Shown here piece by piece: positions 1-64,000 of a stretch of 64,000 nucleotides of DNA. This DNA is from an uncultured Veillonellaceae bacterium (GTDB lineage: Bacteria; Bacillota; Negativicutes; Selenomonadales; Selenomonadaceae). The notes beneath the pieces are model-generated. The model had not been told where the DNA came from, ran no database searches, and saw nothing but the letters and a program-made list of their open reading frames with translations. Location of the stretch: NCBI GenBank assembly GCA_902785705.1, contig CACZZN010000007.1:1-64000 (forward strand), given 5' to 3'. Positions within the stretch are counted from its first letter, which is position 1; every line of letters starts with the position of its first letter. Made by a program: the position numbers and the translations under genes.

Positions 1-25
1 TAAAATATTATACTATAAAGACGAT

Positions 26-65
26 AAAAAAGCAAGGAAAACCTTTGAAATTCCTTGCTTTTTTC
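26..65. terminator. Rho-independent terminator, possibly bidirectional
   Basis: The arm at 26-39 pairs perfectly with 51-64 around an 11-nt loop. The stem is bounded by A's on one side and T's on the other, so it could end transcripts from either direction. The gene it serves to the left lies outside the window. Confidence 0.7.
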
Positions 66-167
66 GATGCGAGTTTTTTGATTTCGTGGCAAAGTCGGGG
101 CGGGGTGCAGGGATGACGGAAAGGAAGATTCCTGTGACAAGAGTACGGCAGGAGCGGTGAAAAAATA

Positions 168-548
168 GTGGAAAAAGAAACGAAAGATGATATAATTGAA
201 TCAGAATTTGACGTGATGCGGTCGTTAGGCGCAATGGCGAAACAGTTCCATGTGAAAGGAACGAAACCACTCCGTGAGGATGGGTGGACATTGAAAGAAG
301 GAAGCACCGTTACAGGCGTCAAAGTGATAGCAGAGGGGCGAAACATCCGTGATGTGGACTTTCTGATTGAAAAGAACCCTCTGCCCAATGGAGAAAAAAC
401 AAAGGCCTCTGATTGGTACAAGTGTCGTGGAATCGCGGATGTGACGAATGGAGAAGTAGTTTATAAAAATTGTGAGGTTCACTGGTATCAGTGCAAAAAT
501 GTGGGCAAGATCGATTTCAAGGTGAAAAGATGGGGTGAGGAAAAATGA
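168..548 (+). CDS. Hypothetical protein, 126 aa
   Basis: Not recognised. The GTG start follows a GGAG-type ribosome site at about 150-155. The protein is soluble, charged and has no signal peptide or membrane segment. A tryptophan/cysteine-bearing C-terminal half (WYKC, then CEVHWYQCKN near residues 83-110) might form a small beta fold, but that is a guess. The stop overlaps the start of the next small gene by 4 nt (ATGA), which points to translational coupling and a two-gene unit. A terminator follows the second gene. No function is assigned. Confidence 0.6.
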   Translation: MEKETKDDIIESEFDVMRSLGAMAKQFHVKGTKPLREDGWTLKEGSTVTGVKVIAEGRNIRDVDFLIEKNPLPNGEKTKASDWYKCRGIADVTNGEVVYKNCEVHWYQCKNVGKIDFKVKRWGEEK

Positions 549-724
549 CAGTAAGGTACATCGGAAAGCGTGAAGCGGATATTATTCCGAACAAAGAGTA
601 TGAGGTGATTTCCATTGAACGCGGTTGGTACCGCATTGTCGATGAATCTGGCGAGGACTACCTTTATGGGCCATCTCATTTTGAGATCGTTGATGCATCC
701 AGGGGAGAGAAAGCGACCGCATAA
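545..724 (+). CDS. Small hypothetical protein, 59 aa
   Basis: A 59-codon frame opening with ATG that overlaps the preceding stop (ATGA). The predicted protein starts MTVRYIGKRE and contains the alternating pattern EYEVISIERGWYRIVDESG, typical of a small beta-barrel. It ends 13 nt before a clear terminator, which supports its being the last gene of a short operon. Family not recognised; an SH3-like or accessory phage-type small protein is possible but unproven. Confidence 0.55.
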   Translation: MTVRYIGKREADIIPNKEYEVISIERGWYRIVDESGEDYLYGPSHFEIVDASRGEKATA

Positions 725-736
725 CGCAGATGATAT

Positions 737-763
737 GAGCACCCGACAGAGGGTGCTCTTCTT
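737..763 (+). terminator. Rho-independent terminator of the small-gene pair
   Basis: An 8-bp perfect stem GAGCACCC/GGGTGCTC (737-744 with 751-758), a 6-nt loop, then TTCTT. Confidence 0.75.
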
Positions 764-1052
764 ATGCCCAAAAGGGGGCAGTCAGACCTCTGCCAACCGA
801 TGAGGTGCGCAGAGCAGATCTTTTCCAGTGTCAGCGCCGATGAAGCGGAGTGCAAGGATAATGGGAAATGGAAGGGAAGGGCGGAAAAAAGATTCCTGCG
901 ACTTTCTCTTGTGCAAGCAGGGGCGTTTCGTGTAAAATAGAATAGGGAAGTTTTCTTTCAGGTTTTGCAGGCAGGATTTTCGAGGAAACGCCGAAGGGAT
1001 CGGTGTTTCCTCCAAGCGGGAATCCGTTGTGTTTTTGTAGGAGGCCGCTCGC
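764..1052. other. Intergenic region with kinase promoter
   Basis: No convincing gene lies here; short frames on both strands lack ribosome sites and family resemblance. The region holds the promoter listed at 909-938, then an untranslated leader of about 105 nt and an AGGAGG ribosome site at 1039-1044 in front of the kinase gene. Confidence 0.5.
909..938 (+). promoter_or_regulatory. Likely sigma-A promoter of the hybrid kinase gene
   Basis: TTGTGC (909-914), an 18-bp spacer, then TAAAAT (933-938). The downstream gene starts at 1053. Assigned by consensus match only. Confidence 0.45.
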
Positions 1053-4000
1053 ATGATTGTCAAGGAATACCAGGCAAGCCAGCTCGATGAATTGGAGCTG
1101 ATCTTTCAGGAGATCCGGCAGATGCCGGAATACAGCAGCGCAAACAGCTGTGCGCTGTCCATGTTTACGGTGAATGTGTCAGCCTGGGAGGCAGAGGCGG
1201 CTTCCATATGCGCCGGCCGTATCCTTCCGAAATGCAGATTCTTTGGTGCATCGACCTTCTATGGATGGGATGGGAACGGACGGCAGCATGAGGATCATGT
1301 GTTCCTTTTCACGGTCAGCCTGCTGGAGACCTCCGAGGTCACGGTGCTGGAGTATGATGACACGGACTTTGCGAGCGTCGGGGCGGATCTCGCACAGACG
1401 CTCCGCGCCATGCCGGACGTGAAATGCGTTGGTGTGTTCTATGGCGGGGCATCCATTCCCTTGACGGAGTTTCTGGAAAACGTGTCCGAAGGGAATGAGG
1501 ATATCCTGTTTTTCGGGGCCGTCGCCCGCAGTACGGACATGAGCGACGAGCGCTGCTGCCACTCGGTTCCGATTTGGTCCCAGGAGGATCAGGGCTTTCA
1601 CTATGTGCTGGGAAAAAGGGCGCATGCGCGCGGCATGGTGCTTGCCATTTACTGCGGCAAGGAACTGCAGGTCCATGCGAATGCCCTGCTGAGCTGGCGT
1701 CCGCTGGGCCCTGTCATGCAGGTCAGCGGCGTATCGGAGCGGCATATCGTGGCGGGCATCGACGGCGTGCCGGCGGCAAATATTTTCCAGAAGTATTTGG
1801 GCATTGAGCTGAACGAGTGGTTCATGGCCAATGTCTGTGAGTTCCCCATGCTGTTCGAGCGCAACGGGACGCGTCTTGCGCGGATCCCGTCCGGTTTCGA
1901 TGAGGAAAACCGCCTGTATTTCGCGGGAGATATACAGGAGGGGGAGAAGTTCCAGCTTTCCTACGGGCATCCCAGCGAAATCTTGGGGGAAACGTGGAGG
2001 GCCAGCGAGGGGATGCGGCAGTTTGCGCCCGATTGCATCTTTCTGTCCATGTGCATCAACCGCATCATGTTCCTGGGCAATCATGCCGTGGATGAATTGG
2101 CATACTACAATCGGTTCCATCGGCCGGTGGGGCTCATCAACGGGCTGGGGGAAATTTACTGCTATCACGGTCAGGGCGGCTTCCTGCACAGTGCGATGGT
2201 GGCGGTCGGCATGCGCGAGGGCGATCCCGTCCCCATGGACAGCGGAAAATTTTTCAAGCCCGCGGCGGTCAAGGTGCTTCCCATCACGGAGCGGATGTCC
2301 AATTTCATTGATGCCATGACCCAGAATCTGATTGAGAAGAATCAAGAGCTTCAGATCTCTGCCGAGGAGGCAAAAGCCGCCAATGCCGCGAAATCCCGGT
2401 TCCTTTCCAACATGTCCCATGAGATCCGCACGCCGATCCATGCGATTCTGGGCATGGACGAAATGATCCTGCGGGAAGGCGGAGAAACGCAGATTCTGGA
2501 GTATGCGGAAAACATCCGCCATGCGGGGAACAATCTGCTGCACATCATCAATGATGTGCTGGATCTCTCCAAAATCGAGGCAGGGAAGATGGATATCATC
2601 CCCGTGGAATATGAGCTGAGCTCCGTGCTGAATGATCTGGTGAATATGATCACGCAGCGTGCGGATGCGAAGGGCTTGAGGTTCTTTGTGAAGACTTCCC
2701 CGAATCTTCCGCGCGTCCTGTTCGGCGACGAGGTACGCATCAAACAGGTGGTGACGAACATTCTGACGAATGCCGTCAAGTATACGGAAAAGGGAAGCGT
2801 GACCTTCACGGTGGACTTTTCGCCGAAGGATGAGCATACAATCCTGCTGCGCGTGAGCGTGGCGGATACGGGCATCGGCATCAAGCAGGAGGATCAGGCG
2901 AAGCTTTTCAGTGCATTTGAGCGCATCGAGGAGGAGCGGAACCGCTCCATTGAGGGCACGGGGCTCGGCATGAACATCACGCTGCAGCTTCTGCGTATGA
3001 TGGACTCCTCCCTGACGGTAGAAAGCGTTTACGGGGAAGGCTCGACCTTTTCCTTTGAGGTGGAGCAGGGGGTTGTTGACGAGAATCCGATGGGGGATTT
3101 CGCGGAGGAATACCGCAATGCGCGGCGGCAGACCTATCAAGAACAGTTCACCGCGCCGGAGGCCAGGATCCTTGTCGTGGATGACAACAGCATGAATCTG
3201 GCGGTCATCCGGGGTCTTCTGAAGCAGACCGAGGTGCGGATCGATACTGCGGAGGGCGGCGAGGAATGTTTGCGCATGGTGCGGGAGAAGAAATACGACA
3301 TCATTTTCCTGGATCACCGCATGCCGGTCATGGATGGCGTCGAAACGCTCCGCGAGATGAAGAAAATGGCGGACTGCGTCAATGCAAATACCCCCGTGAT
3401 TTCGCTGACGGCCAACGCAATCTCGGGGGCAAGGGAGCTCTATATCAAAGAGGGGTTCCATGACTATCTGACGAAGCCCATTGACAGCTCCCGTCTGGAG
3501 CGCATGGTCATCGAGTACCTGCCCAAGGAAAAGGTCATGCTGAAAAGCAGGGATGCCTCGGGCACGCCTGCGGGCGGCTCCGTATCGGACGGCGCCTCAT
3601 CGGCAGAGATTCCCGCATGGCTCCGCGAGGTGAAGGAACTGGATGTTTCGAGCGGCTTGAAGAATTGCGGCTCCGTGGAGCTGTACCTGGACTCGCTGCA
3701 GATTTTTGCGGAGGCGATCGTGCCGGGGGCGGCGGAAATCGAGGGGTATTTCCAAGCAGAGGACTGGGAGAACTATACCACGAAAGTGCATGCGCTCAAA
3801 AGCTCGGCAAAAATCATCGGAGCCGGCAAGCTGTCCGACAGGGCAAAGCGGCTGGAAGACGCGGGGAATTCCGGCTATGTCGATGAGATACTGGCACTTA
3901 CGCCGCAGCTCATGGAAACGTATCGCAGCTATCTGACCCATCTTGCGCCGCTCTTGATGAAGACCGGCGCCGGAAAGGACGGCGGCGGGAAAAAACCGAT

Positions 4001-4205
4001 TTCAGAGGAAGCGCTTGCAGAAGCCTACAGCTCCATGCGGGAGGTAGCTTCCTGCTTCGACTACGACAGCATGAGGTTCATTCTTGGTTCCCTGGAGGAA
4101 TACAGCCTGCCGGAGAAAGAGCAGGAACACTGCAGGAAGCTGAAGGAAGCCGTCGAGCAGCTGGCGTGGGAACAAGTGAAGACGCTGCTGCAGGTAAAAG
4201 CTTAA
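1053..4205 (+). CDS. FIST-domain hybrid sensor histidine kinase
   Basis: A 1050-residue signalling protein. Residues about 20-400 resemble the FIST N and C sensory domains (family known for small-ligand, possibly amino-acid, sensing). A short coiled linker leads into HisKA with the H-box SHEIRTP (phospho-acceptor His456), then an HATPase domain (N-box near 570, DTGIGI near 605). A receiver domain follows with ILVVDDN and phospho-acceptor Asp754 in FLDHRMPVMDG, then an HPt domain with HALKSS (His913). It has no transmembrane segment, so it probably acts in the cytoplasm as a complete His-Asp-His phosphorelay. No partner response regulator is adjacent. The stop overlaps by 4 nt the stop of the convergent gene. 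Confidence 0.9.
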   Translation: MIVKEYQASQLDELELIFQEIRQMPEYSSANSCALSMFTVNVSAWEAEAASICAGRILPKCRFFGASTFYGWDGNGRQHEDHVFLFTVSLLETSEVTVLEYDDTDFASVGADLAQTLRAMPDVKCVGVFYGGASIPLTEFLENVSEGNEDILFFGAVARSTDMSDERCCHSVPIWSQEDQGFHYVLGKRAHARGMVLAIYCGKELQVHANALLSWRPLGPVMQVSGVSERHIVAGIDGVPAANIFQKYLGIELNEWFMANVCEFPMLFERNGTRLARIPSGFDEENRLYFAGDIQEGEKFQLSYGHPSEILGETWRASEGMRQFAPDCIFLSMCINRIMFLGNHAVDELAYYNRFHRPVGLINGLGEIYCYHGQGGFLHSAMVAVGMREGDPVPMDSGKFFKPAAVKVLPITERMSNFIDAMTQNLIEKNQELQISAEEAKAANAAKSRFLSNMSHEIRTPIHAILGMDEMILREGGETQILEYAENIRHAGNNLLHIINDVLDLSKIEAGKMDIIPVEYELSSVLNDLVNMITQRADAKGLRFFVKTSPNLPRVLFGDEVRIKQVVTNILTNAVKYTEKGSVTFTVDFSPKDEHTILLRVSVADTGIGIKQEDQAKLFSAFERIEEERNRSIEGTGLGMNITLQLLRMMDSSLTVESVYGEGSTFSFEVEQGVVDENPMGDFAEEYRNARRQTYQEQFTAPEARILVVDDNSMNLAVIRGLLKQTEVRIDTAEGGEECLRMVREKKYDIIFLDHRMPVMDGVETLREMKKMADCVNANTPVISLTANAISGARELYIKEGFHDYLTKPIDSSRLERMVIEYLPKEKVMLKSRDASGTPAGGSVSDGASSAEIPAWLREVKELDVSSGLKNCGSVELYLDSLQIFAEAIVPGAAEIEGYFQAEDWENYTTKVHALKSSAKIIGAGKLSDRAKRLEDAGNSGYVDEILALTPQLMETYRSYLTHLAPLLMKTGAGKDGGGKKPISEEALAEAYSSMREVASCFDYDSMRFILGSLEEYSLPEKEQEHCRKLKEAVEQLAWEQVKTLLQVKA

Positions 4206-6040
4206 AAGAAATCCTCCTGCTCTCCGGCGGAGTCCTCGATGAGGCTCCGCTGGCCGAGCATGGTGGTGAGCGCCTGCCGGGTGAAGCCATAGCCGTCGGA
4301 GGTGAAATCCTGATCCGCGTTATAGCGGGCAGAGGGGGCATTCAGGAGGCCGCAGACGGTATCGTAAAGCATGTCGTTCGTGAAGTAACGGCCGCGATGG
4401 CGGCGCAGCGCCGCCGTCTGCCGCGGCATCTTCTCCTGATAGGCGGGAGAAAGGTAGAGGAACATCGGGATGCGTACCATATCGAAACTGAATACATCGG
4501 GATTATGAGAAATCTGGAGATTCTCGCCATGGTCGGAAAAGTAGAGCATGGCGGTGAGGTTCAGATTTTTTTTCGCATAATCGAAGATCTGGGACAGGAT
4601 ATAGTCCGTGTAGAGGATGCTGTTGGCATAGGAGGGCGTTGACGTCGCCATGCCGGTGCCATCCTCTGTTTTCCATTTGCTGAATTCCGCAGGATAGCGG
4701 TTGTCGTAATAGATATGGCTTCCCATGGTATGCAGGACGATGAAATTGTTCTTTTTCGGATCCACCTTGGCCAGATATTGCAGCAGCGAGCTGTCATATT
4801 TATCCGAGTACTCGAAGGAATCATCCGTCCATTCCGAATGGTCGGCGGTCTTCGCGACCATCGTGATGGCGCTGTCGAACTGTCCGTAGCGTCCCTGATT
4901 GCTGAACCACCACGTCTCATAGCCGGCTTTTTTCGCCACGTCGATGATGGAGGCGGACTCATAGAACTCCTTCTCGTTGTACTGGCTCTGCTCCGTGAGC
5001 GCACGCTGCAGGGTGGGGACGGTCTGCGTCCAGGAGGCATAGACATTGCGGAAAAAGAGAAAATCAGGATTTTCCGCCGCCTGCTGGCTGAGCCAGGGCG
5101 TGTCGTCATACTGGAAGTCGGGCGTAAAGACCTTCATGTAGTTGCGCGAGGCGGACTCGCCGATCACGACGATGACCGTGCCCGGAACCTCGTTCGGAAG
5201 GGTTTCCGATGCATCGATGTTCAGGCTCGCATAGCGGTCCGCATGGTTCGTCTCGTATTCCTGCGTCTGCTCCACATAGGTCGTGACATCCTTCCACTGC
5301 TCGGCAATGGAGCTTTGGGGCACATACCAGATGAGGGAGCCGACAGCGCCGCCCAGCACGAGAATCAGGGCGCTTTCATGCAGCAGATCGCCCCGGCCCT
5401 GCAGGAGATGTTGCCCGAACAGGCAGTGGATGCGGTAGGCCCGGTAGAGCAAAAAGGCGATGACCACCGCCATGAGCGCGAGGTACAGGGGACCGATATT
5501 TGCCTCCAGAAAGTCGATGCTTTCCCGCCAGTTCGTGAGATAGAGCGCCATGAGGGAGGCGGGCGTGAGACAGTGCCAGACCATGCAGTAATAGACATAC
5601 TGCACGAAGGGGATTGCCATGCAGACGAGGTTCAAAAACGCCATGAGCACGGCGGACAGTTTGATCTGATTGGTGCGCATGAGCAGCCCCTCCAGACTGG
5701 AAAGGGCAAGAAAGATGCTCGTGCCGATCACGAAGTCAAAGCAGATGAGGGACGTGAACCATACCTTTTCATAGGTCCAGGCATAGAGCAGCGGAAAGGC
5801 GGAGCACCACGCAAGTCCCGAAAGGAGATTCGGCAAGTATTCCTTCCGGAAAAGGTGCATGCGGTTCCCTGCCTGCATCGCGACCAATCCAAGCATGATT
5901 ACCGGCAGGATAGGCATGAAGTACTTCGCGCCCATATCCTCCCCGATATTGATATAAAAGGCAATGAGGCTGAGAAAATACATGCCCGCCGCAAACGTCC
6001 AGCGGATGAGATTGTCCTGCGCCCGCGTTGAAAGTGTCAT
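4202..6040 (-). CDS. Phosphoethanolamine transferase-like sulfatase-fold membrane enzyme
   Basis: A 612-aa protein with about five N-terminal membrane segments (residues 10-240) and an exported alkaline-phosphatase/sulfatase-fold domain (about 270-585). The motif VVIGESASRN places Ser296 where EptA/CptA enzymes carry their Thr or Ser nucleophile. Metal-site motifs include SDHGEN near the C terminus, plus HTMGSH. Families of this kind transfer phosphoethanolamine from phosphatidylethanolamine to lipid A or other envelope glycans. That would fit a diderm Negativicute with LPS, but the acceptor cannot be read from sequence. It is convergent with, and overlaps the stop of, the hybrid kinase gene. 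Confidence 0.8.
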   Translation of the reverse strand: MTLSTRAQDNLIRWTFAAGMYFLSLIAFYINIGEDMGAKYFMPILPVIMLGLVAMQAGNRMHLFRKEYLPNLLSGLAWCSAFPLLYAWTYEKVWFTSLICFDFVIGTSIFLALSSLEGLLMRTNQIKLSAVLMAFLNLVCMAIPFVQYVYYCMVWHCLTPASLMALYLTNWRESIDFLEANIGPLYLALMAVVIAFLLYRAYRIHCLFGQHLLQGRGDLLHESALILVLGGAVGSLIWYVPQSSIAEQWKDVTTYVEQTQEYETNHADRYASLNIDASETLPNEVPGTVIVVIGESASRNYMKVFTPDFQYDDTPWLSQQAAENPDFLFFRNVYASWTQTVPTLQRALTEQSQYNEKEFYESASIIDVAKKAGYETWWFSNQGRYGQFDSAITMVAKTADHSEWTDDSFEYSDKYDSSLLQYLAKVDPKKNNFIVLHTMGSHIYYDNRYPAEFSKWKTEDGTGMATSTPSYANSILYTDYILSQIFDYAKKNLNLTAMLYFSDHGENLQISHNPDVFSFDMVRIPMFLYLSPAYQEKMPRQTAALRRHRGRYFTNDMLYDTVCGLLNAPSARYNADQDFTSDGYGFTRQALTTMLGQRSLIEDSAGEQEDFF

Positions 6041-6101
6041 TTCGCTTCTTCCTTTATATATGAAACTTCTTCGTTATAGGAATTTTCTACTTGTGCCCCC
6101 T

Positions 6102-7316
6102 TCAATTATCATCGAGCGTTGAGAGAACAAGTTTATAATGATACGGCCTGGATGTTTTTATACATCTCAACCATTCGGGAGGTATCTTCTTCATGCGGGA
6201 TATAATCGTATTTTCAGATTTTTGCAATGTCCCCTGAATTTCAGAGATCGTTGCGCCTATATCGGAAAAGATGGCGGCTTGCAGAAGAATGTCGTATATG
6301 CTGCTCATTGTCTGATCCTCGATGTTGAGCGCGAGAATCTTTTTTTGATACGATCTATAGGTATCCAGTTTCTTTTTCAGTGTTTTTTCTGTATGGAAGA
6401 TTGCCGTATGGATCAGGCGGAGCGTTCCGAGAATGAACGGTGTCAAATCTCCTCTGTTGCTGTCGGATTCAGTGTTCGAGAAGAGCTTGTAATAGCTGTT
6501 CCGTTGTTTCTTGATTATGATAGAAAGCTGTAGGGCGATGGTTGGATGCAGATATTTCGATAAAAAGTATGAAGTCATAAATCGCGACATGCGTCCGTTG
6601 CCGTCGTAGAATGGATGGATATATCCAAATAGAAAATGGAATATGGCAATGCGATTCAAGTACGGGATTGTCGTATCGTGGAGTATATCCAAAGCGAGGC
6701 TCATATATTGGATGATTTTTTCTTCCGGGTAGATGCCGCGATGGATGATTTTTTGTGTAGATGTTACAACGTCCACCGAAGACGACCGAAAAATCCTGCC
6801 GTCCGGAAGCAGCGTTGGATTGTTCTTCCTGATCTCATCTGCCAGAAATTCATCAAAAAAGGAGCGGATATCCTCGCAGGAATTGAAAGACAAGGAGTCT
6901 CCGCGGACGATTTTGATATATTTGTTTACGATTCCTCCCAGTCGGAGCCGAATCCGCTCATTTGGCGCTGCGATAAAGGCGGAACGTATTTCCTTCCGCG
7001 TACTGTGTACTCCTTCAATATCATTGCTGGATTTTATTTCGTTTATCAAACAGGCCTTGACGAACTGTTCTATACCAACGCGGGGGATGCTGCGGAGTAT
7101 ATGTTGAAAGTCGTTGAAAACGGACATGATTTGTTCCTGCAGCACGGCTGCATCTTCGGTATAGCAATAAAAAACTTGATGTTGAATTTTACGCCCGTAC
7201 TGATGAATAGACACAGGAAGATGCCGGGCAAAGGGGTTCCGGAAGCGGATTTGGTATTCTTGCTCCCAGTCCTCCGGGCGCTTGTAGAATATAGATGTTA
7301 ATGGTTCGTAGGACAT
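6102..7316 (-). CDS. Fic family protein (AMPylase-like) with N-terminal inhibitory helix
   Basis: About 404 aa. The core Fic motif HPFYDGNGRMSR is intact (His234), so nucleotidyl transfer, classically AMPylation of a target hydroxyl, is expected. Upstream, SNDIEG matches the [S/T]xxxE[G/N] autoinhibitory helix of class II Fic proteins. The C terminus holds a winged-helix-like segment (TISEIQGTLQKSENTII). The frame is open for 47 more codons upstream. I chose ATG 7316 because it has a strong GGGAGGT ribosome site 6 nt away, and because the extension would run through two inverted repeats. The target is unknown. An HTH-bearing Fic protein may regulate its own gene. Confidence 0.88.
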   Translation of the reverse strand: MSYEPLTSIFYKRPEDWEQEYQIRFRNPFARHLPVSIHQYGRKIQHQVFYCYTEDAAVLQEQIMSVFNDFQHILRSIPRVGIEQFVKACLINEIKSSNDIEGVHSTRKEIRSAFIAAPNERIRLRLGGIVNKYIKIVRGDSLSFNSCEDIRSFFDEFLADEIRKNNPTLLPDGRIFRSSSVDVVTSTQKIIHRGIYPEEKIIQYMSLALDILHDTTIPYLNRIAIFHFLFGYIHPFYDGNGRMSRFMTSYFLSKYLHPTIALQLSIIIKKQRNSYYKLFSNTESDSNRGDLTPFILGTLRLIHTAIFHTEKTLKKKLDTYRSYQKKILALNIEDQTMSSIYDILLQAAIFSDIGATISEIQGTLQKSENTIISRMKKIPPEWLRCIKTSRPYHYKLVLSTLDDN

Positions 7317-7330
7317 AAGCACACCTCCCC

Positions 7331-7397
7331 AAACATCAAAAAGTGCGTTTTTTGATGTTTGATTGCATTGAGACCTCAAAATTGGCATTTTTTGAGG
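7331..7397 (-). promoter_or_regulatory. Two tandem inverted repeats upstream of fic, candidate operators
   Basis: Repeat A: 12-bp perfect arms AAACATCAAAAA (7331-7342) and 7349-7360, with a 6-nt centre. Repeat B: 8-bp arms CCTCAAAA (7374-7381) and 7390-7397, with an 8-nt centre. Both share the plan TCAAAA...TTTTTTGA, and their matching positions are 40 bp apart. They sit immediately upstream of the fic ribosome site. Autoregulation by the fic product is an inference. Confidence 0.5.
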
Positions 7398-7460
7398 CAT
7401 GGTGTTTTCCCTCTCCACGAGCGCTGTTACCTCACACGCCTCCACATTCTCCGTCAATTC

Positions 7461-7592
7461 TACTATGAAATCTTAGCGAGTGCAAGCCGCAGGCGAAGCA
7501 GGAGCTTAGATTTCGTGTAAGGGCGTGTGGACACCGAAGGTGTCCGGTAAGTTTACTATGAAATCTTAGCGAGTGCAAGCCGCAGGCGAAGC
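7461..7592. repeat. Pair of 39-bp direct repeats with hairpins
   Basis: Copies at 7461-7499 and 7554-7592 are identical over 39 bp (offset 93 bp). Copy one is followed by a near-complement of its own start (GAAATCTTAGC at 7467-7477 against 7504-7514, one mismatch), so it can fold back. A second hairpin, GGACACC/GGTGTCC, lies between the copies at 7529-7545. This looks like a REP-like intergenic element. A short antisense frame through it is probably a by-product. Confidence 0.65.
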
Positions 7593-7632
7593 GGGAGGTA
7601 AAGCATTGCAAAGGAGGCACCGCACCAGCGGC

Positions 7633-8016
7633 TCATTTGACGTCAATCGACAGGACTTGGTCGATGGCGCCGGGTTTTTCCTGAAACAGCTCCAAGACCA
7701 ACCCGTCGGGAAGCTGCACCCATTTCTCCGGCTTGCCCTCCATGGCGTGAACACCTTCATAGGAGAGCATTTCCCTGAGCGTGCTCTTAAAGTCCTCCAC
7801 CACAATCCCCAGGTGATGTCCGCGCCCGGCCGCATGGTTGTCCGGCGAGGAAATCAGCTGCAGGCCGCCACGCAGCCACACCTGCTCCAATTTGCCATTC
7901 GCTTCTTTTCGCCGTATCACCTCCATGCCCAATATTTCCTCGAAAAAGCGGATACTCCATGCAATGTCGCAAACTGTAACCGCCGCATGTTCCACATAGG
8001 ATGATTTCTTTTTCAT
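7633..8016 (-). CDS. VOC-fold protein, glyoxalase/bleomycin-resistance-like
   Basis: About 127 aa in a vicinal-oxygen-chelate pattern: VEHAAVTVCDIAWSIRFFEEILGMEV opens the first beta-alpha-beta-beta-beta unit (cut here to the core idea of an H-x-A start and an FFEEILGM helix). GRGHHLGIVVEDF opens the second, and LPDGLVLELFQE closes the fold. Candidate metal ligands are the early His, HHLGI and the late Glu in LELF. The reaction is not predictable at this level. ATG 8016 was preferred to an upstream start because GGGAGG lies about 10 nt in front of it. Confidence 0.75.
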   Translation of the reverse strand: MKKKSSYVEHAAVTVCDIAWSIRFFEEILGMEVIRRKEANGKLEQVWLRGGLQLISSPDNHAAGRGHHLGIVVEDFKSTLREMLSYEGVHAMEGKPEKWVQLPDGLVLELFQEKPGAIDQVLSIDVK

Positions 8017-8419
8017 AGCATAGCAGCCTCCCTCAGTACTGATGGCAAACATGCCGGTTCTGGCAGCCGATTTTTCCGGCTTATACCACGTTCTGCCAGC
8101 GGGCCGGCAATCGTTTTGCCCGGATCCATGATAGGCTCAGGGGATCAAGCAGTTTCCTTGCTTCCATGGTGGACAACAACTCCTCATTTTTTGTTTACAT
8201 GCGTTAGTTTCATTGTGACAGTTCCCCTATCATTAGCCCTTCGGTTAAATCGTATATTTTGTGATGTAGTTTGTCAACCCTTGTGGGTACAGGGAGCAGG
8301 GTCTCGGCTCTGTGCCGGTTTTTAGTTTAGCAGGGAGAGTCAATGGAAAAATGTGCGGTATTGGGAGGAGAAATGTGCTTTGCGACGAATGTGTTTCAAG
8401 AGTGAGGATTGGAAGTGAT
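8017..8419. other. Intergenic region upstream of the CRISPR operon
   Basis: No convincing gene. It contains an inverted repeat CTGGCAG/CTGCCAG (8060-8066 with 8093-8099), an AT-rich stretch near 8180-8280, and a strong GGGAGGAG sequence at 8363-8370. That ribosome-site-like sequence is followed by ATG 8373 of a 10-codon frame and by GTG 8375 in the cas6 frame. The operon promoter could not be assigned with confidence. Confidence 0.4.
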
Positions 8420-9157
8420 ATGATGCTGGCAAAGTTGCAGCTTGTTTTGGATACGAAATCGCTGGATTTCCGAAAAGCTTCGAGCTTGCAGGGTTTTTTG
8501 ATGGAAAGAATTGATACGGGTTATGCGGAATTGCTTCATCGCCAGCAGATGCATCCGTACAGTCAGGCCGTCCTTGCGGAAAAAGGGCAGGTCATTTGGC
8601 AGATCAGTGCACTGAATCAGACGGCACTTGAGCAGATTGTGCGGCCTATGATGAGCGTCGATCTCATCCGCCTGCATCGGGAAAAACATCCGATTTGTAT
8701 ATTGGAGAAACATTTGACCACTCTGGAAGATGGCGAGCTGCTGCAAGAATTTTATGGGAAAACGGCTGAGATGAATTTGACCGTAGAATTCCTTGCTCCG
8801 ACGGCATTCCGCCAACATGGACGCTATGTCATCCTGCCCGATGTGAGGCTTATCTGCCAAAATCTCATGATGCGACAGTCTGTTCTGATGGAGAGGATTG
8901 ACATGATGGATGAGGAGACCATGGAGCAGCTTGTGTCGGAGTGCATGATCGTGAGGCATCGGATACGTTCCATGATTTTTCCGGCAGAACGGACAACGAT
9001 ACCGGGATTTGTCGGGATGGTGACATTCCGCTGCTTCGGAACGAAGACTATGGCGCGGTACTTGCGGCTTCTGCTGCGCTTCGGGGAGTTTTCGGGCGTT
9101 GGAATCAAGACCGGCATGGGCATGGGAGCAATTCGGATTCGGAGGGATGAAGGGTGA
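8420..9157 (+). CDS. cas6: CRISPR pre-crRNA endoribonuclease Cas6
   Basis: About 245 aa. Cas6 cuts the CRISPR transcript inside each repeat to leave the 8-nt 5' handle. The C-terminal half has the RAMP pattern: a GFVGMVTFRCFG strand, then LLRFGEFSGVGIKTGMGMGAI, the glycine-rich loop characteristic of Cas6. The catalytic residues are not obvious without an alignment. The frame is open further upstream. ATG 8420 or 8423 fits the usual N-terminal strand (MLAKLQLVL) with a GGAAG site, while GTG 8375 has a better-placed GGGAGG. First gene of the type III-A operon; its stop overlaps the GTG start of cas10. Confidence 0.85.
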   Translation: MMLAKLQLVLDTKSLDFRKASSLQGFLMERIDTGYAELLHRQQMHPYSQAVLAEKGQVIWQISALNQTALEQIVRPMMSVDLIRLHREKHPICILEKHLTTLEDGELLQEFYGKTAEMNLTVEFLAPTAFRQHGRYVILPDVRLICQNLMMRQSVLMERIDMMDEETMEQLVSECMIVRHRIRSMIFPAERTTIPGFVGMVTFRCFGTKTMARYLRLLLRFGEFSGVGIKTGMGMGAIRIRRDEG

Positions 9158-11517
9158 TAGAGGAACGCAGGCTCCGGTTGACGATGGGGGCGCTTCTGCA
9201 CGATATCGGAAAAGTGGTCTATCGTGCGGCAGAGGAACAAACGAGGCACGAAATCAGCGGACGGGATTTCGTGGCCGAGGGGAGCATGAAGTTAAAGGAA
9301 AAAGAAATCATGGACTGCGTGCGCTACCATCACGCAAGGGACATGAAGAACGCGGAACTGGCGCAGGATGCATTGGCCTATATCGTATATATGGCGGACA
9401 ATCTCGCCGCCGCCACAGACAGGAGAAAGGCGGGGGACGAATCGGGGCAGGGAAAAACGTTTGACCGCAGGATGCCTCTGGCTCCTGTATTCAACCGTTT
9501 GAATGGTAACGATGGCAACTGGTACTACGCTCCATCGAAAACCAATGTGGAACGGGATATCAATTATCCAGAGGAGGAACGCCACGATTTTGACGCCTCA
9601 TATTATCGGGATATCCTGCGAAAGATTGATGATAATCTGAAAGGCATGGAATGCTCGGAACATTATATACAATCTCTGATGGATGTGCTGGAGGCCAACC
9701 TTTCCTTTGTGCCGTCCTCGACGAATGAGCAAGAACTGCCGGATATCTCACTATATGATCATTTGAAGCTGACAGCCGCGTTTGCGGGATGTATCCACGC
9801 ATATCTCGAAGCCGGCGAAGAAAGGGATTATCGTCGTGTCCTGTTTCGGGAAGGAACGAAGTTTTATCAAGAGAAGGCATTCCTATTCGCCATTCTTGAT
9901 TTGTCGGGTGTGCAAAGCTTTCTTTATACGATCACAACGAAGAAAGCTTTGAAGAATCTTCGGGCGAGATCCTTCTATATGGATATTTTGATGGAGCATC
10001 TTGCAGATGAGCTCTTGGAAGATCTTGGGCTGACACGGGCCAATTTGCTCTACAGTGGCGGAGGGAATTGCAAGCTGCTGTTGCCGAATACAGAGCAGAC
10101 GAGGCAGAAATTTTCCGATTTCCTCCATCGGGCGAATCAATGGTTCCTGGAGCATTTCGATATCTCGCTTTATCTGGCGGGGAGTTATGAGGAATGCAGC
10201 GGTGATAATCTGAAGGATGTGCCGGAGGGAAGCTATCAGTCATTGCATATACATTTGGCGCAAAAGCTTTCCGATCACAAGGCAGGGCGCTACACAGCAG
10301 AAGAAATCCTGCAGCTCAACCAAAAAAACGCCGAAAATACCGTCAGGGAGTGCAAAGTATGCCGCAGGGCGGGCGCTGTGGATGAAGATGACTGTTGTTC
10401 GATATGTGCGGCGTTGCAGCAGTTTTCCGCGCATATACTGAACGATGCGTTTTTCATGACCGTGCGAGGAGAGATGACGGAGGGGCTGCCATTGCCCGGA
10501 GGGTATTCCCTGATTGGCGGGAATCGGGAGAAGGTGCTGGAACTGCAAAAAGCCAATATGGCAAAGCGTATTTATGGGAAAAACAGATTCTATACAGGCA
10601 AAGGACTTGCGACAAAACTCTGGGTGGGAGACTATCATGCGGAAGATGAATTCAAGGAACTTGCAGCGCAGAGCGAGGGCATACAGCGGCTTGGCATTCT
10701 GCGGGCCGATGTAGATGATTTGGGACAGACCTTCGCTGCGGGGTTTGCAAGCGAAAAATATGGGAACCGCTATATGACACTTTCAAGGACAGCGGCATTG
10801 TCGCGGCAGCTCTCTATGTTCTTTAAGCTGCATATCCGGAAATTACTGGAGCGGCCAGCATATATACTTTCGGACAAGAACAAGGAACAACGCCATGCTG
10901 CGATTGTCTATTCGGGCGGTGACGACCTGTTCATTGTCGGAGCATGGGATGATGTACTGGAGCTATCCATCGATCTTCGGCGGGCTCTGGAACGCTATAC
11001 GGAGGGGACGCTTACGATATCCGCAGGCATCGGCGTTTATCCCGAAAACTATCCGGTCAGCGCGATGGCAGAGGAAACCGCACGTTTGGAAGAGGCATCC
11101 AAGGGTCTTTCGGGAAAATCCGCTGTGACGCTTTTTGATGAAAGTGGCAGTGAAACGTATCATTGGAAGGAATTAGAGGAAGGGGTATTCGGGGAGAAAT
11201 ATCGGGAAATTTCCGAATTCTTTGCGGACACCGAGGAGCGCGGGAAGAATTTCCTCTATCGTATCTTGCTTCTCCTGCGCGGTCGCGAGAAGAAAATCAA
11301 TTTTGCACGCTATGTTTACTTGCTATCACGCATGGAGCCGGATCATAGAAGCAGTACGGAGCAACGAGCGCGCTATCGCGCATTTGCTTCGAGGATGCTG
11401 CAGTGGATTCAAAGGGATGAGGACGCAAGACAACTGGCAACGGCAATCCAGATTTATGTGTATCTTATGCGAGAAAAGGGCGGAACGGAGGATGGTCATG
11501 AAAATCATAACCAATGA
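9154..11517 (+). CDS. csm1: Type III-A CRISPR protein Cas10/Csm1
   Basis: A 787-aa large subunit of the Csm complex. An N-terminal HD domain carries HDIGK (His16-Asp17), expected to cut single-stranded DNA. A palm/cyclase domain carries YSGGDDLF with GGDD at residues 588-591, which makes cyclic oligoadenylates when target RNA is bound. A zinc-ribbon-like CKVC...CCSIC segment lies near 410-430, and RADVDDLGQ marks the start of the second palm. Both active sites look intact. The GTG start overlaps the cas6 stop. The csm2 gene starts within the last 20 nt, so the operon is tightly coupled. Confidence 0.95.
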   Translation: MIEERRLRLTMGALLHDIGKVVYRAAEEQTRHEISGRDFVAEGSMKLKEKEIMDCVRYHHARDMKNAELAQDALAYIVYMADNLAAATDRRKAGDESGQGKTFDRRMPLAPVFNRLNGNDGNWYYAPSKTNVERDINYPEEERHDFDASYYRDILRKIDDNLKGMECSEHYIQSLMDVLEANLSFVPSSTNEQELPDISLYDHLKLTAAFAGCIHAYLEAGEERDYRRVLFREGTKFYQEKAFLFAILDLSGVQSFLYTITTKKALKNLRARSFYMDILMEHLADELLEDLGLTRANLLYSGGGNCKLLLPNTEQTRQKFSDFLHRANQWFLEHFDISLYLAGSYEECSGDNLKDVPEGSYQSLHIHLAQKLSDHKAGRYTAEEILQLNQKNAENTVRECKVCRRAGAVDEDDCCSICAALQQFSAHILNDAFFMTVRGEMTEGLPLPGGYSLIGGNREKVLELQKANMAKRIYGKNRFYTGKGLATKLWVGDYHAEDEFKELAAQSEGIQRLGILRADVDDLGQTFAAGFASEKYGNRYMTLSRTAALSRQLSMFFKLHIRKLLERPAYILSDKNKEQRHAAIVYSGGDDLFIVGAWDDVLELSIDLRRALERYTEGTLTISAGIGVYPENYPVSAMAEETARLEEASKGLSGKSAVTLFDESGSETYHWKELEEGVFGEKYREISEFFADTEERGKNFLYRILLLLRGREKKINFARYVYLLSRMEPDHRSSTEQRARYRAFASRMLQWIQRDEDARQLATAIQIYVYLMREKGGTEDGHENHNQ

Positions 11518-11878
11518 GAATTATGTGGACAAAGCGGAGCAGGTCATAGACAGCTTATTGAAGGACAGGCAGGACAAGTTTTTGTTGACAACTTCAAAAA
11601 TTAGGAGTTTGCTTTCCATGACGGCAGATATTTATAATAAAGCCATGTTGCTAAATAGCAACGTGTTAACAGATTCCGTCAAGGAACGGCTTTCTTATTT
11701 GCGGGTTCGTTGTTTATATGAGTCGGGAAGAGAACCTGCTGTCAAGGATTTTGTGAAAAAGAGTGGTTTGCTAGAACGATTGTCAGAGATTGAAAGTCGC
11801 ACAGACTACATACTGTTCAGTCATTATATGGAGGCATTGGTGGCGTGGCATAGATACAATGGCGGTAAAGACGCATAG
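11498..11878 (+). CDS. csm2: Type III-A small subunit Csm2
   Basis: About 126 aa, all-helical and charged, in the fixed position between csm1 and csm3. The segment KFLLTTSKIRSLLSMTADIYN matches the conserved Csm2 N-terminal helix pattern (LT.SKIR.L). The usual Csm2 role is to line the inner filament of the effector and contact target RNA. ATG 11498 was chosen because GGAGG at 11487-11491 is 6 nt upstream. The longer frame to 11222 only shadows csm1. Confidence 0.85.
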   Translation: MKIITNENYVDKAEQVIDSLLKDRQDKFLLTTSKIRSLLSMTADIYNKAMLLNSNVLTDSVKERLSYLRVRCLYESGREPAVKDFVKKSGLLERLSEIESRTDYILFSHYMEALVAWHRYNGGKDA

Positions 11879-11889
11879 GAGGCACAGAG

Positions 11890-12573
11890 ATGTACGGGAA
11901 AATTGAGATTACAGGTGAAATCGAAGTGGTGACAGGACTCCATATCGGCGGTTCCAATGCCTTTGCGGCGATTGGGGCGGTGGATTCGCCCGTGGTGCGT
12001 GACATCCGGACGAACCAGCCTATGCTACCGGGAAGTTCTTTCAAAGGTAAGTTGCGTTCCCTTTTGGCAAAGACATATAACGACACCGTGGTGAAGCAGG
12101 ATTGGGATCATCCAAGGATCACGCGGCTGTTTGGCATGGCGCAGAAGGAGCATGCGAAGTGCAGCCGCCTGTTGTTTTCGGATATGATGCTGACAGAGGC
12201 TTCGGTGCAGTCTCTGTGGGAGAGAGATTTGGATTTCACAGAGGTGAAGTTCGAGAACACTATCAACCGCATGACGGCTGTCGCGAATCCCAGGCAGATT
12301 GAGCGTGTCGTGCGCGGCACACGCTTTGGAATGGATTTGATCTATACGATGGAACGGGGGGCAGACGAGAACGAGATACAGGAGGATTTCCAGACCCTAG
12401 CCGATGGGATGAAACTGCTGCGCTACGATTATCTGGGAGGGCATGGTTCACGCGGTTACGGAAAAGTCTGCTTCCACGATGTATTGGCGGAGCTTGTTGT
12501 CGGAGATGCGGAGGAAAGTCTGATGGACAAAATCAATGCGATGCTCCGGGATGCCTGCGGCGGGGAGAAATGA
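11890..12573 (+). CDS. csm3: Type III-A RAMP backbone RNase Csm3
   Basis: A 227-aa RAMP protein that forms the crRNA-binding backbone and cuts target RNA at 6-nt steps. LHIGGSNAFAAIGAVDSPVVRD near the N terminus is the family hallmark. Asp32 in GAVDSP corresponds to the catalytic aspartate known from other Csm3 proteins, so target-RNA cleavage should be active. The motif PGSSFKGKLRSLL follows, and the glycine-rich YLGGHGSRGYGK lies near the C terminus. AGGAGG at 11877-11882 overlaps the csm2 stop. Confidence 0.95.
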   Translation: MYGKIEITGEIEVVTGLHIGGSNAFAAIGAVDSPVVRDIRTNQPMLPGSSFKGKLRSLLAKTYNDTVVKQDWDHPRITRLFGMAQKEHAKCSRLLFSDMMLTEASVQSLWERDLDFTEVKFENTINRMTAVANPRQIERVVRGTRFGMDLIYTMERGADENEIQEDFQTLADGMKLLRYDYLGGHGSRGYGKVCFHDVLAELVVGDAEESLMDKINAMLRDACGGEK

Positions 12574-12582
12574 GGGTGCGCT

Positions 12583-13542
12583 ATGGAGTATAGCATTTAT
12601 CGCATGGTTTTCCAGCATGGGGTGCATTTCGGGCGTACTACGCTGGAAAGCTCGGAAATGTCTTTTCAGGCAGACCGGCTCTTCTCCGCTCTATGCATGG
12701 AGGCTCTGTCCGAAGGCGAAACAACTTTTTCAAGATTGGTTGCATGGGCGAAAAACGGGGAACTTCTGCTTTCTGACGCGTTTCCTTACCGTGGGAAGGA
12801 ATATTTTCTGCCGAAGCCAATGGCAAGGCGTGATGATTTGGCACAGGCAGGGCATTCGAAGATGATAGACTTGAAGATGCGGAAAAAGTATAAAAAACTG
12901 GCATATGTGCCTTTTCGTGTGTTCCCGCATTTCATGAAAAAGAATTTCCGTTTGGAAGAGTTGGGAAATCAGGTATTCGGGAAGTACGAAACGAAAACTT
13001 CTGTTTTCTTGGGTGACGGTGCCGATGCCATGCCATATAGAATCGGAGGGTTTTGCTTCTCTCAGGGACTGGAAGGACAGGGAGATTGTGGACTATATGT
13101 TCTGACGGGGACAGAAACACGGGAGCAGAAAAATCTGCTGGATAACCTGATGGATATGCTGGCGCTTTCCGGCATAGGGGGGCGTCGCTCGTCAGGCTTG
13201 GGAAGATTTGAGGTATATCATGCTGATTTGCCGAAAGAAATATTGGCATGCCTGCGGGGTGAACATTCCTTGTATATGACACTGTCTGTTGCCCTGCCGA
13301 AGGATGAGGAACTGGAACATGCGATGACAGGAGCGAGATATCTGCTGTCGAAACGCAGCGGATTTATCGCCTCCGAGAGATATGCGGACGAATTCCACCG
13401 CAAAAAAGATATTTACGCTTTTCAGGCAGGCTCCTGCTTTAAAACACGTTTTCAAGGACAGGTAGCGGATGTTTCGCAAAAAGGCGGGCGGCATCCGGTG
13501 TACCGTTATTTGCAGCCGCTGTTTGTGGGGTTGGATCAATGA
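12583..13542 (+). CDS. csm4: Type III-A RAMP protein Csm4
   Basis: A 319-aa Cas5-like RAMP that caps the 5'-handle end of the crRNA and docks Cas10. The N-terminal strand, then FGRTTLESSEMSFQADRLFSAL, and the glycine-rich SGIGGRRSSGLGRFE near residues 195-212 fit Csm4. It starts 9 nt after csm3, and its stop overlaps the csm5 start (ATGA). Confidence 0.92.
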   Translation: MEYSIYRMVFQHGVHFGRTTLESSEMSFQADRLFSALCMEALSEGETTFSRLVAWAKNGELLLSDAFPYRGKEYFLPKPMARRDDLAQAGHSKMIDLKMRKKYKKLAYVPFRVFPHFMKKNFRLEELGNQVFGKYETKTSVFLGDGADAMPYRIGGFCFSQGLEGQGDCGLYVLTGTETREQKNLLDNLMDMLALSGIGGRRSSGLGRFEVYHADLPKEILACLRGEHSLYMTLSVALPKDEELEHAMTGARYLLSKRSGFIASERYADEFHRKKDIYAFQAGSCFKTRFQGQVADVSQKGGRHPVYRYLQPLFVGLDQ

Positions 13543-14651
13543 AGGATATTTTAACGCGATACAAGGTGACGCTGACAGCAAGAGGGCCGGTTTTTGTCGG
13601 AAGCGGTACAGAGATCAACAAGAAGGAATACATCATATTGCCCTCGAAAAAAGTTATCATCATGGATATGGCAAAATTGTACGGTCTGGCTCAGAGACAG
13701 GGAAAAACGAAGGATTTTGAAGTCTATATGCTGAGCCCTCAAGGGAGTCTGGAAGGGTGGCTGAAAAAGGAAGAACTGTATGAGGCAGCGCAGGAGAGTT
13801 GTGTTCGCTATGCCTTAGATATGGGGGATACACAGCTCACGCGAGGCAGGCGGACACAACTTATGGCCTGCATGAAGGATGTTTACGGCAAGCCGTATAT
13901 CCCAGGGAGCACGCTGAAGGGGATGCTGCGGGGAATCTTGGCGACAGCGAGACTGTTGCAGGATGAACGCCTGCGTGGAAGGATGCGAAATAATCTGCAG
14001 GAACACCTTGGGGATCGTGCCAAACGGACACATTATCTCTCCCAAACGAATCGCAGGATAGAGCAGGAACTGTTCCGTACCTTGAAAAGAGAGCATACAA
14101 AATGGGAGGATGCTGTCAATGATGAGCTTTCGGGGCTGATTGTGAGCGATTCGGAACCGTTGGAGCCGGAGCGGCTGGTATTGGCGCAAAAGGTGGAGCG
14201 CAGAGTGGACGGAGAGGAACGGACGCTGAATCTGCTGAGGGAATCCCTGCGTCCGGGGACAGAAATTTGTTTCCATTTGACCATCGACAGCAGCCGGTGC
14301 CATGAGACGGAGAAAAGTATTCTTGCGGCCATTGAGATATTCGATGAGGCGTACAATAAGAACTTTTTGCAGGTGTTCAGCGGCATGGGGCGTTTACGCC
14401 CATGGCAGGTCTTTGTGGGAGGAGGAAGCGGTTTCGTCGGAAAAACTTTGGTCTATCCGCTTCTTGGGAAACAGGCGGGACTGGATGCTACCGTGCAGAT
14501 CTTTGACCAAACCGGAGTGCCATTCAGTCATAAGCATAAAGAGGACAAGAGAATGGGAGCATCTCCGCATATCCTGAAATGCAGTTGGTATGCAGGCAGG
14601 ACGTTGCAGATGGGACTGTGCGATTTTGCCATGGAGAGGCAGGAATTATGA
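13539..14651 (+). CDS. csm5: Type III-A RAMP protein Csm5
   Basis: A 370-aa RAMP at the 3' end of the crRNA, a position known to be needed for crRNA maturation. Family features seen are LTARGPVFVGSGTEINKKEY at the N terminus, PYIPGSTLKGMLRGIL near residues 120-138, and GGGSGFVGKTLVYPLLG near 290-310. Last gene of the effector operon. The CRISPR leader begins directly after its stop, so the array may be partly read from the operon. Confidence 0.92.
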   Translation: MKDILTRYKVTLTARGPVFVGSGTEINKKEYIILPSKKVIIMDMAKLYGLAQRQGKTKDFEVYMLSPQGSLEGWLKKEELYEAAQESCVRYALDMGDTQLTRGRRTQLMACMKDVYGKPYIPGSTLKGMLRGILATARLLQDERLRGRMRNNLQEHLGDRAKRTHYLSQTNRRIEQELFRTLKREHTKWEDAVNDELSGLIVSDSEPLEPERLVLAQKVERRVDGEERTLNLLRESLRPGTEICFHLTIDSSRCHETEKSILAAIEIFDEAYNKNFLQVFSGMGRLRPWQVFVGGGSGFVGKTLVYPLLGKQAGLDATVQIFDQTGVPFSHKHKEDKRMGASPHILKCSWYAGRTLQMGLCDFAMERQEL

Positions 14652-14833
14652 GATTGTTGTCGAATGGTATGGTGCAGGGAACATCAGTGGCCGCCGATAT
14701 TTTCCCCCGCGCCTTGGGATTCTTGGGTTCCAGCGGTTTCGAGGGGAAGCGGGGCAGGAAATCTTCCCGAAAAAGATTTTCCCCCGCAAATCGGCATTTC
14801 AGCCCTTGCGCCGCAAGGGATTTCAAACCAAGG
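14652..14833 (+). promoter_or_regulatory. CRISPR leader region
   Basis: 182 bp between csm5 and the first repeat. It contains two foldbacks (AAATCTT 14759-14765 with 14773-14779; CCCTTGC 14803-14809 with 14813-14819, a 3-nt loop, ending 15 nt before repeat 1) and a direct repeat ATTTTCCCCCGC near 14697 and 14776. Leader status is inferred from array orientation. It is unusually GC-rich for a leader. No clear promoter was seen. Confidence 0.5.
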
Positions 14834-15685
14834 ATTTCGAAATCGAATCTCCGTAAGGAGACGGAAACCAGGCAAAGGAGCAGAAGCAGAAGGAGCGCGA
14901 GGCAAAGCTATTTCGAAATCGAATCTCCGTAAGGAGACGGAAACTGTAGTATGCTGTACCGGATGATTCGTTGTATTTGAGAATTTCGAAATCGAATCTC
15001 CGTAAGGAGACGGAAACAACCACACCCACACATTCATCATAGCTTCTTGCATAGTTTCCAATTTCGAAATCGAATCTCCGTAAGGAGACGGAAACGATAG
15101 TTGAGATTTGCCCTCTAAAATCTCTTCACTCATCCGATTTCGAAATCGAATCTCCGTAAGGAGACGGAAACTCCTTATCTTCATCAACTGCCAGTTTTCT
15201 CTTGTCATGATTTCGAAATCGAATCTCCGTAAGGAGACGGAAACCGTCCACATAAATCAACCCTTGCAACTGTCGTATCGTAGCATTTCGAAATTGAATC
15301 TCCGTAAGGAGACGGAAACCCTATCACTTGTAAAATCTCCCTCAAATCTTGCAACAACAGATTTCGAAATCGAATCTCCGTAAGGAGACGGAAACATAGT
15401 ATCCATTTTCATTCATGCAGTGATAAGCATTTATTTCGAAATCGAATCTCCGTAAGGAGACGGAAACTAAGAGTTCCCGATAAAGCTGTTCACAATCTGT
15501 TCCATATTTCGAAATCGAATCTCCGTAAGGAGACGGAAACGCTTCGAGCATAGAGGTTATGGCGGTTATTGTGTCTGCGGATTTCGAAATCGAATCTCCG
15601 TAAGGAGACGGAAACCATCTTCATACGCGCCTTCATGATTTTCCAGTTTTATTTCGAAATCGAATCTCCGTAAGGAGACGGAAAC
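14834..15685 (+). CRISPR. Type III-A CRISPR array, 12 repeats and 11 spacers
   Basis: 35-nt repeats start at 14834, 14910, 14983, 15061, 15137, 15210, 15285, 15361, 15433, 15506, 15581 and 15651. All are identical except the seventh, which has one C-to-T change. Spacers are 35-43 nt. Each repeat opens with the 10-nt palindrome ATTTCGAAAT and carries a hairpin TCTCC-GTAA-GGAGA. It ends in ACGGAAAC, the same 8-nt handle known from Streptococcus thermophilus Csm crRNAs, which sets transcription on the plus strand with the leader at 14652-14833. Cas6 cleavage is expected at the 3' base of the stem. Spacer 1 (14869-14909) is purine-rich. Confidence 0.97.
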
Positions 15686-15999
15686 AATATGTTGAAAAAT
15701 CGTTTACAGGGGAAACTGAGGAAATCGATTATCATTTTTATCTGCCCGTTCCGAAGGAGAAGGTGGACTACATGACTTTCCAGATGAGAATTGATGAAGA
15801 GCGGGATGAAGCGCGGGAAGAAGGACGCAAGGAAGGACGCGAGGAGGGGCTCAAAGAGGAACGCCATAGCGGCATCCGTGCCCTGATCGCAACGATGAAG
15901 GAATTATCCGTGAGTCAGACACAGGCAGTCGAACAGGTGATGAAGCGCTATTCCCTGTCTCATGAGGATGCTGTTGCTGTTGTTCAGACCAATTGGTAA
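15686..15999 (+). pseudogene. Truncated Rpn-family (PD-(D/E)XK transposase-like) remnant
   Basis: The frame ending at 15999 reads through the last repeat and encodes a C-terminal tail only. It has a predicted ETEEIDYHFYLPVPKEKVDY stretch, then a highly charged RDEAREEGRKEGREEG coiled segment, then a short helical end with SVSQTQAVEQVMKRYSLS. This tail is typical of Rpn/transposase-like nucleases, whose N-terminal nuclease domain is missing here. An internal GTG (15763) could allow a 78-aa product, but no function is expected. Its presence between array and cas1 suggests a past insertion or rearrangement. Confidence 0.55.
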
Positions 16000-16030
16000 T
16001 GCTCATTCATCACGCTGGATTCTGCCATCC

Positions 16031-16052
16031 ATTCTTCGTAAGGAGACAAAGC
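16031..16052 (+). repeat. Orphan degenerate CRISPR-repeat fragment
   Basis: ATTCTTCGTAAGGAGACAAAGC lines up with the last 22 nt of the repeat, with the core CGTAAGGAGAC intact (shown here in pieces: ATTCTT, CGTAAGGAGAC, AAAGC). It lies 345 bp after the end of the array. It may be the old terminal repeat of a once longer array. Confidence 0.5.
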
Positions 16053-16055
16053 GAA

Positions 16056-16087
16056 GGGGCTGTCGCATTATTACGTGCGACAGCCCC
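16056..16087. terminator. Strong hairpin between array and cas1
   Basis: A perfect 12-bp stem (16056-16067 with 16076-16087; arm GGGGCTGTCGCA) and an 8-nt loop. There is no T-tract on the plus side. It lies 26 nt before the cas1 start, so it may end array transcripts or affect cas1 translation. Confidence 0.5.
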
Positions 16088-16113
16088 GTCTGTGTAACCA
16101 TGGGGGTGTGTTA

Positions 16114-17202
16114 GTGAGTATTTTATATGTTTCCGATGCAGGAACAGAACTTGGTATTGAGGAAAATCGGATTGTTGCGCATTATCCCGATGGGATGAAG
16201 CGCACGATACCGATTGAGACGGTGGAGAGCATTACGCTTTTGACAAAGGCGCATATCTCGGTGCCTTGCATGGAGGCGTGCTTGAAACGGGGGATTTCCG
16301 TATCTTTTTTCTCGAAGGGAGGGCGGTATTTTGGGAGGCTGCTTTCCACAGGGCATGTGAATGCGGCGTTGCAACGGAAGCAGAGCGCACTTTACGATAC
16401 ACCGTTTGCCTTGGCTCTTGCCAAAAGAATCATCCATGCAAAGACCCGAAATCAGATTGTCGTATTGCGGCGCTATGCCCATAGCAGGGGTGTCGATGTT
16501 GAGGATTTGATATCCAAGATGCTGGTTTTTGGCAAGAAATTGGACACTGCGGATACGATGGAGCAGTTAAGCGGATATGAAGGGCAGTGCGCGAAACTGT
16601 ATTTCCGTGGGCTTGCCAGATGTATTGAGCCGGAATTTGCATTTCATGGCAGGAGCCGTCGCCCGCCGATGGATGAATTCAATTCGCTCATCAGCCTTGG
16701 GTATTCTATCTTGATGAATGAGATTTATGCAGAAATTGAAAATAAAGGACTGAATCCTTACTTCGGATTCATGCACAGAGATGCAGAAAACCATCCGACT
16801 TTGGCAAGCGATATCATCGAGGAATGGCGAGCTGTGCTCATTGATTCGATGGCAATGAGCCTAATCAACGGACATGAAATCTCGAAGGAGGATTTCCGCA
16901 TGGGAGATGATGAGCATCCGGGATGCTTTTTGACGAAAAACGGACTGAACATTTTCTTGAAAAAACTGGAAAAGAAACTTCAGTCGCAAGTGAAATATCT
17001 CTCCTATGTGAGCAATGCGATCAGTTTCCGGCGAGCCATTGCCTTGCAGCTTGGAAGGCTTTCGGAGGCAATTCGAAGGGAGGAGGCAATATCGGGAAAT
17101 ATTGCGATAGTGAGGACAGCATACGTGTTTATCGTATTCATGGAAGGGGGCAGGTCTATCAGTGGGGACGGAAGGAAGAGGCGGAGGATGAGGAGGTGGT
17201 GA
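16114..17202 (+). CDS. cas1: CRISPR integrase Cas1, C terminus altered
   Basis: About 362 aa. Cas1 inserts new spacers together with Cas2. The catalytic set is present: Glu156 in GYEGQ, His221 in GFMHRD, Asp233 in ASDIIEEWR. The GTG 16114 start follows GGGGGT at 16102-16107; a GTG at 16108 is an alternative. Up to about residue 323 (QLGRLSEAIRREE) the sequence is normal. After that it becomes a basic, low-complexity tail ending GRKRRRMRRW that does not look like Cas1. In another frame the same DNA encodes a Cas2-like end, which suggests that a deletion joined the two genes. Confidence 0.88.
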   Translation: MSILYVSDAGTELGIEENRIVAHYPDGMKRTIPIETVESITLLTKAHISVPCMEACLKRGISVSFFSKGGRYFGRLLSTGHVNAALQRKQSALYDTPFALALAKRIIHAKTRNQIVVLRRYAHSRGVDVEDLISKMLVFGKKLDTADTMEQLSGYEGQCAKLYFRGLARCIEPEFAFHGRSRRPPMDEFNSLISLGYSILMNEIYAEIENKGLNPYFGFMHRDAENHPTLASDIIEEWRAVLIDSMAMSLINGHEISKEDFRMGDDEHPGCFLTKNGLNIFLKKLEKKLQSQVKYLSYVSNAISFRRAIALQLGRLSEAIRREEAISGNIAIVRTAYVFIVFMEGGRSISGDGRKRRRMRRW

Positions 17203-17210
17203 TCCTATAG
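17083..17210 (+). pseudogene. cas2: Remnant of cas2 (C-terminal third only)
   Basis: In the frame ending TAG at 17210, the DNA downstream of cas1's last Cas1-like codons encodes IGKYCDSEDSIRVYRIHGRG, followed by a WG motif and EDEEVVIL. DSIRVYRI and the acidic end closing in VIL resemble the last beta strand and C-terminal tail of Cas2 proteins. The N-terminal half with the VxYD motif is absent, and no start codon serves this frame. Calling it Cas2 rests on motif memory and on the position directly after cas1. Confidence 0.55.
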
Positions 17211-17222
17211 GATGCAAACGAT

Positions 17223-17262
17223 GGGCAGGAAATACGGTTTGTTCCTGCCCGTAGTTTACTTT
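17223..17262. terminator. Terminator between convergent cas1 and csm6
   Basis: A 9-bp perfect stem GGGCAGGAA (17223-17231) with 17242-17250, followed by a T-rich run. It lies between two converging genes and may serve both. Confidence 0.65.
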
Positions 17263-18620
17263 TCAAGTTCGTCTTTTACCCATCGGTTGATGGAGTCATA
17301 GATTCCGCGTTGCGAGTTTAATTCTTTTGCTCCATACAACAGGCAAAGCAGATGGTAGAGCGTATGGATGAAATCCATAGAGGAAATTTTTATGCGGGTA
17401 TGGAATTCTGTTTCATCGAGATCCAGTCGTATCGTATGGGCTGTGTTGTTTCGAAGGCCAGGAATATTTTCCAGTTTGTCAAGCTCTGCCATGAAATTTT
17501 GGTAGATTTGCATATCTTTGGTATAGCCTGCCTGAGCCGCATATTGGGAGATATGTTTCAGCAGCAGGAAGGACAGGTCGCTGTCTTTGTATTTTTGGTG
17601 CATCTTGTTCAAATAAATGCTGTCTAAATAAGACAAGAGATTTGGTTCGCGCAGTTCCAAATTTTTTCGTGAGAGATAGTATGTGTCGTTTTTTCGGCAG
17701 TCACATAATTTTTTGACATCCATCTGCAGGTTGATTCGTGTATATTCTTGTAGTAATTCATACAGGAAGGGCGTGCTTTCCAGCAATATATGGTGCAGTT
17801 CCTTGCGGTGGCACTCTATTTGCATCACCAGAAAATATTCCAGGAGGCGTTCCTTTGCACCTCGGAAGGGCGCCAGCAGGATGCTCTTGTATTGCGAGAG
17901 GACCTCCCGGGCTTTTTTGGGCATCAGCCGGAATCTATAGGCAGCATGTTCCAGTAACTTAACGGCCATTGGAGGCATATCCTTGTTTGCCTTTGCAAGC
18001 TGAAACGCTGCTTGATAGTCATAACGGGCGATCAGTGCAAGGATGCGATGCTTATCCGCATAATAGCGCAGGATGCGGAGCGGGGGTTCCACGCAACGGT
18101 TGACGGCATCCTTCTCATCATCCAGATTGTTCTGGAGCAGGGCATCGACATCTTCGTGATCCTTGGTGGCGGGGTTGTCACGGTTGGAGCTGTTTACGGG
18201 CGTTGGAACTTGTATGCCTTTGCACCAGGGTGCATCTACGGAGATGATGGCCATGACAGTTTTCATTTGCGGTGTTCCGGAACTGAGATTCAGGAGGATT
18301 TCCGCATCGGGGAATTTGTCGTGCAGCTCGTAGATTTTTGCCGGAAGGATATGTATGAAGCTATCGTATAGGTGCGGCTCCGTGATGTCCGTGAAGATTT
18401 CTTCTATTTGGATATCCATATGCAGGTTCTGCAACGCGCGCGTATACCGCTGATCCTGGTGCTGTTTCAGCTTCATGTCCTCCGTGTAGAATAGAATGGC
18501 CATGTCAGGCTTATAGTGGCGCACGATATGAAGACAGGCGCCGTCGTAGCAGTTTCGGATGGGATCCGTGTCTCCGATGGGGGAAAATAAGATGCTTCTC
18601 GGTGACAGCTGTTTTTTCAT
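17256..18620 (-). CDS. csm6: Csm6 ribonuclease (CARF-HEPN), cyclic-oligoadenylate activated
   Basis: About 454 aa. The N-terminal CARF domain (residues 1-170) shows SPIGDTDPIRN and NLSSGTPQMK, the ligand-loop signatures. The C-terminal HEPN domain has RNNTAH (Arg390-His395), the RxxxxH RNase motif. In type III systems this enzyme degrades RNA once Cas10 makes cyclic oligoadenylate. ATG 18620 was chosen because GGAG lies 8 nt upstream; a TTG at 18638 would place the ribosome site inside the gene. It is transcribed against the operon from its own promoter, so its dose can be set apart from the effector. Confidence 0.9.
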   Translation of the reverse strand: MKKQLSPRSILFSPIGDTDPIRNCYDGACLHIVRHYKPDMAILFYTEDMKLKQHQDQRYTRALQNLHMDIQIEEIFTDITEPHLYDSFIHILPAKIYELHDKFPDAEILLNLSSGTPQMKTVMAIISVDAPWCKGIQVPTPVNSSNRDNPATKDHEDVDALLQNNLDDEKDAVNRCVEPPLRILRYYADKHRILALIARYDYQAAFQLAKANKDMPPMAVKLLEHAAYRFRLMPKKAREVLSQYKSILLAPFRGAKERLLEYFLVMQIECHRKELHHILLESTPFLYELLQEYTRINLQMDVKKLCDCRKNDTYYLSRKNLELREPNLLSYLDSIYLNKMHQKYKDSDLSFLLLKHISQYAAQAGYTKDMQIYQNFMAELDKLENIPGLRNNTAHTIRLDLDETEFHTRIKISSMDFIHTLYHLLCLLYGAKELNSQRGIYDSINRWVKDELEK

Positions 18621-18683
18621 GTGAAATGCTCCTTTCAAAATGAGCTGTGATGAAGTGATGTTTCATGCAGAAGCACCATTCGT

Positions 18684-18713
18684 TATGTACCTATCGTTTT
18701 CCTGCTATGGCAA
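18684..18713 (-). promoter_or_regulatory. Likely csm6 promoter
   Basis: On the minus strand: TTGCCA (18713-18708), an 18-bp spacer, TACATA (18689-18684), 63 nt before the csm6 start. It is divergent from the nrdD promoter. Confidence 0.45.
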
Positions 18714-18729
18714 TGCACCTTTTTGGCTC

Positions 18730-18758
18730 TTGCCCTTTTGGGGATTCTTTGATACAAT
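18730..18758 (+). promoter_or_regulatory. Sigma-A promoter of nrdD
   Basis: TTGCCC (18730-18735), a 17-bp spacer, TACAAT (18753-18758). The -10 lies inside the first NrdR-like box. Confidence 0.6.
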
Positions 18759-18799
18759 ATATTCTGCTTGTACTAACTGCGAAACACAAGATATAGTGA
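18752..18799 (+). promoter_or_regulatory. Two NrdR-like boxes controlling nrdD
   Basis: Box 1, 18752-18767 (ATACAATATATTCTGC), and box 2, 18784-18799 (ACACAAGATATAGTGA), each match 13 of 16 positions of the known NrdR consensus. Their starts are 32 bp apart, about three helical turns, which is the usual spacing of NrdR box pairs. Box 1 covers the -10, so binding should repress transcription when dNTP/ATP levels are high. Confidence 0.7.
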
Positions 18800-18852
18800 A
18801 AGGATGGGAGAGATACGCTGCAGGGATGGTGGGCGGCGGCATCACGAAATGG

Positions 18853-21111
18853 ATGAATTTGAAGACGGTTACGAAGCGGTCCGGGGATAGAGTGGGCTAT
18901 GATGCAGAGAAGATTTATAATGCTATTTTGGGCGCGAACAAAGATGCGAAAGACCGCATGTCGCGTGAGGATATTTCCGAAGTCGTGAAATGCGTGGAGC
19001 AGGATATCCAGGACAGGGAGAACATCAGCGTCGAGGAGATCCAGGATATCGTCGAGCATGAGCTCATGAAACATGACTTCTATGATATTGCGGCGAAGTA
19101 TATCCGCTATCGTCAGCGCCATGCGGATCGCAGGGCGGCGCAGAAGAATCTCATGGGCGCCTATCGGGATATCTTTTTCGCTGATGCGGTGGACTCCGAC
19201 CTTAAGCGGGACAATGCGAACATCAATACGGACGCGTCCATGGGCATCATGCTGAAATTGGGGGCGGAGGGCGCGAAGCACTTTGTGGACAACTATGTGC
19301 TGCCCGAGAAATTCGCGGAGGCGGACAAGGAGGACTATATCCATATCCACGACAAGGACTTCAGCCTCATTACGTTCAACTGCTGCCAGATCGATCTTTT
19401 GAAGCTGTTTCACGGCGGCTTTTCGACAGGGCATGGCTTCCTGCGCGAGCCGAATTCCATCCGCGCCTATGCGAGCCTTGCCTGCATTGCGATCCAGTCG
19501 AACCAGAACGACATGTTCGGCGGGCAGTCCATCAATGCCTTTGACTATTCCATGGCGGAGGGCGTGAACAAGTCCTTCCAAAAGGCGGTGCTGGACGAGG
19601 CATATAAATCGGTGGTCTACCGTTTTGGGCGCGAAGCGGCGGGAAAGGAAAAGGAATTCCGCGAGAAATTCCATGAGGGGATGGACTTTTCCCATTGCCG
19701 CTATGCGGAGACGCAGGACTCTGACCGCTATCGGGAATCGGTGGAAGCGGTGCGGCAGGCGCTGGAGAAATGGCTGCAGGCGCATGGGCAGTCTTTGGAT
19801 CGTCTGGAGGCGGATGCGCTGGATGTCTATCAGATGGCCTGTGATGATGTGGTGGAGGAGACCCATCAGGCGATGGAGGCTCTCATCCATAATTTCAATA
19901 CGCTGCACAGCCGTGCGGGCGCACAGGTGCCCTTCAGCTCCATCAATTACGGCATGGACACCTCGCCGGAGGGACGCCTTGCCACCAATGAGGTGCTCAA
20001 CGCCATCCAGGCGGGGCTGGGGAACGGGGAGACGCCGATTTTCCCTATCAGCGTGTTCCAGCTCAAGGCAGGCGTAAACTACAATCCGGAGGATCCGAAT
20101 TACGATCTTTTCATCAAGGCGTGCAAAGTCAGCGCCAAGCGCTTGTTCCCGAATTTCGTGAATCTGGATGCGCCCTACAATCTGCAGTACTACAAGCCGG
20201 GAGACTACAACAGCTATGTGGCGACCATGGGCTGCCGCACGCGCGTCATGAGCAATGTGAACGGGCCGGAGGAATCGGGAAGCCGCGGCAATTTCGCGTT
20301 TGTGACCATCAATCTGCCGAAGCTGGCGCTGGAGGCGAAAGGGGATCTGGACAAGTTCTGGGATCTCTTTGACCACTATGTGAAGCTGGGGCATGACTAT
20401 ATCCAGTTCCGTTTGCAGACCATCGAGAAGAAGCATGTGTTCAACTATCCGTTCCTCATGGGACAGGGCGTATGGATGGGCAGCGACAAGCTGAAGCCGA
20501 CGGACAGCATCCGCGATGTGCTGAAGCATGCTTCCTATTCCATCGGTTTCTGCGGACTGGCGGAGTGTCTGGTGGCACTCATCGGCAAGCATCACGGCGA
20601 GAGCGAGGAGGCACAGGAACTGGGACTCAAGATCGTGGGCCGTCTGCGTGAAATGACGGATGCCTATACGAAGCTGGAGCGCAGGAACTGGACCTGCTTC
20701 GGGACTCCTGCGGAGAGCACCGCAGGGCAGTTCCAGCGGGCCAACCAGCGGGTGTACGGCATCATTCCGGGCGTGACGGATCGCGCCTATATGACGAACT
20801 CCTCCCATGTGCCTGTGTACTATAAAATCAAGGCCATCGACAAGATCCGCATTGAGGCGCCCTATCATGCGCTGGAAAATGCGGGACATATTGCCTATGT
20901 GGAGATGGATGGCGATCCCTCGAAGAATGTGAAGGCTTTTGAGGATATCGTGCGCGCGATGCATGATGCCGATATGGGCTATTTCTCCATCAATCATCCT
21001 GTGGATCGCGATCCTGTCTGCGGCTATACCGGCATCATCGAAAACGAATGCCCGCACTGCCACCGCAAGGAAATCGAGCATGGGAGCTTCGTTGTGGACC
21101 GCATGAAATGA
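18853..21111 (+). CDS. nrdD: Anaerobic ribonucleoside-triphosphate reductase NrdD, apparently lacking its glycyl-radical end
   Basis: About 752 aa. It carries an N-terminal ATP-cone (residues 1-95), then the NrdD barrel with family stretches such as IHIHDKDF, HGGFSTGHGFLREP, FGGQS and NFNTLHSRAGAQVPFSS. The zinc-site half DPVCGYTGII...CPHC near the C terminus is present. Class III enzymes continue from here to an RxxGYL glycyl-radical loop and about 30 further residues, but this frame stops after FVVDRMK. No GYL motif occurs in any frame of the next 100 nt. The enzyme would reduce NTPs to dNTPs under anaerobiosis if the radical were supplied. ATG 18853 fits the ATP-cone N terminus; ATG 18826 is an alternative. 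Ribosome sites at both are weak. Confidence 0.88.
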   Translation: MNLKTVTKRSGDRVGYDAEKIYNAILGANKDAKDRMSREDISEVVKCVEQDIQDRENISVEEIQDIVEHELMKHDFYDIAAKYIRYRQRHADRRAAQKNLMGAYRDIFFADAVDSDLKRDNANINTDASMGIMLKLGAEGAKHFVDNYVLPEKFAEADKEDYIHIHDKDFSLITFNCCQIDLLKLFHGGFSTGHGFLREPNSIRAYASLACIAIQSNQNDMFGGQSINAFDYSMAEGVNKSFQKAVLDEAYKSVVYRFGREAAGKEKEFREKFHEGMDFSHCRYAETQDSDRYRESVEAVRQALEKWLQAHGQSLDRLEADALDVYQMACDDVVEETHQAMEALIHNFNTLHSRAGAQVPFSSINYGMDTSPEGRLATNEVLNAIQAGLGNGETPIFPISVFQLKAGVNYNPEDPNYDLFIKACKVSAKRLFPNFVNLDAPYNLQYYKPGDYNSYVATMGCRTRVMSNVNGPEESGSRGNFAFVTINLPKLALEAKGDLDKFWDLFDHYVKLGHDYIQFRLQTIEKKHVFNYPFLMGQGVWMGSDKLKPTDSIRDVLKHASYSIGFCGLAECLVALIGKHHGESEEAQELGLKIVGRLREMTDAYTKLERRNWTCFGTPAESTAGQFQRANQRVYGIIPGVTDRAYMTNSSHVPVYYKIKAIDKIRIEAPYHALENAGHIAYVEMDGDPSKNVKAFEDIVRAMHDADMGYFSINHPVDRDPVCGYTGIIENECPHCHRKEIEHGSFVVDRMK

Positions 21112-21938
21112 GCCGGCAGATCTGTGGGCTGTGTCCGCATCACTGCCGATTGGAGGAAGGGCAGATCGGGCTTTGCAGGGCAAGGGGCAATGTAGATGGA
21201 ACGATTTTGCCGTTGAATTATGGGAAAATCACTTCCATCGCACTGGACCCGATCGAAAAAAAGCCGTTGATGCGCTTCCGGCCGGGGAGTTTCATCTTGT
21301 CGGTCGGCAGCTTTGGCTGCAATCTGCGCTGCCCCTTTTGCCAGAATCACGAAATTTCTCAGGCGGGGCAGGAGTTCCGGCATCAGACCGTGATGCCGGA
21401 GCAGCTGGTGCAGATTGCGGAAACGCTGGCCGCCGAACCCAAAGGGAATCTGGGCGTGGCGTTTACCTACAACGAGCCTTTGATCGGTGTCGAGTTCCTG
21501 CGGGACACGGCCTTTTTGCTGAAGAAGCGGGGCATGAAGGTCGTGCTGGTGACGAACGGCATGATGGAAGAAGCGCCGTTTCGGGAACTGCTGCCGCTGG
21601 TGGATGCGATGAATATCGATCTCAAAGCGTTTCATGGGGAATTCTACCGTTGGATCGGCGGAGACTTGGAAACTGTGAAGCGGAACATTCGGCTTGCGGC
21701 AGGAGCGTGCCATGTGGAGGTCACGACACTGGTGATACCGGGGAAGAACGACAGCGCGGGGGAAATGGCGCGGGAGGCAGAGTGGCTTGCGGGCATATCG
21801 CCGGAGCTGCCGCTCCATATCAGCCGGTATTTTCCGAGATTCCTATCCGAGATCCCCGCGACAGAAGTGTCCGTCATCTATCAGCTGGCAGATGTGGCAA
21901 GGCAGCATCTTTCTCATGTATATGAGGGGAATTGCTGA
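21108..21938 (+). CDS. amrS: Radical SAM enzyme, AmmeMemoRadiSam (AmrS)/PFL-activase-like family
   Basis: 276 aa. The SAM [4Fe-4S] motif GCNLRCPFCQN (CxxxCxxC) lies near residue 70. An N-terminal Cys cluster CGLCPHHC...GLCRAR and the phrase LNYGKITSIALDPIEKKPL are typical of AmmeMemoRadiSam-system radical enzymes, relatives of glycyl-radical activases. Its ATG overlaps the nrdD stop (ATGA), a position usually held by the activase nrdG. Whether this protein activates a glycyl-radical enzyme is open, because the sequence is closer to AmrS than to NrdG. AmrS partners (Memo, AMMECR1) are not in the window. Confidence 0.8.
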   Translation: MSRQICGLCPHHCRLEEGQIGLCRARGNVDGTILPLNYGKITSIALDPIEKKPLMRFRPGSFILSVGSFGCNLRCPFCQNHEISQAGQEFRHQTVMPEQLVQIAETLAAEPKGNLGVAFTYNEPLIGVEFLRDTAFLLKKRGMKVVLVTNGMMEEAPFRELLPLVDAMNIDLKAFHGEFYRWIGGDLETVKRNIRLAAGACHVEVTTLVIPGKNDSAGEMAREAEWLAGISPELPLHISRYFPRFLSEIPATEVSVIYQLADVARQHLSHVYEGNC

Positions 21939-21987
21939 TACAGACCTGAATCCGTGAAACTGGATGGATGTATGATGTACTTGCTAT

Positions 21988-22080
21988 GTCCGCCCCCTTG
22001 GGGGCGGGGAACCATCGAAGATGGTGGTGGGGGTGACGATTTCGCCGATGGCGGTCCCCCGCCCCCAAAGGGGGACGGAC
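21988..22080. repeat. Cloverleaf-like intergenic repeat, 93 bp
   Basis: The ends are imperfect inverted copies (21988-22013 with 22053-22080; GTCCGCCCCC at the left pairs with the right end). Inside are two small hairpins, ACCATC/GATGGT (22011-22025) and CGCC/GGCG (22043-22053). Together they form a multi-arm fold. It probably belongs to a dispersed, mobile repeat family, but other copies cannot be checked here. Confidence 0.6.
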
Positions 22081-22132
22081 AGTGTTCGAGTTTCACGGAT
22101 TCAGGACAGATACAAAGAATGGGAGGATTTTG

Positions 22133-22696
22133 ATGAGCAAGTTGACATTGGAGCGGGCGAAGGAACTTCTGAAAAAGCATACGACCGAAGAGCATCTCTT
22201 TACCCACGCGGCGGCGGTGAGCGCGGCGATGGGAGCCATGGCGGAGCACTTCGGGGAGGATAAGGAGCACTGGGAGGCCATCGGCTACCTGCATGATGTG
22301 GATTACGAGAAGTTCCCCGACGAGCACTGCCATCATGTGCGGGAACTGCTGGAGCCGGAGGGCGTGGAGCAGGAGGAGATCGAGACAATCATCTCCCACG
22401 GCTATGGGATCACGACGGACGAAATCGAGCCGGTATCCAACTGCGCGAAGAGCCTGTTTGCGGTGGATGAGCTTACGGGCATCGTGTATGCCTATGGACT
22501 CATGCGGCCGGAGGGGATGGACGGCATGGCGCTCAAGAGCCTCAAGAAGAAATTCAAGGACAAGCGCTTTGCCGCAAAGTGCAATCGCGAGATCATCCAG
22601 CGCGGCATTGAGATGCTGGGCATGGAGGCCGGAGAGGTCATGCAGTGCTGCATCGACGGCATGCAGGCGCATAAGGAGGAATTGGGCTTCCACTGA
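22133..22696 (+). CDS. HD-domain phosphohydrolase
   Basis: 187 aa. H...HDxD pattern: an early His in HLFTHAAAVSAAM, then GYLHDVDYEKFPDEHCHH, then an ISHGYG motif, all typical of metal-dependent HD hydrolases. The substrate is unknown; related proteins act on nucleotides or cyclic nucleotides. GGAGG at 22122-22126 lies 6 nt before ATG 22133. It stands between the cloverleaf repeat and pfkA and may be its own transcription unit. Confidence 0.75.
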   Translation: MSKLTLERAKELLKKHTTEEHLFTHAAAVSAAMGAMAEHFGEDKEHWEAIGYLHDVDYEKFPDEHCHHVRELLEPEGVEQEEIETIISHGYGITTDEIEPVSNCAKSLFAVDELTGIVYAYGLMRPEGMDGMALKSLKKKFKDKRFAAKCNREIIQRGIEMLGMEAGEVMQCCIDGMQAHKEELGFH

Positions 22697-22875
22697 GCAC
22701 GTCCGGGGTTGGCAATATTTATGCGTAGAATTTGTAAAATTTCCACGACAGACCTTTACTTTTTCTCTAAAATTTCTTAAAATATACATGATGTGTTTGG
22801 ACGAGCTATGTCGAATGTATGCTACGCATATGGAAATAGATATTGTTGTCAGATTCGGGACAGGAGAGATGCATT

Positions 22876-23838
22876 ATGATTAAATCGATCGCGGTAATGA
22901 CCTCTGGCGGAGACAGCCCGGGCATGAACGCAGCGGCGCGTGCGGTTGTCCGCACGGCCATCTTTGAGGGCGTGGATGTCTGGGGTATCAATAACGGCTA
23001 CAAGGGTATGCTGGACGATGATATGCAGCAGCTTACGACGCGCAGCGTGAGTGATTTGATCCAGCGCGGAGGCACGTTCCTCGGGACGGCTCGCTGTCCG
23101 GAATTCAAAACGGCAGAGGGCCGGAGGAAAGGCCATGATAACCTGAAAAAGCACGGCATCGAAGGTCTTGTGATCATCGGCGGCGACGGGAGCCTGACGG
23201 GGGGCTCGATGCTTTCCGCGGAGACGGGGATACCCATTGTCGGGCTGCCGGGCACGATCGACAACGATGTCTGGGGAACGGACTATACCATCGGGGCGGA
23301 TACGGCGGCGAATACCGCGGTGGATGCCATCAACAAGCTGCGCGATACGGCCTCGGCGCATCGCCGCATCATCATCGTGGAGGTCATGGGGCATACCTCG
23401 GGATGGCTTGCCATGACAGCCGGTATCGCCGGCGGTGCGGAGTACATCCTGGTGCCGGAAGTCAAATACGATTTGGACGCGATGTGCGAAGAGATCAAGG
23501 AGTCCTACAGCAAGGGCAAGCGTTACAGCATCATCGTGGTGGCGGAAGGCGCGTGCTCAGCCATGGGGCTTGGCAAGGTGGTCGGTGAGAAGACCGGGAT
23601 CGATACGCGCGTTTCCATCTTGGGACACATCCAGCGCGGAGGATCGCCCAGCGTTGAGGACCGCATGAAGGCGTCCATGCTGGGCGAGAAGGCGGCGCTT
23701 GCGATCATTTCCGGGGTCACGAATGTGGTGTTTGGTTTTGATGAGGGCAAGGTCGTCAGCATCAACTTGTTCGATGCCGTCAACAACAAGAAGACCTTGG
23801 ATCCTGAACTTGTACGTCTGGCAACTGTGCTGGCATAA
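22876..23838 (+). CDS. pfkA: ATP-dependent 6-phosphofructokinase
   Basis: 320 aa, the standard bacterial PfkA length. It phosphorylates fructose 6-phosphate in glycolysis. Motifs: SGGDSPGMNAAAR (nucleotide loop), IIGGDGSLTGG, and PGTIDNDVWGTD with the catalytic Asp of TIDND. A Gly in GGDGS and a Gly before TIDND are the signs of ATP rather than pyrophosphate use. GHTSGWLAM replaces the more common GRHxGxLAL. A CAGGAG ribosome site lies about 9 nt upstream, and a strong terminator follows at 23864. Confidence 0.95.
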   Translation: MIKSIAVMTSGGDSPGMNAAARAVVRTAIFEGVDVWGINNGYKGMLDDDMQQLTTRSVSDLIQRGGTFLGTARCPEFKTAEGRRKGHDNLKKHGIEGLVIIGGDGSLTGGSMLSAETGIPIVGLPGTIDNDVWGTDYTIGADTAANTAVDAINKLRDTASAHRRIIIVEVMGHTSGWLAMTAGIAGGAEYILVPEVKYDLDAMCEEIKESYSKGKRYSIIVVAEGACSAMGLGKVVGEKTGIDTRVSILGHIQRGGSPSVEDRMKASMLGEKAALAIISGVTNVVFGFDEGKVVSINLFDAVNNKKTLDPELVRLATVLA

Positions 23839-23863
23839 CTCGGCGTTTTTCATGAATTCGACA

Positions 23864-23898
23864 TCCACCGGCGAGTCTCCGCCGGTGGACTTTTTTTG
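23864..23898 (+). terminator. Rho-independent terminator of pfkA
   Basis: A 10-bp perfect stem TCCACCGGCG (23864-23873) with 23880-23889, a 6-nt loop, then eight T's. Confidence 0.9.
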
Positions 23899-23920
23899 GA
23901 GCAGATATTTTTCATATATG

Positions 23921-25633
23921 ATGAAAAAAGGAATTATCGGTGTTTTCACCGTGTTTATGATTTTTGTGTGGCCGGCGGCGTTCTGCGAGTGTGCGCAGCT
24001 GGCGGGAACGTGGGAATATCACAGGTCTTCTTATGAAAGGCCTCCGCAGGAACTTGTGCAGCAAAACGTCCCGAAGGGGGGATGGCAGAAGTACGACTAC
24101 CCGGACAGGCCGCCGCTGCTGGGAGGTGAGACCTGCATCTGGCTTCGGACGGTACTGCCCGAAGCCATTCCCAAGGGGGCGGCTTTGTTTTTTACGACGA
24201 CGGATCAGGATTTCCGGATCTGGGCAGGGGACAGTCTCATTTATCAGTATGGGGAATGGACGGAAGGAAAGCATGCCGACGGCCGCAAGTGGCACATGGT
24301 GATGCTTCCCGATGATGCGGCAGGAAAGGAACTGTATATCCAGGCGTACTCCTTGAATCCGTGGGTATTGGGAGATTTCAGCGAGATGCTCTTGAATGAC
24401 AACATCACGCAGATGAAGCGGATGTTTGCGGCAGATATCCCCTTTATTGCGGCGATTCCCATGACGATTTTCATGGTGCTGGTCATGATGATCTACTCCC
24501 AGAACCCTGTGGCGCCGAAACGGCTGTATGACTTTCTCAGTTTCTTTTTGCTGGAATTCGCGCTTTGGATGGTCTGCACGATGAACATCTGCCAGTTGAT
24601 CCTGGATGAGCCGGGTCTTTGGTGGAATGCGTGGCGCGTGCTGCTGTATCTGATGCCATTGGCGGCAAACCGTGTCGTCTATGAACTGATCCATCCGCGC
24701 TGGAAACCGTGGATGCGTGTCATCATAGGATGCTTTGCGCTGCTGATGTTCGTCGCCGTCGCCGGGCAGATTGCGGGCTGGAACGGGCTGGACCGGTGCA
24801 TGCCCGTATTCTATGTCATGCTGCTGATGCTGGAGATTCCCGCGTTCTATTGGACTGCGTGTTTCGCATGGGAAGGAGAGCTCTATTGCAGGTATATGCT
24901 GGTGCCCTTTCTCGCCTTCATCGTTTCGGCCGTGGTGGACGGATCCAGCATGTATCAGCATTGGGGGAAGATGCAGGGAAGCATCCAGCCCGTGACGGTT
25001 TTGGCGCTGACAATTTTCATCCTTGCGATCGTGCGCGAGCAGATGAAGCGGGAAAGGTATCTGGCGGCACTGGCGGCAGGCCTGCGGAGCGAGGTGGCGC
25101 AGGCGATCGAGCGCGCGGAGATCGATCCCCTGACGAATTGCTATAACCGGGGGAAATTCAATGCGCTCATGCGGGAGATCTTGCAGTCCCAGGAGAATGC
25201 GCCGCATCCCTTGTCCATGATCATGCTGGATATCGACCATTTCAAGCGGATCAACGATACCTATGGGCATGAAGCGGGGGATACGGTGCTGGCCGGGTTT
25301 GCTGCTTTGGTCCGGCAGAATATCAAGAAGACGGATCCCTTCGTGCGCTGGGGCGGAGAGGAGTTCATCATCATATGCGACGGGACTACGCTGTCGGAGG
25401 CCGCGACCATAGCGGAACGTCTGCGCGAACGCGTCGCAGATTCGGATATCTTTGAAAAGCAGCGTGTGACCTGCAGTATCGGCGTGGCATCCTGGCATGG
25501 GGCGCATGACACGGAACGGACGCTCATGGCGCGGCTGGATACGGCTCTTTATCAGGCAAAAAATACGGGAAGGAATCGTGTGGTGATGGAAAAGGAGCCA
25601 TCGCCCCTCTGGGATGCTCTTGCGGATGTGTAG
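23921..25633 (+). CDS. Membrane diguanylate cyclase 1 (extracytoplasmic sensor, multi-TM, GGDEF)
   Basis: About 570 aa. A signal-peptide-like start is followed by an extracytoplasmic beta-rich region (residues 25-180, WEYH, then TCIWLRTVLP) like the carbohydrate-binding-type 7TMR-DISM sensor. Then come about seven membrane segments (185-385) and a GGDEF domain (active loop GGEEF at 478-482) that should make c-di-GMP. The inhibitory RxxD site before the loop is KKTD here, so product inhibition may be weak. The ribosome site is poor; ATG 23918 or 23921. First of three related tandem genes. Confidence 0.88.
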   Translation: MKKGIIGVFTVFMIFVWPAAFCECAQLAGTWEYHRSSYERPPQELVQQNVPKGGWQKYDYPDRPPLLGGETCIWLRTVLPEAIPKGAALFFTTTDQDFRIWAGDSLIYQYGEWTEGKHADGRKWHMVMLPDDAAGKELYIQAYSLNPWVLGDFSEMLLNDNITQMKRMFAADIPFIAAIPMTIFMVLVMMIYSQNPVAPKRLYDFLSFFLLEFALWMVCTMNICQLILDEPGLWWNAWRVLLYLMPLAANRVVYELIHPRWKPWMRVIIGCFALLMFVAVAGQIAGWNGLDRCMPVFYVMLLMLEIPAFYWTACFAWEGELYCRYMLVPFLAFIVSAVVDGSSMYQHWGKMQGSIQPVTVLALTIFILAIVREQMKRERYLAALAAGLRSEVAQAIERAEIDPLTNCYNRGKFNALMREILQSQENAPHPLSMIMLDIDHFKRINDTYGHEAGDTVLAGFAALVRQNIKKTDPFVRWGGEEFIIICDGTTLSEAATIAERLRERVADSDIFEKQRVTCSIGVASWHGAHDTERTLMARLDTALYQAKNTGRNRVVMEKEPSPLWDALADV

Positions 25634-25683
25634 GCAATCGGCGGAAACCTTGACAAAACGCGTCCTTTTCGATAAGGTAATAA

Positions 25684-25845
25684 GGGAAGCACTGATTAAT
25701 TCAGCCGCCCATCTTGACGCATCTTGCGTGTCCCCCCTGTGTCGACAAATCCTCGACATAGTACCACTATGACTGCGGTTTGTCTCCTTGGGAGGGACGC
25801 GCAATCTGCGCCAATCTGGACGACTTCATTTAATCAGCGCTTCCT
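25684..25845. mobile_element. 162-bp foldback (MITE-like) element
   Basis: The left end GGGAAGCACTGATTAATT matches the inverse of the right end (AGGAAGCGCTGATTAAAT reading inward from 25845). The similarity continues inward, so the whole element is one long imperfect palindrome centred near 25765. It carries no gene. Target duplications are unclear (TAA at both edges). Probably a non-autonomous transposed repeat. Confidence 0.65.
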
Positions 25846-25878
25846 AAGAAAGGCGGATTTTCAGGGAGGAGGCATGGA

Positions 25879-27198
25879 ATGAAACAGTGGAGAACTGTTC
25901 TGTGCCTTCTTTTTTTCATGTCTGCCCTTTGGGGGCTTGCATCGGCTGCAGAACAGGCGCTGCCATATCCCTTGGAGACAAAGATTGATGCCCGGCAGGT
26001 GTGGGAAATCTTTCTCGCCGATCTGCCCCATGTGTTTTCCGGGCCTGTGGCCGCGCTTTTGATGATGATACTGGTGGTGTACTATTTCAGTCCGATGGCA
26101 TGGAAGCAGTTGTATCTCTATGGCATAGGATTCTTTTTTGTGTTTTCCCTGTGGAGTTTCGGGGGATCGAGCATACGCGGGCTTCTGATGCAGCGTGTGG
26201 AGGGCGGGAGCTGGCTGTTTGGGCAGGGCTTGCAGTATTTGCTGCCGATTTTTTTGAATCTCATGGCGTATGAGGTTCTGGACGAGCGCTTCCGTCAGAG
26301 AATCCAATGGGTGCTGATGAGCTTTACGGTCTTGATGGTCATGGCTCTTTTGGGCGAACTGGCCAATGGTTTCGGGATTGTTGCCTGTCAGCCGGCATAT
26401 CATGCGCTGCTGCTGGTGGGCGGGGTCATCGTTTGCGCTGATCTGGCGAGAGCCGCAGCGGCGGGCAGTGCGTATTGCCATACGATGATGATAGCTGTGG
26501 CCGTTTTCACGGCGCTTCAGCTGTGGGACGGCTTTGTGCTGTACACGCATCAGGCGGCGTTCCCGATGCTTCTGACGCCGTTCAGCGTCTATGCGTTCAT
26601 GCCCTTCCTGCTGCACATGCTTTACGATCAGATGTCGGGTGAAAGGGAATTCGAGCTGGCGACGAACGAGCTTGCAGATGTGATCGCGGCCGAACAGGAG
26701 CGCTCGGAGATCGATCCCCTGACTTCCTGCTACAACCGGGCGAAGTATATCGCATCGGTCAAGGAAGCCATCCGGCGCGCGGAGCAGGAGGGGCAGCCCC
26801 TGTCCCTGATGATCCTGGATATTGACCACTTCAAATCCTTCAATGATACCTATGGGCATGATACGGGAGATATCGTTCTGCGGAATTTCGCGCGTACCCT
26901 GCGCAGCTGTCTGGATCGGACACGGCCGCTGTTCCGCTGGGGCGGGGAGGAGTTCATCGTGCTCTGCCACGCCCCGCTGTCCGAGGCGGTGGCCCTTGCG
27001 GATAAGCTGCGCCGCAAAATCGAGGAAACGGATATCTGCGATCAGAAGCGCGTCACCTGCAGCATCGGCGTCAGCACTTGGCACAGCGGGATGGACCACT
27101 CTGAAGATGAACTGCTGCAGCGGGCGGATGATGCGCTTTATCGGGCGAAGGGGAACGGCCGCAATTGCGTATTTGGGGAGAGCTGGATATTTTCTTGA
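25879..27198 (+). CDS. Membrane diguanylate cyclase 2 (no extracytoplasmic domain)
   Basis: 439 aa. A signal-peptide-like start is followed within about 30 residues by a membrane bundle of about seven segments (45-255) and a GGDEF domain with GGEEF at 355-359. Compared with its two neighbours, it lacks the roughly 140-residue extracytoplasmic sensor. It probably arose from the same duplication and then lost that part. The RxxD inhibitory site is not conserved (DRTR). A GGGAGGAGG ribosome site lies just upstream. The foldback element lies between it and the first cyclase gene. Confidence 0.88.
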   Translation: MKQWRTVLCLLFFMSALWGLASAAEQALPYPLETKIDARQVWEIFLADLPHVFSGPVAALLMMILVVYYFSPMAWKQLYLYGIGFFFVFSLWSFGGSSIRGLLMQRVEGGSWLFGQGLQYLLPIFLNLMAYEVLDERFRQRIQWVLMSFTVLMVMALLGELANGFGIVACQPAYHALLLVGGVIVCADLARAAAAGSAYCHTMMIAVAVFTALQLWDGFVLYTHQAAFPMLLTPFSVYAFMPFLLHMLYDQMSGEREFELATNELADVIAAEQERSEIDPLTSCYNRAKYIASVKEAIRRAEQEGQPLSLMILDIDHFKSFNDTYGHDTGDIVLRNFARTLRSCLDRTRPLFRWGGEEFIVLCHAPLSEAVALADKLRRKIEETDICDQKRVTCSIGVSTWHSGMDHSEDELLQRADDALYRAKGNGRNCVFGESWIFS

Positions 27199-27222
27199 AA
27201 GAGTGGAAAGGAGCTGTTTCTG

Positions 27223-28950
27223 ATGGAACGGGTACATGGGACCATGGTACGGGCCGCTATTTTCCTGTTCCTGATGGCAGTTCCTGTCATGTTTTTCTTG
27301 TGCCTGCCGCGTGCGGAAGCAGCGGAATTTGCCGGGGCGTGGAAATATCGGGAGGGTGGCGCCTTTGACTCGACGGATGCGCAGGTTCTGCAGGAAGCGT
27401 GGCTGGAGTCGGCCATGCGGGGAGACGCTGCGTGGGCTTCGTACGGTTTCCCGGATCATCCGCGCCTCTCGTCGTCATCCGTCCGGGATATTTGGGTCAC
27501 GGTTCGGCTGCGTCCGGATTGGCCGGAGAAGAATGTATTGCTGTTTTCGCTGGCGGAGCAGTCCATCCGCGTGTGGCTGGATCATCAGCTGATTTATTCC
27601 TACGGCAGCCTTGCCGATGCGTCACATGCCGGCGGCTCCCGCTGGCATATGATCGTGCTGCCGGAACTGCAGAGGGAGGTGCAGCTGACCTTCCGGCTCC
27701 ATGCGAATGATGTTTGGCAGCTGGGCTATTTCAACCGTATGCAGATCGATACGGAGGCAGCGCAGCTTCGCGCCATCTACCTGAATGATCTGCCCTATCT
27801 TGTATCGCTGCCGGTGGCGCTTGTGCTGCTCCTCCTCATGATGGGGTACTATGTGAAAAGGATTGCGTGGCGCAGGCTTTGTGCGGCGATTTGCGCGTTT
27901 CTGGTCTTTTTTATCCTTTGGCTGATCTGCGCGCTGAACATGAAGTATATCTTTTTTGATGCTCCCGCGTTTTGGTGGTACATGATGACCGGTTTGGAAT
28001 ATCTGTTCCCCATTGCGGCAAACTGGATCCTGTACGAGCTTTTGGAGCGCAATCTGAAGCCATGGGCGATGGGCGTCATTGCAAGCTATGCTGCGTTGTT
28101 CTTTATGGCGGTGGCCGGCGAGCTCCTGGGCTTTTCCGGCATGGAGCGGCTGATGCCCGTTTATTATATCCTGCTTCTGCTGGCGGAGCCGGTGGCCTTC
28201 ATTATGGTGCTGACCTCTGCCTATGGGGGGAATCCATACAGCAGGGCCGTCCTGATTCCCATGATCGGGATTACGGCATTGGGGGCGCTTGATGCGCTTT
28301 CGTGGTATTTCTCTCTTTTTTCCTGGAGCAGTTTCGTGAGCTCGTTGGGCATCTATTTCTTTGCCTTGTTCATGCTGGGGATGCTGCACGAGCAGTTCAC
28401 GATGGAAAAACGTGTTTCGCAGCGTGCGATTGCCCTGCGGGAAAAACGGGAGAAGGTGGAGGCGCAGGCCATTTTGGACCCGCTGACGGGCTGCTATAAC
28501 CGCGCACGCATGGAAAATCTGCGGGAGCGCGCAATCTTCCAGTCGGAGCAGCGAGGGCTTCCCATGGGCATGATGATTCTGGATATCGATCATTTCAAAC
28601 GGTTCAATGACAATTACGGGCACGAAATGGGAGACGTCGTGCTGCGCGGTTTCGCAGAAGTGATCAGGGAGAATATTCTGCCGGAAATGATACTGATTCG
28701 CTGGGGCGGAGAGGAATTCGTCGTTTTCTGTCCCGCATGCCCGCTGTTCACGACAGCGGCTTTTGCCGAGGTGGTGAGAGGTCGTGTGATGTCAGCCGTG
28801 CTCTGTGAAAAGCAGCAGGTGACCTGCAGTATCGGCATCACGCTTTGGCAGGGAGAGGAAGATACCGCGGCGGAGATGTTCCAGCGCGCGGACCAGGCTC
28901 TTTACAGGGCGAAGGAATCCGGACGCAACCGTATTGCGGTTGAACTGTGA
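27223..28950 (+). CDS. Membrane diguanylate cyclase 3 (extracytoplasmic sensor, multi-TM, GGDEF)
   Basis: 575 aa, the same architecture as the first cyclase: signal anchor, extracytoplasmic beta domain (residues 35-185, with DIWVTVRLRPDW), about seven membrane segments (195-390), a short coiled coil, and a GGDEF domain with GGEEF at 495-499. The RxxD inhibitory site is absent (LPEM). AAGGAG precedes ATG 27223, only 24 nt after cyclase 2, so the two are likely co-transcribed. Confidence 0.88.
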   Translation: MERVHGTMVRAAIFLFLMAVPVMFFLCLPRAEAAEFAGAWKYREGGAFDSTDAQVLQEAWLESAMRGDAAWASYGFPDHPRLSSSSVRDIWVTVRLRPDWPEKNVLLFSLAEQSIRVWLDHQLIYSYGSLADASHAGGSRWHMIVLPELQREVQLTFRLHANDVWQLGYFNRMQIDTEAAQLRAIYLNDLPYLVSLPVALVLLLLMMGYYVKRIAWRRLCAAICAFLVFFILWLICALNMKYIFFDAPAFWWYMMTGLEYLFPIAANWILYELLERNLKPWAMGVIASYAALFFMAVAGELLGFSGMERLMPVYYILLLLAEPVAFIMVLTSAYGGNPYSRAVLIPMIGITALGALDALSWYFSLFSWSSFVSSLGIYFFALFMLGMLHEQFTMEKRVSQRAIALREKREKVEAQAILDPLTGCYNRARMENLRERAIFQSEQRGLPMGMMILDIDHFKRFNDNYGHEMGDVVLRGFAEVIRENILPEMILIRWGGEEFVVFCPACPLFTTAAFAEVVRGRVMSAVLCEKQQVTCSIGITLWQGEEDTAAEMFQRADQALYRAKESGRNRIAVEL

Positions 28951-28962
28951 TTACGATATAAT
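28934..28962 (+). promoter_or_regulatory. Sigma-A promoter of the yaaR-holB operon
   Basis: TTGCGG (28934-28939), a 17-bp spacer, TATAAT (28957-28962). The -35 lies in the end of the preceding gene. Confidence 0.65.
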
Positions 28963-28998
28963 ATAGGTGACAGTAGTATTTGAAAGCGGGTGGCTGTG

Positions 28999-29454
28999 AT
29001 GCCGGTAAAAATAGATGGGATGACGGTGCAGGGGCCGTCTGTGGCAAGGCTTCATGATGACAGCGAGCGCGTGCAGGGAGGCTCGGCCTCCTTTTCCTCT
29101 GAGCTGCTGAGCCAGCAGGAGGGCGGTGCGACGCGGGAACAGCTGGAAGAGTTGATGCGCAGGATCGACGAGCAGGCCGCGCGGCTGACGAAGACGCCTA
29201 CCTATGACGAGCTCAAGGAATATCGCACGATGATCAAGACCTTCGTGGGCGAAGCGGTCAATCGCATGTATGAGCTGAATACGCATGCCGGATGGGATCG
29301 CATGGGACGTCAGCGCGTCTATACGACTGTGCGCAAGATTGACCGTGAGCTGGAGGAGATGGCGGAGAAGATCCGTCTGGGGCATGCGGAGCAGCTGGAT
29401 GTCATCGCAAGCCACGATGCGATTCGCGGCATGCTGGTGGATCTTTATATGTGA
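28999..29454 (+). CDS. yaaR: YaaR family protein (DUF327)
   Basis: 151 aa, helical. The C-terminal part (TYDELKEYRTMIKTFVGEAV, then a WDRMGRQRVYTTVRKID stretch and LDVIASHDAIRGMLVDLYM) is the YaaR/DUF327 signature. In Firmicutes yaaR typically sits next to holB, as here. Its role is not established. ATG 28999 is preferred to GTG 28990 because GGTGG lies 5 nt upstream. Confidence 0.85.
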   Translation: MPVKIDGMTVQGPSVARLHDDSERVQGGSASFSSELLSQQEGGATREQLEELMRRIDEQAARLTKTPTYDELKEYRTMIKTFVGEAVNRMYELNTHAGWDRMGRQRVYTTVRKIDRELEEMAEKIRLGHAEQLDVIASHDAIRGMLVDLYM

Positions 29455-29460
29455 TTGGCC

Positions 29461-30459
29461 ATGGAAATCAAATGGAACGGAATCGTCGGGCACGAGCGGG
29501 AGATCCGTCGGCTGCGGGAAATGCTGCGGGAGGAGCGGCTTCCTCATGCTTTGCTGTTCGCCGGCCCGCAGGGCGTCGGAAAACGGCGCGTGGCGGAGGC
29601 TCTGGCCGCGGGCATTTTATGCGGACGGGAGGAAGCGCCGTGTGGCGGCTGTGCGTCCTGTCTGGCCATGCAGCGCGGGAATCATCCGGATTATTACCTG
29701 TTGGAGCCGGAGACGGCAGGCAAGGCGGGCCGCAGTATCAAGATCGAACAGGTGCGCGCCATGCAGACAGAGGCATCTAGGATGCCGATCCTTTCCGGGC
29801 GACGTGTCGTGCTCATCGATGGGGCCGAGCTGATGAACGAGGCAGCGGAGAACAGTCTGCTGAAGACCTTGGAAGAGCCTGTGGGACAGGTCGTTTTTCT
29901 GTTGGTGACAAGTGCGCGGGCATCCCTTTTGGACACCATCCTCTCCCGATGCATGCCGCTCTCTTTCGGGATGCTGGAGCAGGAGGAAGTCCGGACGGTT
30001 TTGATGCAGCAGGGGATTTCCGCGCAGCAGGCCGAGCGATGGGCGCGGCTCTCGGACGGGAGCCCGGGGAGAGCGATACAGCTTGTGCAGCATGGCGGTC
30101 AGGAGATGCAGCAGAAGGTTTGGGAGTTTCTGGAGCAGATGGAGCATCTTTCGATGCGGCAGGTATTTGTGCAAGGGAAGGAACTGGGGGAGCTTTCGCG
30201 GGACGCAGTCGGCGAGTGGCTGGGCTGCTTGCTGACGCTCTTGCGGGATCTGCTCCTCCTGCATCTGGATGGCGGCAGCATGCTGCTTTACCATCCGGAG
30301 CTGCGGGAACGATTGCTGGCCATGCTGGGATCCTTCCCGGAGCAGCGGCTGTTTTTTCTGGTGGAGCAGGTACGGGAGACACAGGGCAGACTGCGCACGA
30401 ATGTGAATCTCAGGCTGCTCATGGAGCGCTTCTTGATCCAATGCGCAATGACGCGATGA
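29461..30459 (+). CDS. holB: DNA polymerase III delta-prime subunit
   Basis: 332 aa AAA+ clamp-loader subunit. GPQGVGKRR stands in the Walker A position. A zinc module CGREEAPCGGCASC is present at about residues 58-75. EDAAENSLLKTLEEP-type text follows (here MNEAAENSLLKTLEEP), and LDTILSRCMPLSF forms the SRC region. It works with tau/gamma and delta to load the sliding clamp. ATG 29461 begins 6 nt after the yaaR stop; a TTG at 29455 is an alternative. Confidence 0.93.
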   Translation: MEIKWNGIVGHEREIRRLREMLREERLPHALLFAGPQGVGKRRVAEALAAGILCGREEAPCGGCASCLAMQRGNHPDYYLLEPETAGKAGRSIKIEQVRAMQTEASRMPILSGRRVVLIDGAELMNEAAENSLLKTLEEPVGQVVFLLVTSARASLLDTILSRCMPLSFGMLEQEEVRTVLMQQGISAQQAERWARLSDGSPGRAIQLVQHGGQEMQQKVWEFLEQMEHLSMRQVFVQGKELGELSRDAVGEWLGCLLTLLRDLLLLHLDGGSMLLYHPELRERLLAMLGSFPEQRLFFLVEQVRETQGRLRTNVNLRLLMERFLIQCAMTR

Positions 30460-30486
30460 ATGAGGGAAAATGCGGGAGGAAGATTG

Positions 30487-31611
30487 GTGCAGACAGTAGT
30501 AGGGGTACGCTTTAAAAAGGCGGGCAAGATATATTATTTCGGGCCGGGTCGTCTGGAACTCAAGAAAGGCGATGCCGTGATTGTCGAGACGGCAAGGGGG
30601 ATGGAATACGGCAGCGTCGTGCTGGGACCGAAGGAGGTCGAGGACAGCAGTATCGCGATGCCGCTGAAGGTCGTGCAGCGAAAGGCCACAGATGCAGACA
30701 CGGCGAGGATTGAGGAGAATCGCGAGAAGCAGAAGGAAGCCTTTGGCATCTGCGTGAAGAAGATCGCTGAGCACAAGCTCCCCATGAAACTGGTGGAAGT
30801 GGAGTATACTTTCGATATCAATAAAATCGTATTTTATTTCACGGCGGATGGGCGGATCGATTTTCGGGAACTGGTCAAGGATCTGGCATCCGTGTTCCAT
30901 ACACGCATTGAGCTGCGGCAGATCGGTGTGCGCGACGAGGCGAAGTTTATGGGCGGGATCGGCTGCTGTGGACGGCCCCTTTGCTGCGCGTCGTTTTTGG
31001 GGGATTTTGAGCCGGTTTCGATCCGCATGGCAAAGGAACAGAATTTGTCCCTGAATCCCGCAAAGATTTCCGGTATCTGCGGTCGATTGATGTGCTGTCT
31101 GAAGTATGAGAACGATTGCTACAGCGAGCAATGCAGCAAAAAGCAGCGCATCATGCCTCCGACGCAGGGCGCGCGCGTAGTCACGATCGACGGGGAGGGC
31201 AAGGTGATCTCGGTCAACCAGCAGCGCCGTTCGGCAACGATTTTGCTGGATGACAGCAAGACCATCGTGGCGTCATGGGAAGATGTCGTGGAAAAAGACG
31301 AGGGGGATGCCTTGCCAGCAGGAGCTGCCGAAGCTGCGGAAAAAGCTGTCGATACAGGGACGCAGGGACGGGAGCATGAAAAGGGGCGGCAGCGCCGTTC
31401 ACAGCGGCGCAGACCACAAAAAGAGGGGGGCGCTTCCCAGGAGGGCGGCAACCGTCGGGAACGGCACGATGCCAATAAGAGCAAGGAGACGCATGAGGGC
31501 AATGAAAATCGTCGCCGCGGACGGGATCACAGAAAGCGCCCGCCGAAACGGCCTGACCATGGCGGCAGGAATGACAGGCAGGGCACGCAGGAAAAGCCGG
31601 AGAAGGCTTGA
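30487..31611 (+). CDS. ricT: PSP1-domain protein RicT (YaaT)
   Basis: 374 aa. The N terminus QTVVGVRFKKAGKIYYF and the GGIGCCGRPLCCASF and GICGRLMCCLKYE cysteine clusters are hallmarks of the PSP1/RicT family. In Bacillus it acts with RicA and RicF in an Fe-S complex that governs mRNA processing by RNase Y. After residue 285 the tail is long, basic and probably disordered (RRSQRRRP, KRPPKRP), which is unusual and could bind RNA. GTG 30487 has GGGAGGA 5 nt upstream; the ATG at 30460 overlaps the holB end. Confidence 0.9.
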   Translation: MQTVVGVRFKKAGKIYYFGPGRLELKKGDAVIVETARGMEYGSVVLGPKEVEDSSIAMPLKVVQRKATDADTARIEENREKQKEAFGICVKKIAEHKLPMKLVEVEYTFDINKIVFYFTADGRIDFRELVKDLASVFHTRIELRQIGVRDEAKFMGGIGCCGRPLCCASFLGDFEPVSIRMAKEQNLSLNPAKISGICGRLMCCLKYENDCYSEQCSKKQRIMPPTQGARVVTIDGEGKVISVNQQRRSATILLDDSKTIVASWEDVVEKDEGDALPAGAAEAAEKAVDTGTQGREHEKGRQRRSQRRRPQKEGGASQEGGNRRERHDANKSKETHEGNENRRRGRDHRKRPPKRPDHGGRNDRQGTQEKPEKA

Positions 31612-32351
31612 TGGAGGTTTTGCTGCGTGAAAATGAGCGGCTGGACGATTTGATGAAGAGCGGGCGGCACATCATCCAGAACACGGGGGAGTTCTGCTTC
31701 TCCTTGGATGCTGTGCTGCTTGCGCATTTTCCAAGGCTCAGGAAAAGGGAGCGGATCCTGGATCTGGGAACGGGAACCGGTGTGATCCCCCTTCTGATCG
31801 CGGATGAGGCCGCCCATGTGGATGGCATTGAATTGAACCCTGTGACAGCGGAACTGGCCGCTCGCAATGTGGAATTGAATCATTTGGCGGATAAGATCTC
31901 CATACGGGAGGGCGATTACCGGAACATCCGTGCGTATTACCGGGCGGAGAGCTTTGATGCGGTGCTGGCCAATCCTCCCTATCGGCCCGTGGCGCACGGG
32001 CAGGTGAACCGCATCCGGGGAGTCGCAAGCGCAAGGCATGAGTTCACGGCAACGCTGGAGGATGTGGTGCGTGCCGCGCGCTATGCCCTGCGTTTCCATG
32101 GGGTGTTCGCCATGGTGCATCTGCCGGAGCGGCTGGGTGAAATCGCGGTGAGTCTGCACACGCACCAGATGGAGCTCAAGCGCCTTCGCATGGTGCAGCC
32201 CAAAGCAGGAAAGGCGCCGAATATGATGCTCCTGGAAGCCGTGGTGGGAGCTTCGCCCGGCGGGTTGAAAGTGCTGCCGCCGCTCATCGTGCATGAGAAT
32301 GATGGCAGCTATACGCAGGAGATACGACAGATTTACGGATGGCAGGGGTGA
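31611..32351 (+). CDS. tRNA1(Val) A37 N6-methyltransferase-like protein
   Basis: 246 aa class I SAM methyltransferase. ILDLGTGTGVIPLLIA is the SAM loop (near residue 47), and LANPPYRPV the catalytic NPPY motif of amino-methylating enzymes. The general YfiC/TrmN6 layout fits, and the place between ricT and rsmI is the common Firmicutes order. The exact tRNA target is inferred from the family. ATG 31611 overlaps the ricT stop. Confidence 0.85.
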   Translation: MEVLLRENERLDDLMKSGRHIIQNTGEFCFSLDAVLLAHFPRLRKRERILDLGTGTGVIPLLIADEAAHVDGIELNPVTAELAARNVELNHLADKISIREGDYRNIRAYYRAESFDAVLANPPYRPVAHGQVNRIRGVASARHEFTATLEDVVRAARYALRFHGVFAMVHLPERLGEIAVSLHTHQMELKRLRMVQPKAGKAPNMMLLEAVVGASPGGLKVLPPLIVHENDGSYTQEIRQIYGWQG

Positions 32352-32357
32352 GGATGG

Positions 32358-33263
32358 ATGGACTCGGAACACAGTCAGTATGGGACGCTCTACCTTTCCG
32401 CAACGCCGATCGGGAATCTGGAGGATATGACCTATCGGAGCGTGCGCATCCTCTCGGAGGCGGATCTGATTGCCGCGGAGGATACGCGGCACACGAGGAA
32501 GCTGCTGGCGCATTATGATATCCACACGCGCCTTGCCAGCTATCACGAGCACAATAAGCTTGTGAAGGGGCCGGAGCTCATCGGATATCTGCTTTCCGGA
32601 AAAAATCTGGTATGCGTGAGTGACGCGGGGCTTCCGGGGATTGCCGACCCGGGAAGCCATCTGGCGCAGCTCGCGATTGAGGCAGGAATCCGGGTGACGC
32701 CCCTGCCTGGGGCCAATGCGGCGCTTTCCGCGCTGATCTGTTCGGGGCTGGATACAACGATGTTCAGCTTTATCGGCTTCCTGCCGAAAACAGGGAAAAA
32801 GCGCATGGAACTGCTGGAGCAGATTCGATGCCGCAAGGACACGCTGATCTTTTATGAGGCGCCGCATCATTTGCGGCAGACGTTGCAGGACCTGGCGAGC
32901 ATCTTGGGAGAAGGGCGCAAGGCTGCGGCTGCACGGGAGCTTACAAAGCATTACGAAGAATTCCGGCGCGATCGTTTGGGGGGGCTTTGCGCGTGGTATC
33001 AGGAGCATGAGCCAAGGGGCGAGTTCGTGCTGATCGTGGAAGGAGATACCGGGGAGACCGGCGCGGCAAAGGACATGCTGCCGCAGGACCCGGTGGAGAT
33101 CTACGAAGCATTCCTTTCCCGGAATGTGGAGAAAAAGGAGGCCATGCGGCGGACGGCGAAACAGCTTGGCATCAGCCGGAGGGATGTCTATCGGATCCTG
33201 CTGGAAAAAGAATCAGGCGAGTGGAGCAGCAAAGCAGGAAAAGATATCTCCGAGCGCGAATAG
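32358..33263 (+). CDS. rsmI: 16S rRNA cytidine-1402 2'-O-methyltransferase
   Basis: 301 aa tetrapyrrole-methylase-fold enzyme. Signatures LYLSATPIGNLEDMTYR, AAEDTRHTRKLLAHYDI and VSDAGLPGIADPG are diagnostic of RsmI, which methylates C1402 in the decoding centre of 16S rRNA. The C-terminal helical extension (RRTAKQLGISRRDVYRILL) resembles the small HTH end known in RsmI. GTGAGG lies just before ATG 32358. Confidence 0.95.
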   Translation: MDSEHSQYGTLYLSATPIGNLEDMTYRSVRILSEADLIAAEDTRHTRKLLAHYDIHTRLASYHEHNKLVKGPELIGYLLSGKNLVCVSDAGLPGIADPGSHLAQLAIEAGIRVTPLPGANAALSALICSGLDTTMFSFIGFLPKTGKKRMELLEQIRCRKDTLIFYEAPHHLRQTLQDLASILGEGRKAAAARELTKHYEEFRRDRLGGLCAWYQEHEPRGEFVLIVEGDTGETGAAKDMLPQDPVEIYEAFLSRNVEKKEAMRRTAKQLGISRRDVYRILLEKESGEWSSKAGKDISERE

Positions 33264-33307
33264 AGAACCGAGAGACAGCTTGTTTGACTCATATAAGGGG
33301 TGTGCCT

Positions 33308-35182
33308 ATGTCAGAAGAAAGTATTTCCTTCAGCAGCCTGCCGGAATCGGAGCAGAGCATTCTGATGCAGTTTTATGGGAAGCTGGCTCTGATGGAAAAC
33401 AATGACTACAATGATTACCGCATCGAAGACATCCGGACGCTTTCTGACGCGGAACAGAAAGTCTTTGACAGCCAGGGGGGGATTTCCCCGCACTTTACCG
33501 TCCAGACGCTTTACAAAGTTCGCGGGGATATTGCGCCCATTCACTTCAATCTCATGCTGCACCGCCTGTTGGAAATGACGCCGGAACTGCGCAGCAATTT
33601 CTGTGTCCTGCCCAAGCGGGTCCTGAAGGTCGTGTTCCACAGCCGCAAGGAGCAGCCGGAAGTCACCTTCCGCATGTTGACGGATGTAGATCCGGAGGAT
33701 GTGGACCAGACCTTGCAACGGCTCATGGACGCGGATATGCGCAAGGGATTCGATCTGTCCCACGGACCGCTCCTGCGCTTCCTGGTTCTTCGGACAAGGC
33801 CGGGGGAATACGCGATCCTGATGACCGCGCTGCAGATTGTGGCGAACAGCTTTTCTGTCCATAATTTTCTTCGCGCCGTGCAGAAGCTGGAACCCCTCGC
33901 GGTCGATACAAAGTATTCCCTGCGGGACTATCTGGCGAGCTTGGGCGGTGCGCTTGCTGCACCTGTCATGGGCTACTGGAAAAAGGTCTTGGAGGATTTG
34001 CCGCCGCGGCCGATGCTGCCCAACATGCAGCAGCCGAAGCAGCCCTATGAGCAGAAATCCTATCGTATCATGATACCGCAGCCGGACATGGATGCGCTGG
34101 ATCGGCAGGCCAGCAGCAATCGCAACATGATGATGTCCATCTTGCAGACCACATGGGGCATGCTGCTGAGATCCGTCAACCGCTGCAAGGATACGTATTT
34201 CTGCATTCTGGCGTCGGATCGCGGAACCGCCGGGGTGGGAGAAAACAGCGCCGTCAACATGTTCCCCGTGCGGCTTGCCTGCGAGGACAGCGATATTGTC
34301 CAATCCGTGCTGTCCAAGCAGTTCCAGCAGCTCGTGGTATCGCGGCCATACAGCAGGATTCGGCGGGAGCTGCTGGTGGAACTCATGGGCAGAGGCGCCG
34401 GCGACATCCAGCATTTCCTGAGCTTCCGTGATTTTGTCGATCAGGAGCTCAAGTTCCATGAACATGCGGGATCGGAAGACGGTGCATTGGTGGCGAAGAA
34501 TTCGTGGGATGCACAGGGAATTCCCTTGGGCATCTATTTCCATCTGCTGGCCGGCTCGGTGGCGATCACCTTCCTTTATGACAAGAACAGTTTTCAGCCC
34601 CTTGCGATTGAAGGGCTGGCAAAGCAATATCTCCTGATTTTGCACAACCTCCTGATGAATGCGGAGAATCCTGTTTCCACTGTGGTACAGGGCATCGAGA
34701 GCGGCCTTCGGCATGTGGAGGAAAGCGCGGAGCCCACAGCTGCAGCGGTCCGGTCGATTACGGAGTTCCTTCTGGGGACGGAGTTCTTCAAGGGGTGCAA
34801 GTCTGTGGTTTTCGAGCGGATGTGCCAGAACGCAAGGATTTCGACTTATTTCGAGAGCGATCAGCTGCGGGTGAGCCCGGAATCCAGCAGTCTGCTGTTT
34901 ATCGTGGAAGGAAGCGTTGTCCGCAATATGGATCCGGGAACAGGATGGTTCAGCATGCTGGATGTGGCAAAGGCAGGCCGTGTCATCAACGAGCTGATGC
35001 TGCTGCCCGACAACAAGCACAATATCTTTGTGGAGGTCATGAGCGAACAGGCAAAGATACTTTCCATCCCGCTTCCCTATGTGCAGGATATCCTGCAATT
35101 CAATTCGGAAGTCCAGCGCAGATTCTTCCTGTATGCGCTGCGTGAAATGGGAAAATATCAACGCCGATGGGTGGCCAGCTGA
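33308..35182 (+). CDS. Condensation-domain-like protein with cyclic-nucleotide-binding-like C terminus
   Basis: 624 aa. Residues about 60-490 follow the layout of an NRPS condensation or acyltransferase domain (FTVQTLYKVRG opening, FDLSHGPLLRFLVLR, later WGMLLRSVNRCKDTYFCILASDRG). The catalytic HHxxxDG motif is replaced near residue 172 by LQIVANSF, so classic condensation chemistry is unlikely. Residues about 510-615 (SSLLFIVEGSVVRN to LSIPLPYVQDIL) resemble a Crp-type cyclic-nucleotide-binding barrel. No adenylation, carrier or DNA-binding domain is present. It ends just before the flagellar cluster. The function is unknown; a sensory or scaffold role is a guess. Confidence 0.7.
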   Translation: MSEESISFSSLPESEQSILMQFYGKLALMENNDYNDYRIEDIRTLSDAEQKVFDSQGGISPHFTVQTLYKVRGDIAPIHFNLMLHRLLEMTPELRSNFCVLPKRVLKVVFHSRKEQPEVTFRMLTDVDPEDVDQTLQRLMDADMRKGFDLSHGPLLRFLVLRTRPGEYAILMTALQIVANSFSVHNFLRAVQKLEPLAVDTKYSLRDYLASLGGALAAPVMGYWKKVLEDLPPRPMLPNMQQPKQPYEQKSYRIMIPQPDMDALDRQASSNRNMMMSILQTTWGMLLRSVNRCKDTYFCILASDRGTAGVGENSAVNMFPVRLACEDSDIVQSVLSKQFQQLVVSRPYSRIRRELLVELMGRGAGDIQHFLSFRDFVDQELKFHEHAGSEDGALVAKNSWDAQGIPLGIYFHLLAGSVAITFLYDKNSFQPLAIEGLAKQYLLILHNLLMNAENPVSTVVQGIESGLRHVEESAEPTAAAVRSITEFLLGTEFFKGCKSVVFERMCQNARISTYFESDQLRVSPESSSLLFIVEGSVVRNMDPGTGWFSMLDVAKAGRVINELMLLPDNKHNIFVEVMSEQAKILSIPLPYVQDILQFNSEVQRRFFLYALREMGKYQRRWVAS

Positions 35183-35206
35183 CCATTGCGAAAATATTTG
35201 TGAGTG

Positions 35207-35240
35207 CGTGGCGAAGTGCTTGGATTTTGAGTGCTTCGCC
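35207..35240 (+). terminator. Likely terminator after the condensation-like gene
   Basis: GGCGAAG pairs with CTTCGCC (extended by G-T pairs) around a loop of about 10 nt, followed by a T-rich stretch. It separates the upstream gene from the flagellar promoter. Confidence 0.55.
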
Positions 35241-35273
35241 GCTTTATTTATGTGAACTGCGTTTGATGCACTA

Positions 35274-35302
35274 TTGACTTCATGTTCGTTGTGAAGTATC
35301 AT
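35274..35302 (+). promoter_or_regulatory. Sigma-A promoter of the flagellar/chemotaxis operon
   Basis: TTGACT (35274-35279), a 17-bp spacer, TATCAT (35297-35302), about 130 nt before flbD. The leader between holds a short foldback with ACAAAAAG/CTTTTTGT near 35345-35368. Confidence 0.6.
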
Positions 35303-35429
35303 GGAAATGATTCTATGTGAGTTTTTCGAATTTCTTCTTCACGACAAAAAGGAGATTTGCTTTTTGTGACGAATAGATTAGGAACAGGGGTAAATATCTC
35401 CCTGATGAGCGTGCAAAGGAGAGATTTTC

Positions 35430-35630
35430 ATGATCAAGCTCACAAAATTCAATTCCGAGGCGAAGCAAAAAGGAGAATTCGTCCTGAATGCCGAAATAAT
35501 AGAAACGATAGAGGAGACGCCTGACACAGTGGTGACGCTGATCAATGGCAAAAAGCTCATCGTGGACGAGCCGATGGATGAGATCGTGCGGCGCGTGATG
35601 AAATACCGTCGGGCGCTGAAGCAGTTTTGA
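35430..35630 (+). CDS. flbD: FlbD/SwrD family flagellar protein
   Basis: 66 aa. MIKLTKFN opening and VTLINGKKLIVDE in the middle match the small FlbD (SwrD) family, which in Bacillus raises flagellar power. It is first in the flagellar cluster as expected, with AAAGGAGAG before the ATG. Confidence 0.85.
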   Translation: MIKLTKFNSEAKQKGEFVLNAEIIETIEETPDTVVTLINGKKLIVDEPMDEIVRRVMKYRRALKQF

Positions 35631-35708
35631 TCCATAAGGGTGGCTCCTGCGTCAGATCCTATCGGTTTCTGACGGCAAAGAACGACGTATGCATGGAGGA
35701 GATCGAAT

Positions 35709-36227
35709 ATGGCTGATGAAGAAAAAGAGGAAGAAGTAGCTGAAGAACCTAAAAAGAAATCACCGATTATTCTGGTCGTTGTGTTGGTCTTGGTCGGTTT
35801 GGTGCTGGCTGGCGGCATTTCGTTCTTCGTCACGACGAAACTGATGGCAGGTTCTGCGGGAGATGGCGGTGGAGGCGGCGAGGTTCGTCACAGCGATCCG
35901 GGTGTCTTCGTCAAGCTGGGAGATCCGAAAGAGGGCATCCTGGTCAACGTAGGCGGAGCCAGAGCCGGAAAGTATTTGAAAACCAGCATCATTCTGGAGA
36001 TGAACCCCGGCAAGGAGGCCAATTTGACAGAGGAAGGCAAGCTGAAGCCTGTTGCCGAGACGAAGATATTGGATGTGACATTGCAGCTGCTTCGGTCTGC
36101 AAAGATGGAAGAGTTCGATGCGACAAAGCAGGACGACCTCAAGAAAAAGCTCAAGGACGAGCTGAACGCAGCGCTGGGCAGCGGTTCTGTCTATGATGTG
36201 TACATCACAAGCTTCTTGTTGCAGTGA
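35709..36227 (+). CDS. fliL: Flagellar basal body-associated protein FliL
   Basis: 172 aa. A charged cytoplasmic N terminus, one membrane helix (residues about 19-42), a Gly-rich stretch and a periplasmic FliL domain. FliL surrounds the stator and supports torque. GGAGGAG lies before the start. The gene sits before fliM in the usual order. Confidence 0.88.
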   Translation: MADEEKEEEVAEEPKKKSPIILVVVLVLVGLVLAGGISFFVTTKLMAGSAGDGGGGGEVRHSDPGVFVKLGDPKEGILVNVGGARAGKYLKTSIILEMNPGKEANLTEEGKLKPVAETKILDVTLQLLRSAKMEEFDATKQDDLKKKLKDELNAALGSGSVYDVYITSFLLQ

Positions 36228-36260
36228 GTTTTATGTAGCGAGCGGAAAGGGGGGCAAGGA

Positions 36261-37265
36261 TTGGCAGATGAAGTCTTATCTCAGTCTGAGATAGATAAAC
36301 TGCTTTCTGCGCTTTCGGACGGAAGTGTTACTGCAGACGATGTCAAGGCGGATGAATCGCAGAAAAAGGTGAAAACCTATGATTTCAAGCGCCCGGACAA
36401 GTTCTCCAAGGACCAGATCCGAACGCTCTATATGCTGCATGAAAGTTTTGCTCGTCTTTTGAACACCTATCTTTCCACACATTTGCGGACGATGGTGAAT
36501 GTCGAGGTAGCGTCGGTTGAACAGCTTACCTATCAGGAATTTGTGCAGTCCTTGGCGAATCCAAGCGTTATCAGTATATTGGCGGTGCCGCCCTTGAAGG
36601 GCAACATTATCATGGAGGTCAATACCGAGATCGCGTTTGCCTTTATCGACCGCGTGTTCGGCGGTGAGGGCAGGGTCGGGATCAAGACGCGCGTGCTGAC
36701 CGAGATAGAGGAAGCCGTCATGAAGCGTTTCGTGGATACTTCCATGAAAAACTTCCGGGAGGCTTGGGCCAATGTGGCGGATTTCTATCCGACGCTGGAA
36801 GCTACGGAGTCTAATCCGCAGTTTACGCAGATCGTCCCGCCCAGTGACATGGTGGTCATCATTACGATACAGATGAAACTGGGCGATGTGGAAGGCATGA
36901 TGAATATCTGCATTCCCTATCTGGTGTTGGAGCCCATCATGCCGAAACTCACGACGACCTTCTGGGTGGCCTCGACAGTGTCCAAGGATGATAATCCGGA
37001 CCAGGTGGCGATTCTCCAGAAGAAGCTGGAACGCACGAAGGTTCCGTTTGTCGTGGAAATGGGCAGGGTGAATATCACGATCCGGGAATTTTTGACGCTG
37101 GGCTTCGGGGATGTGCTGCAGTTGGATACAAGCGTGAAAGACGAACTGCCCTGCCTGGTGGGACAGCGCAAAAAGTTCTACTGCCGTCCCGGTACATCCG
37201 GCAAAAAGATGGCGGTGCAGGTTACCCGAATCGTAAATGAAGGAGATGAAGAGACTGATGAGTGA
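36261..37265 (+). CDS. fliM: Flagellar motor switch protein FliM
   Basis: 334 aa. The N-terminal LSQSEIDKLL is the CheY-P-binding peptide. The CheC-like middle domain and a C-terminal SpoA domain (about 250-325) follow. It forms the C-ring and sets rotation direction. The start is TTG with a GGGGGGCAAGGA ribosome region. The last codons overlap fliY. Confidence 0.95.
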   Translation: MADEVLSQSEIDKLLSALSDGSVTADDVKADESQKKVKTYDFKRPDKFSKDQIRTLYMLHESFARLLNTYLSTHLRTMVNVEVASVEQLTYQEFVQSLANPSVISILAVPPLKGNIIMEVNTEIAFAFIDRVFGGEGRVGIKTRVLTEIEEAVMKRFVDTSMKNFREAWANVADFYPTLEATESNPQFTQIVPPSDMVVIITIQMKLGDVEGMMNICIPYLVLEPIMPKLTTTFWVASTVSKDDNPDQVAILQKKLERTKVPFVVEMGRVNITIREFLTLGFGDVLQLDTSVKDELPCLVGQRKKFYCRPGTSGKKMAVQVTRIVNEGDEETDE

Positions 37266-38538
37266 CGATATGATCTCGCAGGAGGAGATTGACGCCCTGC
37301 TGAATGGCGGTTTAGCCGGCGGCGGAGACAGCGCTCCTGCGGGGGATGCCGACAGCTCACCCGCGGAAGGGGCTGGCAGCGGTTCAGACGGTGATTCATC
37401 TCAGTTTGACGACGTACTTTCGGATATGGAAAAGGATGCGCTGGGAGAAATCGGAAACATTTCGATGGGAAGCGCCGCGACGACGCTTTCCGTGCTCCTG
37501 GGACATAAGGTGTCCATTACGACGCCGACGACCTCTGTGGCCACGATGAGCATCATCAAGGAGCACTACCCGATGCCGTATCTTGTGGTCGAGGTGGGAT
37601 ACACCATCGGCATCGATGGCAACAATGTGCTGGCGATCCAGGCACAGGATGCGGCGATCATCGCAGACCTCATGATGGGCGGCGATGGCACCAATCCGGA
37701 TTCGGAGATCAATGAAATCAGCATGAGCGCTGTGGGCGAGGCCATGAACCAGATGATGGGGACTGTCGCGACATCGCTTTCAACGATGTTCAACAAGAAG
37801 ATCGATATCTCGCCGCCGATCGTGAACCTCATAGATCTTGGCTCCGAGGACAAGATGTCGGAGATTGTGGGGCAGGATGATCCGATTGTGCGCATTTCCT
37901 TCCGCATGGAAGTGGATGGGTTGATTGACAGTGAGATCATGCAGATCCTGCCGGTGCATGTGGCAAAAGAAATGGTGGAATCCTTGACAGGAGGCGGCTC
38001 GGAACCTGAGCCGGAACCTGCACCAGCGCCGGCGCCGGCTCCTGCAGCTGCGCCACCGCCTCCTCCGCCCCCTGCAGCCGCGCCACCGCCCCCTGCGGCA
38101 GCACCGCCTCCTCCGGCGGCACCGCCTGCCGGCTATGGGGCGCCTCCGCCGGGCTATGGAGCTCCGCCGCCGGGGTATGGTTATGGGGCGCCTCCGATGC
38201 AGCCGCATGTCGCCACGAACGTGCCGGTGTCGGCAGCGCAGTTTGTGCCGCTTTCGATGGAGCCTGTCCAAGTGAACGAGGCGAACATCGGGCTGATCCT
38301 GGATGTTCCGTTGCAGGTGACGGTCGAGCTGGGACGCACGAAGAAGTCCATCAAGGAAATCTTGGAGCTCACGAACGGCTCCATCGTGGAACTGGACAAG
38401 CTGGCCGGCGAACCCGTGGAGATCCAGGTGAATGGCAAGTATTTGGCCAAGGGCGAGGTCGTGGTCATCGATGAGAATTTCGGCGTGAGGATCACGGATA
38501 TTGCAAGCCCGGCCGAACGAGCGGCGAAGCTGCAATAG
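37258..38538 (+). CDS. fliY: Flagellar switch phosphatase FliY (CheC-like plus FliN)
   Basis: About 426 aa. The N terminus MISQEEIDALL is a second CheY-P-binding peptide. The CheC-type phosphatase domain has two ExxN active motifs (EIGN near residue 63 and EAMN near 165), so it should dephosphorylate CheY-P at the switch. A Pro/Ala-rich linker of about 75 residues (about 245-320, many Pro runs and GYGAPPP repeats) joins it to a FliN/SpoA domain (about 340-420). The start is uncertain: ATG 37258 is used, while 37246 and 37237 are also in frame. Confidence 0.92.
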   Translation: MSDDMISQEEIDALLNGGLAGGGDSAPAGDADSSPAEGAGSGSDGDSSQFDDVLSDMEKDALGEIGNISMGSAATTLSVLLGHKVSITTPTTSVATMSIIKEHYPMPYLVVEVGYTIGIDGNNVLAIQAQDAAIIADLMMGGDGTNPDSEINEISMSAVGEAMNQMMGTVATSLSTMFNKKIDISPPIVNLIDLGSEDKMSEIVGQDDPIVRISFRMEVDGLIDSEIMQILPVHVAKEMVESLTGGGSEPEPEPAPAPAPAPAAAPPPPPPPAAAPPPPAAAPPPPAAPPAGYGAPPPGYGAPPPGYGYGAPPMQPHVATNVPVSAAQFVPLSMEPVQVNEANIGLILDVPLQVTVELGRTKKSIKEILELTNGSIVELDKLAGEPVEIQVNGKYLAKGEVVVIDENFGVRITDIASPAERAAKLQ

Positions 38539-38560
38539 GGCTTTCGGGAGATAGGAATAT

Positions 38561-38597
38561 TTTCCCTCTGGGAAAATTTAAGCTATTACGCTATAAT
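38561..38597 (+). promoter_or_regulatory. Hairpin and possible promoter before cheY
   Basis: A small foldback TTTTCCC/GGGAAAA (38561-38577, 3-nt loop) is followed by TATAAT at 38592-38597. No good -35 is seen. It could boost cheY and the export genes within the operon. Confidence 0.35.
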
Positions 38598-38642
38598 AAG
38601 CGGAGAAATCCAGAATGATTTAAAGATGAGGAGAGATGAATC

Positions 38643-39005
38643 ATGGCAGTACGAGTTTTGGTTGTTGACGACGCGGCATTCATGAGAATGATGGTAAAGG
38701 ACATTCTTACCAAGAATGGCTATGAGGTAGTCGGCGAAGCTGAAAATGGCATGAAGGCTCTGGAAAAATATCAGGAGCTGAAGCCGGATCTTACCACCAT
38801 GGATATCACCATGCCGGAAATGGATGGCATCAGCGCAGTCAAAGAAATCAAGAAGATCGACCCGAACGCGAAGATCGTGATGTGCAGCGCTATGGGCCAG
38901 CAGGCGATGGTTATCGAGGCAATCCAGGCAGGGGCTCGCGACTTCATCGTGAAGCCGTTCCAGGCAGATCGTGTGCTGGAGGCTGTGCGCAAAGCAGTCG
39001 GCTGA
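38643..39005 (+). CDS. cheY: Chemotaxis response regulator CheY
   Basis: 120 aa single receiver domain: VVDDAAFMR acidic pocket, phospho-acceptor Asp in TTMDITMPEMDG (about residue 54), the switch Ser in MCSAMGQ and the Lys in VKPF. Phosphorylated by CheA, it binds FliM/FliY. It is embedded in the switch genes rather than with cheA, as in many Firmicutes. GAGGAGA precedes the start. Confidence 0.95.
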   Translation: MAVRVLVVDDAAFMRMMVKDILTKNGYEVVGEAENGMKALEKYQELKPDLTTMDITMPEMDGISAVKEIKKIDPNAKIVMCSAMGQQAMVIEAIQAGARDFIVKPFQADRVLEAVRKAVG

Positions 39006-39535
39006 TGGAGAGAGCAAGAGTTCTTGCAAGCTTGCTGCTGCTATTTTGTATGATTCTGGCAATACCTGACGTAGCGCAGGCAGCCGAGGAGGCTGCCTCT
39101 TCGGGAGGGTACCTGGCAGGCTATGAGAATGCAGACCCGAGACCATCTGCCGTGTCGTGGTGGTCGACGCTTGCATATCTTGTGAGCCTTTTTGCTATTT
39201 TTGGCTTTGTTGTCGTGATGGCATATTTTGCCGCGCGTTTTCTGGGCGGCAAATTTGCTCAGCATGCAGCAGGTGGGAACGGCGGGCGGATTCTGGAGCA
39301 TCTTCCGTTGGGCCCGAACCGTTCTGTGGCGGTTGTCGAGATGGCGAACCGCGTGTTCTTGATTGGCGTGACGGAGCATTCCATCACGATGCTGGCGGAA
39401 ATCACGGATATGGAGGAAATTGAGCGGCTCCATCAGGGGAGTCTTGGCATGTCCTTCCGTACAGGCATGTTTTCACAGGAATTGGGGGCTCTTTCCAATC
39501 TGGCGGAAAGGCTTCCCGGGATATTCAGGAAGTAG
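39005..39535 (+). CDS. fliO: Flagellar biosynthesis protein FliO
   Basis: 176 aa. It has a signal-peptide-like N terminus ending near AQAAEE, a single membrane helix (about 55-82), and a cytoplasmic FliO domain (RILEHLPLGPNRSVAVVEMANR). FliO helps assemble the FliP ring of the export gate. Its ATG shares a base with the cheY stop (TGATG). Confidence 0.88.
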   Translation: MERARVLASLLLLFCMILAIPDVAQAAEEAASSGGYLAGYENADPRPSAVSWWSTLAYLVSLFAIFGFVVVMAYFAARFLGGKFAQHAAGGNGGRILEHLPLGPNRSVAVVEMANRVFLIGVTEHSITMLAEITDMEEIERLHQGSLGMSFRTGMFSQELGALSNLAERLPGIFRK

Positions 39536-39563
39536 TCTTTTGCGGTAAGGAGTTGTCGGGCGG

Positions 39564-40313
39564 TTGAAACGCGTTCTTTTCATTTTCGGGGGGATTTGCC
39601 TCCTGCTTTTCATGGCAAAAGACGCGATGGCTGCGCCTTTGATACCGAATGTGAATGTCAGCGTGGGGACGGCGGAAACGCCGCAGGATGTGGCTGCATC
39701 CCTGCAGGTCATGGCTGTCTTGACGATTGTTTCCCTGGCGCCGGCAATTCTCATCATGACAACCTCCTTTGTCCGAATCGTCGTTGTGATCGGTTTCCTG
39801 AGGAATGCGCTTTCCACGCAGAATGTGCCGCCGAATCAGGTGGTGATTGCGCTTTCTCTGTTCCTGACCTTTTACATCATGTCCCCTTATTGGTCGCAGG
39901 CGAACGAGCAGGGGATCCAGCCGTATTTGAACGGCCAGATCACGCAGGAAGAGGCGCTTGAGAATACCGTGGCGCCCGTGAGGGAGTTCATGTTCCGTCA
40001 GACGCGTGAGTCGGATTTGGCTTTGTTTGTGAATCTTTCCGATGCAGAGCGTCCGGAGACGCAGGAAGATGTCTCGACCTTTGCGCTGATTCCGGCGTTT
40101 GTCATCAGCGAACTCAAGACAGCATTCCAGCTCGGTTTCATGATCTACATCCCGTTCATCGTCATCGATATGATCGTGGCGAGTACCTTGATGTCCATGG
40201 GCATGATGATGCTGCCGCCGGTCATGATCTCGCTGCCGTTCAAGATTTTGCTCTTTGTCATGGTGGATGGCTGGCATCTGTTGATCCGCTCCCTGATTGT
40301 GAGCTTCCGATAA
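39564..40313 (+). CDS. fliP: Flagellar export gate protein FliP
   Basis: 249 aa with a cleavable-looking N-terminal segment and about four membrane helices. Family motifs include SLAPAILIMTTSFVRIVVV, LRNALSTQNVPPNQVV and PAFVISELKTAFQLGFMIYIPF. It forms the core pore with FliQ and FliR. TTG start, AAGGAG 11 nt upstream. Confidence 0.95.
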   Translation: MKRVLFIFGGICLLLFMAKDAMAAPLIPNVNVSVGTAETPQDVAASLQVMAVLTIVSLAPAILIMTTSFVRIVVVIGFLRNALSTQNVPPNQVVIALSLFLTFYIMSPYWSQANEQGIQPYLNGQITQEEALENTVAPVREFMFRQTRESDLALFVNLSDAERPETQEDVSTFALIPAFVISELKTAFQLGFMIYIPFIVIDMIVASTLMSMGMMMLPPVMISLPFKILLFVMVDGWHLLIRSLIVSFR

Positions 40314-40327
40314 CTTGAGGTGAGTCT

Positions 40328-40597
40328 ATGTCAGGAGATTTGGTCATACAGCTGGGACAGGAAGCGTTGATGATTGTGCTGCTGGTTGCCACGCCCATGC
40401 TGGGGCTGGGCTTGATCGTGGGCCTTATGGTCAGCGTCTTTCAGGCGACGACATCCATTCAGGAGCAGACGCTGGCATTTATACCAAAGATTGTCGCGGT
40501 TTTTGTGGCAATCCTGATTTTCGGGCCGTGGATGCTTCGCATCATGGTGGAGTATGTGACGAATATGCTGGTCAATCTGCCGCAGTACATTGGTTGA
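40328..40597 (+). CDS. fliQ: Flagellar export gate protein FliQ
   Basis: 89 aa with two membrane helices. GLIVGLMVSVFQATTSIQEQTL is the FliQ signature, here given only in part (FQATTSIQEQTL). It follows fliP by 14 nt. Confidence 0.95.
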   Translation: MSGDLVIQLGQEALMIVLLVATPMLGLGLIVGLMVSVFQATTSIQEQTLAFIPKIVAVFVAILIFGPWMLRIMVEYVTNMLVNLPQYIG

Positions 40598-40620
40598 AGG
40601 AATCATTGAGGGGTAGGCGC

Positions 40621-41406
40621 TTGGATCTTTATGAACTCCTGCAGGGGCAGGTGGCAGCATACCTGCTGCTCCTGACACGGGTGAGCGGTATTTTTTTGAT
40701 TTCGCCCTTTTTCGGCAGCATGAACATTCCCGTGTATTTCCGCGCCGGAGCAGCCTTCGCGTTTTCCATCGTGCTTTTTCCCGTTGTGAGCGCAATGGGC
40801 TCCGTGGAAGCCCCTGCGAATCTGTGGCTTTATGCAGCAACCGTGCTGGGGGAATTGTTCCTCGGATGGCTCATTGGCTTTGTGGCCTATGTTGCGTTTG
40901 CAGCAGTCAATCTGGCCGGCAAGGTGATGGATATGCAGGTTGGCTTTGCTGTAGTCAATGTGATGGATCCGACTTCCGGTCAGCAGATTCCGCTTATCGG
41001 AAGTTTTCTTTATAATTTGGGGATTATCGTATTTCTGGTGACCAATGGGCATCATATGATCATTTCGGCGCTTGCGGAAAGCTTTCGGGTGGTTCCCCTT
41101 GCGGGTATGGCGCCGGATGTCTCGATCGCGATGCTGATGGAGCAGTTCACGGTGGGGATTTTCGTCACGGGCATGAAGATCGCGATGCCGGTCACGTTTG
41201 CAATCCTGCTCACGAATGTGGGGCTTGGCATCATGGCGCGGACAATGCCGCAGATGAATATCTTTGTGGTCGGGATCCCGATGCAGCTCATGATCGGCAT
41301 CACGATGCTGTCCATGCTGCTGCCCTTTTATGTTTTGTTCCTGGATGTGGTTTTTGATGGAATGTATGCAAATATTTCCTTGGCAATACAATCACTGGCC
41401 CCTTGA
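40621..41406 (+). CDS. fliR: Flagellar export gate protein FliR
   Basis: 261 aa with about six membrane helices. VSGIFLISPFFGS and FVAYVAFAAVNLAGKVMDMQVGF-type stretches mark FliR. The start is a TTG at 40621 with GAGGGG 7 nt upstream; the frame is open further upstream but overlaps fliQ. The 3' end overlaps flhB. Confidence 0.92.
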   Translation: MDLYELLQGQVAAYLLLLTRVSGIFLISPFFGSMNIPVYFRAGAAFAFSIVLFPVVSAMGSVEAPANLWLYAATVLGELFLGWLIGFVAYVAFAAVNLAGKVMDMQVGFAVVNVMDPTSGQQIPLIGSFLYNLGIIVFLVTNGHHMIISALAESFRVVPLAGMAPDVSIAMLMEQFTVGIFVTGMKIAMPVTFAILLTNVGLGIMARTMPQMNIFVVGIPMQLMIGITMLSMLLPFYVLFLDVVFDGMYANISLAIQSLAP

Positions 41407-42502
41407 GGATACGTCCCGGCCGGTCTTTGATCTCCAGCGCTTTGCGGATGGCGAGAAAACCGAGGAGCCTACCGCAAAGAAGCGCGCGGATGCTGCAAAA
41501 AAAGGGCAGGTCGGCCGCAGTACCGAGCTGACGACAGCCTTTGTGCTGCTGGTAGGTTTTTTTGTTCTCAAGCTGTTCTGGGAGTACATTTATGGAAATA
41601 TTGCGGGATATACGATTTATATCTATGGGCATCTGAGCCAGAGTATGGACACGGAGTCCATCAGTGAGCTCTTTCTGGGCATCATGCTGCTTCTGGCAAA
41701 GACCTCGCTGCCCATCATGCTGGCCATCATGCTGATGGGGCTGGCCATTAATTTCTATCAGGTAGGGTTGATTTTCAGCACGGAGAAGCTGGAGCCGAAG
41801 CTGAGCAATTTGAACCCGATCAATGGGTTCGGGCGGCTTTTTTCCAAGCGGTCTCTGGTCGAGCTGGTCAAATCCCTGTTCAAGATCGCAATCATCGGAG
41901 CTTTCCTGTATAATTATCTGAAGGATGAAATTCCGTTCCTGCCGCAGTTCATCTACTATGATCTTGCAACGAGCCTGCAGGAGATCTCGAAGATCGTCTT
42001 CATGATGGTATTCCAGATCATCGCGGTCATCATGGTTTTGGGCGTTCTGGACTATGCCTATCAGAAATGGCAGACCACACAGGATCTTAAGATGACAAAG
42101 CAGGAGGTCAAGGACGAGTTCAAACAGAGCGAGGGAGATCCGCAGATCAAAGGCAAGATCCGTTCGAAGCAGCGGGAAATGGCGATGGCGCGAATGATGC
42201 AGGAGGTGCCGAAGGCAGATGTCATTGTGACAAACCCGACGCACTTTGCCGTTGCGCTGCAGTATCATAAGGGAATGCCCGCGCCTGTCGTGGTGGCAAA
42301 GGGACAGGATCTCGTGGCGCAGCGCATCAAGGAGATCGGGCGCGAGCATCGGATTGCGATTGTTGAGAACAAGCCTTTGGCGCGGGCGCTCTATGCAACC
42401 GTGGATCTCGGCGCGGAAGTGCCGCAGGAGCTCTACCAGGCCGTGGCCGAGGTGCTGGCGTATGTCTACAGGCTCAAACATCGTCGTCTGAGCTATGCAT
42501 AG
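41366..42502 (+). CDS. flhB: Flagellar export switch protein FlhB
   Basis: About 378 aa. The conserved FADGEKTEEPT opening region lies near residue 25. Four membrane helices follow, then the cytoplasmic domain with the self-cleaving NPTH motif that switches export from rod/hook to filament substrates. The exact start is uncertain: ATG 41366 is used, ATG 41357 is in frame. The gene overlaps the end of fliR. Confidence 0.94.
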   Translation: MQIFPWQYNHWPLEDTSRPVFDLQRFADGEKTEEPTAKKRADAAKKGQVGRSTELTTAFVLLVGFFVLKLFWEYIYGNIAGYTIYIYGHLSQSMDTESISELFLGIMLLLAKTSLPIMLAIMLMGLAINFYQVGLIFSTEKLEPKLSNLNPINGFGRLFSKRSLVELVKSLFKIAIIGAFLYNYLKDEIPFLPQFIYYDLATSLQEISKIVFMMVFQIIAVIMVLGVLDYAYQKWQTTQDLKMTKQEVKDEFKQSEGDPQIKGKIRSKQREMAMARMMQEVPKADVIVTNPTHFAVALQYHKGMPAPVVVAKGQDLVAQRIKEIGREHRIAIVENKPLARALYATVDLGAEVPQELYQAVAEVLAYVYRLKHRRLSYA

Positions 42503-42536
42503 GGAAAGATCTGAAGGACAGATAGGAGTATGATGT

Positions 42537-44624
42537 ATGGCTGCATCGCAAGTGAGCGCAGTGGGCGGAGGTTCTGCCGCAGGAAATTTCATACAGAAAT
42601 ACAGCGATGTTGTCGTGGCGCTGGCCATTGTCACGGTTGTCATCATGATGATCATTCCACTGCCCACGGCATTGCTGGATGTGCTGATCTGCCTGAACAT
42701 CACGATCGCTTTGGTCGTGGTCATGTCAGCCATTTACAATTCGGAGGCGCTGGATCTTTCCGTGTTTCCGTCCTTGCTTTTGGTCACGACGCTCTTCCGT
42801 CTGGCTTTGAATATATCTTCCACCCGACTGATCCTGCTGGATGGGTTCGCGGGCGAGGTCATCACGGCATTCGGCAACTTCGTTGTCGGAGGCAATCCGG
42901 TGGTCGGATTCATTGTGTTCGTCATTCTGGTCATCATCCAGTTCATCGTCATTACCAAAGGCTCGGAGCGTGTGGCTGAGGTATCTGCCCGCTTCACCTT
43001 GGATGCTATGCCGGGTAAGCAGATGGCCATTGACGCGGATCTGAACCAAGGCGCCATCACGGATGAGGAAGCCAAGGTGCGCCGGGAAAAGATCCAGCGG
43101 GAAGCGGATTTTTACGGGGCCATGGACGGTGCCTCGAAATTCGTCAAAGGCGATGCGATAGCTGCGATCATCATCATGTTCATCAATATTGCCGGCGGGT
43201 TTGTCATCGGCATGGTGCAGCGGGATATGGAAGTGCTGCAGGCGCTTCAGACCTATACCCTGCTGACGGTCGGCGAGGGCTTGGTCAGCCAGATTCCTGC
43301 GTTGCTCATTTCCACGGCGACCGGTATCATCGTCACACGCGCCGCCTCCGAGGGAAATCTGGGGCAGGATCTCGTCAATCAGCTGATCCGCAATGACCGC
43401 ATCTTCTTCATCGTCGGCGCGGTGCTCTTGTTCCTTGCTCTTGTTCCGGGGCTCCCGGGCATTCCCTTTACGGCATTGTCCATTGCCTGCGGCTTTATTG
43501 GCTACAACTTGCAAAAATCCCACGAGGAAGTCGCGGAGACGAAACAGGAGCAGACGAAGGTCAAGGCGAAGGACGAGGCGACCAAGCCGGAAAATATCGT
43601 TTCCCTCCTGCAGGTGGATCCGATGGAGCTGGAAATCGGCTACAGTTTGATTCCCCTTGTCGATACCGGGCAGGGCGGCGATTTGCTGGATCGTATCGTC
43701 ATGATTCGGCGCCAGTGTGCGCTGGAGCTTGGTCTCGTCGTGCCGACCATCCGCATCCGGGATAATATCCAGATAAAACCCAATGCATATATCATAAAAT
43801 TAAAAGGAATTGAGATAGCAAAAGGCGAATTACTACTTGATCACTTCCTGGCAATGAATTCGGGGACCGTGTTCGAGGAAGTCCCGGGCATTGAGACCGT
43901 CGAGCCGGCCTTCGGGCTTCCGGCGCTCTGGATTCCCGAGAATGAACGCGAGCAGGCGGAACTGAACGGATATACTGTCGTTGATGCGGTGTCCGTGCTT
44001 GCGACGCATTTGACCGAGGTCATCAAGGCGCATGCGGATGAAATCCTCGGGCGCCAGGAGACGCAGAATCTGGTGGACAATCTCAGGAAGACGCATCAGA
44101 CACTGGTGGACGATGTCGTTCCGGAACTCCTCAATGTGGGCGAGATCCAGAAGATACTCGCGAATCTGCTCAGGGAGCGGATCTCGATCCGCGATATGGC
44201 TACGATTCTCGAAGTCCTTTCCGACTATGCACGGGCAACCAAGGATACCGAGATCCTTACCGAGTATGTGCGCCATGCCATGGCGCGCCAGATCACGCAG
44301 CAGCATGTGCAGAACAATACCCTGCCGTGCGTGACGCTGGATCCCGCACTGGAAAACCGCATCGCGGGAGGCGTGCAGCGTACGGATCATGGCTCTTTCG
44401 TAAGTCTGGATCCGGAATCCATGCAGCGTCTGGTGAATTCTATCAATATCGAGATTCCGAAGCTTACGAATATGGGATATCAGCCGATCGTGCTCACGAG
44501 TCCGGCCGTGCGCCTGTATTTCCGCAAACTGGTAGAAAGATCCGTGCCCGGATTGATCGTGCTTTCTCATGCAGAGATCGAGCAGTCCGTTGAAATTCAG
44601 ATCCTTGGGGTGGTGAAGATTTAA
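42537..44624 (+). CDS. flhA: Flagellar export protein FlhA
   Basis: 695 aa. About eight N-terminal membrane helices, the conserved FHIPEP-type loop region (RFTLDAMPGKQMAIDADLN, shown in part) and a long cytoplasmic docking domain for chaperone-substrate complexes. TAGGAG lies 7 nt before the ATG. A short AT-rich patch with A-ending codons near 43770-43840 stands out against the GC-rich surroundings. Confidence 0.96.
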   Translation: MAASQVSAVGGGSAAGNFIQKYSDVVVALAIVTVVIMMIIPLPTALLDVLICLNITIALVVVMSAIYNSEALDLSVFPSLLLVTTLFRLALNISSTRLILLDGFAGEVITAFGNFVVGGNPVVGFIVFVILVIIQFIVITKGSERVAEVSARFTLDAMPGKQMAIDADLNQGAITDEEAKVRREKIQREADFYGAMDGASKFVKGDAIAAIIIMFINIAGGFVIGMVQRDMEVLQALQTYTLLTVGEGLVSQIPALLISTATGIIVTRAASEGNLGQDLVNQLIRNDRIFFIVGAVLLFLALVPGLPGIPFTALSIACGFIGYNLQKSHEEVAETKQEQTKVKAKDEATKPENIVSLLQVDPMELEIGYSLIPLVDTGQGGDLLDRIVMIRRQCALELGLVVPTIRIRDNIQIKPNAYIIKLKGIEIAKGELLLDHFLAMNSGTVFEEVPGIETVEPAFGLPALWIPENEREQAELNGYTVVDAVSVLATHLTEVIKAHADEILGRQETQNLVDNLRKTHQTLVDDVVPELLNVGEIQKILANLLRERISIRDMATILEVLSDYARATKDTEILTEYVRHAMARQITQQHVQNNTLPCVTLDPALENRIAGGVQRTDHGSFVSLDPESMQRLVNSINIEIPKLTNMGYQPIVLTSPAVRLYFRKLVERSVPGLIVLSHAEIEQSVEIQILGVVKI

Positions 44625-44625
44625 G

Positions 44626-46035
44626 TTGCAGATCAAAGTATTCAAAGCAGCAGACATGAAAGAAGCCATGGAGCAGGTAAAGGCGGAAATGGGAAGCGAT
44701 GCAGTCATTCTCCATACCAAGAAATACAAAGAAGGCGGGATTCTGGGCTACGGAAGCCAGGAAATGGTGGAGGTGACGGCTGCGCTTGAGGAGGAGCCTG
44801 CATCAGCGAAAAAACAGCCGAAACCTGCTGCTGAACCTGTGGCCTATCCGGCGAACCCCGTGGTGCCTTCATCTGTTTTGTCGCAGTATAAGACCAGCGG
44901 TACGGCGGAGGGCGTCGCGATGGCCTCTAAGCTGGGAGGCAGTCCGGTTTCCCAATTGGACGTACCGGAGTTCCCGACGTTTCCCATGCCATCGGAAGAG
45001 GCTGTACCGGCCTCGCGAGTCATCAAGGGAGCGCAGATAGCGGATGCCGGCAATGCGCAGACAAAGCCGGATCGGAATATCCCGGAAGAAGAGCGCGAGG
45101 CGGAGGAAGATCGGATGCCTCCTCCCAAAGGAAGACGAAGGAGAAAGTCTGCGGAAGAGGAATCAAGTCCTCAGGAGCAGGAAAAAATCAAGAAGCTGGA
45201 GGATGAACTTGCTCAGATGAAAGCGCTTTTGGCGCAGGTCATGAGCAAGGACCAGCCGGAGAATGTTGTCTCCTTGCAGGAGGCGCTTCGTTCGCAGGAG
45301 GTGGAGGAGCCCATACTGAAGGATCTGGCAGCGCGCTCCGGCGCGGGGGAGACTTTGGCAGACTATCTTTCCGCTGAGGCAAAGGCAACGCTTGTGGATT
45401 ATCTGGGGCAGGTGATCAAGTGCTCCGAGGGGATCCAGCTGAACCGTCATGGTGTGCGGATTGTTGCGTTGATTGGCGCGACGGGCGTCGGAAAAACGAC
45501 GACGCTGGCGAAGATTGCGGCGCGTTTCGTGCTGGAGCAGGGAATCAGTGCGGCGCTCATTACGGCGGACACCTATCGCATCTCCGCTGTGGAGCAGCTC
45601 AAAACATATTCGGATATCATCGGGCTTCCGTTGGAGATCGTCTATACTCCGAGCGAGCTTTCCAAGGCGATACGGAAGCATCGGGGAAAGGATCTTATCC
45701 TGATCGACACTGCGGGACGCAGCCAGCATAACGAATACCAGATGAAGGAACTTCAGGAATTTCTGGATGTGAACTCCCATATCGAGAAGCATCTGGTCAT
45801 GAGCGCGACGACGAAACAGCGCGATGCGGTGGAAATCATGGAAAAGTTTTCAGCTTGCGAGCCGGATCGCGTGATCTTTACGAAGACGGATGAAACAAGC
45901 AGTGTCGGATTGATTCTCAATCTGCTCCATGAAAAGAAAATTGCGCTTTCCTATTTGACGAATGGGCAGAGCGTGCCGGATGACATTGTTCCGGCATCCA
46001 CGGATAGGCTGGCAGAACTGTTGCTGAGGGAATAA
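44626..46035 (+). CDS. flhF: Flagellar placement GTPase FlhF
   Basis: 469 aa SRP-type GTPase that sets flagellar site and number. MQIKVFKAADMKEAM opening, a variable acidic/Pro-rich middle (about 55-190), and an NG domain with GATGVGKTTTLAKI and DTAGRS. The TTG start lies directly after the flhA stop, with GGGGTGG upstream. Confidence 0.94.
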   Translation: MQIKVFKAADMKEAMEQVKAEMGSDAVILHTKKYKEGGILGYGSQEMVEVTAALEEEPASAKKQPKPAAEPVAYPANPVVPSSVLSQYKTSGTAEGVAMASKLGGSPVSQLDVPEFPTFPMPSEEAVPASRVIKGAQIADAGNAQTKPDRNIPEEEREAEEDRMPPPKGRRRRKSAEEESSPQEQEKIKKLEDELAQMKALLAQVMSKDQPENVVSLQEALRSQEVEEPILKDLAARSGAGETLADYLSAEAKATLVDYLGQVIKCSEGIQLNRHGVRIVALIGATGVGKTTTLAKIAARFVLEQGISAALITADTYRISAVEQLKTYSDIIGLPLEIVYTPSELSKAIRKHRGKDLILIDTAGRSQHNEYQMKELQEFLDVNSHIEKHLVMSATTKQRDAVEIMEKFSACEPDRVIFTKTDETSSVGLILNLLHEKKIALSYLTNGQSVPDDIVPASTDRLAELLLRE

Positions 46036-46036
46036 T

Positions 46037-47044
46037 ATGGCAGATCAAGCATCCAAACTTAGACAACTGGTAGGCGATAAAACCGAATATGAGCAAGCCG
46101 CCCCTGCTGCCGTAGCTGAGGATGCGGAAACGGATTCCGGACAGGTGCCGGAGGAAGAACGCGAAGAGGAGCAGGCACTGCCGGAAGCTGTGGACATTCC
46201 CGCATCTTCGGGAAGAGGTGCCTTAAGCATTCTGGAGGAGGATGCGAATACGCGCGTCATTGCCGTTACCAGCGGGAAGGGCGGTGTAGGAAAGACCAAC
46301 CTTACGGTGAATCTTGCGATAGCGCTTGGCATGGCGGGGCAGCGCGTGATCGTCATCGATGCGGATCTTGGCATGGCGAACGTGGATGTCGTGCTTGGCA
46401 GCATGTCCAGAAAGCATCTGCTGAATCTGTTGGAAGATGATGTGGAGCTGGAGGATGTTCTGGTGCATGGCCCCTATGGGGTCAATTACATATCGGGCGG
46501 TTCCGGGATCGAGAAGGCACGGGAATTCAGCGCCAAGGACCGGTCCGTCCTCATGAAGAAGCTTGCGGGATGCGGCCAAATGGCGGACATCATTTTGGTG
46601 GATACCGGAGCGGGGCTGGGGAAAAATGTCATGGATTTCATTCTGGCGGCAGACGAGGTGCTTCTGGTCACAACGCCGGAACCGACGGCTTTGACCGATG
46701 CCTATGCAGTCATGAAAGCGTACAGCATGTATTCGGAGAAGAAAAATCTGCATCTGGTGGTCAATCGGGTCTATGAAGCGAATGAAAGCAGGGATGTGAC
46801 CGAAAAGCTCCGTAAAACAGCCGAGAAATTTTTGAACATGCCGGTAAAATGTATAGGGTATATTTTTGAAGATAAAAATGTCATGATGTCTGTGAGAAGA
46901 CAACAACCTTTTCTGGCCTCGCAGCCGAAGACCGTTGCCGCTAAATGCGTCAAGGCAATGGCAGATACGTTGCTGTACGGTAAAAAAATGTCCGTCCAGA
47001 ATGGATGGAGGGGTTTTTTGCAGCAAATTTTTAATTTTTCGTAA
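46037..47044 (+). CDS. flhG: MinD-like ATPase FlhG (YlxH)
   Basis: 335 aa. Deviant Walker A SGKGGVGKTNL, then VIDADLGMANVD. It partners FlhF to limit flagellar number. The first 75 residues are acidic and less conserved; a short DQAxxLRxL-type element (DQASKLRQLV) at the N terminus matches the peptide that activates FlhF GTPase in other bacteria. The start lies 1 nt after the flhF stop. Confidence 0.93.
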   Translation: MADQASKLRQLVGDKTEYEQAAPAAVAEDAETDSGQVPEEEREEEQALPEAVDIPASSGRGALSILEEDANTRVIAVTSGKGGVGKTNLTVNLAIALGMAGQRVIVIDADLGMANVDVVLGSMSRKHLLNLLEDDVELEDVLVHGPYGVNYISGGSGIEKAREFSAKDRSVLMKKLAGCGQMADIILVDTGAGLGKNVMDFILAADEVLLVTTPEPTALTDAYAVMKAYSMYSEKKNLHLVVNRVYEANESRDVTEKLRKTAEKFLNMPVKCIGYIFEDKNVMMSVRRQQPFLASQPKTVAAKCVKAMADTLLYGKKMSVQNGWRGFLQQIFNFS

Positions 47045-47065
47045 TAAATATGGAGGAACTTTGGT

Positions 47066-47749
47066 ATGGCGGGCGAATTAATAAAGGCAGGGGATATTTT
47101 AAAAATTGGCCAGCGCGTCGAAGTATACGTCGGAGACGATGACGATAAGTATCCGAGCCGTATCGAAGACATGGACGGAGGGAATTTGTTCATAGCGATG
47201 CCGGTGAACAGCAAGGGTGTGCCGGTGATTCCCCTGACGGGCGAAAAGCTCTATGTATTGGCGGTGGGCGACCAGTGCCGTTACCGCTTCTTTTCCTCTT
47301 ACCGCGGGAAGGAACGGCTGGATGGGCACCTGGCCGTCTGGAAGATTGCCTGCCCCGAAAGTGTGGAGCGCCATCAGAATCGCCAGTTTGTCCGCGTGCG
47401 TGTGACGCAGAAGCTGAAGGTTTCGATCATCGATGAGGAGGGGCGCAGACAGGAGCCGATGCTGACTACTACGGTGGATCTCAGCGGGAATGGCGTGTGC
47501 TTCATTTCGAGGGAGCCGATTCGCATCGGCTGCCAGATGGGGCTGGAACTGTACGGCGTGGACGAGGCAGCTGCCATTGATGTCATGGGCCGCGTCGTGC
47601 GATGCACAGAGGTGGAGCTGCCGCATGGCGAAAAAATATATCATGTAGGGGCCGGATTTGAACATTTGTCCCGTACCATTATGAATCGAATTGTCAGGTA
47701 TCTCTTTATCGTTCAGCGGAAGAATATCGTGAAAGGGATCAATTTATAG
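47066..47749 (+). CDS. PilZ-domain c-di-GMP receptor, YcgR-like flagellar brake
   Basis: 227 aa. An N-terminal YcgR-N-like domain (about 1-95), then PilZ with RHQNRQFVRVRV (RxxxR) and VDLSGNGVCF (DxSxxG), the c-di-GMP-binding residues. YcgR-type proteins slow the motor when c-di-GMP rises. This links the flagellar cluster to the three diguanylate cyclases upstream. GGAGG lies before the start. Confidence 0.9.
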   Translation: MAGELIKAGDILKIGQRVEVYVGDDDDKYPSRIEDMDGGNLFIAMPVNSKGVPVIPLTGEKLYVLAVGDQCRYRFFSSYRGKERLDGHLAVWKIACPESVERHQNRQFVRVRVTQKLKVSIIDEEGRRQEPMLTTTVDLSGNGVCFISREPIRIGCQMGLELYGVDEAAAIDVMGRVVRCTEVELPHGEKIYHVGAGFEHLSRTIMNRIVRYLFIVQRKNIVKGINL

Positions 47750-47769
47750 TACAGCAGGACCTTGGATTC

Positions 47770-47778
47770 TGTTATACT
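47770..47778 (+). promoter_or_regulatory. Possible extended -10 promoter before cheB
   Basis: TGTTATACT (extended -10, TGnTATACT) lies 19 nt before the cheB start. No -35 is visible. Low confidence. Confidence 0.35.
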
Positions 47779-47796
47779 GGATGTGAGGTGAGCAGG

Positions 47797-49017
47797 ATGA
47801 CCCGTGTCTTGATAGCTGATGACTCAGCCTTCATGCGCAAGCTGCTGTCGGATTTGTTCCAGAAGCAGGAAGACTTTGAGGTTGTCGGCACGGCGATGAA
47901 TGGCAAGGAAGCAATCAGCAAGGTCAAGCAGATGCAGCCGGATGTGTTGACGATGGACGTGAACATGCCGGTGATGGATGGACTTGAGGCATTGGGCATA
48001 ATCATGAAGGAATGCCCTCTTCCCGTTGTCATGATCAGCAGCCTGACACAGAAGGGGACCGATGCGACGATACGGGCATTGAGCTTGGGAGCCGTGGATT
48101 TTGTCAGCAAGGCGGGCGGCTCGATTTCCAAAATTGACACGATAGCATCCGAGATTTTGGAGAAGTGCAGGATAGCGTCGCAGGCAAAGGTAGGCAGGCT
48201 GCTCGGCGTACCGGCGAGTCCGAGCGTGAAGCCTGCTCCTCCCACTATGCGGCGCATCGATTTTCCCACACGCAGCGGGTGGAAACCGGGAACAGGACAG
48301 TCGGAGGTTCCGTCCGAAACGAAAGAGAGAGCTAAGCCGGTTTATGGAGCGGTTCGGCAAAATCCATTGTTGAAGCCACGCCCAAAGCCTGTGATCGGAG
48401 CGACGGAGAAGCCGAAGCCGAAGACCGTCAGCGGGAGCGGGGGCGCAAGCCGCAAACTGGTGGCAATCGGAACCTCGACCGGGGGACCGCAGGCTCTTCA
48501 GAACGTGGTGACACGGCTTCCGGGGGATCTGCCCTGCGGGGTAGTGGTCGTGCAGCATATGCCGATGGGTTTCACGAAGGCTTTGGCAGAGAGGTTGGAT
48601 TCCATTTCTGCGATTGCTGTGAAGGAAGCAGAAGATAACGATATCATTCAGCCGGGACATGTGTATATAGCTCCGGGGAATTATCATATGAGGGTAAAAC
48701 AGGACGGCGCCGTCCGCAAGATTGCCTTGAGCCAGGAACCTCCGGTCGGAAATCATCGGCCTGCGGTGAATGTGCTCTTTGATTCGGTGGCGCAGTTCCA
48801 GCAGGATCTTGTATCCGTCATCATGACCGGCATGGGATGTGATGGCTGCGAGGGGATGAAGAAAATCAAGCAGCAGGGCGGTTACAGCATCGCGCAGAAT
48901 GAAGAAACATCTGTGGTCTACGGCATGCCCAAGGCCGTCGTAGACGCGGGGCTCGCTGATGAGGTCCGGCCCTTGCAGGAGATTGCGGGGGCAATCGTTG
49001 CAGCAGTAAAGAAATAG
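47797..49017 (+). CDS. cheB: Chemotaxis methylesterase CheB
   Basis: 406 aa. A receiver domain (ADDSAFMR; phospho-Asp in TMDVNMPVMDG near 56), a linker of about 70 basic/Pro residues, and a methylesterase/deamidase domain with the Ser in GTSTGGPQAL, His in VQHMP and Asp in MTGMGCDG. It resets receptors by demethylation; no cheR is in the window. ATG 47797 has GAGG 8 nt upstream. Confidence 0.95.
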   Translation: MTRVLIADDSAFMRKLLSDLFQKQEDFEVVGTAMNGKEAISKVKQMQPDVLTMDVNMPVMDGLEALGIIMKECPLPVVMISSLTQKGTDATIRALSLGAVDFVSKAGGSISKIDTIASEILEKCRIASQAKVGRLLGVPASPSVKPAPPTMRRIDFPTRSGWKPGTGQSEVPSETKERAKPVYGAVRQNPLLKPRPKPVIGATEKPKPKTVSGSGGASRKLVAIGTSTGGPQALQNVVTRLPGDLPCGVVVVQHMPMGFTKALAERLDSISAIAVKEAEDNDIIQPGHVYIAPGNYHMRVKQDGAVRKIALSQEPPVGNHRPAVNVLFDSVAQFQQDLVSVIMTGMGCDGCEGMKKIKQQGGYSIAQNEETSVVYGMPKAVVDAGLADEVRPLQEIAGAIVAAVKK

Positions 49018-49039
49018 AAAGGATATAGGGGGAATACAA

Positions 49040-51130
49040 ATGGAAACCAATCAGTATATGGACATGTTCCTGGATGAGTCACATGAACATCTGCAGTCGT
49101 TGAATGAGGGCTTGTTGAGCCTGGAAGACAATGCAGAGGATCTCTCTGTATTGAATGATATTTTCCGCAACGCGCATACTTTGAAGGGCATGTCGGCGAC
49201 GATGGGCTATAACAAGACGGCCGAGCTCACGCACGAGATGGAGGATGTGTTGGATCTTCTGCGCAAGGAACAGCTCCAGATTACGGAGGATATCATTGAT
49301 ATCCTCTTCAAGTGCGTGGATTCGCTGGAACAGATGATCAATAACATCGGCAATGGCGATCCTGAGGATCTGATTGATGTATCTGAGCTGGTATCAAAGC
49401 TCAGCGCCATCTCGAAGGGCGAGCCGGCCCCTGCGGCTGCTGCACCGGCGGCCGCTGCCCCTGCGGCCGCTGCACCGGAAGCGGCGGCTTCCGCATCGGA
49501 CAGCCTGGAGCTTTCCGATGTGGAACGGGATGTCATCAAGCAGGCACAGGAGAGTGGCCTGCGCGGCATGCATATTACGGTGACGCTGGCAGAGACCTGC
49601 CTGTTGAAGTCTGCGCGTTCTTATATGGTCATGAACGCATTGGACGAACTGGGCGATGTCCTGAAGTCCATTCCGCCCGCGGAGGATCTGGAGCAGGAGA
49701 AATTCGAGCATTCCTTTGAAATCGTCTTTGTGACGGGAGCCGAGGAGAAGACCGTGGAGGATGCCGTGCTGGGCATTTCCGAAGTCGAGAAGGCCGTTAT
49801 CGAAATCATTGATCTCAATAAGCAGGAGGCACCTGCTCCTGCGCCGGCAGCCGCTCCTGCAGCTGCTCCAGCGCCTGCACCTGCGGCTGCAGCACCTGCT
49901 CCCGCGGCAGCGCCCGCTCCCGCGGCTGCTCCGAAAGCTGCTCCGGCAAAGGCGGCTCCGGCGGCTGCAGGCAAGAAGAACCATGCGGGCCAGTCGGTGC
50001 GTGTCGATATCGAAAAGCTGGATACGCTGATGAACCTTACCGGTGAGCTGGTCATCAACAAGGTTCGTTTGGAGCAGATCGGACAGACGCACCGCCTGAG
50101 CGAGCTCACGGAAACCTTGGAGCAGATGGATCGTGTGACAACGGATCTGCAGAATATCGTCATGAAGGTCCGCATGGTGCCGGTCAGCCAAGTGTTCAAC
50201 CGTTTCCCGCGCATGGTGCGCGACGTGACGAAGGAGCTCAATAAGGAAATCAACCTGACCATCGAGGGTGAGGAAACAGAGCTGGATCGTACCGTGATCG
50301 ACGAAATCGGCGATCCGATCATGCATTTGCTCAGGAACTCGCTGGATCATGGCGTTGAGATGCCGGACGAACGCGAGGCGAAAGGCAAGCCGCGTGTCGG
50401 CGAAGTCGGGCTTATCGCGCGTCATGAGGGCAATAATGTTGTCATCATGGTCACAGATGACGGCAAGGGCATCGATGCGAATGTCATCCGCCGCAAAGCC
50501 GTGGAAAAGGGAATGATGACGCAGGAAGAGGTAGACAAGCTCGATGATGCGGATGCGGTGCGCATTATCTTCCTGCCGGGCTTCTCCACAGCAGAGAAAA
50601 TCAGCGATATTTCGGGACGCGGCGTCGGCATGGACGTTGTGCGCAGCAAGATCGAGTCTTTGAGCGGACATGTGGATGTCGAGACGCGCATCGATGAGGG
50701 CAGCGTGTTCAAAATCAAGCTGCCGCTGACGCTCGCGATCATTCAGGCCATGCTGGTCAAGGTACAGGAAGAGATGTATGCCATCCCGCTGGCCTCGATT
50801 GACAGCACCATCAATATCCAGCCGACAGATATCAAGACCGTTCAGAATAAGGAAGTCATCGTCCTTCGCGGAGAGATCATCCCGATCATCCGCATGGAGC
50901 AGACCCTTCAGGTTCCGCATGTCAGGGATGCGGAGGAAATCTTTGTCGTGGTTGTCCATGCGGGCGAAGCAAAGGCCGGCATCGTGGTAGACAATCTCAT
51001 CGGGCAGCAGGAAATCGTCATCAAGACGCTGGGCAATCTGTTCCAGGGGCTCAAGATGTTCTCCGGTGCGACCGTGCTTGGCGATGGCCGTGTAGCACTG
51101 ATTCTCGATGTCGCGACGATGATGCAGTAA
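49040..51130 (+). CDS. cheA: Chemotaxis histidine kinase CheA
   Basis: 696 aa. P1 HPt domain with HTLKG (His46), P2-like CheY/CheB docking region (about 165-255), an Ala/Pro-rich linker (about 260-315), P3 dimerization, P4 kinase (HLLRNSLDHGVE; GRGVGMDVV) and P5 CheW-like domain. Two Ala/Pro-rich linkers (also about 130-150) are notable. It phosphorylates CheY and CheB. Confidence 0.96.
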   Translation: METNQYMDMFLDESHEHLQSLNEGLLSLEDNAEDLSVLNDIFRNAHTLKGMSATMGYNKTAELTHEMEDVLDLLRKEQLQITEDIIDILFKCVDSLEQMINNIGNGDPEDLIDVSELVSKLSAISKGEPAPAAAAPAAAAPAAAAPEAAASASDSLELSDVERDVIKQAQESGLRGMHITVTLAETCLLKSARSYMVMNALDELGDVLKSIPPAEDLEQEKFEHSFEIVFVTGAEEKTVEDAVLGISEVEKAVIEIIDLNKQEAPAPAPAAAPAAAPAPAPAAAAPAPAAAPAPAAAPKAAPAKAAPAAAGKKNHAGQSVRVDIEKLDTLMNLTGELVINKVRLEQIGQTHRLSELTETLEQMDRVTTDLQNIVMKVRMVPVSQVFNRFPRMVRDVTKELNKEINLTIEGEETELDRTVIDEIGDPIMHLLRNSLDHGVEMPDEREAKGKPRVGEVGLIARHEGNNVVIMVTDDGKGIDANVIRRKAVEKGMMTQEEVDKLDDADAVRIIFLPGFSTAEKISDISGRGVGMDVVRSKIESLSGHVDVETRIDEGSVFKIKLPLTLAIIQAMLVKVQEEMYAIPLASIDSTINIQPTDIKTVQNKEVIVLRGEIIPIIRMEQTLQVPHVRDAEEIFVVVVHAGEAKAGIVVDNLIGQQEIVIKTLGNLFQGLKMFSGATVLGDGRVALILDVATMMQ

Positions 51131-51148
51131 GAAGGGGAGGTAGCTGAG

Positions 51149-51616
51149 ATGGCGAATGAGGATACAAAGAATGGGCTGGATGAAGGCATCCAGGTTGTGG
51201 CTTTCAAACTGCGTGATGAGGAATATGGCGTAAGCATCCTGAATGTGCAGGAAATCCGGAATCTGACGGATATTACGCGCGTGCCCTTTGCGGCGGATTT
51301 CATCAAGGGGGTCATCAATCTGCGCGGAAGCGTGCTTCCGGTCATCGATCTAAAGCAGCGTCTGGGTCTCGAGCAGACACCCTATACGGAAAGCACCCGT
51401 ATCGTGACTGTGATGGTGGATGATCTGCAGGTCGGCATGCTCGTGGACGCCGTGACGGAGGTATTTACCATCAAGAGCAAGCCGGTGGATCCGAAAAAAG
51501 CGGTGAACGGCAAGGAAATCGCGCGTTTCCTGAGCGGCATCGGCAATATGGACGGCAGATTGGTCATCATGCTCAATCTGGAAGAAATCGTAGGTTTGCC
51601 GAAGGAAGACAAGTGA
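51149..51616 (+). CDS. cheW: Chemotaxis coupling protein CheW
   Basis: 155 aa. EEYGVSILNVQEI, FIKGVINLRGSVLPVIDL and VGMLVDAVTEV are CheW hallmarks. It links receptors to CheA. GGGGAGG precedes the start. Confidence 0.95.
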   Translation: MANEDTKNGLDEGIQVVAFKLRDEEYGVSILNVQEIRNLTDITRVPFAADFIKGVINLRGSVLPVIDLKQRLGLEQTPYTESTRIVTVMVDDLQVGMLVDAVTEVFTIKSKPVDPKKAVNGKEIARFLSGIGNMDGRLVIMLNLEEIVGLPKEDK

Positions 51617-51656
51617 GAAGCATTCCTGACAATCTTTGATATGAGGTGTCACAATT

Positions 51657-52271
51657 ATGACGGATGAATTGAACCTGTCCGCAAATCAATTGGATGCATT
51701 GCGGGAAATCGGGAATGTGGGCGCGGGCAATTCTGCCACGGCGCTTTCCCAGATTATCAATAAACGCATTGATATGAATGTGCCAAAGGTTGCTTTGGTT
51801 CCGCTGGACGCTGTGCCGGACTTGGTTGGCGGGCCGGATATGATCGTAGTGGGCGTGTTCCTGCGCATCTATGGCAGAGCGCCGGGCAATATCCTGTTCC
51901 TGCTCCCGCAGAAAAGCGCATTCTATCTGGTGGATACGCTCATGGGACGTGAGCATGGGACGACAAAAAAGCTGGACTTTATGGATGAGTCAGCCCTCAT
52001 GGAGATCGGAAACATCCTTTCCGGCGCGTACCTGAATGCATTTTTTACCTTTACGCAGATTTCCATGCTTCCGTCGATTCCTGCACTGGCAATGGATATG
52101 GCAGGCGCAATCCTGAATGTCGTTTTGGTGCAGTTGGGACAGATGGGAGATCAGGCGCTTGTCATTGAGACGGAGTTCCTGTCAGAGGATGACGGCATTA
52201 CGGGACATTTCTTCCTTGTGCCGGATCCTGGCTCTTTGGAAACGATCATTAAAGCGGTAGGAGTTGAGTGA
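51657..52271 (+). CDS. cheC: CheY-P phosphatase CheC
   Basis: 204 aa. Two ExxN phosphatase motifs, REIGNVGAGNSATAL (near 17) and MEIGNILSGAYLNA (near 119). It removes phosphate from CheY-P and is boosted by CheD in Bacillus. With FliY, it gives the cell two CheC-type phosphatases. Confidence 0.93.
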   Translation: MTDELNLSANQLDALREIGNVGAGNSATALSQIINKRIDMNVPKVALVPLDAVPDLVGGPDMIVVGVFLRIYGRAPGNILFLLPQKSAFYLVDTLMGREHGTTKKLDFMDESALMEIGNILSGAYLNAFFTFTQISMLPSIPALAMDMAGAILNVVLVQLGQMGDQALVIETEFLSEDDGITGHFFLVPDPGSLETIIKAVGVE

Positions 52272-52272
52272 T

Positions 52273-52758
52273 ATGGCAGACCTGATCAGAGTCGGAATGG
52301 CCGATTACAAGGTCGGCCGTGCGCCTTCCACCTTGATAAGCTACGGCTTGGGCTCCTGCATCGGTGTATCGCTGTACGATCCGCAGACGAAGATAGGCGG
52401 GCTTCTGCATATCATGCTGCCGGACAGCACACAGGCACGTGCCAGCGATAACCCCGCAAAATTTGCGGATACCGGAATCCCGTTGCTTTTGGGAGATGTG
52501 CTGCAGTTGGGGGCGTCCCGGAGCCGCTTGGTTGCGAAGCTTGCGGGAGGAGCGCAGATGTTTGCGTTTGCGAATGCGACGGATGTCATGCGTGTGGGAT
52601 CGCGCAATGCGGAGTCCGTGAAAAAGCTGCTGCGGGATCTCAATATCCGCGTGATTGCAGAGGATACGGGCGGCAACTATGGGCGGACCGTTCAGATTGA
52701 TTTGGAGACCGGGATTTATAAGGTGAAGACTATCGATAAGGGCGAAAAAGAGATTTAG
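52273..52758 (+). CDS. cheD: Receptor glutamine deamidase CheD
   Basis: 161 aa. LGSCIGVSLYD carries the catalytic Cys, LLHIMLPDS the His. It deamidates chemoreceptor glutamines and binds CheC. ATG 52273 follows the cheC stop by 1 nt, with AGGAG 9 nt upstream. Confidence 0.94.
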   Translation: MADLIRVGMADYKVGRAPSTLISYGLGSCIGVSLYDPQTKIGGLLHIMLPDSTQARASDNPAKFADTGIPLLLGDVLQLGASRSRLVAKLAGGAQMFAFANATDVMRVGSRNAESVKKLLRDLNIRVIAEDTGGNYGRTVQIDLETGIYKVKTIDKGEKEI

Positions 52759-52761
52759 TAG

Positions 52762-53148
52762 GTGAAACGGTTGTTTAAATTGGGAATGTCACTGGGGATG
52801 GCAGTCCTTGCGGTTCTTGTCGTATCGTTTGCAGGGCTTTTGAGCGAGGCGCGCATGACGACGATTCTGCTGCGTGATGTCCTTGGCTTTGTGGTGGCGG
52901 GCACTGTGGTGTACCTGGTCATGTTCCTGCTGGAAGCAAAGGATATCGCCTTGTTCGACAAGGAATTGGAGTTTCCGCAGGAAACAGCGGAACCTCCGGA
53001 AACGGGCGAGGGGGATGCAGAGGATGAACCTGCGGAAGCGGCAGAGACGGGGGATGACGCGTCGGAAACCGAGACAAGCGGGACCGGTGCGGAGTTCACG
53101 CCGTTGACGGAAAAGGATTTTGGACGTGTGGAGACACCGGGATCATGA
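52762..53148 (+). CDS. Hypothetical membrane protein between cheD and fliA
   Basis: 128 aa. Two membrane helices (about 7-27 and 38-58) with a short loop, then a strongly acidic, probably disordered cytoplasmic tail (Glu/Asp/Thr-rich) and a short conserved-looking end (EFTPLTEKDFGRV). Family not recognised. Its place in a tight operon suggests a flagellar role. GTG start 3 nt after the cheD stop. Confidence 0.7.
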   Translation: MKRLFKLGMSLGMAVLAVLVVSFAGLLSEARMTTILLRDVLGFVVAGTVVYLVMFLLEAKDIALFDKELEFPQETAEPPETGEGDAEDEPAEAAETGDDASETETSGTGAEFTPLTEKDFGRVETPGS

Positions 53149-53168
53149 AGTGAGGGGGAGGCCGTTGC

Positions 53169-53927
53169 ATGACACAATTCGATCGTGAGCCGACAGCGGA
53201 TATGGACTCCCTGTGGAATGCGTATGCAGCGAACAAGACGGTGGAGCTTCGCAATCAGTTGGCGGAGCACTATCTGCCCTTGGTGAAAATGGTGGCCGGG
53301 CGGCTGGCAATCAGCCTTCCGCCGCATGTGGACCGGGAAGACCTTTTGAGCAGCGGTTTTTTTGGATTGCTGGATGCCATAGACCGCTATGACCTGCAGC
53401 GCAAAAACAAGTTTGAGACCTACGCAGGTGTCAGGATCCGTGGCGCAATGCTGGATTATCTTCGTGAAAAGGATTGGGTTCCCGTCACGATGCGCCAGAA
53501 AATCCGTAAATATGAGCAAACAGCCTATCAACTGGAGAATGAGCTCGGACGCAGCCCAACGGACGAGGAACTGGCAGCCGCGATGGAACTCAACATCGAG
53601 GAACTGCACACCTTGGTGGGGCAGCTGAATGCCGCGACAGTCATACCTTTGGATGAATATCTGCGCGGTGATGCGCCGGAGATGCAGGAAGCAGGCCCGG
53701 AGCAGCGCGCGGAGCGGAAAGAGCTCCAGGTGACCTTGGCGGCAGCAATCGATCGTCTGCCGGAGAAGGAGAGGACGGTTGTGGCTCTTTACTATTATGA
53801 GGAAATGACATTGAAAGAAATCAGTTTGATTTTGCATTTGTCCGAGGCAAGGATATCACAGCTCCACACCAAAGCGGTTTTCCGCATGAGGGGCTATCTG
53901 GCCAGGATGAAGGCGAGCTTGCTGTAA
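53169..53927 (+). CDS. fliA: RNA polymerase sigma factor FliA/SigD (sigma-28)
   Basis: 252 aa. Region 2 (HYLPLVKMVAGRLA, YAGVRIRGAMLDYLR), region 3 (RKYEQTAYQLENELGR) and region 4 helix-turn-helix (EEMTLKEISLILHLSEARISQLHTKA, in part). It directs late flagellar and chemotaxis genes. No anti-sigma FlgM is in the window. GAGGGGGAGG precedes the ATG. Confidence 0.95.
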   Translation: MTQFDREPTADMDSLWNAYAANKTVELRNQLAEHYLPLVKMVAGRLAISLPPHVDREDLLSSGFFGLLDAIDRYDLQRKNKFETYAGVRIRGAMLDYLREKDWVPVTMRQKIRKYEQTAYQLENELGRSPTDEELAAAMELNIEELHTLVGQLNAATVIPLDEYLRGDAPEMQEAGPEQRAERKELQVTLAAAIDRLPEKERTVVALYYYEEMTLKEISLILHLSEARISQLHTKAVFRMRGYLARMKASLL

Positions 53928-53951
53928 TACATAGTTGAAGGGGGACATATC

Positions 53952-55601
53952 ATGGGGGAGGAACGAGCATATCCGACGGTTGGCGGCGAAGATGCCGGAT
54001 ATCTTTTTGAATTCAAACCGGATGGCGTGTTCCTGACCGTATATGAAACGGGAAGCATCGACCTCATGTTTGAGCTTTCCGATATGCGGCAGATTTTACA
54101 GGATTATGGCGTCTTGGACTATGATATCGAGCTTTTGGCGCGCGCGGTCCGGGAAGCGTCAGGGCAGCCTGTGCGCCTGGCTGAGCCGGTGGACGTGCCG
54201 GAGGGATTTGTGCGTCCGGGGCTGTCAGATGAAGAGAAAGATGAGAACTATGCATCGCTTATCATTGATGTGAGCAAGGACCGCATGAAGGCAACGGTTC
54301 GGTACGACACGAAGAATGGCACGCGGCTGCCGACGGTCGACATGGTGATGCAGGCGCTCAGCCTCAAGAATGTGAGCTTCGGAATCAATGACAAAGCCAT
54401 CGAGGAAGGCGTGAAGAGCCTGACGCCGTTTGTCGCGGCAGAGGGGATTCCCCCGGTCAATGGGGACAACGCCTATATCGACCGCAAATTCGATTTGGGC
54501 GTCAAAGGCCGTCCCGTGGTCAATGAGTATGACCGTGCGGACTACAAAAACCTGAATCTCTTTGTGCTCGTCAAGAAGAATGACACGCTGGCCATCCGGA
54601 TCCCGCACACGAAGAGCAAGTCAGGCACGAATATCTATGGTGACACGGTTCCGGGCAAGGACGGGCGCCCGATTCCGATGCCGGAAGGAAAGAATACCAT
54701 GGTTGTGGGCGAGCATCAGCTCGTGGCGACCATCAACGGGCAGATCGTGGATACAGGCTCCAAGATCAGCGTCGATCCGCGCCTTGAGATCAAGGGAACC
54801 GTGGGCGCAGGGACAGGCAATATCGATTTCGACGGCTGCGTGGAAATCGGAGGGGATGTGCAGGCGGGCTTTGTGGTGAAGGCCACGGGAGATATCGAGA
54901 TCAAAGGCGCTGTTTATGGTGCGGAAATCACAGGGCGCAATGTCTTCATCGGCGGCGGCATCACGGGCATGAGACGCGGCAAGGTCCATGCGGAGCAGGA
55001 TGTGCGTGCTGTCTTTATTGAAAATGCCACGATAGAAGCGGGACGTGATATCTATTTGGCAGATGTGGCGCTTCATTCGACCATGAAGGCCGGGAACAAA
55101 ATCATGGTCGAAGAAAAGAAGGGACAGATCACAGGCGGATTGACAGCCGCAGGGGATGAGATCCGCGCAAAGGTGATCGGAAACGAGGCGTTTGTGGTGA
55201 CACGGGTTTCCGTGGGCGTCGACCCGAACCTGCAGAAGAAGTATCAGGAAACCTGCAAGAGCTACAAGGAGGGCAAGAAGCGGCTGCAGCAGATCACGCA
55301 GACGCTCAATACGCTGGGCAAGATCGATATCAGCCGTCTGCCGCAGGAGCGCATTGATCAGATCAATGCGCTGACCCGTTCGCAGTTCCCGCTTGCAGGA
55401 AAACTGAAGAAGGAAGAGCGGGAAATCAAGCAGATGGAGGATCGGCTTGCGGAGATGAAGCACGGGAAGCTCAGGGTATCCGATGTGATTTATCCGGGGA
55501 CGAGAATCGCGATCAACTCTCTTTTGAAAAACGTTCAGGAAGAGTATAAGCACTGCACGTTTACGACAAGAGATGATGAGATTTCTCTGGGACCATATTG
55601 A
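53952..55601 (+). CDS. FapA (DUF342) family protein
   Basis: 549 aa. The central right-handed beta-helix of DUF342 is seen in repeated short strands (GNIDFDGCVEIGGDVQAG; GDIEIKGAVYGAEI; ENATIEAGRDIYL), followed by a coiled-coil region (about 420-505). In other bacteria FapA-type proteins affect polarity, motility or chemoreception. Here it sits in the flagellar operon after fliA. Specific role unknown. Confidence 0.85.
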   Translation: MGEERAYPTVGGEDAGYLFEFKPDGVFLTVYETGSIDLMFELSDMRQILQDYGVLDYDIELLARAVREASGQPVRLAEPVDVPEGFVRPGLSDEEKDENYASLIIDVSKDRMKATVRYDTKNGTRLPTVDMVMQALSLKNVSFGINDKAIEEGVKSLTPFVAAEGIPPVNGDNAYIDRKFDLGVKGRPVVNEYDRADYKNLNLFVLVKKNDTLAIRIPHTKSKSGTNIYGDTVPGKDGRPIPMPEGKNTMVVGEHQLVATINGQIVDTGSKISVDPRLEIKGTVGAGTGNIDFDGCVEIGGDVQAGFVVKATGDIEIKGAVYGAEITGRNVFIGGGITGMRRGKVHAEQDVRAVFIENATIEAGRDIYLADVALHSTMKAGNKIMVEEKKGQITGGLTAAGDEIRAKVIGNEAFVVTRVSVGVDPNLQKKYQETCKSYKEGKKRLQQITQTLNTLGKIDISRLPQERIDQINALTRSQFPLAGKLKKEEREIKQMEDRLAEMKHGKLRVSDVIYPGTRIAINSLLKNVQEEYKHCTFTTRDDEISLGPY

Positions 55602-55627
55602 CGATGCGGCGGCCAAGGAACTGTCGA

Positions 55628-55665
55628 AAAATAAATTCAGCATCTTGTTTGTCTGAATTTATTTT
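55628..55665. terminator. Perfect 13-bp inverted repeat after the fapA-like gene
   Basis: AAAATAAATTCAG (55628-55640) pairs with 55653-55665 around a 12-nt loop, with flanking A and T runs. A weak AT-rich terminator or partial attenuator within the operon. Confidence 0.5.
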
Positions 55666-55715
55666 CCTCCGGTTTCTTACGGACCGCCGCGACTGGTAGA
55701 AGGGAGGATTCGACC

Positions 55716-56045
55716 ATGGATGTAAGTCCTATGAGTTTGCAGATGGTTTTTCCGCGTGCGACAGAGGCAGGACAGGTGCAGCATAATCTTAACCAGGCGG
55801 CGGCGTTGCAGCAGGATTATGAGACCTTGCGGCAGGAAAAGGATGCGGAACTGAAACAGAAACAAGTGCGAACAAAAGATGACACGGAGGGCGGACGCAT
55901 CAAGGACGATCCCGACCGTCAGCGGGGCCAGGGCGGATACGCAGGGAGTCCGAACCGCAATGCGGCTGTGATGGACGAAGAAGCGGAAAAGGAACAGTTC
56001 GCTGTCGACCCGTCCCGCGGGCATCATCTGGATATTTCGTTTTAA
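55716..56045 (+). CDS. Hypothetical hydrophilic protein, 109 aa
   Basis: MDVSPMSLQMVFPRATEAGQ opening, then a helical coiled region (about 25-55) and a charged C terminus. Small proteins of this kind often follow flagellar genes in Firmicutes, but I cannot name a family. GGGAGGA lies before the ATG. It is followed by another flagellar-cluster gene after 11 nt. Confidence 0.65.
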   Translation: MDVSPMSLQMVFPRATEAGQVQHNLNQAAALQQDYETLRQEKDAELKQKQVRTKDDTEGGRIKDDPDRQRGQGGYAGSPNRNAAVMDEEAEKEQFAVDPSRGHHLDISF

Positions 56046-56056
56046 GGAGCAGGAAT

Positions 56057-56875
56057 ATGGTCACGGAAGTCATGGGCTTTCTTATCATTGCGGGCGCCAT
56101 TATCCTGTGCATCGTGCGGTATCTTTCCAGGAAGCATTCGCAGCCGCTGGTGGAGCAGCAGGAAATGCGGGATGCGACCGGCCGGTTGAAAGAGGAGTTG
56201 GAGAGAACGGGCGCGTCCATTATTGCGCGCATGGAAGACCGTGTGAATCATCTGGAGCAGGTGATCAAGGAGGCAGAACGGAGCAGGAGCGTTCTGGACA
56301 GCCGGATCATGGAGCTGCGTGAGCTTGCCGGCTATGCGGCGCAGCAGGGCGATGCCATGAGATCGCTGCATGCGGAGATCGCAGAAGCCCGCAGCCTGCA
56401 GCAACAGCTCATGGAAGTATCCGCGCATGCGGTGCGTCAGTCGCAGGGGGGCATGGCGCATCATATGGAGCGCGTGGATGCGCAGGATTTCTCTGCCGTG
56501 CTGCATGAGTCGATTGCCCGGGAAGAGGCGGCTATGCAGGCGGAGCGGGAGGGGCCTGCGGCTCGGGTGGAAATCCGCTCGAGGATGCCGCAGCAGGAGC
56601 AGGAACGGTCCCGGCAGCCCGTGACGGAGGAGAAGGCAGCCGAATCCTCCGTGGACGCGGAGACAGCACAGGGACAGCAAATCGCAGAAGCCGAACCGCC
56701 CGACGAAGAGACGGCAGCTTCCGCAGAGGCAAGGGTGCCGGATTCCATGAAGGCCAGAAGCCTCCTTTTGAGCGGCTGGTCCGTGGAGGATGTTGCAAGG
56801 GAGACCGGTATGGGACGCGGCGCCGTGGAGCTGGTCAAAGAAATGACGCGCAGACAGATGGAAAGAAAAGCCTAG
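56057..56875 (+). CDS. Membrane-anchored coiled-coil protein with C-terminal HTH-like segment
   Basis: 272 aa. One N-terminal membrane helix (about 5-22), a long coiled coil (35-125), a low-complexity acidic part (150-225), and a C-terminal helix-turn-helix-like segment (LLLSGWSVEDVARETGMGRGAVELV). It resembles DUF6115-type proteins found at the end of flagellar operons. A membrane-bound DNA- or protein-binding role is an inference. Confidence 0.65.
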   Translation: MVTEVMGFLIIAGAIILCIVRYLSRKHSQPLVEQQEMRDATGRLKEELERTGASIIARMEDRVNHLEQVIKEAERSRSVLDSRIMELRELAGYAAQQGDAMRSLHAEIAEARSLQQQLMEVSAHAVRQSQGGMAHHMERVDAQDFSAVLHESIAREEAAMQAEREGPAARVEIRSRMPQQEQERSRQPVTEEKAAESSVDAETAQGQQIAEAEPPDEETAASAEARVPDSMKARSLLLSGWSVEDVARETGMGRGAVELVKEMTRRQMERKA

Positions 56876-57038
56876 ATTTGGTGTGACCTCAGCCTTTTGG
56901 CGGATTTTACAGCGATTTGCGAGCTTTTTTTGTAGAAACACTTGATTTTTCCGTTGTTTTTTGATAACCTCTTTGGAGTAGAGGCATCGTGCGGATTTGC
57001 ACGGAGTCCATGGACTAATTTCAAAGGAGGCTACGTTT

Positions 57039-57314
57039 GTGAATAAGTCAGAATTGGTAGCTAAGGTAGCGGAGAATGCAGGGCTGACAAAAAAGGATGC
57101 AGAGAAAGCAATCAATGCTGTTTTTTCCAGCATCGAGAAGGCGCTTGTGGATGGCGACAAGGTGCAGATGATTGGCTTTGGAACATTTGAAGTCAAAGAG
57201 CGTGCTGCCCGCAAGGGCCGCAATCCTCAGACCGGCAATGAGATTGATATTCCGGCTTCGAAGAATCCGGTATTCAAGGCTGGCAAGGCGCTGAAGGATG
57301 CTGTCAACGCATAA
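57039..57314 (+). CDS. hup: DNA-binding protein HU
   Basis: 91 aa, the full HU length. [21 protein letters not shown] opening, [21 protein letters not shown] arm and [19 protein letters not shown] end are textbook HU. It bends and compacts DNA. The GTG start has AAAGGAGG 8 nt upstream. A possible promoter (TTGATT 56942, TAACCT 56965) and a good terminator suggest a single-gene unit. Confidence 0.96.
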
Positions 57315-57332
57315 GAATCGGTATTGACTGGG

Positions 57333-57360
57333 AAAGCCGGGTTCATGGGACCCGGCTTTT
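57333..57360 (+). terminator. Rho-independent terminator of hup
   Basis: AAAGCCGGGT (57333-57342) pairs with 57350-57359 around a 7-nt loop, ending in TTTT. Confidence 0.85.
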
Positions 57361-57387
57361 ATGGTTCCTGAAAGGAATGCATTGCGG

Positions 57388-58167
57388 ATGGGGAAAATTG
57401 CGCTGATTACGGGGGGAACGTCAGGCATCGGCCTGGCAACCGCAGAACTTCTGCTTGCAGACGGCTATGAGGTGGCATTGATGGGGCGTTCGCCGGAACG
57501 GGGCAGGGATGCGCTGCAGGCGCTGGCGGAAGGCGCTGCCTACCTGCAGGGCGATGTATCGAAACTTTCGGACTGCAAGCGCGTAGTTCAGGAGACGGTC
57601 AAGGCTTTTGGCGGTCTGGATCTCTTAATCAACGCCGCCGGCATCTATGCGGAAGGTGCGATCGATGCTGTATCGGAGCAAGAGCTGTCCCTGCTGCTGG
57701 ATGTGAATGTCAAAGGAACCTATTTCATGTGCCAGCAGGCTGTGCCGGAGCTCAGGAAACGTCAGGGGGGCGCAATCGTGAATGTGTCCTCGGATGCCGG
57801 GGTGCATGGCAATTACTTTTGCGCCGCCTACTGCGCGGCCAAGGGAGCCGTCACGATGTTCACAAGAGCGTTGGCCTTGGAGCTTTCGTCCAAAGGAACA
57901 GGCGGCGCTGCATCCGGCAGGGCGGACGTATATCCTGTGCGCGTGAACTGCGTATGCCCCGGTGATATCCTGACGCCGATGACGGAGCGGCAGCTGGAGA
58001 AAGCACCTTCCCGTGAAGCGGCGCTGGAGGAAATGGCAGCCGTCTATCCCATGGGCAGGATCGGAAACGCAAAGGAAGCGGCAGAGGTGATCGTCTTTCT
58101 GGCATCCGAAAGAGCTTCTTTTGTTACCGGGGCCGTCTGGGGAGTGGACGGCGGAATTACAGCTTAA
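57388..58167 (+). CDS. Short-chain dehydrogenase/reductase, FabG-like
   Basis: 259 aa. TGGTSGIG NAD(P) loop, NAAG-type segment (INAAGIY), catalytic Ser in NVSSDAG and YCAAK (YxxxK), and a C-terminal GAVWGVDGG. The substrate is not predictable; FabG-like 3-oxoacyl reduction is one option. A 14-residue insert (SSKGTGGAASGRAD) after the active site is unusual. ATG 57388 has AAAGGA 11 nt upstream. Confidence 0.85.
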   Translation: MGKIALITGGTSGIGLATAELLLADGYEVALMGRSPERGRDALQALAEGAAYLQGDVSKLSDCKRVVQETVKAFGGLDLLINAAGIYAEGAIDAVSEQELSLLLDVNVKGTYFMCQQAVPELRKRQGGAIVNVSSDAGVHGNYFCAAYCAAKGAVTMFTRALALELSSKGTGGAASGRADVYPVRVNCVCPGDILTPMTERQLEKAPSREAALEEMAAVYPMGRIGNAKEAAEVIVFLASERASFVTGAVWGVDGGITA

Positions 58168-58190
58168 CAGAGAGGAAACAGGAAGGCAGT

Positions 58191-59297
58191 ATGGAGAAAC
58201 GAAAATTCTTGATCATGACGGCATCCATTGGCGCAGGGCATACACAGGCGGCAATGGCCGTGCGGGATGCCTTGGCGGAAAAGTTTCCGGATGCGGAGAT
58301 CCATATGCTGGATTTCATGGACCGCAGGATTTCCGTTTTCAATTCCATGCTGAAATGGCTGTATCTGCATATGCTGGACTTTGTGCCGAACCTGTATGAT
58401 GTGTTCTACCGGATCTCCGGCGGAGCATCCGGCGGGACTGCGGCGCGGCAGCTTACGGCAGCGGGCATGTATCCTGTGATGGCGCGGCTGCTGGAGAAAT
58501 ATCGGCCGGATGTGCTGGTCTGCACCCATCCCTTTCCTGAGGCGGCAGCATCGCTCTGGAAAAGAATGGGCAGCAGGGAGCTCCGTTTGATTGCCGTGCT
58601 CACGGATTATTCCCTGCACCAGATCTGGGTCTATCCCCGGGTGGATGCGTACTTCACGGCGACGGAGGAAATGCGGCAGGGGCTGATTTCCATGGGCTTT
58701 GCGGAGGAGGCCGTGCATGCCTGCGGCATACCGGTTTCCTCGCGGATCCGGCAGGTACCGGAACGGCGTGTGATACGGGAAGCGCTTGGCGTCGGGGCGG
58801 AAAGCAGAGTTGTGCTGCTGATGGGCGGAGGCTTGGGGCTGGGCGGTATCGAAAATACATTGGATGAATTGGAAAGCATGAGCCTGCCCTTGACGCTTTT
58901 TGTCATTGCAGGGCGCAATCAGGAGCTGGAGCGGCGCGTTGCGGAGCGTGCGGAGCGCTCCCGCCAGATCATCCGTGTCTGGGGCTATACGCGGGAAGTG
59001 CAGTCGCTCATGCAGGCTTCGGATATCCTGATTACCAAGCCGGGGGCTTTGACCATGAGCGAGGCATTTGCCCTGGGGCTGCCCATGCTCTTGCATGAGC
59101 CGATTCCCGGCCCGGAGACGGAGAACGCGATTTATGCGGAAGCGCATGGCGCAGCCGTCTGGATCCATGCGGGAGCATCGCTGGCAGCCGTACTGGAGGA
59201 CATCCTGCAGCAGCCGGCGCGGCTGCAGGCCATGTCAGATGCCGCACGTGCCTGCGGAAAACCGGATGCGGCAAGCAAGATTGCCGCGTGGATTTAG
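58191..59297 (+). CDS. Diacylglycerol glycosyltransferase-like protein (GT28/MGDG synthase family)
   Basis: 368 aa. TASIGAGHTQAA is the N-terminal acceptor-side motif of MGDG-synthase/UgtP-type enzymes. The C-terminal half carries LMGGGLGLGGI and TKPGALTMSEAFALGLP, the nucleotide-sugar site. These peripheral membrane enzymes add sugars to diacylglycerol. The sugar and product here are unknown. It starts 23 nt after the SDR stop. Confidence 0.85.
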   Translation: MEKRKFLIMTASIGAGHTQAAMAVRDALAEKFPDAEIHMLDFMDRRISVFNSMLKWLYLHMLDFVPNLYDVFYRISGGASGGTAARQLTAAGMYPVMARLLEKYRPDVLVCTHPFPEAAASLWKRMGSRELRLIAVLTDYSLHQIWVYPRVDAYFTATEEMRQGLISMGFAEEAVHACGIPVSSRIRQVPERRVIREALGVGAESRVVLLMGGGLGLGGIENTLDELESMSLPLTLFVIAGRNQELERRVAERAERSRQIIRVWGYTREVQSLMQASDILITKPGALTMSEAFALGLPMLLHEPIPGPETENAIYAEAHGAAVWIHAGASLAAVLEDILQQPARLQAMSDAARACGKPDAASKIAAWI

Positions 59298-59399
59298 GAA
59301 TCAAAACTTTTCTCATAGGGCAGCAGGTATTTTTTTGTTTTTATGGAATACTATATCATGGAAATGACGCAAACGAAGCGATAGCGATTGGTGAGAAAT

Positions 59400-59864
59400 A
59401 TGACAGTTACGAAACTGATTTTGAATGAGAAAAAAACATATAGCTGCCCAAAATGCAATCGGGAGCTTCGCTATGTAGAAGGCGGGGCCGTTTCGGTTGT
59501 GAACGGACGCGTGGATATGAGCACGACCTTGCCGAAATACGAGTGCGACCATTGCGGCATTTATTATCAGGAGTTGCTGGGGTCCGGCTATTATGATGAG
59601 TTCCCGCTGGCGAAGCCGAAGTATGTCAAGCGCATTATCGCTACGGGGGATATTCCGCCGACCCAGCTCAAGCGTGAGGCAGACGGGAAATGCGAATGCC
59701 CGCGCTGCGGGGAGCGCATGAATTTCGTGGAGGGGCAGCCGGTCCGGATCGTGAACGGGAAGCCGGATATGGACAATGTGATGGATCATTTCGAGTGTCC
59801 ATACTGTGATTCCGTCTATCGCAGGATTGCGTCCACGGATTATTTTCAGTGGTCCGAGAAATAA
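59400..59864 (+). CDS. Duplicated zinc-ribbon protein, unknown function
   Basis: 154 aa built from two similar halves. Half one (about 16-70): CPKCNREL, VEGG, VVNGRVDM, YECDHCGIYYQEL. Half two (about 98-152): CPRCGERM, VEGQ, IVNGKPDM, FECPYCDSVYRRI. Each half has two CxxC pairs, so each probably binds one zinc. No family recognised. ATG 59400 has GGTGAG close upstream. Confidence 0.7.
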   Translation: MTVTKLILNEKKTYSCPKCNRELRYVEGGAVSVVNGRVDMSTTLPKYECDHCGIYYQELLGSGYYDEFPLAKPKYVKRIIATGDIPPTQLKREADGKCECPRCGERMNFVEGQPVRIVNGKPDMDNVMDHFECPYCDSVYRRIASTDYFQWSEK

Positions 59865-59868
59865 ATGC

Positions 59869-59897
59869 TTGCAGAATGATCGAATTCTATGTATGAT
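59869..59897 (+). promoter_or_regulatory. Sigma-A promoter of divIC
   Basis: TTGCAG (59869-59874), a 17-bp spacer, TATGAT (59892-59897), 62 nt before the divIC start. Confidence 0.6.
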
Positions 59898-59959
59898 AAA
59901 GAATGCAGCAAAGTGCAGGTGAAAAGATGGTATGATTTCTGAACATGGGAGGTGAGAGC

Positions 59960-60256
59960 ATGAAGAAAACAAGGAGGACTTCCGGCAGGAAGTGGTTCAG
60001 CTGGTTTTATGTGACAGTTGCCGTTGTCCTTGTCTACTTTTCTTCCGTGCTTTTGTCCCAGCAGTCGCATCTCAATCAGGTTGCACGGAGCCAGGCGGTT
60101 GCGGATAAGCGTCTGGAGGCCGCACAGCAGGAGAATGAGAGATTGAAACGTGAGATGGCCGCGCTCAATGACAATTCGCAGATTGAGCGGCTGGCACGTG
60201 AGGAGCTTGGCATGACCAAGCAGGGAGAACTGCCGTATGGCTCGGTGAAGAGATGA
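59960..60256 (+). CDS. divIC: Septum formation initiator, DivIC/FtsB family
   Basis: 98 aa. A basic N terminus, one membrane helix (about 15-35), then a coiled coil with LEAAQQENERLKREMAALN and the end motif IERLAREELGMTKQGE. It supports the divisome with FtsL. GGGAGGTGAG precedes ATG 59960. Confidence 0.88.
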   Translation: MKKTRRTSGRKWFSWFYVTVAVVLVYFSSVLLSQQSHLNQVARSQAVADKRLEAAQQENERLKREMAALNDNSQIERLAREELGMTKQGELPYGSVKR

Positions 60257-60300
60257 TATTGCGTCAGCAGGGGCTTTATCTATGGGAGCGATAGAATTTC

Positions 60301-60330
60301 TTGACACGAATGAGGTGTCAAAGCTATAAT
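60301..60330 (+). promoter_or_regulatory. Consensus promoter with overlapping inverted repeat, S1-domain gene
   Basis: TTGACA (60301-60306), an 18-bp spacer, TATAAT (60325-60330). The -35 is part of a perfect 7-bp inverted repeat, TTGACAC/GTGTCAA (60301-60307 with 60315-60321, 7-nt centre), which may be a repressor site. Confidence 0.75.
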
Positions 60331-60399
60331 AAGATTATATTTTTAGGGAGTGCCGGATACACGGGCAGTTTCTTGGGGATTAAGGGAGGAAGAACGGAG

Positions 60400-60888
60400 T
60401 TGGCCATTGAAGTAGGCAGTGTAGTGGAAGGCGTAGTTACTGGCATCACAAATTTTGGTGCCTTCGTTGAACTGCCCGAAGGAAAGGTGGGACTGATTCA
60501 TATTTCTGAAGTTGCTGATGTCTATGTGAATGACGTCCATGATTTTTTGAAGGAAAAGGACAAGGTGAAGGTCAAAGTCCTGACCATCGATGAGAGGGGA
60601 AAAATCGGACTCTCCATCAAGCAGCTTCAGGAAGCGAAAGCGGAACGTTCTTCCGATGCGTCTGCACAGGCTCCGGCTTTTCGGACGCAGTCGCGGCCTC
60701 ATTCGGGCTTTGATGGGGGCTCGAGGGATTTTCGCAGGTCCGGCGGACGTTTCGGCAATGGAAACACATCAGCCTCTTTTGAGGATAAGCTCTCAAAATT
60801 TCTGAAAGACAGTGATGAGCGCTTGACGGATCTTCGACGCAAGACGGATTCCAAGCGTGGAGGCCGCGGTTCCCGCAGGTCGGATTGA
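60400..60888 (+). CDS. S1 RNA-binding domain protein (YabR-like)
   Basis: 162 aa. One S1 domain (residues 1-72: IEVGSVVEGVVTGITNFGAF, LIHISEVADVYV, KVKVLTIDERGKIGLS) and a basic Arg/Gly/Ser-rich tail. It resembles the general stress/YabR proteins found next to divIC in Firmicutes. TTG 60400 is taken as the start, with GGAGG 9 nt and GGAG next to it. The frame open to 60301 lies in the promoter. Confidence 0.85.
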   Translation: MAIEVGSVVEGVVTGITNFGAFVELPEGKVGLIHISEVADVYVNDVHDFLKEKDKVKVKVLTIDERGKIGLSIKQLQEAKAERSSDASAQAPAFRTQSRPHSGFDGGSRDFRRSGGRFGNGNTSASFEDKLSKFLKDSDERLTDLRRKTDSKRGGRGSRRSD

Positions 60889-60897
60889 TTCATAGGG

Positions 60898-60923
60898 AAA
60901 GCACTCTGAGAAGAGTGCTTTTT
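60898..60923 (+). terminator. Rho-independent terminator of the S1-domain gene
   Basis: AAAGCACTCT (60898-60907) pairs with 60912-60921 around a GAGA loop, ending in five T's. Confidence 0.85.
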
Positions 60924-61001
60924 GTGGTTTTGGCTCTGCATATACTGCGGGCGATTGATTGCGGGATGCGTTGCATTGCTCGCGAGTACAGGAGGAAGGC
61001 C

Positions 61002-62390
61002 ATGCTGCGACGGATGGAGGAGATATGCAGGGCAAAAGGGCTTTTTTCCAAAGGGGCAAGCATTGTGATCGCATGTTCCGGAGGGCCGGACTCCCTTGCT
61101 TTGGCGGATCTGTTGCGGCGTATGGCAGGGCGATGGGAGCTGCGTCTCTGTATTGCGCATTTTGAGCATGGGATCCGAGGCGAAGCCTCTATCGCGGATG
61201 CGCGTTTTGTGGAGGAGCAGGCAAAGCGTTGGGGGATTCCCTTTTATATGGAATCGGCGGATGTGCCGACCTATGCGAGGGAACGGCAGCTATCCCTTGA
61301 GACTGCGGCTCGAAGGCTTCGCCATCGTTTTTTGTCGAAGACCTGCGATCAGCTGGGATTTGACTGGATAGCGCTGGCACATCATGCAGACGATCAGGCA
61401 GAGACCATCCTCATGCATCTCTTGCGGGGGAGCGGCTTGGAGGGGTTGACGGGAATCCGGGCGAAAAATGGAAGGCTCATACGCCCTTTGCTGGAATTTC
61501 GCAAGCAGGAACTGGAAGACTACTGCCTGGATCATATGATGGAGCCGAGGCTCGATGCGACCAATGAGGTTCCGGAAGGGACGCGCAACCGGATCCGGTT
61601 GAAGCTGTTGCCGGAACTCAGGAAGGAGTACAATGCTTCCGTCGAGACCAGTCTGCTGCATCTTGGCAGAATGGCAGGGGAAATCCATGATTTCCTGCAG
61701 ACGGAATTGCAGAGGGTCTGGGTGGAGGCGGTCCGATGGGAAGGGGAGCGCCCGGAACTTTCCCAGGAAGCGTTCCGGCAGCTGCATCCCACGATGCAGC
61801 GGGTTCTTCTGCGCGCCTATCTGGCGGCGCTGTCTGACGGCAGCACGCGGGATATGGAATTCATCCACTTTGAAAAGGTGCGGGAGCTTTTGACGGACGG
61901 GATGACCGGGGGACAGTGCGATCTGCCGCACGGTCTGCGCATTCGCCTCTCCTATGGGTGGCTGCATCGAGTGGCAGACAGCGAGCAGGAATACCCTCTT
62001 TGCGAGGTCAAGGTGCCGGGCTGGACAGAGCTTCCCGCCTATGGAATCAGCCTTTGGACCGAGCTCCTTTCCGATGCCCCCAAGGAAACAGGGGCGTTGG
62101 AGTACTATTGTGACTACAGGAAACTCCGGAGCAGGATCTTTATCCGGGGCAGGCACGAGGGAGACAGGATTTCCTGCAGCGGCGGTACAAAGAAGCTGAA
62201 GGAGCTTTTTATCGATACCAGGCTGCGGCAGGAGCAGCGGGATGGTTACCCTCTCCTAGTAAGCGGGGAGCAGATTCTCTGGGTTCCGGGAATCCGGAGG
62301 AGCAATTTGTTTCCGGTGGATGAGGGGACAAAAGAGATACTCTATGTGAGAATGGGAAGAAAGGGAGATAGTCGCTATGATGAAGGATGA
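61002..62390 (+). CDS. tilS: tRNA(Ile)-lysidine synthetase TilS
   Basis: 462 aa. The PP-loop SGGPDSLA (near residue 28) binds ATP. HFEHGIRGEASIADARFVEEQA and HHADDQAETILMHLLRGSG are typical TilS text, and the C-terminal half carries the TilS substrate-recognition domains. It turns C34 of the CAU-anticodon isoleucine tRNA into lysidine. ATG 61002 has AGGAGG close upstream; the longer frame crosses the terminator. It overlaps hpt by 14 nt. Confidence 0.94.
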   Translation: MLRRMEEICRAKGLFSKGASIVIACSGGPDSLALADLLRRMAGRWELRLCIAHFEHGIRGEASIADARFVEEQAKRWGIPFYMESADVPTYARERQLSLETAARRLRHRFLSKTCDQLGFDWIALAHHADDQAETILMHLLRGSGLEGLTGIRAKNGRLIRPLLEFRKQELEDYCLDHMMEPRLDATNEVPEGTRNRIRLKLLPELRKEYNASVETSLLHLGRMAGEIHDFLQTELQRVWVEAVRWEGERPELSQEAFRQLHPTMQRVLLRAYLAALSDGSTRDMEFIHFEKVRELLTDGMTGGQCDLPHGLRIRLSYGWLHRVADSEQEYPLCEVKVPGWTELPAYGISLWTELLSDAPKETGALEYYCDYRKLRSRIFIRGRHEGDRISCSGGTKKLKELFIDTRLRQEQRDGYPLLVSGEQILWVPGIRRSNLFPVDEGTKEILYVRMGRKGDSRYDEG

Positions 62391-62925
62391 TATCCGGCAG
62401 GTTTTGTTCACGCATGAGGAGATCCAGCGCAGGGTAAGCGAGCTGGCAAAGGAGATTGAGGAAGACTACAAAAATCTCGAAGGAGATATTTACTGTGTCG
62501 GGATTTTGAAAGGCGCCGTGGTTTTCTATACGGATCTGGTGTGCCGGATCGGGCTTCCCGTGCGCTTTGATTTCATGATAGCATCGAGCTACGGGAATGC
62601 CACAAAGAGCAGTGGAATGGTCCGGATACTGAAGGATCTGGATTTTGACATTACGGGATGCCATGTAATCGTGGTAGAAGATATCATTGATTCGGGGACT
62701 ACGATGGAGTATCTGAAAAAGTATCTCCAGAACAGAAAGGCGGCAAGTGTGCGGCTCTGCTCCTTCCTGAGCAAGCCTTCCCGCCGCAGGGTGGATGTTG
62801 ATATCGATTATTGTGGATTCGAGGTGCCGGATGAGTTTCTGGTGGGGTACGGGCTGGACTATGCGGGACTGTATCGGAATCTGCCTTATATCGGGGTGTT
62901 GAAGCGGGAGATTTACGAGAAGTGA
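62377..62925 (+). CDS. hpt: Hypoxanthine-guanine phosphoribosyltransferase
   Basis: 182 aa. The PRPP loop VVVEDIIDSGTTMEYL is intact. GILKGAVVFYTDLV and VGYGLDYAGLYRNLPYIGVL fit the family. It salvages hypoxanthine and guanine. The tilS-hpt pairing is common in Firmicutes. Confidence 0.95.
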   Translation: MMKDDIRQVLFTHEEIQRRVSELAKEIEEDYKNLEGDIYCVGILKGAVVFYTDLVCRIGLPVRFDFMIASSYGNATKSSGMVRILKDLDFDITGCHVIVVEDIIDSGTTMEYLKKYLQNRKAASVRLCSFLSKPSRRRVDVDIDYCGFEVPDEFLVGYGLDYAGLYRNLPYIGVLKREIYEK

Positions 62926-63007
62926 ACAGGTACCTTTTGCTCATGGCAAAGTCCGAACATGATAGCATTTGGGATTTGTTCAAAATCCCGGTTTGGAGGA
63001 AAGAGAA

Positions 63008-64000
63008 TGAAAGCAACGAATTTGTATGCACCGACGTTGAGGGAATCGCCTGCGGAGGCGGAGGTCATCAGCCATAAGCTCATGCTGCGGGCGGGCTTGA
63101 TCCGCAAGGCTGCGGGAGGTGTGTATTCCTATCTGCCGCTGGGATGGCGTACGATACGCAAGATCCAGCAGATCATCCGCGAGGAGATGGATGCGGCAGG
63201 CGGACAGGAGATAGCGATGCCCATCATACAGCCCTCGGAGCTTTGGAAGGAAAGCGGCAGATGGGAGGTCTATGGCGACGAGATGATGCGCATGAAGGAC
63301 CGGCATGGACGGGAGTTCTGCCTTGGCCCGACGCATGAGGAGATGATCACGGCACTGGTCCGGGACGAGGTGCGTTCCTATAAGCAGCTCCCGCTCATGC
63401 TGTATCAGATGGCGAACAAGTACCGCGATGAGATACGCCCGCGCTTCGGGCTCATGAGGAGCCGCGAATTCATCATGAAGGATCTCTATTCCTTCGACCG
63501 GGATGAGGAGGGCATGAACGTCTCCTACCAAAAGATGTACGATGCCTATGCCAAGATTTTTACACGCTGTGGGCTGGAATTCCGCCCGGTGGAAGCAGAC
63601 AATGGGGCCATCGGTGGGGGACATTCCCATGAATTCACGGTTTTGGCACAGTCGGGGGAGTCTTCCATTGCCTATTGTGGCGGCTGCGACTATGCGGCAA
63701 GCGACGAAAAAGCAGAACTGAAGGTCATTGTGGAGGCGCCGGAGGATGCGCTTCCTTTAGAAAAAGTGGAGACGCCCGATGCGCATACCATCGAGCTGGT
63801 GAAGGACTATCTGCAGGTTCCCATAGAAAAGACCATCAAGGCGGTCGCTTTCCAGGATGATGATGAACGATTGATCCTTGCGTTCGTGCGCGGCGACCAT
63901 GAGGTGAACGAGGTCAAAATCCTGAATGCTGTGGAGGGCGCATTGCATCTTCATATGGCAGAGGAATCCGCAATCGTTGCGGCGGGCGGCTGTCCGGGCT
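63008..64000 (+). CDS. proS: Prolyl-tRNA synthetase ProS, 5' part (cut by window end)
   Basis: 331 codons are seen, and the gene continues beyond the window. Bacterial-type class II synthetase: [19 protein letters not shown], motif 2 region [21 protein letters not shown], and the start of the editing (INS) domain after about 225. It charges tRNA-Pro. GGAGG lies before ATG 63008. The 82-bp gap from hpt has only a short hairpin (GGGATTT/AAATCCC) and no room for a T-box. Confidence 0.95.

Follow-up and report, generated by a model that had tools for sequence, protein, structure and literature searches.

The DNA analysed here, a window of 64,000 nucleotides from an uncultured, anaerobic Veillonellaceae bacterium, very probably encodes the catalytic chain of a class III ribonucleotide reductase, with the glycyl-radical loop supplied by a separate protein of 95 aa as the second piece of the enzyme. 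Cells cannot do without ribonucleotide reductase; its class III form, which makes DNA precursors in the absence of oxygen, is regarded as one chain that is lost once oxygen cuts its radical loop. What can be read from the sequences is the truncation of NrdD, a partner gene, the co-occurrence of the two, NrdR operators on both genes, linkage to nrdG in relatives, purifying selection, and the apparent status of the pair as sole reductase in closed relatives. On balance we favor a wider reading, in which nearly the whole family (Selenomonadaceae) carries the class III radical loop on a subunit of its own, one that is replaceable, regulated by NrdR, and descended from an NrdD spare part found across Bacillota and in phages. 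Oxygen damage would then cost a ~10-kDa part and not an ~85-kDa enzyme, and the split would have arisen repeatedly, a second NrdD subtype among the cases.

The reductase open reading frame extends over 18640..21111 (+), with a likely start at 18826 that gives a protein of 761 aa, and a stop codon at 21109-21111 (Table 1). As the original prediction had proposed for 20980-21115, the chain stops before the glycyl-radical loop. The C-terminus reads ...HPVDRDPVCGYTGIIENECPHCHRKEIEHGSFVVDRMK-TGA, FVVDRMK being the last residues, and the radical glycine would be expected directly after them; the same end can be given as ...CGYTGIIENECPHCHRKEIEHGSFVVDRMK-TGA, and its TGA is overlapped by the ATG of the next gene (21108). 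Since the Pfam NRDD match covers positions 1-535 of 562, only the final ~27 positions, those of the loop, are absent. The NCBIfam NF005497 score exceeds the family cut-off, and the NxN flap, MGCRTR, and TPAE are all kept in alignment with the solved P. copri enzyme (8p23). By Pfam, NCBIfam, and residue alignment the window chain thus has the core of a class III NrdD, with ATP-cone, thiyl cysteine, and zinc ribbon; the loop, normally part of the same chain, is on another protein. The zinc site VCGY...CPHC was correctly recognized before, but it is complete and not cut off, because the same pattern is found in full-length relatives of the same NrdD subtype. It was also correctly noted that RxxGYL is absent from every frame of the 100 nt 3′ of nrdD. 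Neither reading through the TGA nor shifting frame past 21111 would restore the loop, as all frames lack GYL, and both possibilities were rejected.

Table 1. Features of the truncated nrdD gene and its upstream region (window positions)
Feature	Position	Strand	Basis
nrdD without glycyl-radical loop	18826..21111	+	Pfam NRDD 1-535/562, 569 bits; alignment with P. copri NrdD 8p23; longest ORF opens at 18640
ATP-cone domain	18865..19125	+	Pfam ATP-cone PF03477, 76.6 bits
NxN flap (NAN) above active site	19213..19221	+	motif scan and P. copri NrdD alignment
MGCRTR motif with thiyl-radical cysteine	20227..20244	+	Cys codon 20233-20235 = Cys416 of P. copri NrdD, by alignment
Zinc-ribbon cysteines CGYTGIIENECPHC	21019..21060	+	identical pattern in full-length relatives
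Truncated tail HRKEIEHGSFVVDRMK and stop	21061..21111	+	tail comparison; chain stops 16 residues past last zinc Cys
Two NrdR-box-like sites upstream of nrdD	18752-18767 ATACAATATATTCTGC, 18784-18799 ACACAAGATATAGTGA	.	32 bp start to start

The gene overlapping the nrdD stop encodes a radical-SAM protein of the AmmeMemoRadiSam type (21108-21938, +). It was rejected as a dedicated NrdD partner, since a homologue stands beside nrdD in 0 of 12 relatives. Just upstream of nrdD, the region 14832-18638 holds a CRISPR array of 12 repeats (GATTTCGAAATCGAATCTCCGTAAGGAGACGGAAAC type), followed by a type III-A-like Cas1 (16075-17202, +) and, between Cas1 and nrdD, a Csm6-like CARF-HEPN gene (17256-18638, -).

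The genome from which the window comes is a metagenome-assembled genome (MAG) of 2.0 Mb in 38 contigs, 82% complete. An NRDD-family search of this assembly returned two matches. One is the gene in the window; the other, on contig C18, is a short frame covering profile positions 531-562 only, precisely the NRDD positions missing from the window NrdD. The frame, preceded by a ribosome-binding site, encodes a 95-aa protein (L002:1330-1617, +; MIVNGIDVTVTGVPDISEHEIENYIAYVHENTQEPLSSLHISAAENGQVELGYELRTQKFERIRRITGYLVGTTDRWNNAKRMEEHDRVKHGLQH). Its loop, FERIRRITGYLVG...DRVKH, is placed after a domain of its own of ~58 residues, and the radical glycine is Gly68. NRDD is the sole Pfam family above cut-off for the protein, and the first ~58 residues have no match to NrdD. 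No second full-length NrdD was found by the same search of the 82% complete MAG, and no glycyl-loop motif other than that of the small protein was detected in the truncated NrdD or elsewhere in the genome. The search for a second nrdD or a stand-alone loop protein, suggested with the original prediction, therefore yielded the latter. In the AlphaFold model of the orthologue from Selenomonas noxia (mean pLDDT 76.8), the beta-alpha-beta-beta N-domain scores 84-91 and the loop ~60; such low confidence is expected where a loop folds only inside a partner. A fold search with this model gave no PDB match below E = 0.08.

Truncation of NrdD is common to nearly the whole family. Among 25 sampled genera of Selenomonadaceae, which include Selenomonas noxia ATCC 43541, Anaerovibrio, Megamonas, Mitsuokella, and Schwartzia, a truncated NrdD was found in 23, and the small loop protein in 23 of these 23. 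Of the two remaining genera, G011 encodes NrdD at full length and lacks a small protein with the loop, and in G023 a contig end cuts nrdD. In 87 genomes that are ≥95% complete, nearly all NrdDs of the window type, among the matches listed, stop at profile position 531-541. Since the chains of 23 genera end at about the same point, neither chance nor a local sequencing error accounts for the truncation. Purifying selection acts on both genes, with dN/dS of 0.04-0.15 for the truncated nrdD and 0.01-0.22 for the small gene, dS being saturated in some of the more distant pairs. In Anaerovibrio sp. RM50 (G021/G043) a single small loop protein was observed, and it would have to be shared by two loop-less NrdDs from different clades.

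De novo synthesis of DNA precursors is impossible in a free-living cell that has no ribonucleotide reductase. Seven relatives are available as single contigs (G007, G008, G019, G073, G082, G084, and G109; 99-100% complete), and in all of them both class I/II reductases (PF02867) and any NrdD besides the truncated one are absent. Because cells need a reductase, the truncated NrdD must function there, and judged from these genomes the truncated NrdD and the small protein must be the only reductase of the seven relatives. For the 82% complete MAG itself, the lack of other reductases rests on these relatives.

Oxygen cuts class III enzymes at the radical glycine (PMC3019208). In full-length relatives of the window subtype this glycine lies 17-19 residues past the last zinc cysteine. 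Past that cysteine, most truncated chains of the window's clade keep 16-17 residues, and those of the second NrdD clade of the family usually keep 20. For the subtype without ATP-cone, where the glycine position is 13, the three truncated chains keep 11, 13, and 16 residues. Truncated chains thus stop close to the glycine, that is, at the place of oxygen cleavage. A quick tree of 61 NrdDs, from which the tail was left out, requires six changes between the full-length and truncated states, at least five of them forced by supported branches, which indicates that the state changed several times. From tree and tails together, the loop has apparently been lost in several lineages, each time near the same residue. 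Some truncated NrdDs (L016, L018, L020, L025, L026, L027, and L059) have neighboring cysteines in their tails (e.g., ...PRASCCD, ...CFCC), for which a redox role is possible; the window protein has none.

The gene order nrdD-small-nrdG is found in many relatives; in others the order is small-nrdG, with nrdD elsewhere. In the genome of the window the small gene on C18 adjoins neither nrdD nor nrdG and is flanked by unrelated genes, and the NrdG activase is encoded on another contig (G000:C32:34293-34730; 140.9 bits against a cut-off of 126.1). Both nrdD and the small gene are preceded by paired NrdR boxes, and the NrdR gene is present (G000:C6). When the 2.0-Mb genome was scanned for pairs of NrdR-box cores at a distance of 32 bp, with ≤3 mismatches over 24 specified positions, the result was exactly two sites, at 18754-18797 before nrdD and at C18:36163-36206 before the small gene; the reversed pattern gave 0. 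As the pattern was written with both sites already seen, the informative part of this result is that there is no third site, together with its repetition in relatives. Paired NrdR boxes need a spacer of 14-17 bp (PMC12051234), and the spacing of the window pair agrees with this requirement. Upstream of small genes in the class, the pair was found with ≤3 mismatches in 12 of 26 cases and with ≤5 in 17 of 26 (0.0 and 0.15 expected from Markov-shuffled sequence). In a named set from other groups, the pair with ≤5 mismatches precedes 25 of 62 small genes (0.4 expected). This enrichment ties the small protein to ribonucleotide reduction, even where it stands beside a full-length NrdD, and nrdD and the small gene look as if they were under one common genetic switch.

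Proteins related to the small protein and sharing its N-domain were found in Clostridia, Coriobacteriia (Raoultibacter, Adlercreutzia), Erysipelotrichaceae, and other Negativicutes, in most cases accompanied by a full-length NrdD. A second Negativicutes set has a GYLS loop that resembles the local ATP-cone-less NrdDs, and aligns with the first set over the whole length (E = 8.5e-21). Truncated NrdDs outside Selenomonadaceae whose loci were examined each have a separate loop peptide, in some cases a minimal one that lacks the N-domain. The family also extends to viruses. At 67 of 80 viral-contig loci (L217-L296), the flanks retrieved around the small gene (up to 4 kb) contain no nrdD; at 10 the small gene accompanies a loop-less nrdD, and most of these 10 also have nrdG nearby. 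The viral small protein could be a phage supply of the NrdD radical part, comparable to T4 Y06I for pyruvate formate-lyase (PFL).

It had been considered that the gene is inactivated. If nrdD were broken, either as a pseudogene or by an assembly error near 21095-21115, the cell would rely on another reductase. The chain does lack an essential loop, and the MAG is incomplete; the shared end in 23 genera, the kept catalytic residues, and purifying selection on nrdD contradict inactivation, and for the relatives the closed genomes, seven single contigs without class I/II reductase, refute it. We regard a broken gene as hardly conceivable. It is also very improbable that the small protein serves another glycyl-radical enzyme, or is a regulator, and accompanies truncated NrdD incidentally. 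The isolated position of the small gene among unrelated genes in its own genome would suit such a role, and loop-less paralogues show that the N-domain can exist without the radical loop; however, the loop is of the NrdD kind, with no other Pfam family above cut-off, and NrdR boxes and nrdG adjacency link the protein to ribonucleotide reduction.

A distinctly unlikely alternative, though one with precedent in GrcA and PFL, makes the small protein an optional part for repair after oxygen damage, while the truncated NrdD obtains its radical from another residue or factor. Its occurrence beside full-length NrdD in Clostridia, Coriobacteriia, and other Negativicutes, and the many viral contigs that carry it with no nrdD nearby, are in line with this role. 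Against it, neither the truncated NrdD nor its genome has a further glycyl-loop motif, and a loop protein always accompanies the truncated NrdDs whose loci were examined. A role as repair factor only may fit the species with full-length NrdD, but not the pair in Selenomonadaceae. The second suggestion of the original prediction, that a separate small protein provides the radical part as GrcA does, has instead gained strong support from the loop protein in the same genome, the co-occurrence, the adjacency to nrdG in relatives, and the same paired NrdR operator, all of which point to a two-piece enzyme.

For this two-piece enzyme we infer binding, activation in trans, and catalysis by NrdD together with the small protein. 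NrdD would provide the ATP-cone, barrel, thiyl cysteine, and zinc ribbon, and stop at the would-be radical glycine. The small protein most likely docks on the loop-less NrdD via its N-terminal beta-alpha-beta-beta domain, its FERIRR strand, or both; NrdG would then generate the radical on Gly68 of the docked protein. The RITGYLVG loop would most likely insert into the NrdD barrel and oxidize the cysteine coded by 20233-20235. The simplest reading of its origin is that the small protein arose as a spare part for oxygen-cut NrdD, similar to GrcA or T4 Y06I, and later turned into an indispensable component in Selenomonadaceae and a few further lineages.

The closest known systems are GrcA/YfiD and phage T4 Y06I, which act with PFL (Andorfer et al., 2021, PMC8683613). 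There, too, a small protein has a copied C-terminal glycyl-radical loop, which can replace the original loop in trans, and phages carry such parts as well. Like GrcA/YfiD, the 95-aa protein is a stand-alone duplicate of a glycyl-radical loop (RRITGYLVG); its loop and C-terminus are not homologous to PFL, only NRDD being above the Pfam cut-off. Its predicted partner is NrdD instead of PFL, and, unlike GrcA, it has an N-terminal domain of its own, is NrdR-controlled, and is often encoded in an nrdDG operon. The large chain is encoded without the loop, so that the part appears to be obligatory, whereas GrcA is an optional repair part. Full-length NrdDs of the cone type (PcNrdD, PMC11226230; StNrdD, PMC12662201) share the ATP-cone, NxN flap, barrel, thiyl cysteine, zinc ribbon, and NrdG activase; in PcNrdD from P. 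copri (PMC11226230) the Gly711 loop is in the same chain, while here it is on a separate protein. Catalytic chains coded in two pieces are known for class II NrdJa/NrdJb (PMC9669993) and, from what is cited in PMC3322345, for the class I phage genes-in-pieces NrdA (Friedrich et al., 2007). Compared with these, the piece split off here is the radical loop, to which a domain has been added, and relatives of this piece are found even in species with a full NrdD chain. Split class I and II reductases are thus already known; a search of open-access full text found no description of a separate or stand-alone NrdD radical loop.

It has been proposed that spare parts for glycyl-radical enzymes other than PFL are possible, though unvalidated (PMC8683613), and the two-piece reductase, if true, would answer this question. 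The separate radical subunit would correspond, for class III, to the radical subunit of class I enzymes, loop-less NrdD sequences would not be dead genes, and radical loading by NrdG could be studied in a clean two-component system. Cultured hosts such as Selenomonas noxia and Anaerovibrio allow direct testing.

Several variations in gene structure were observed among the NrdD and loop-protein loci. A second, independent split was found in another NrdD subtype with NrdG2-like activases (L179, L180, L181, and L213), in which NrdD stops after CPKCxAE and a separate peptide of ~45-65 aa, KCEVYSRVVG(Y/F)L..., is encoded nearby. Small-protein paralogues at L186 (G104), L187 (G011), L188 (G109), and L189 (G023) keep the N-domain and the FERIRR strand and have no GYL loop. 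In G011, G104, and G105 such paralogues stand with full-length NrdD; they may have a regulatory role or be spare parts in decay. Long NrdD frames (~860-1550 codons), the profile match of which is split by a long in-frame insert, occur at L190 (G100) and L195 (G123) and in G099, G175, G265, and G284; the inserts are probably inteins. In Eggerthella phage EL753P1 (L216 1850-2600) nrdD lacks the loop, and an unannotated loop-coding stretch ~0.5 kb downstream has its frame broken exactly at FERIRRI/TGYL; a programmed frameshift, decay, and a sequencing error are candidate explanations. One genome (G093) has two copies of the small gene (L184 603-1126, +; L185 707-1716, -), each interrupted between the RITG and YLVG codons. 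No Rfam match to a group I intron was found in these interrupted genes; the longer insert contains an ORF resembling an HNH-type endonuclease, and the inserts look like an intron aimed at the radical site.
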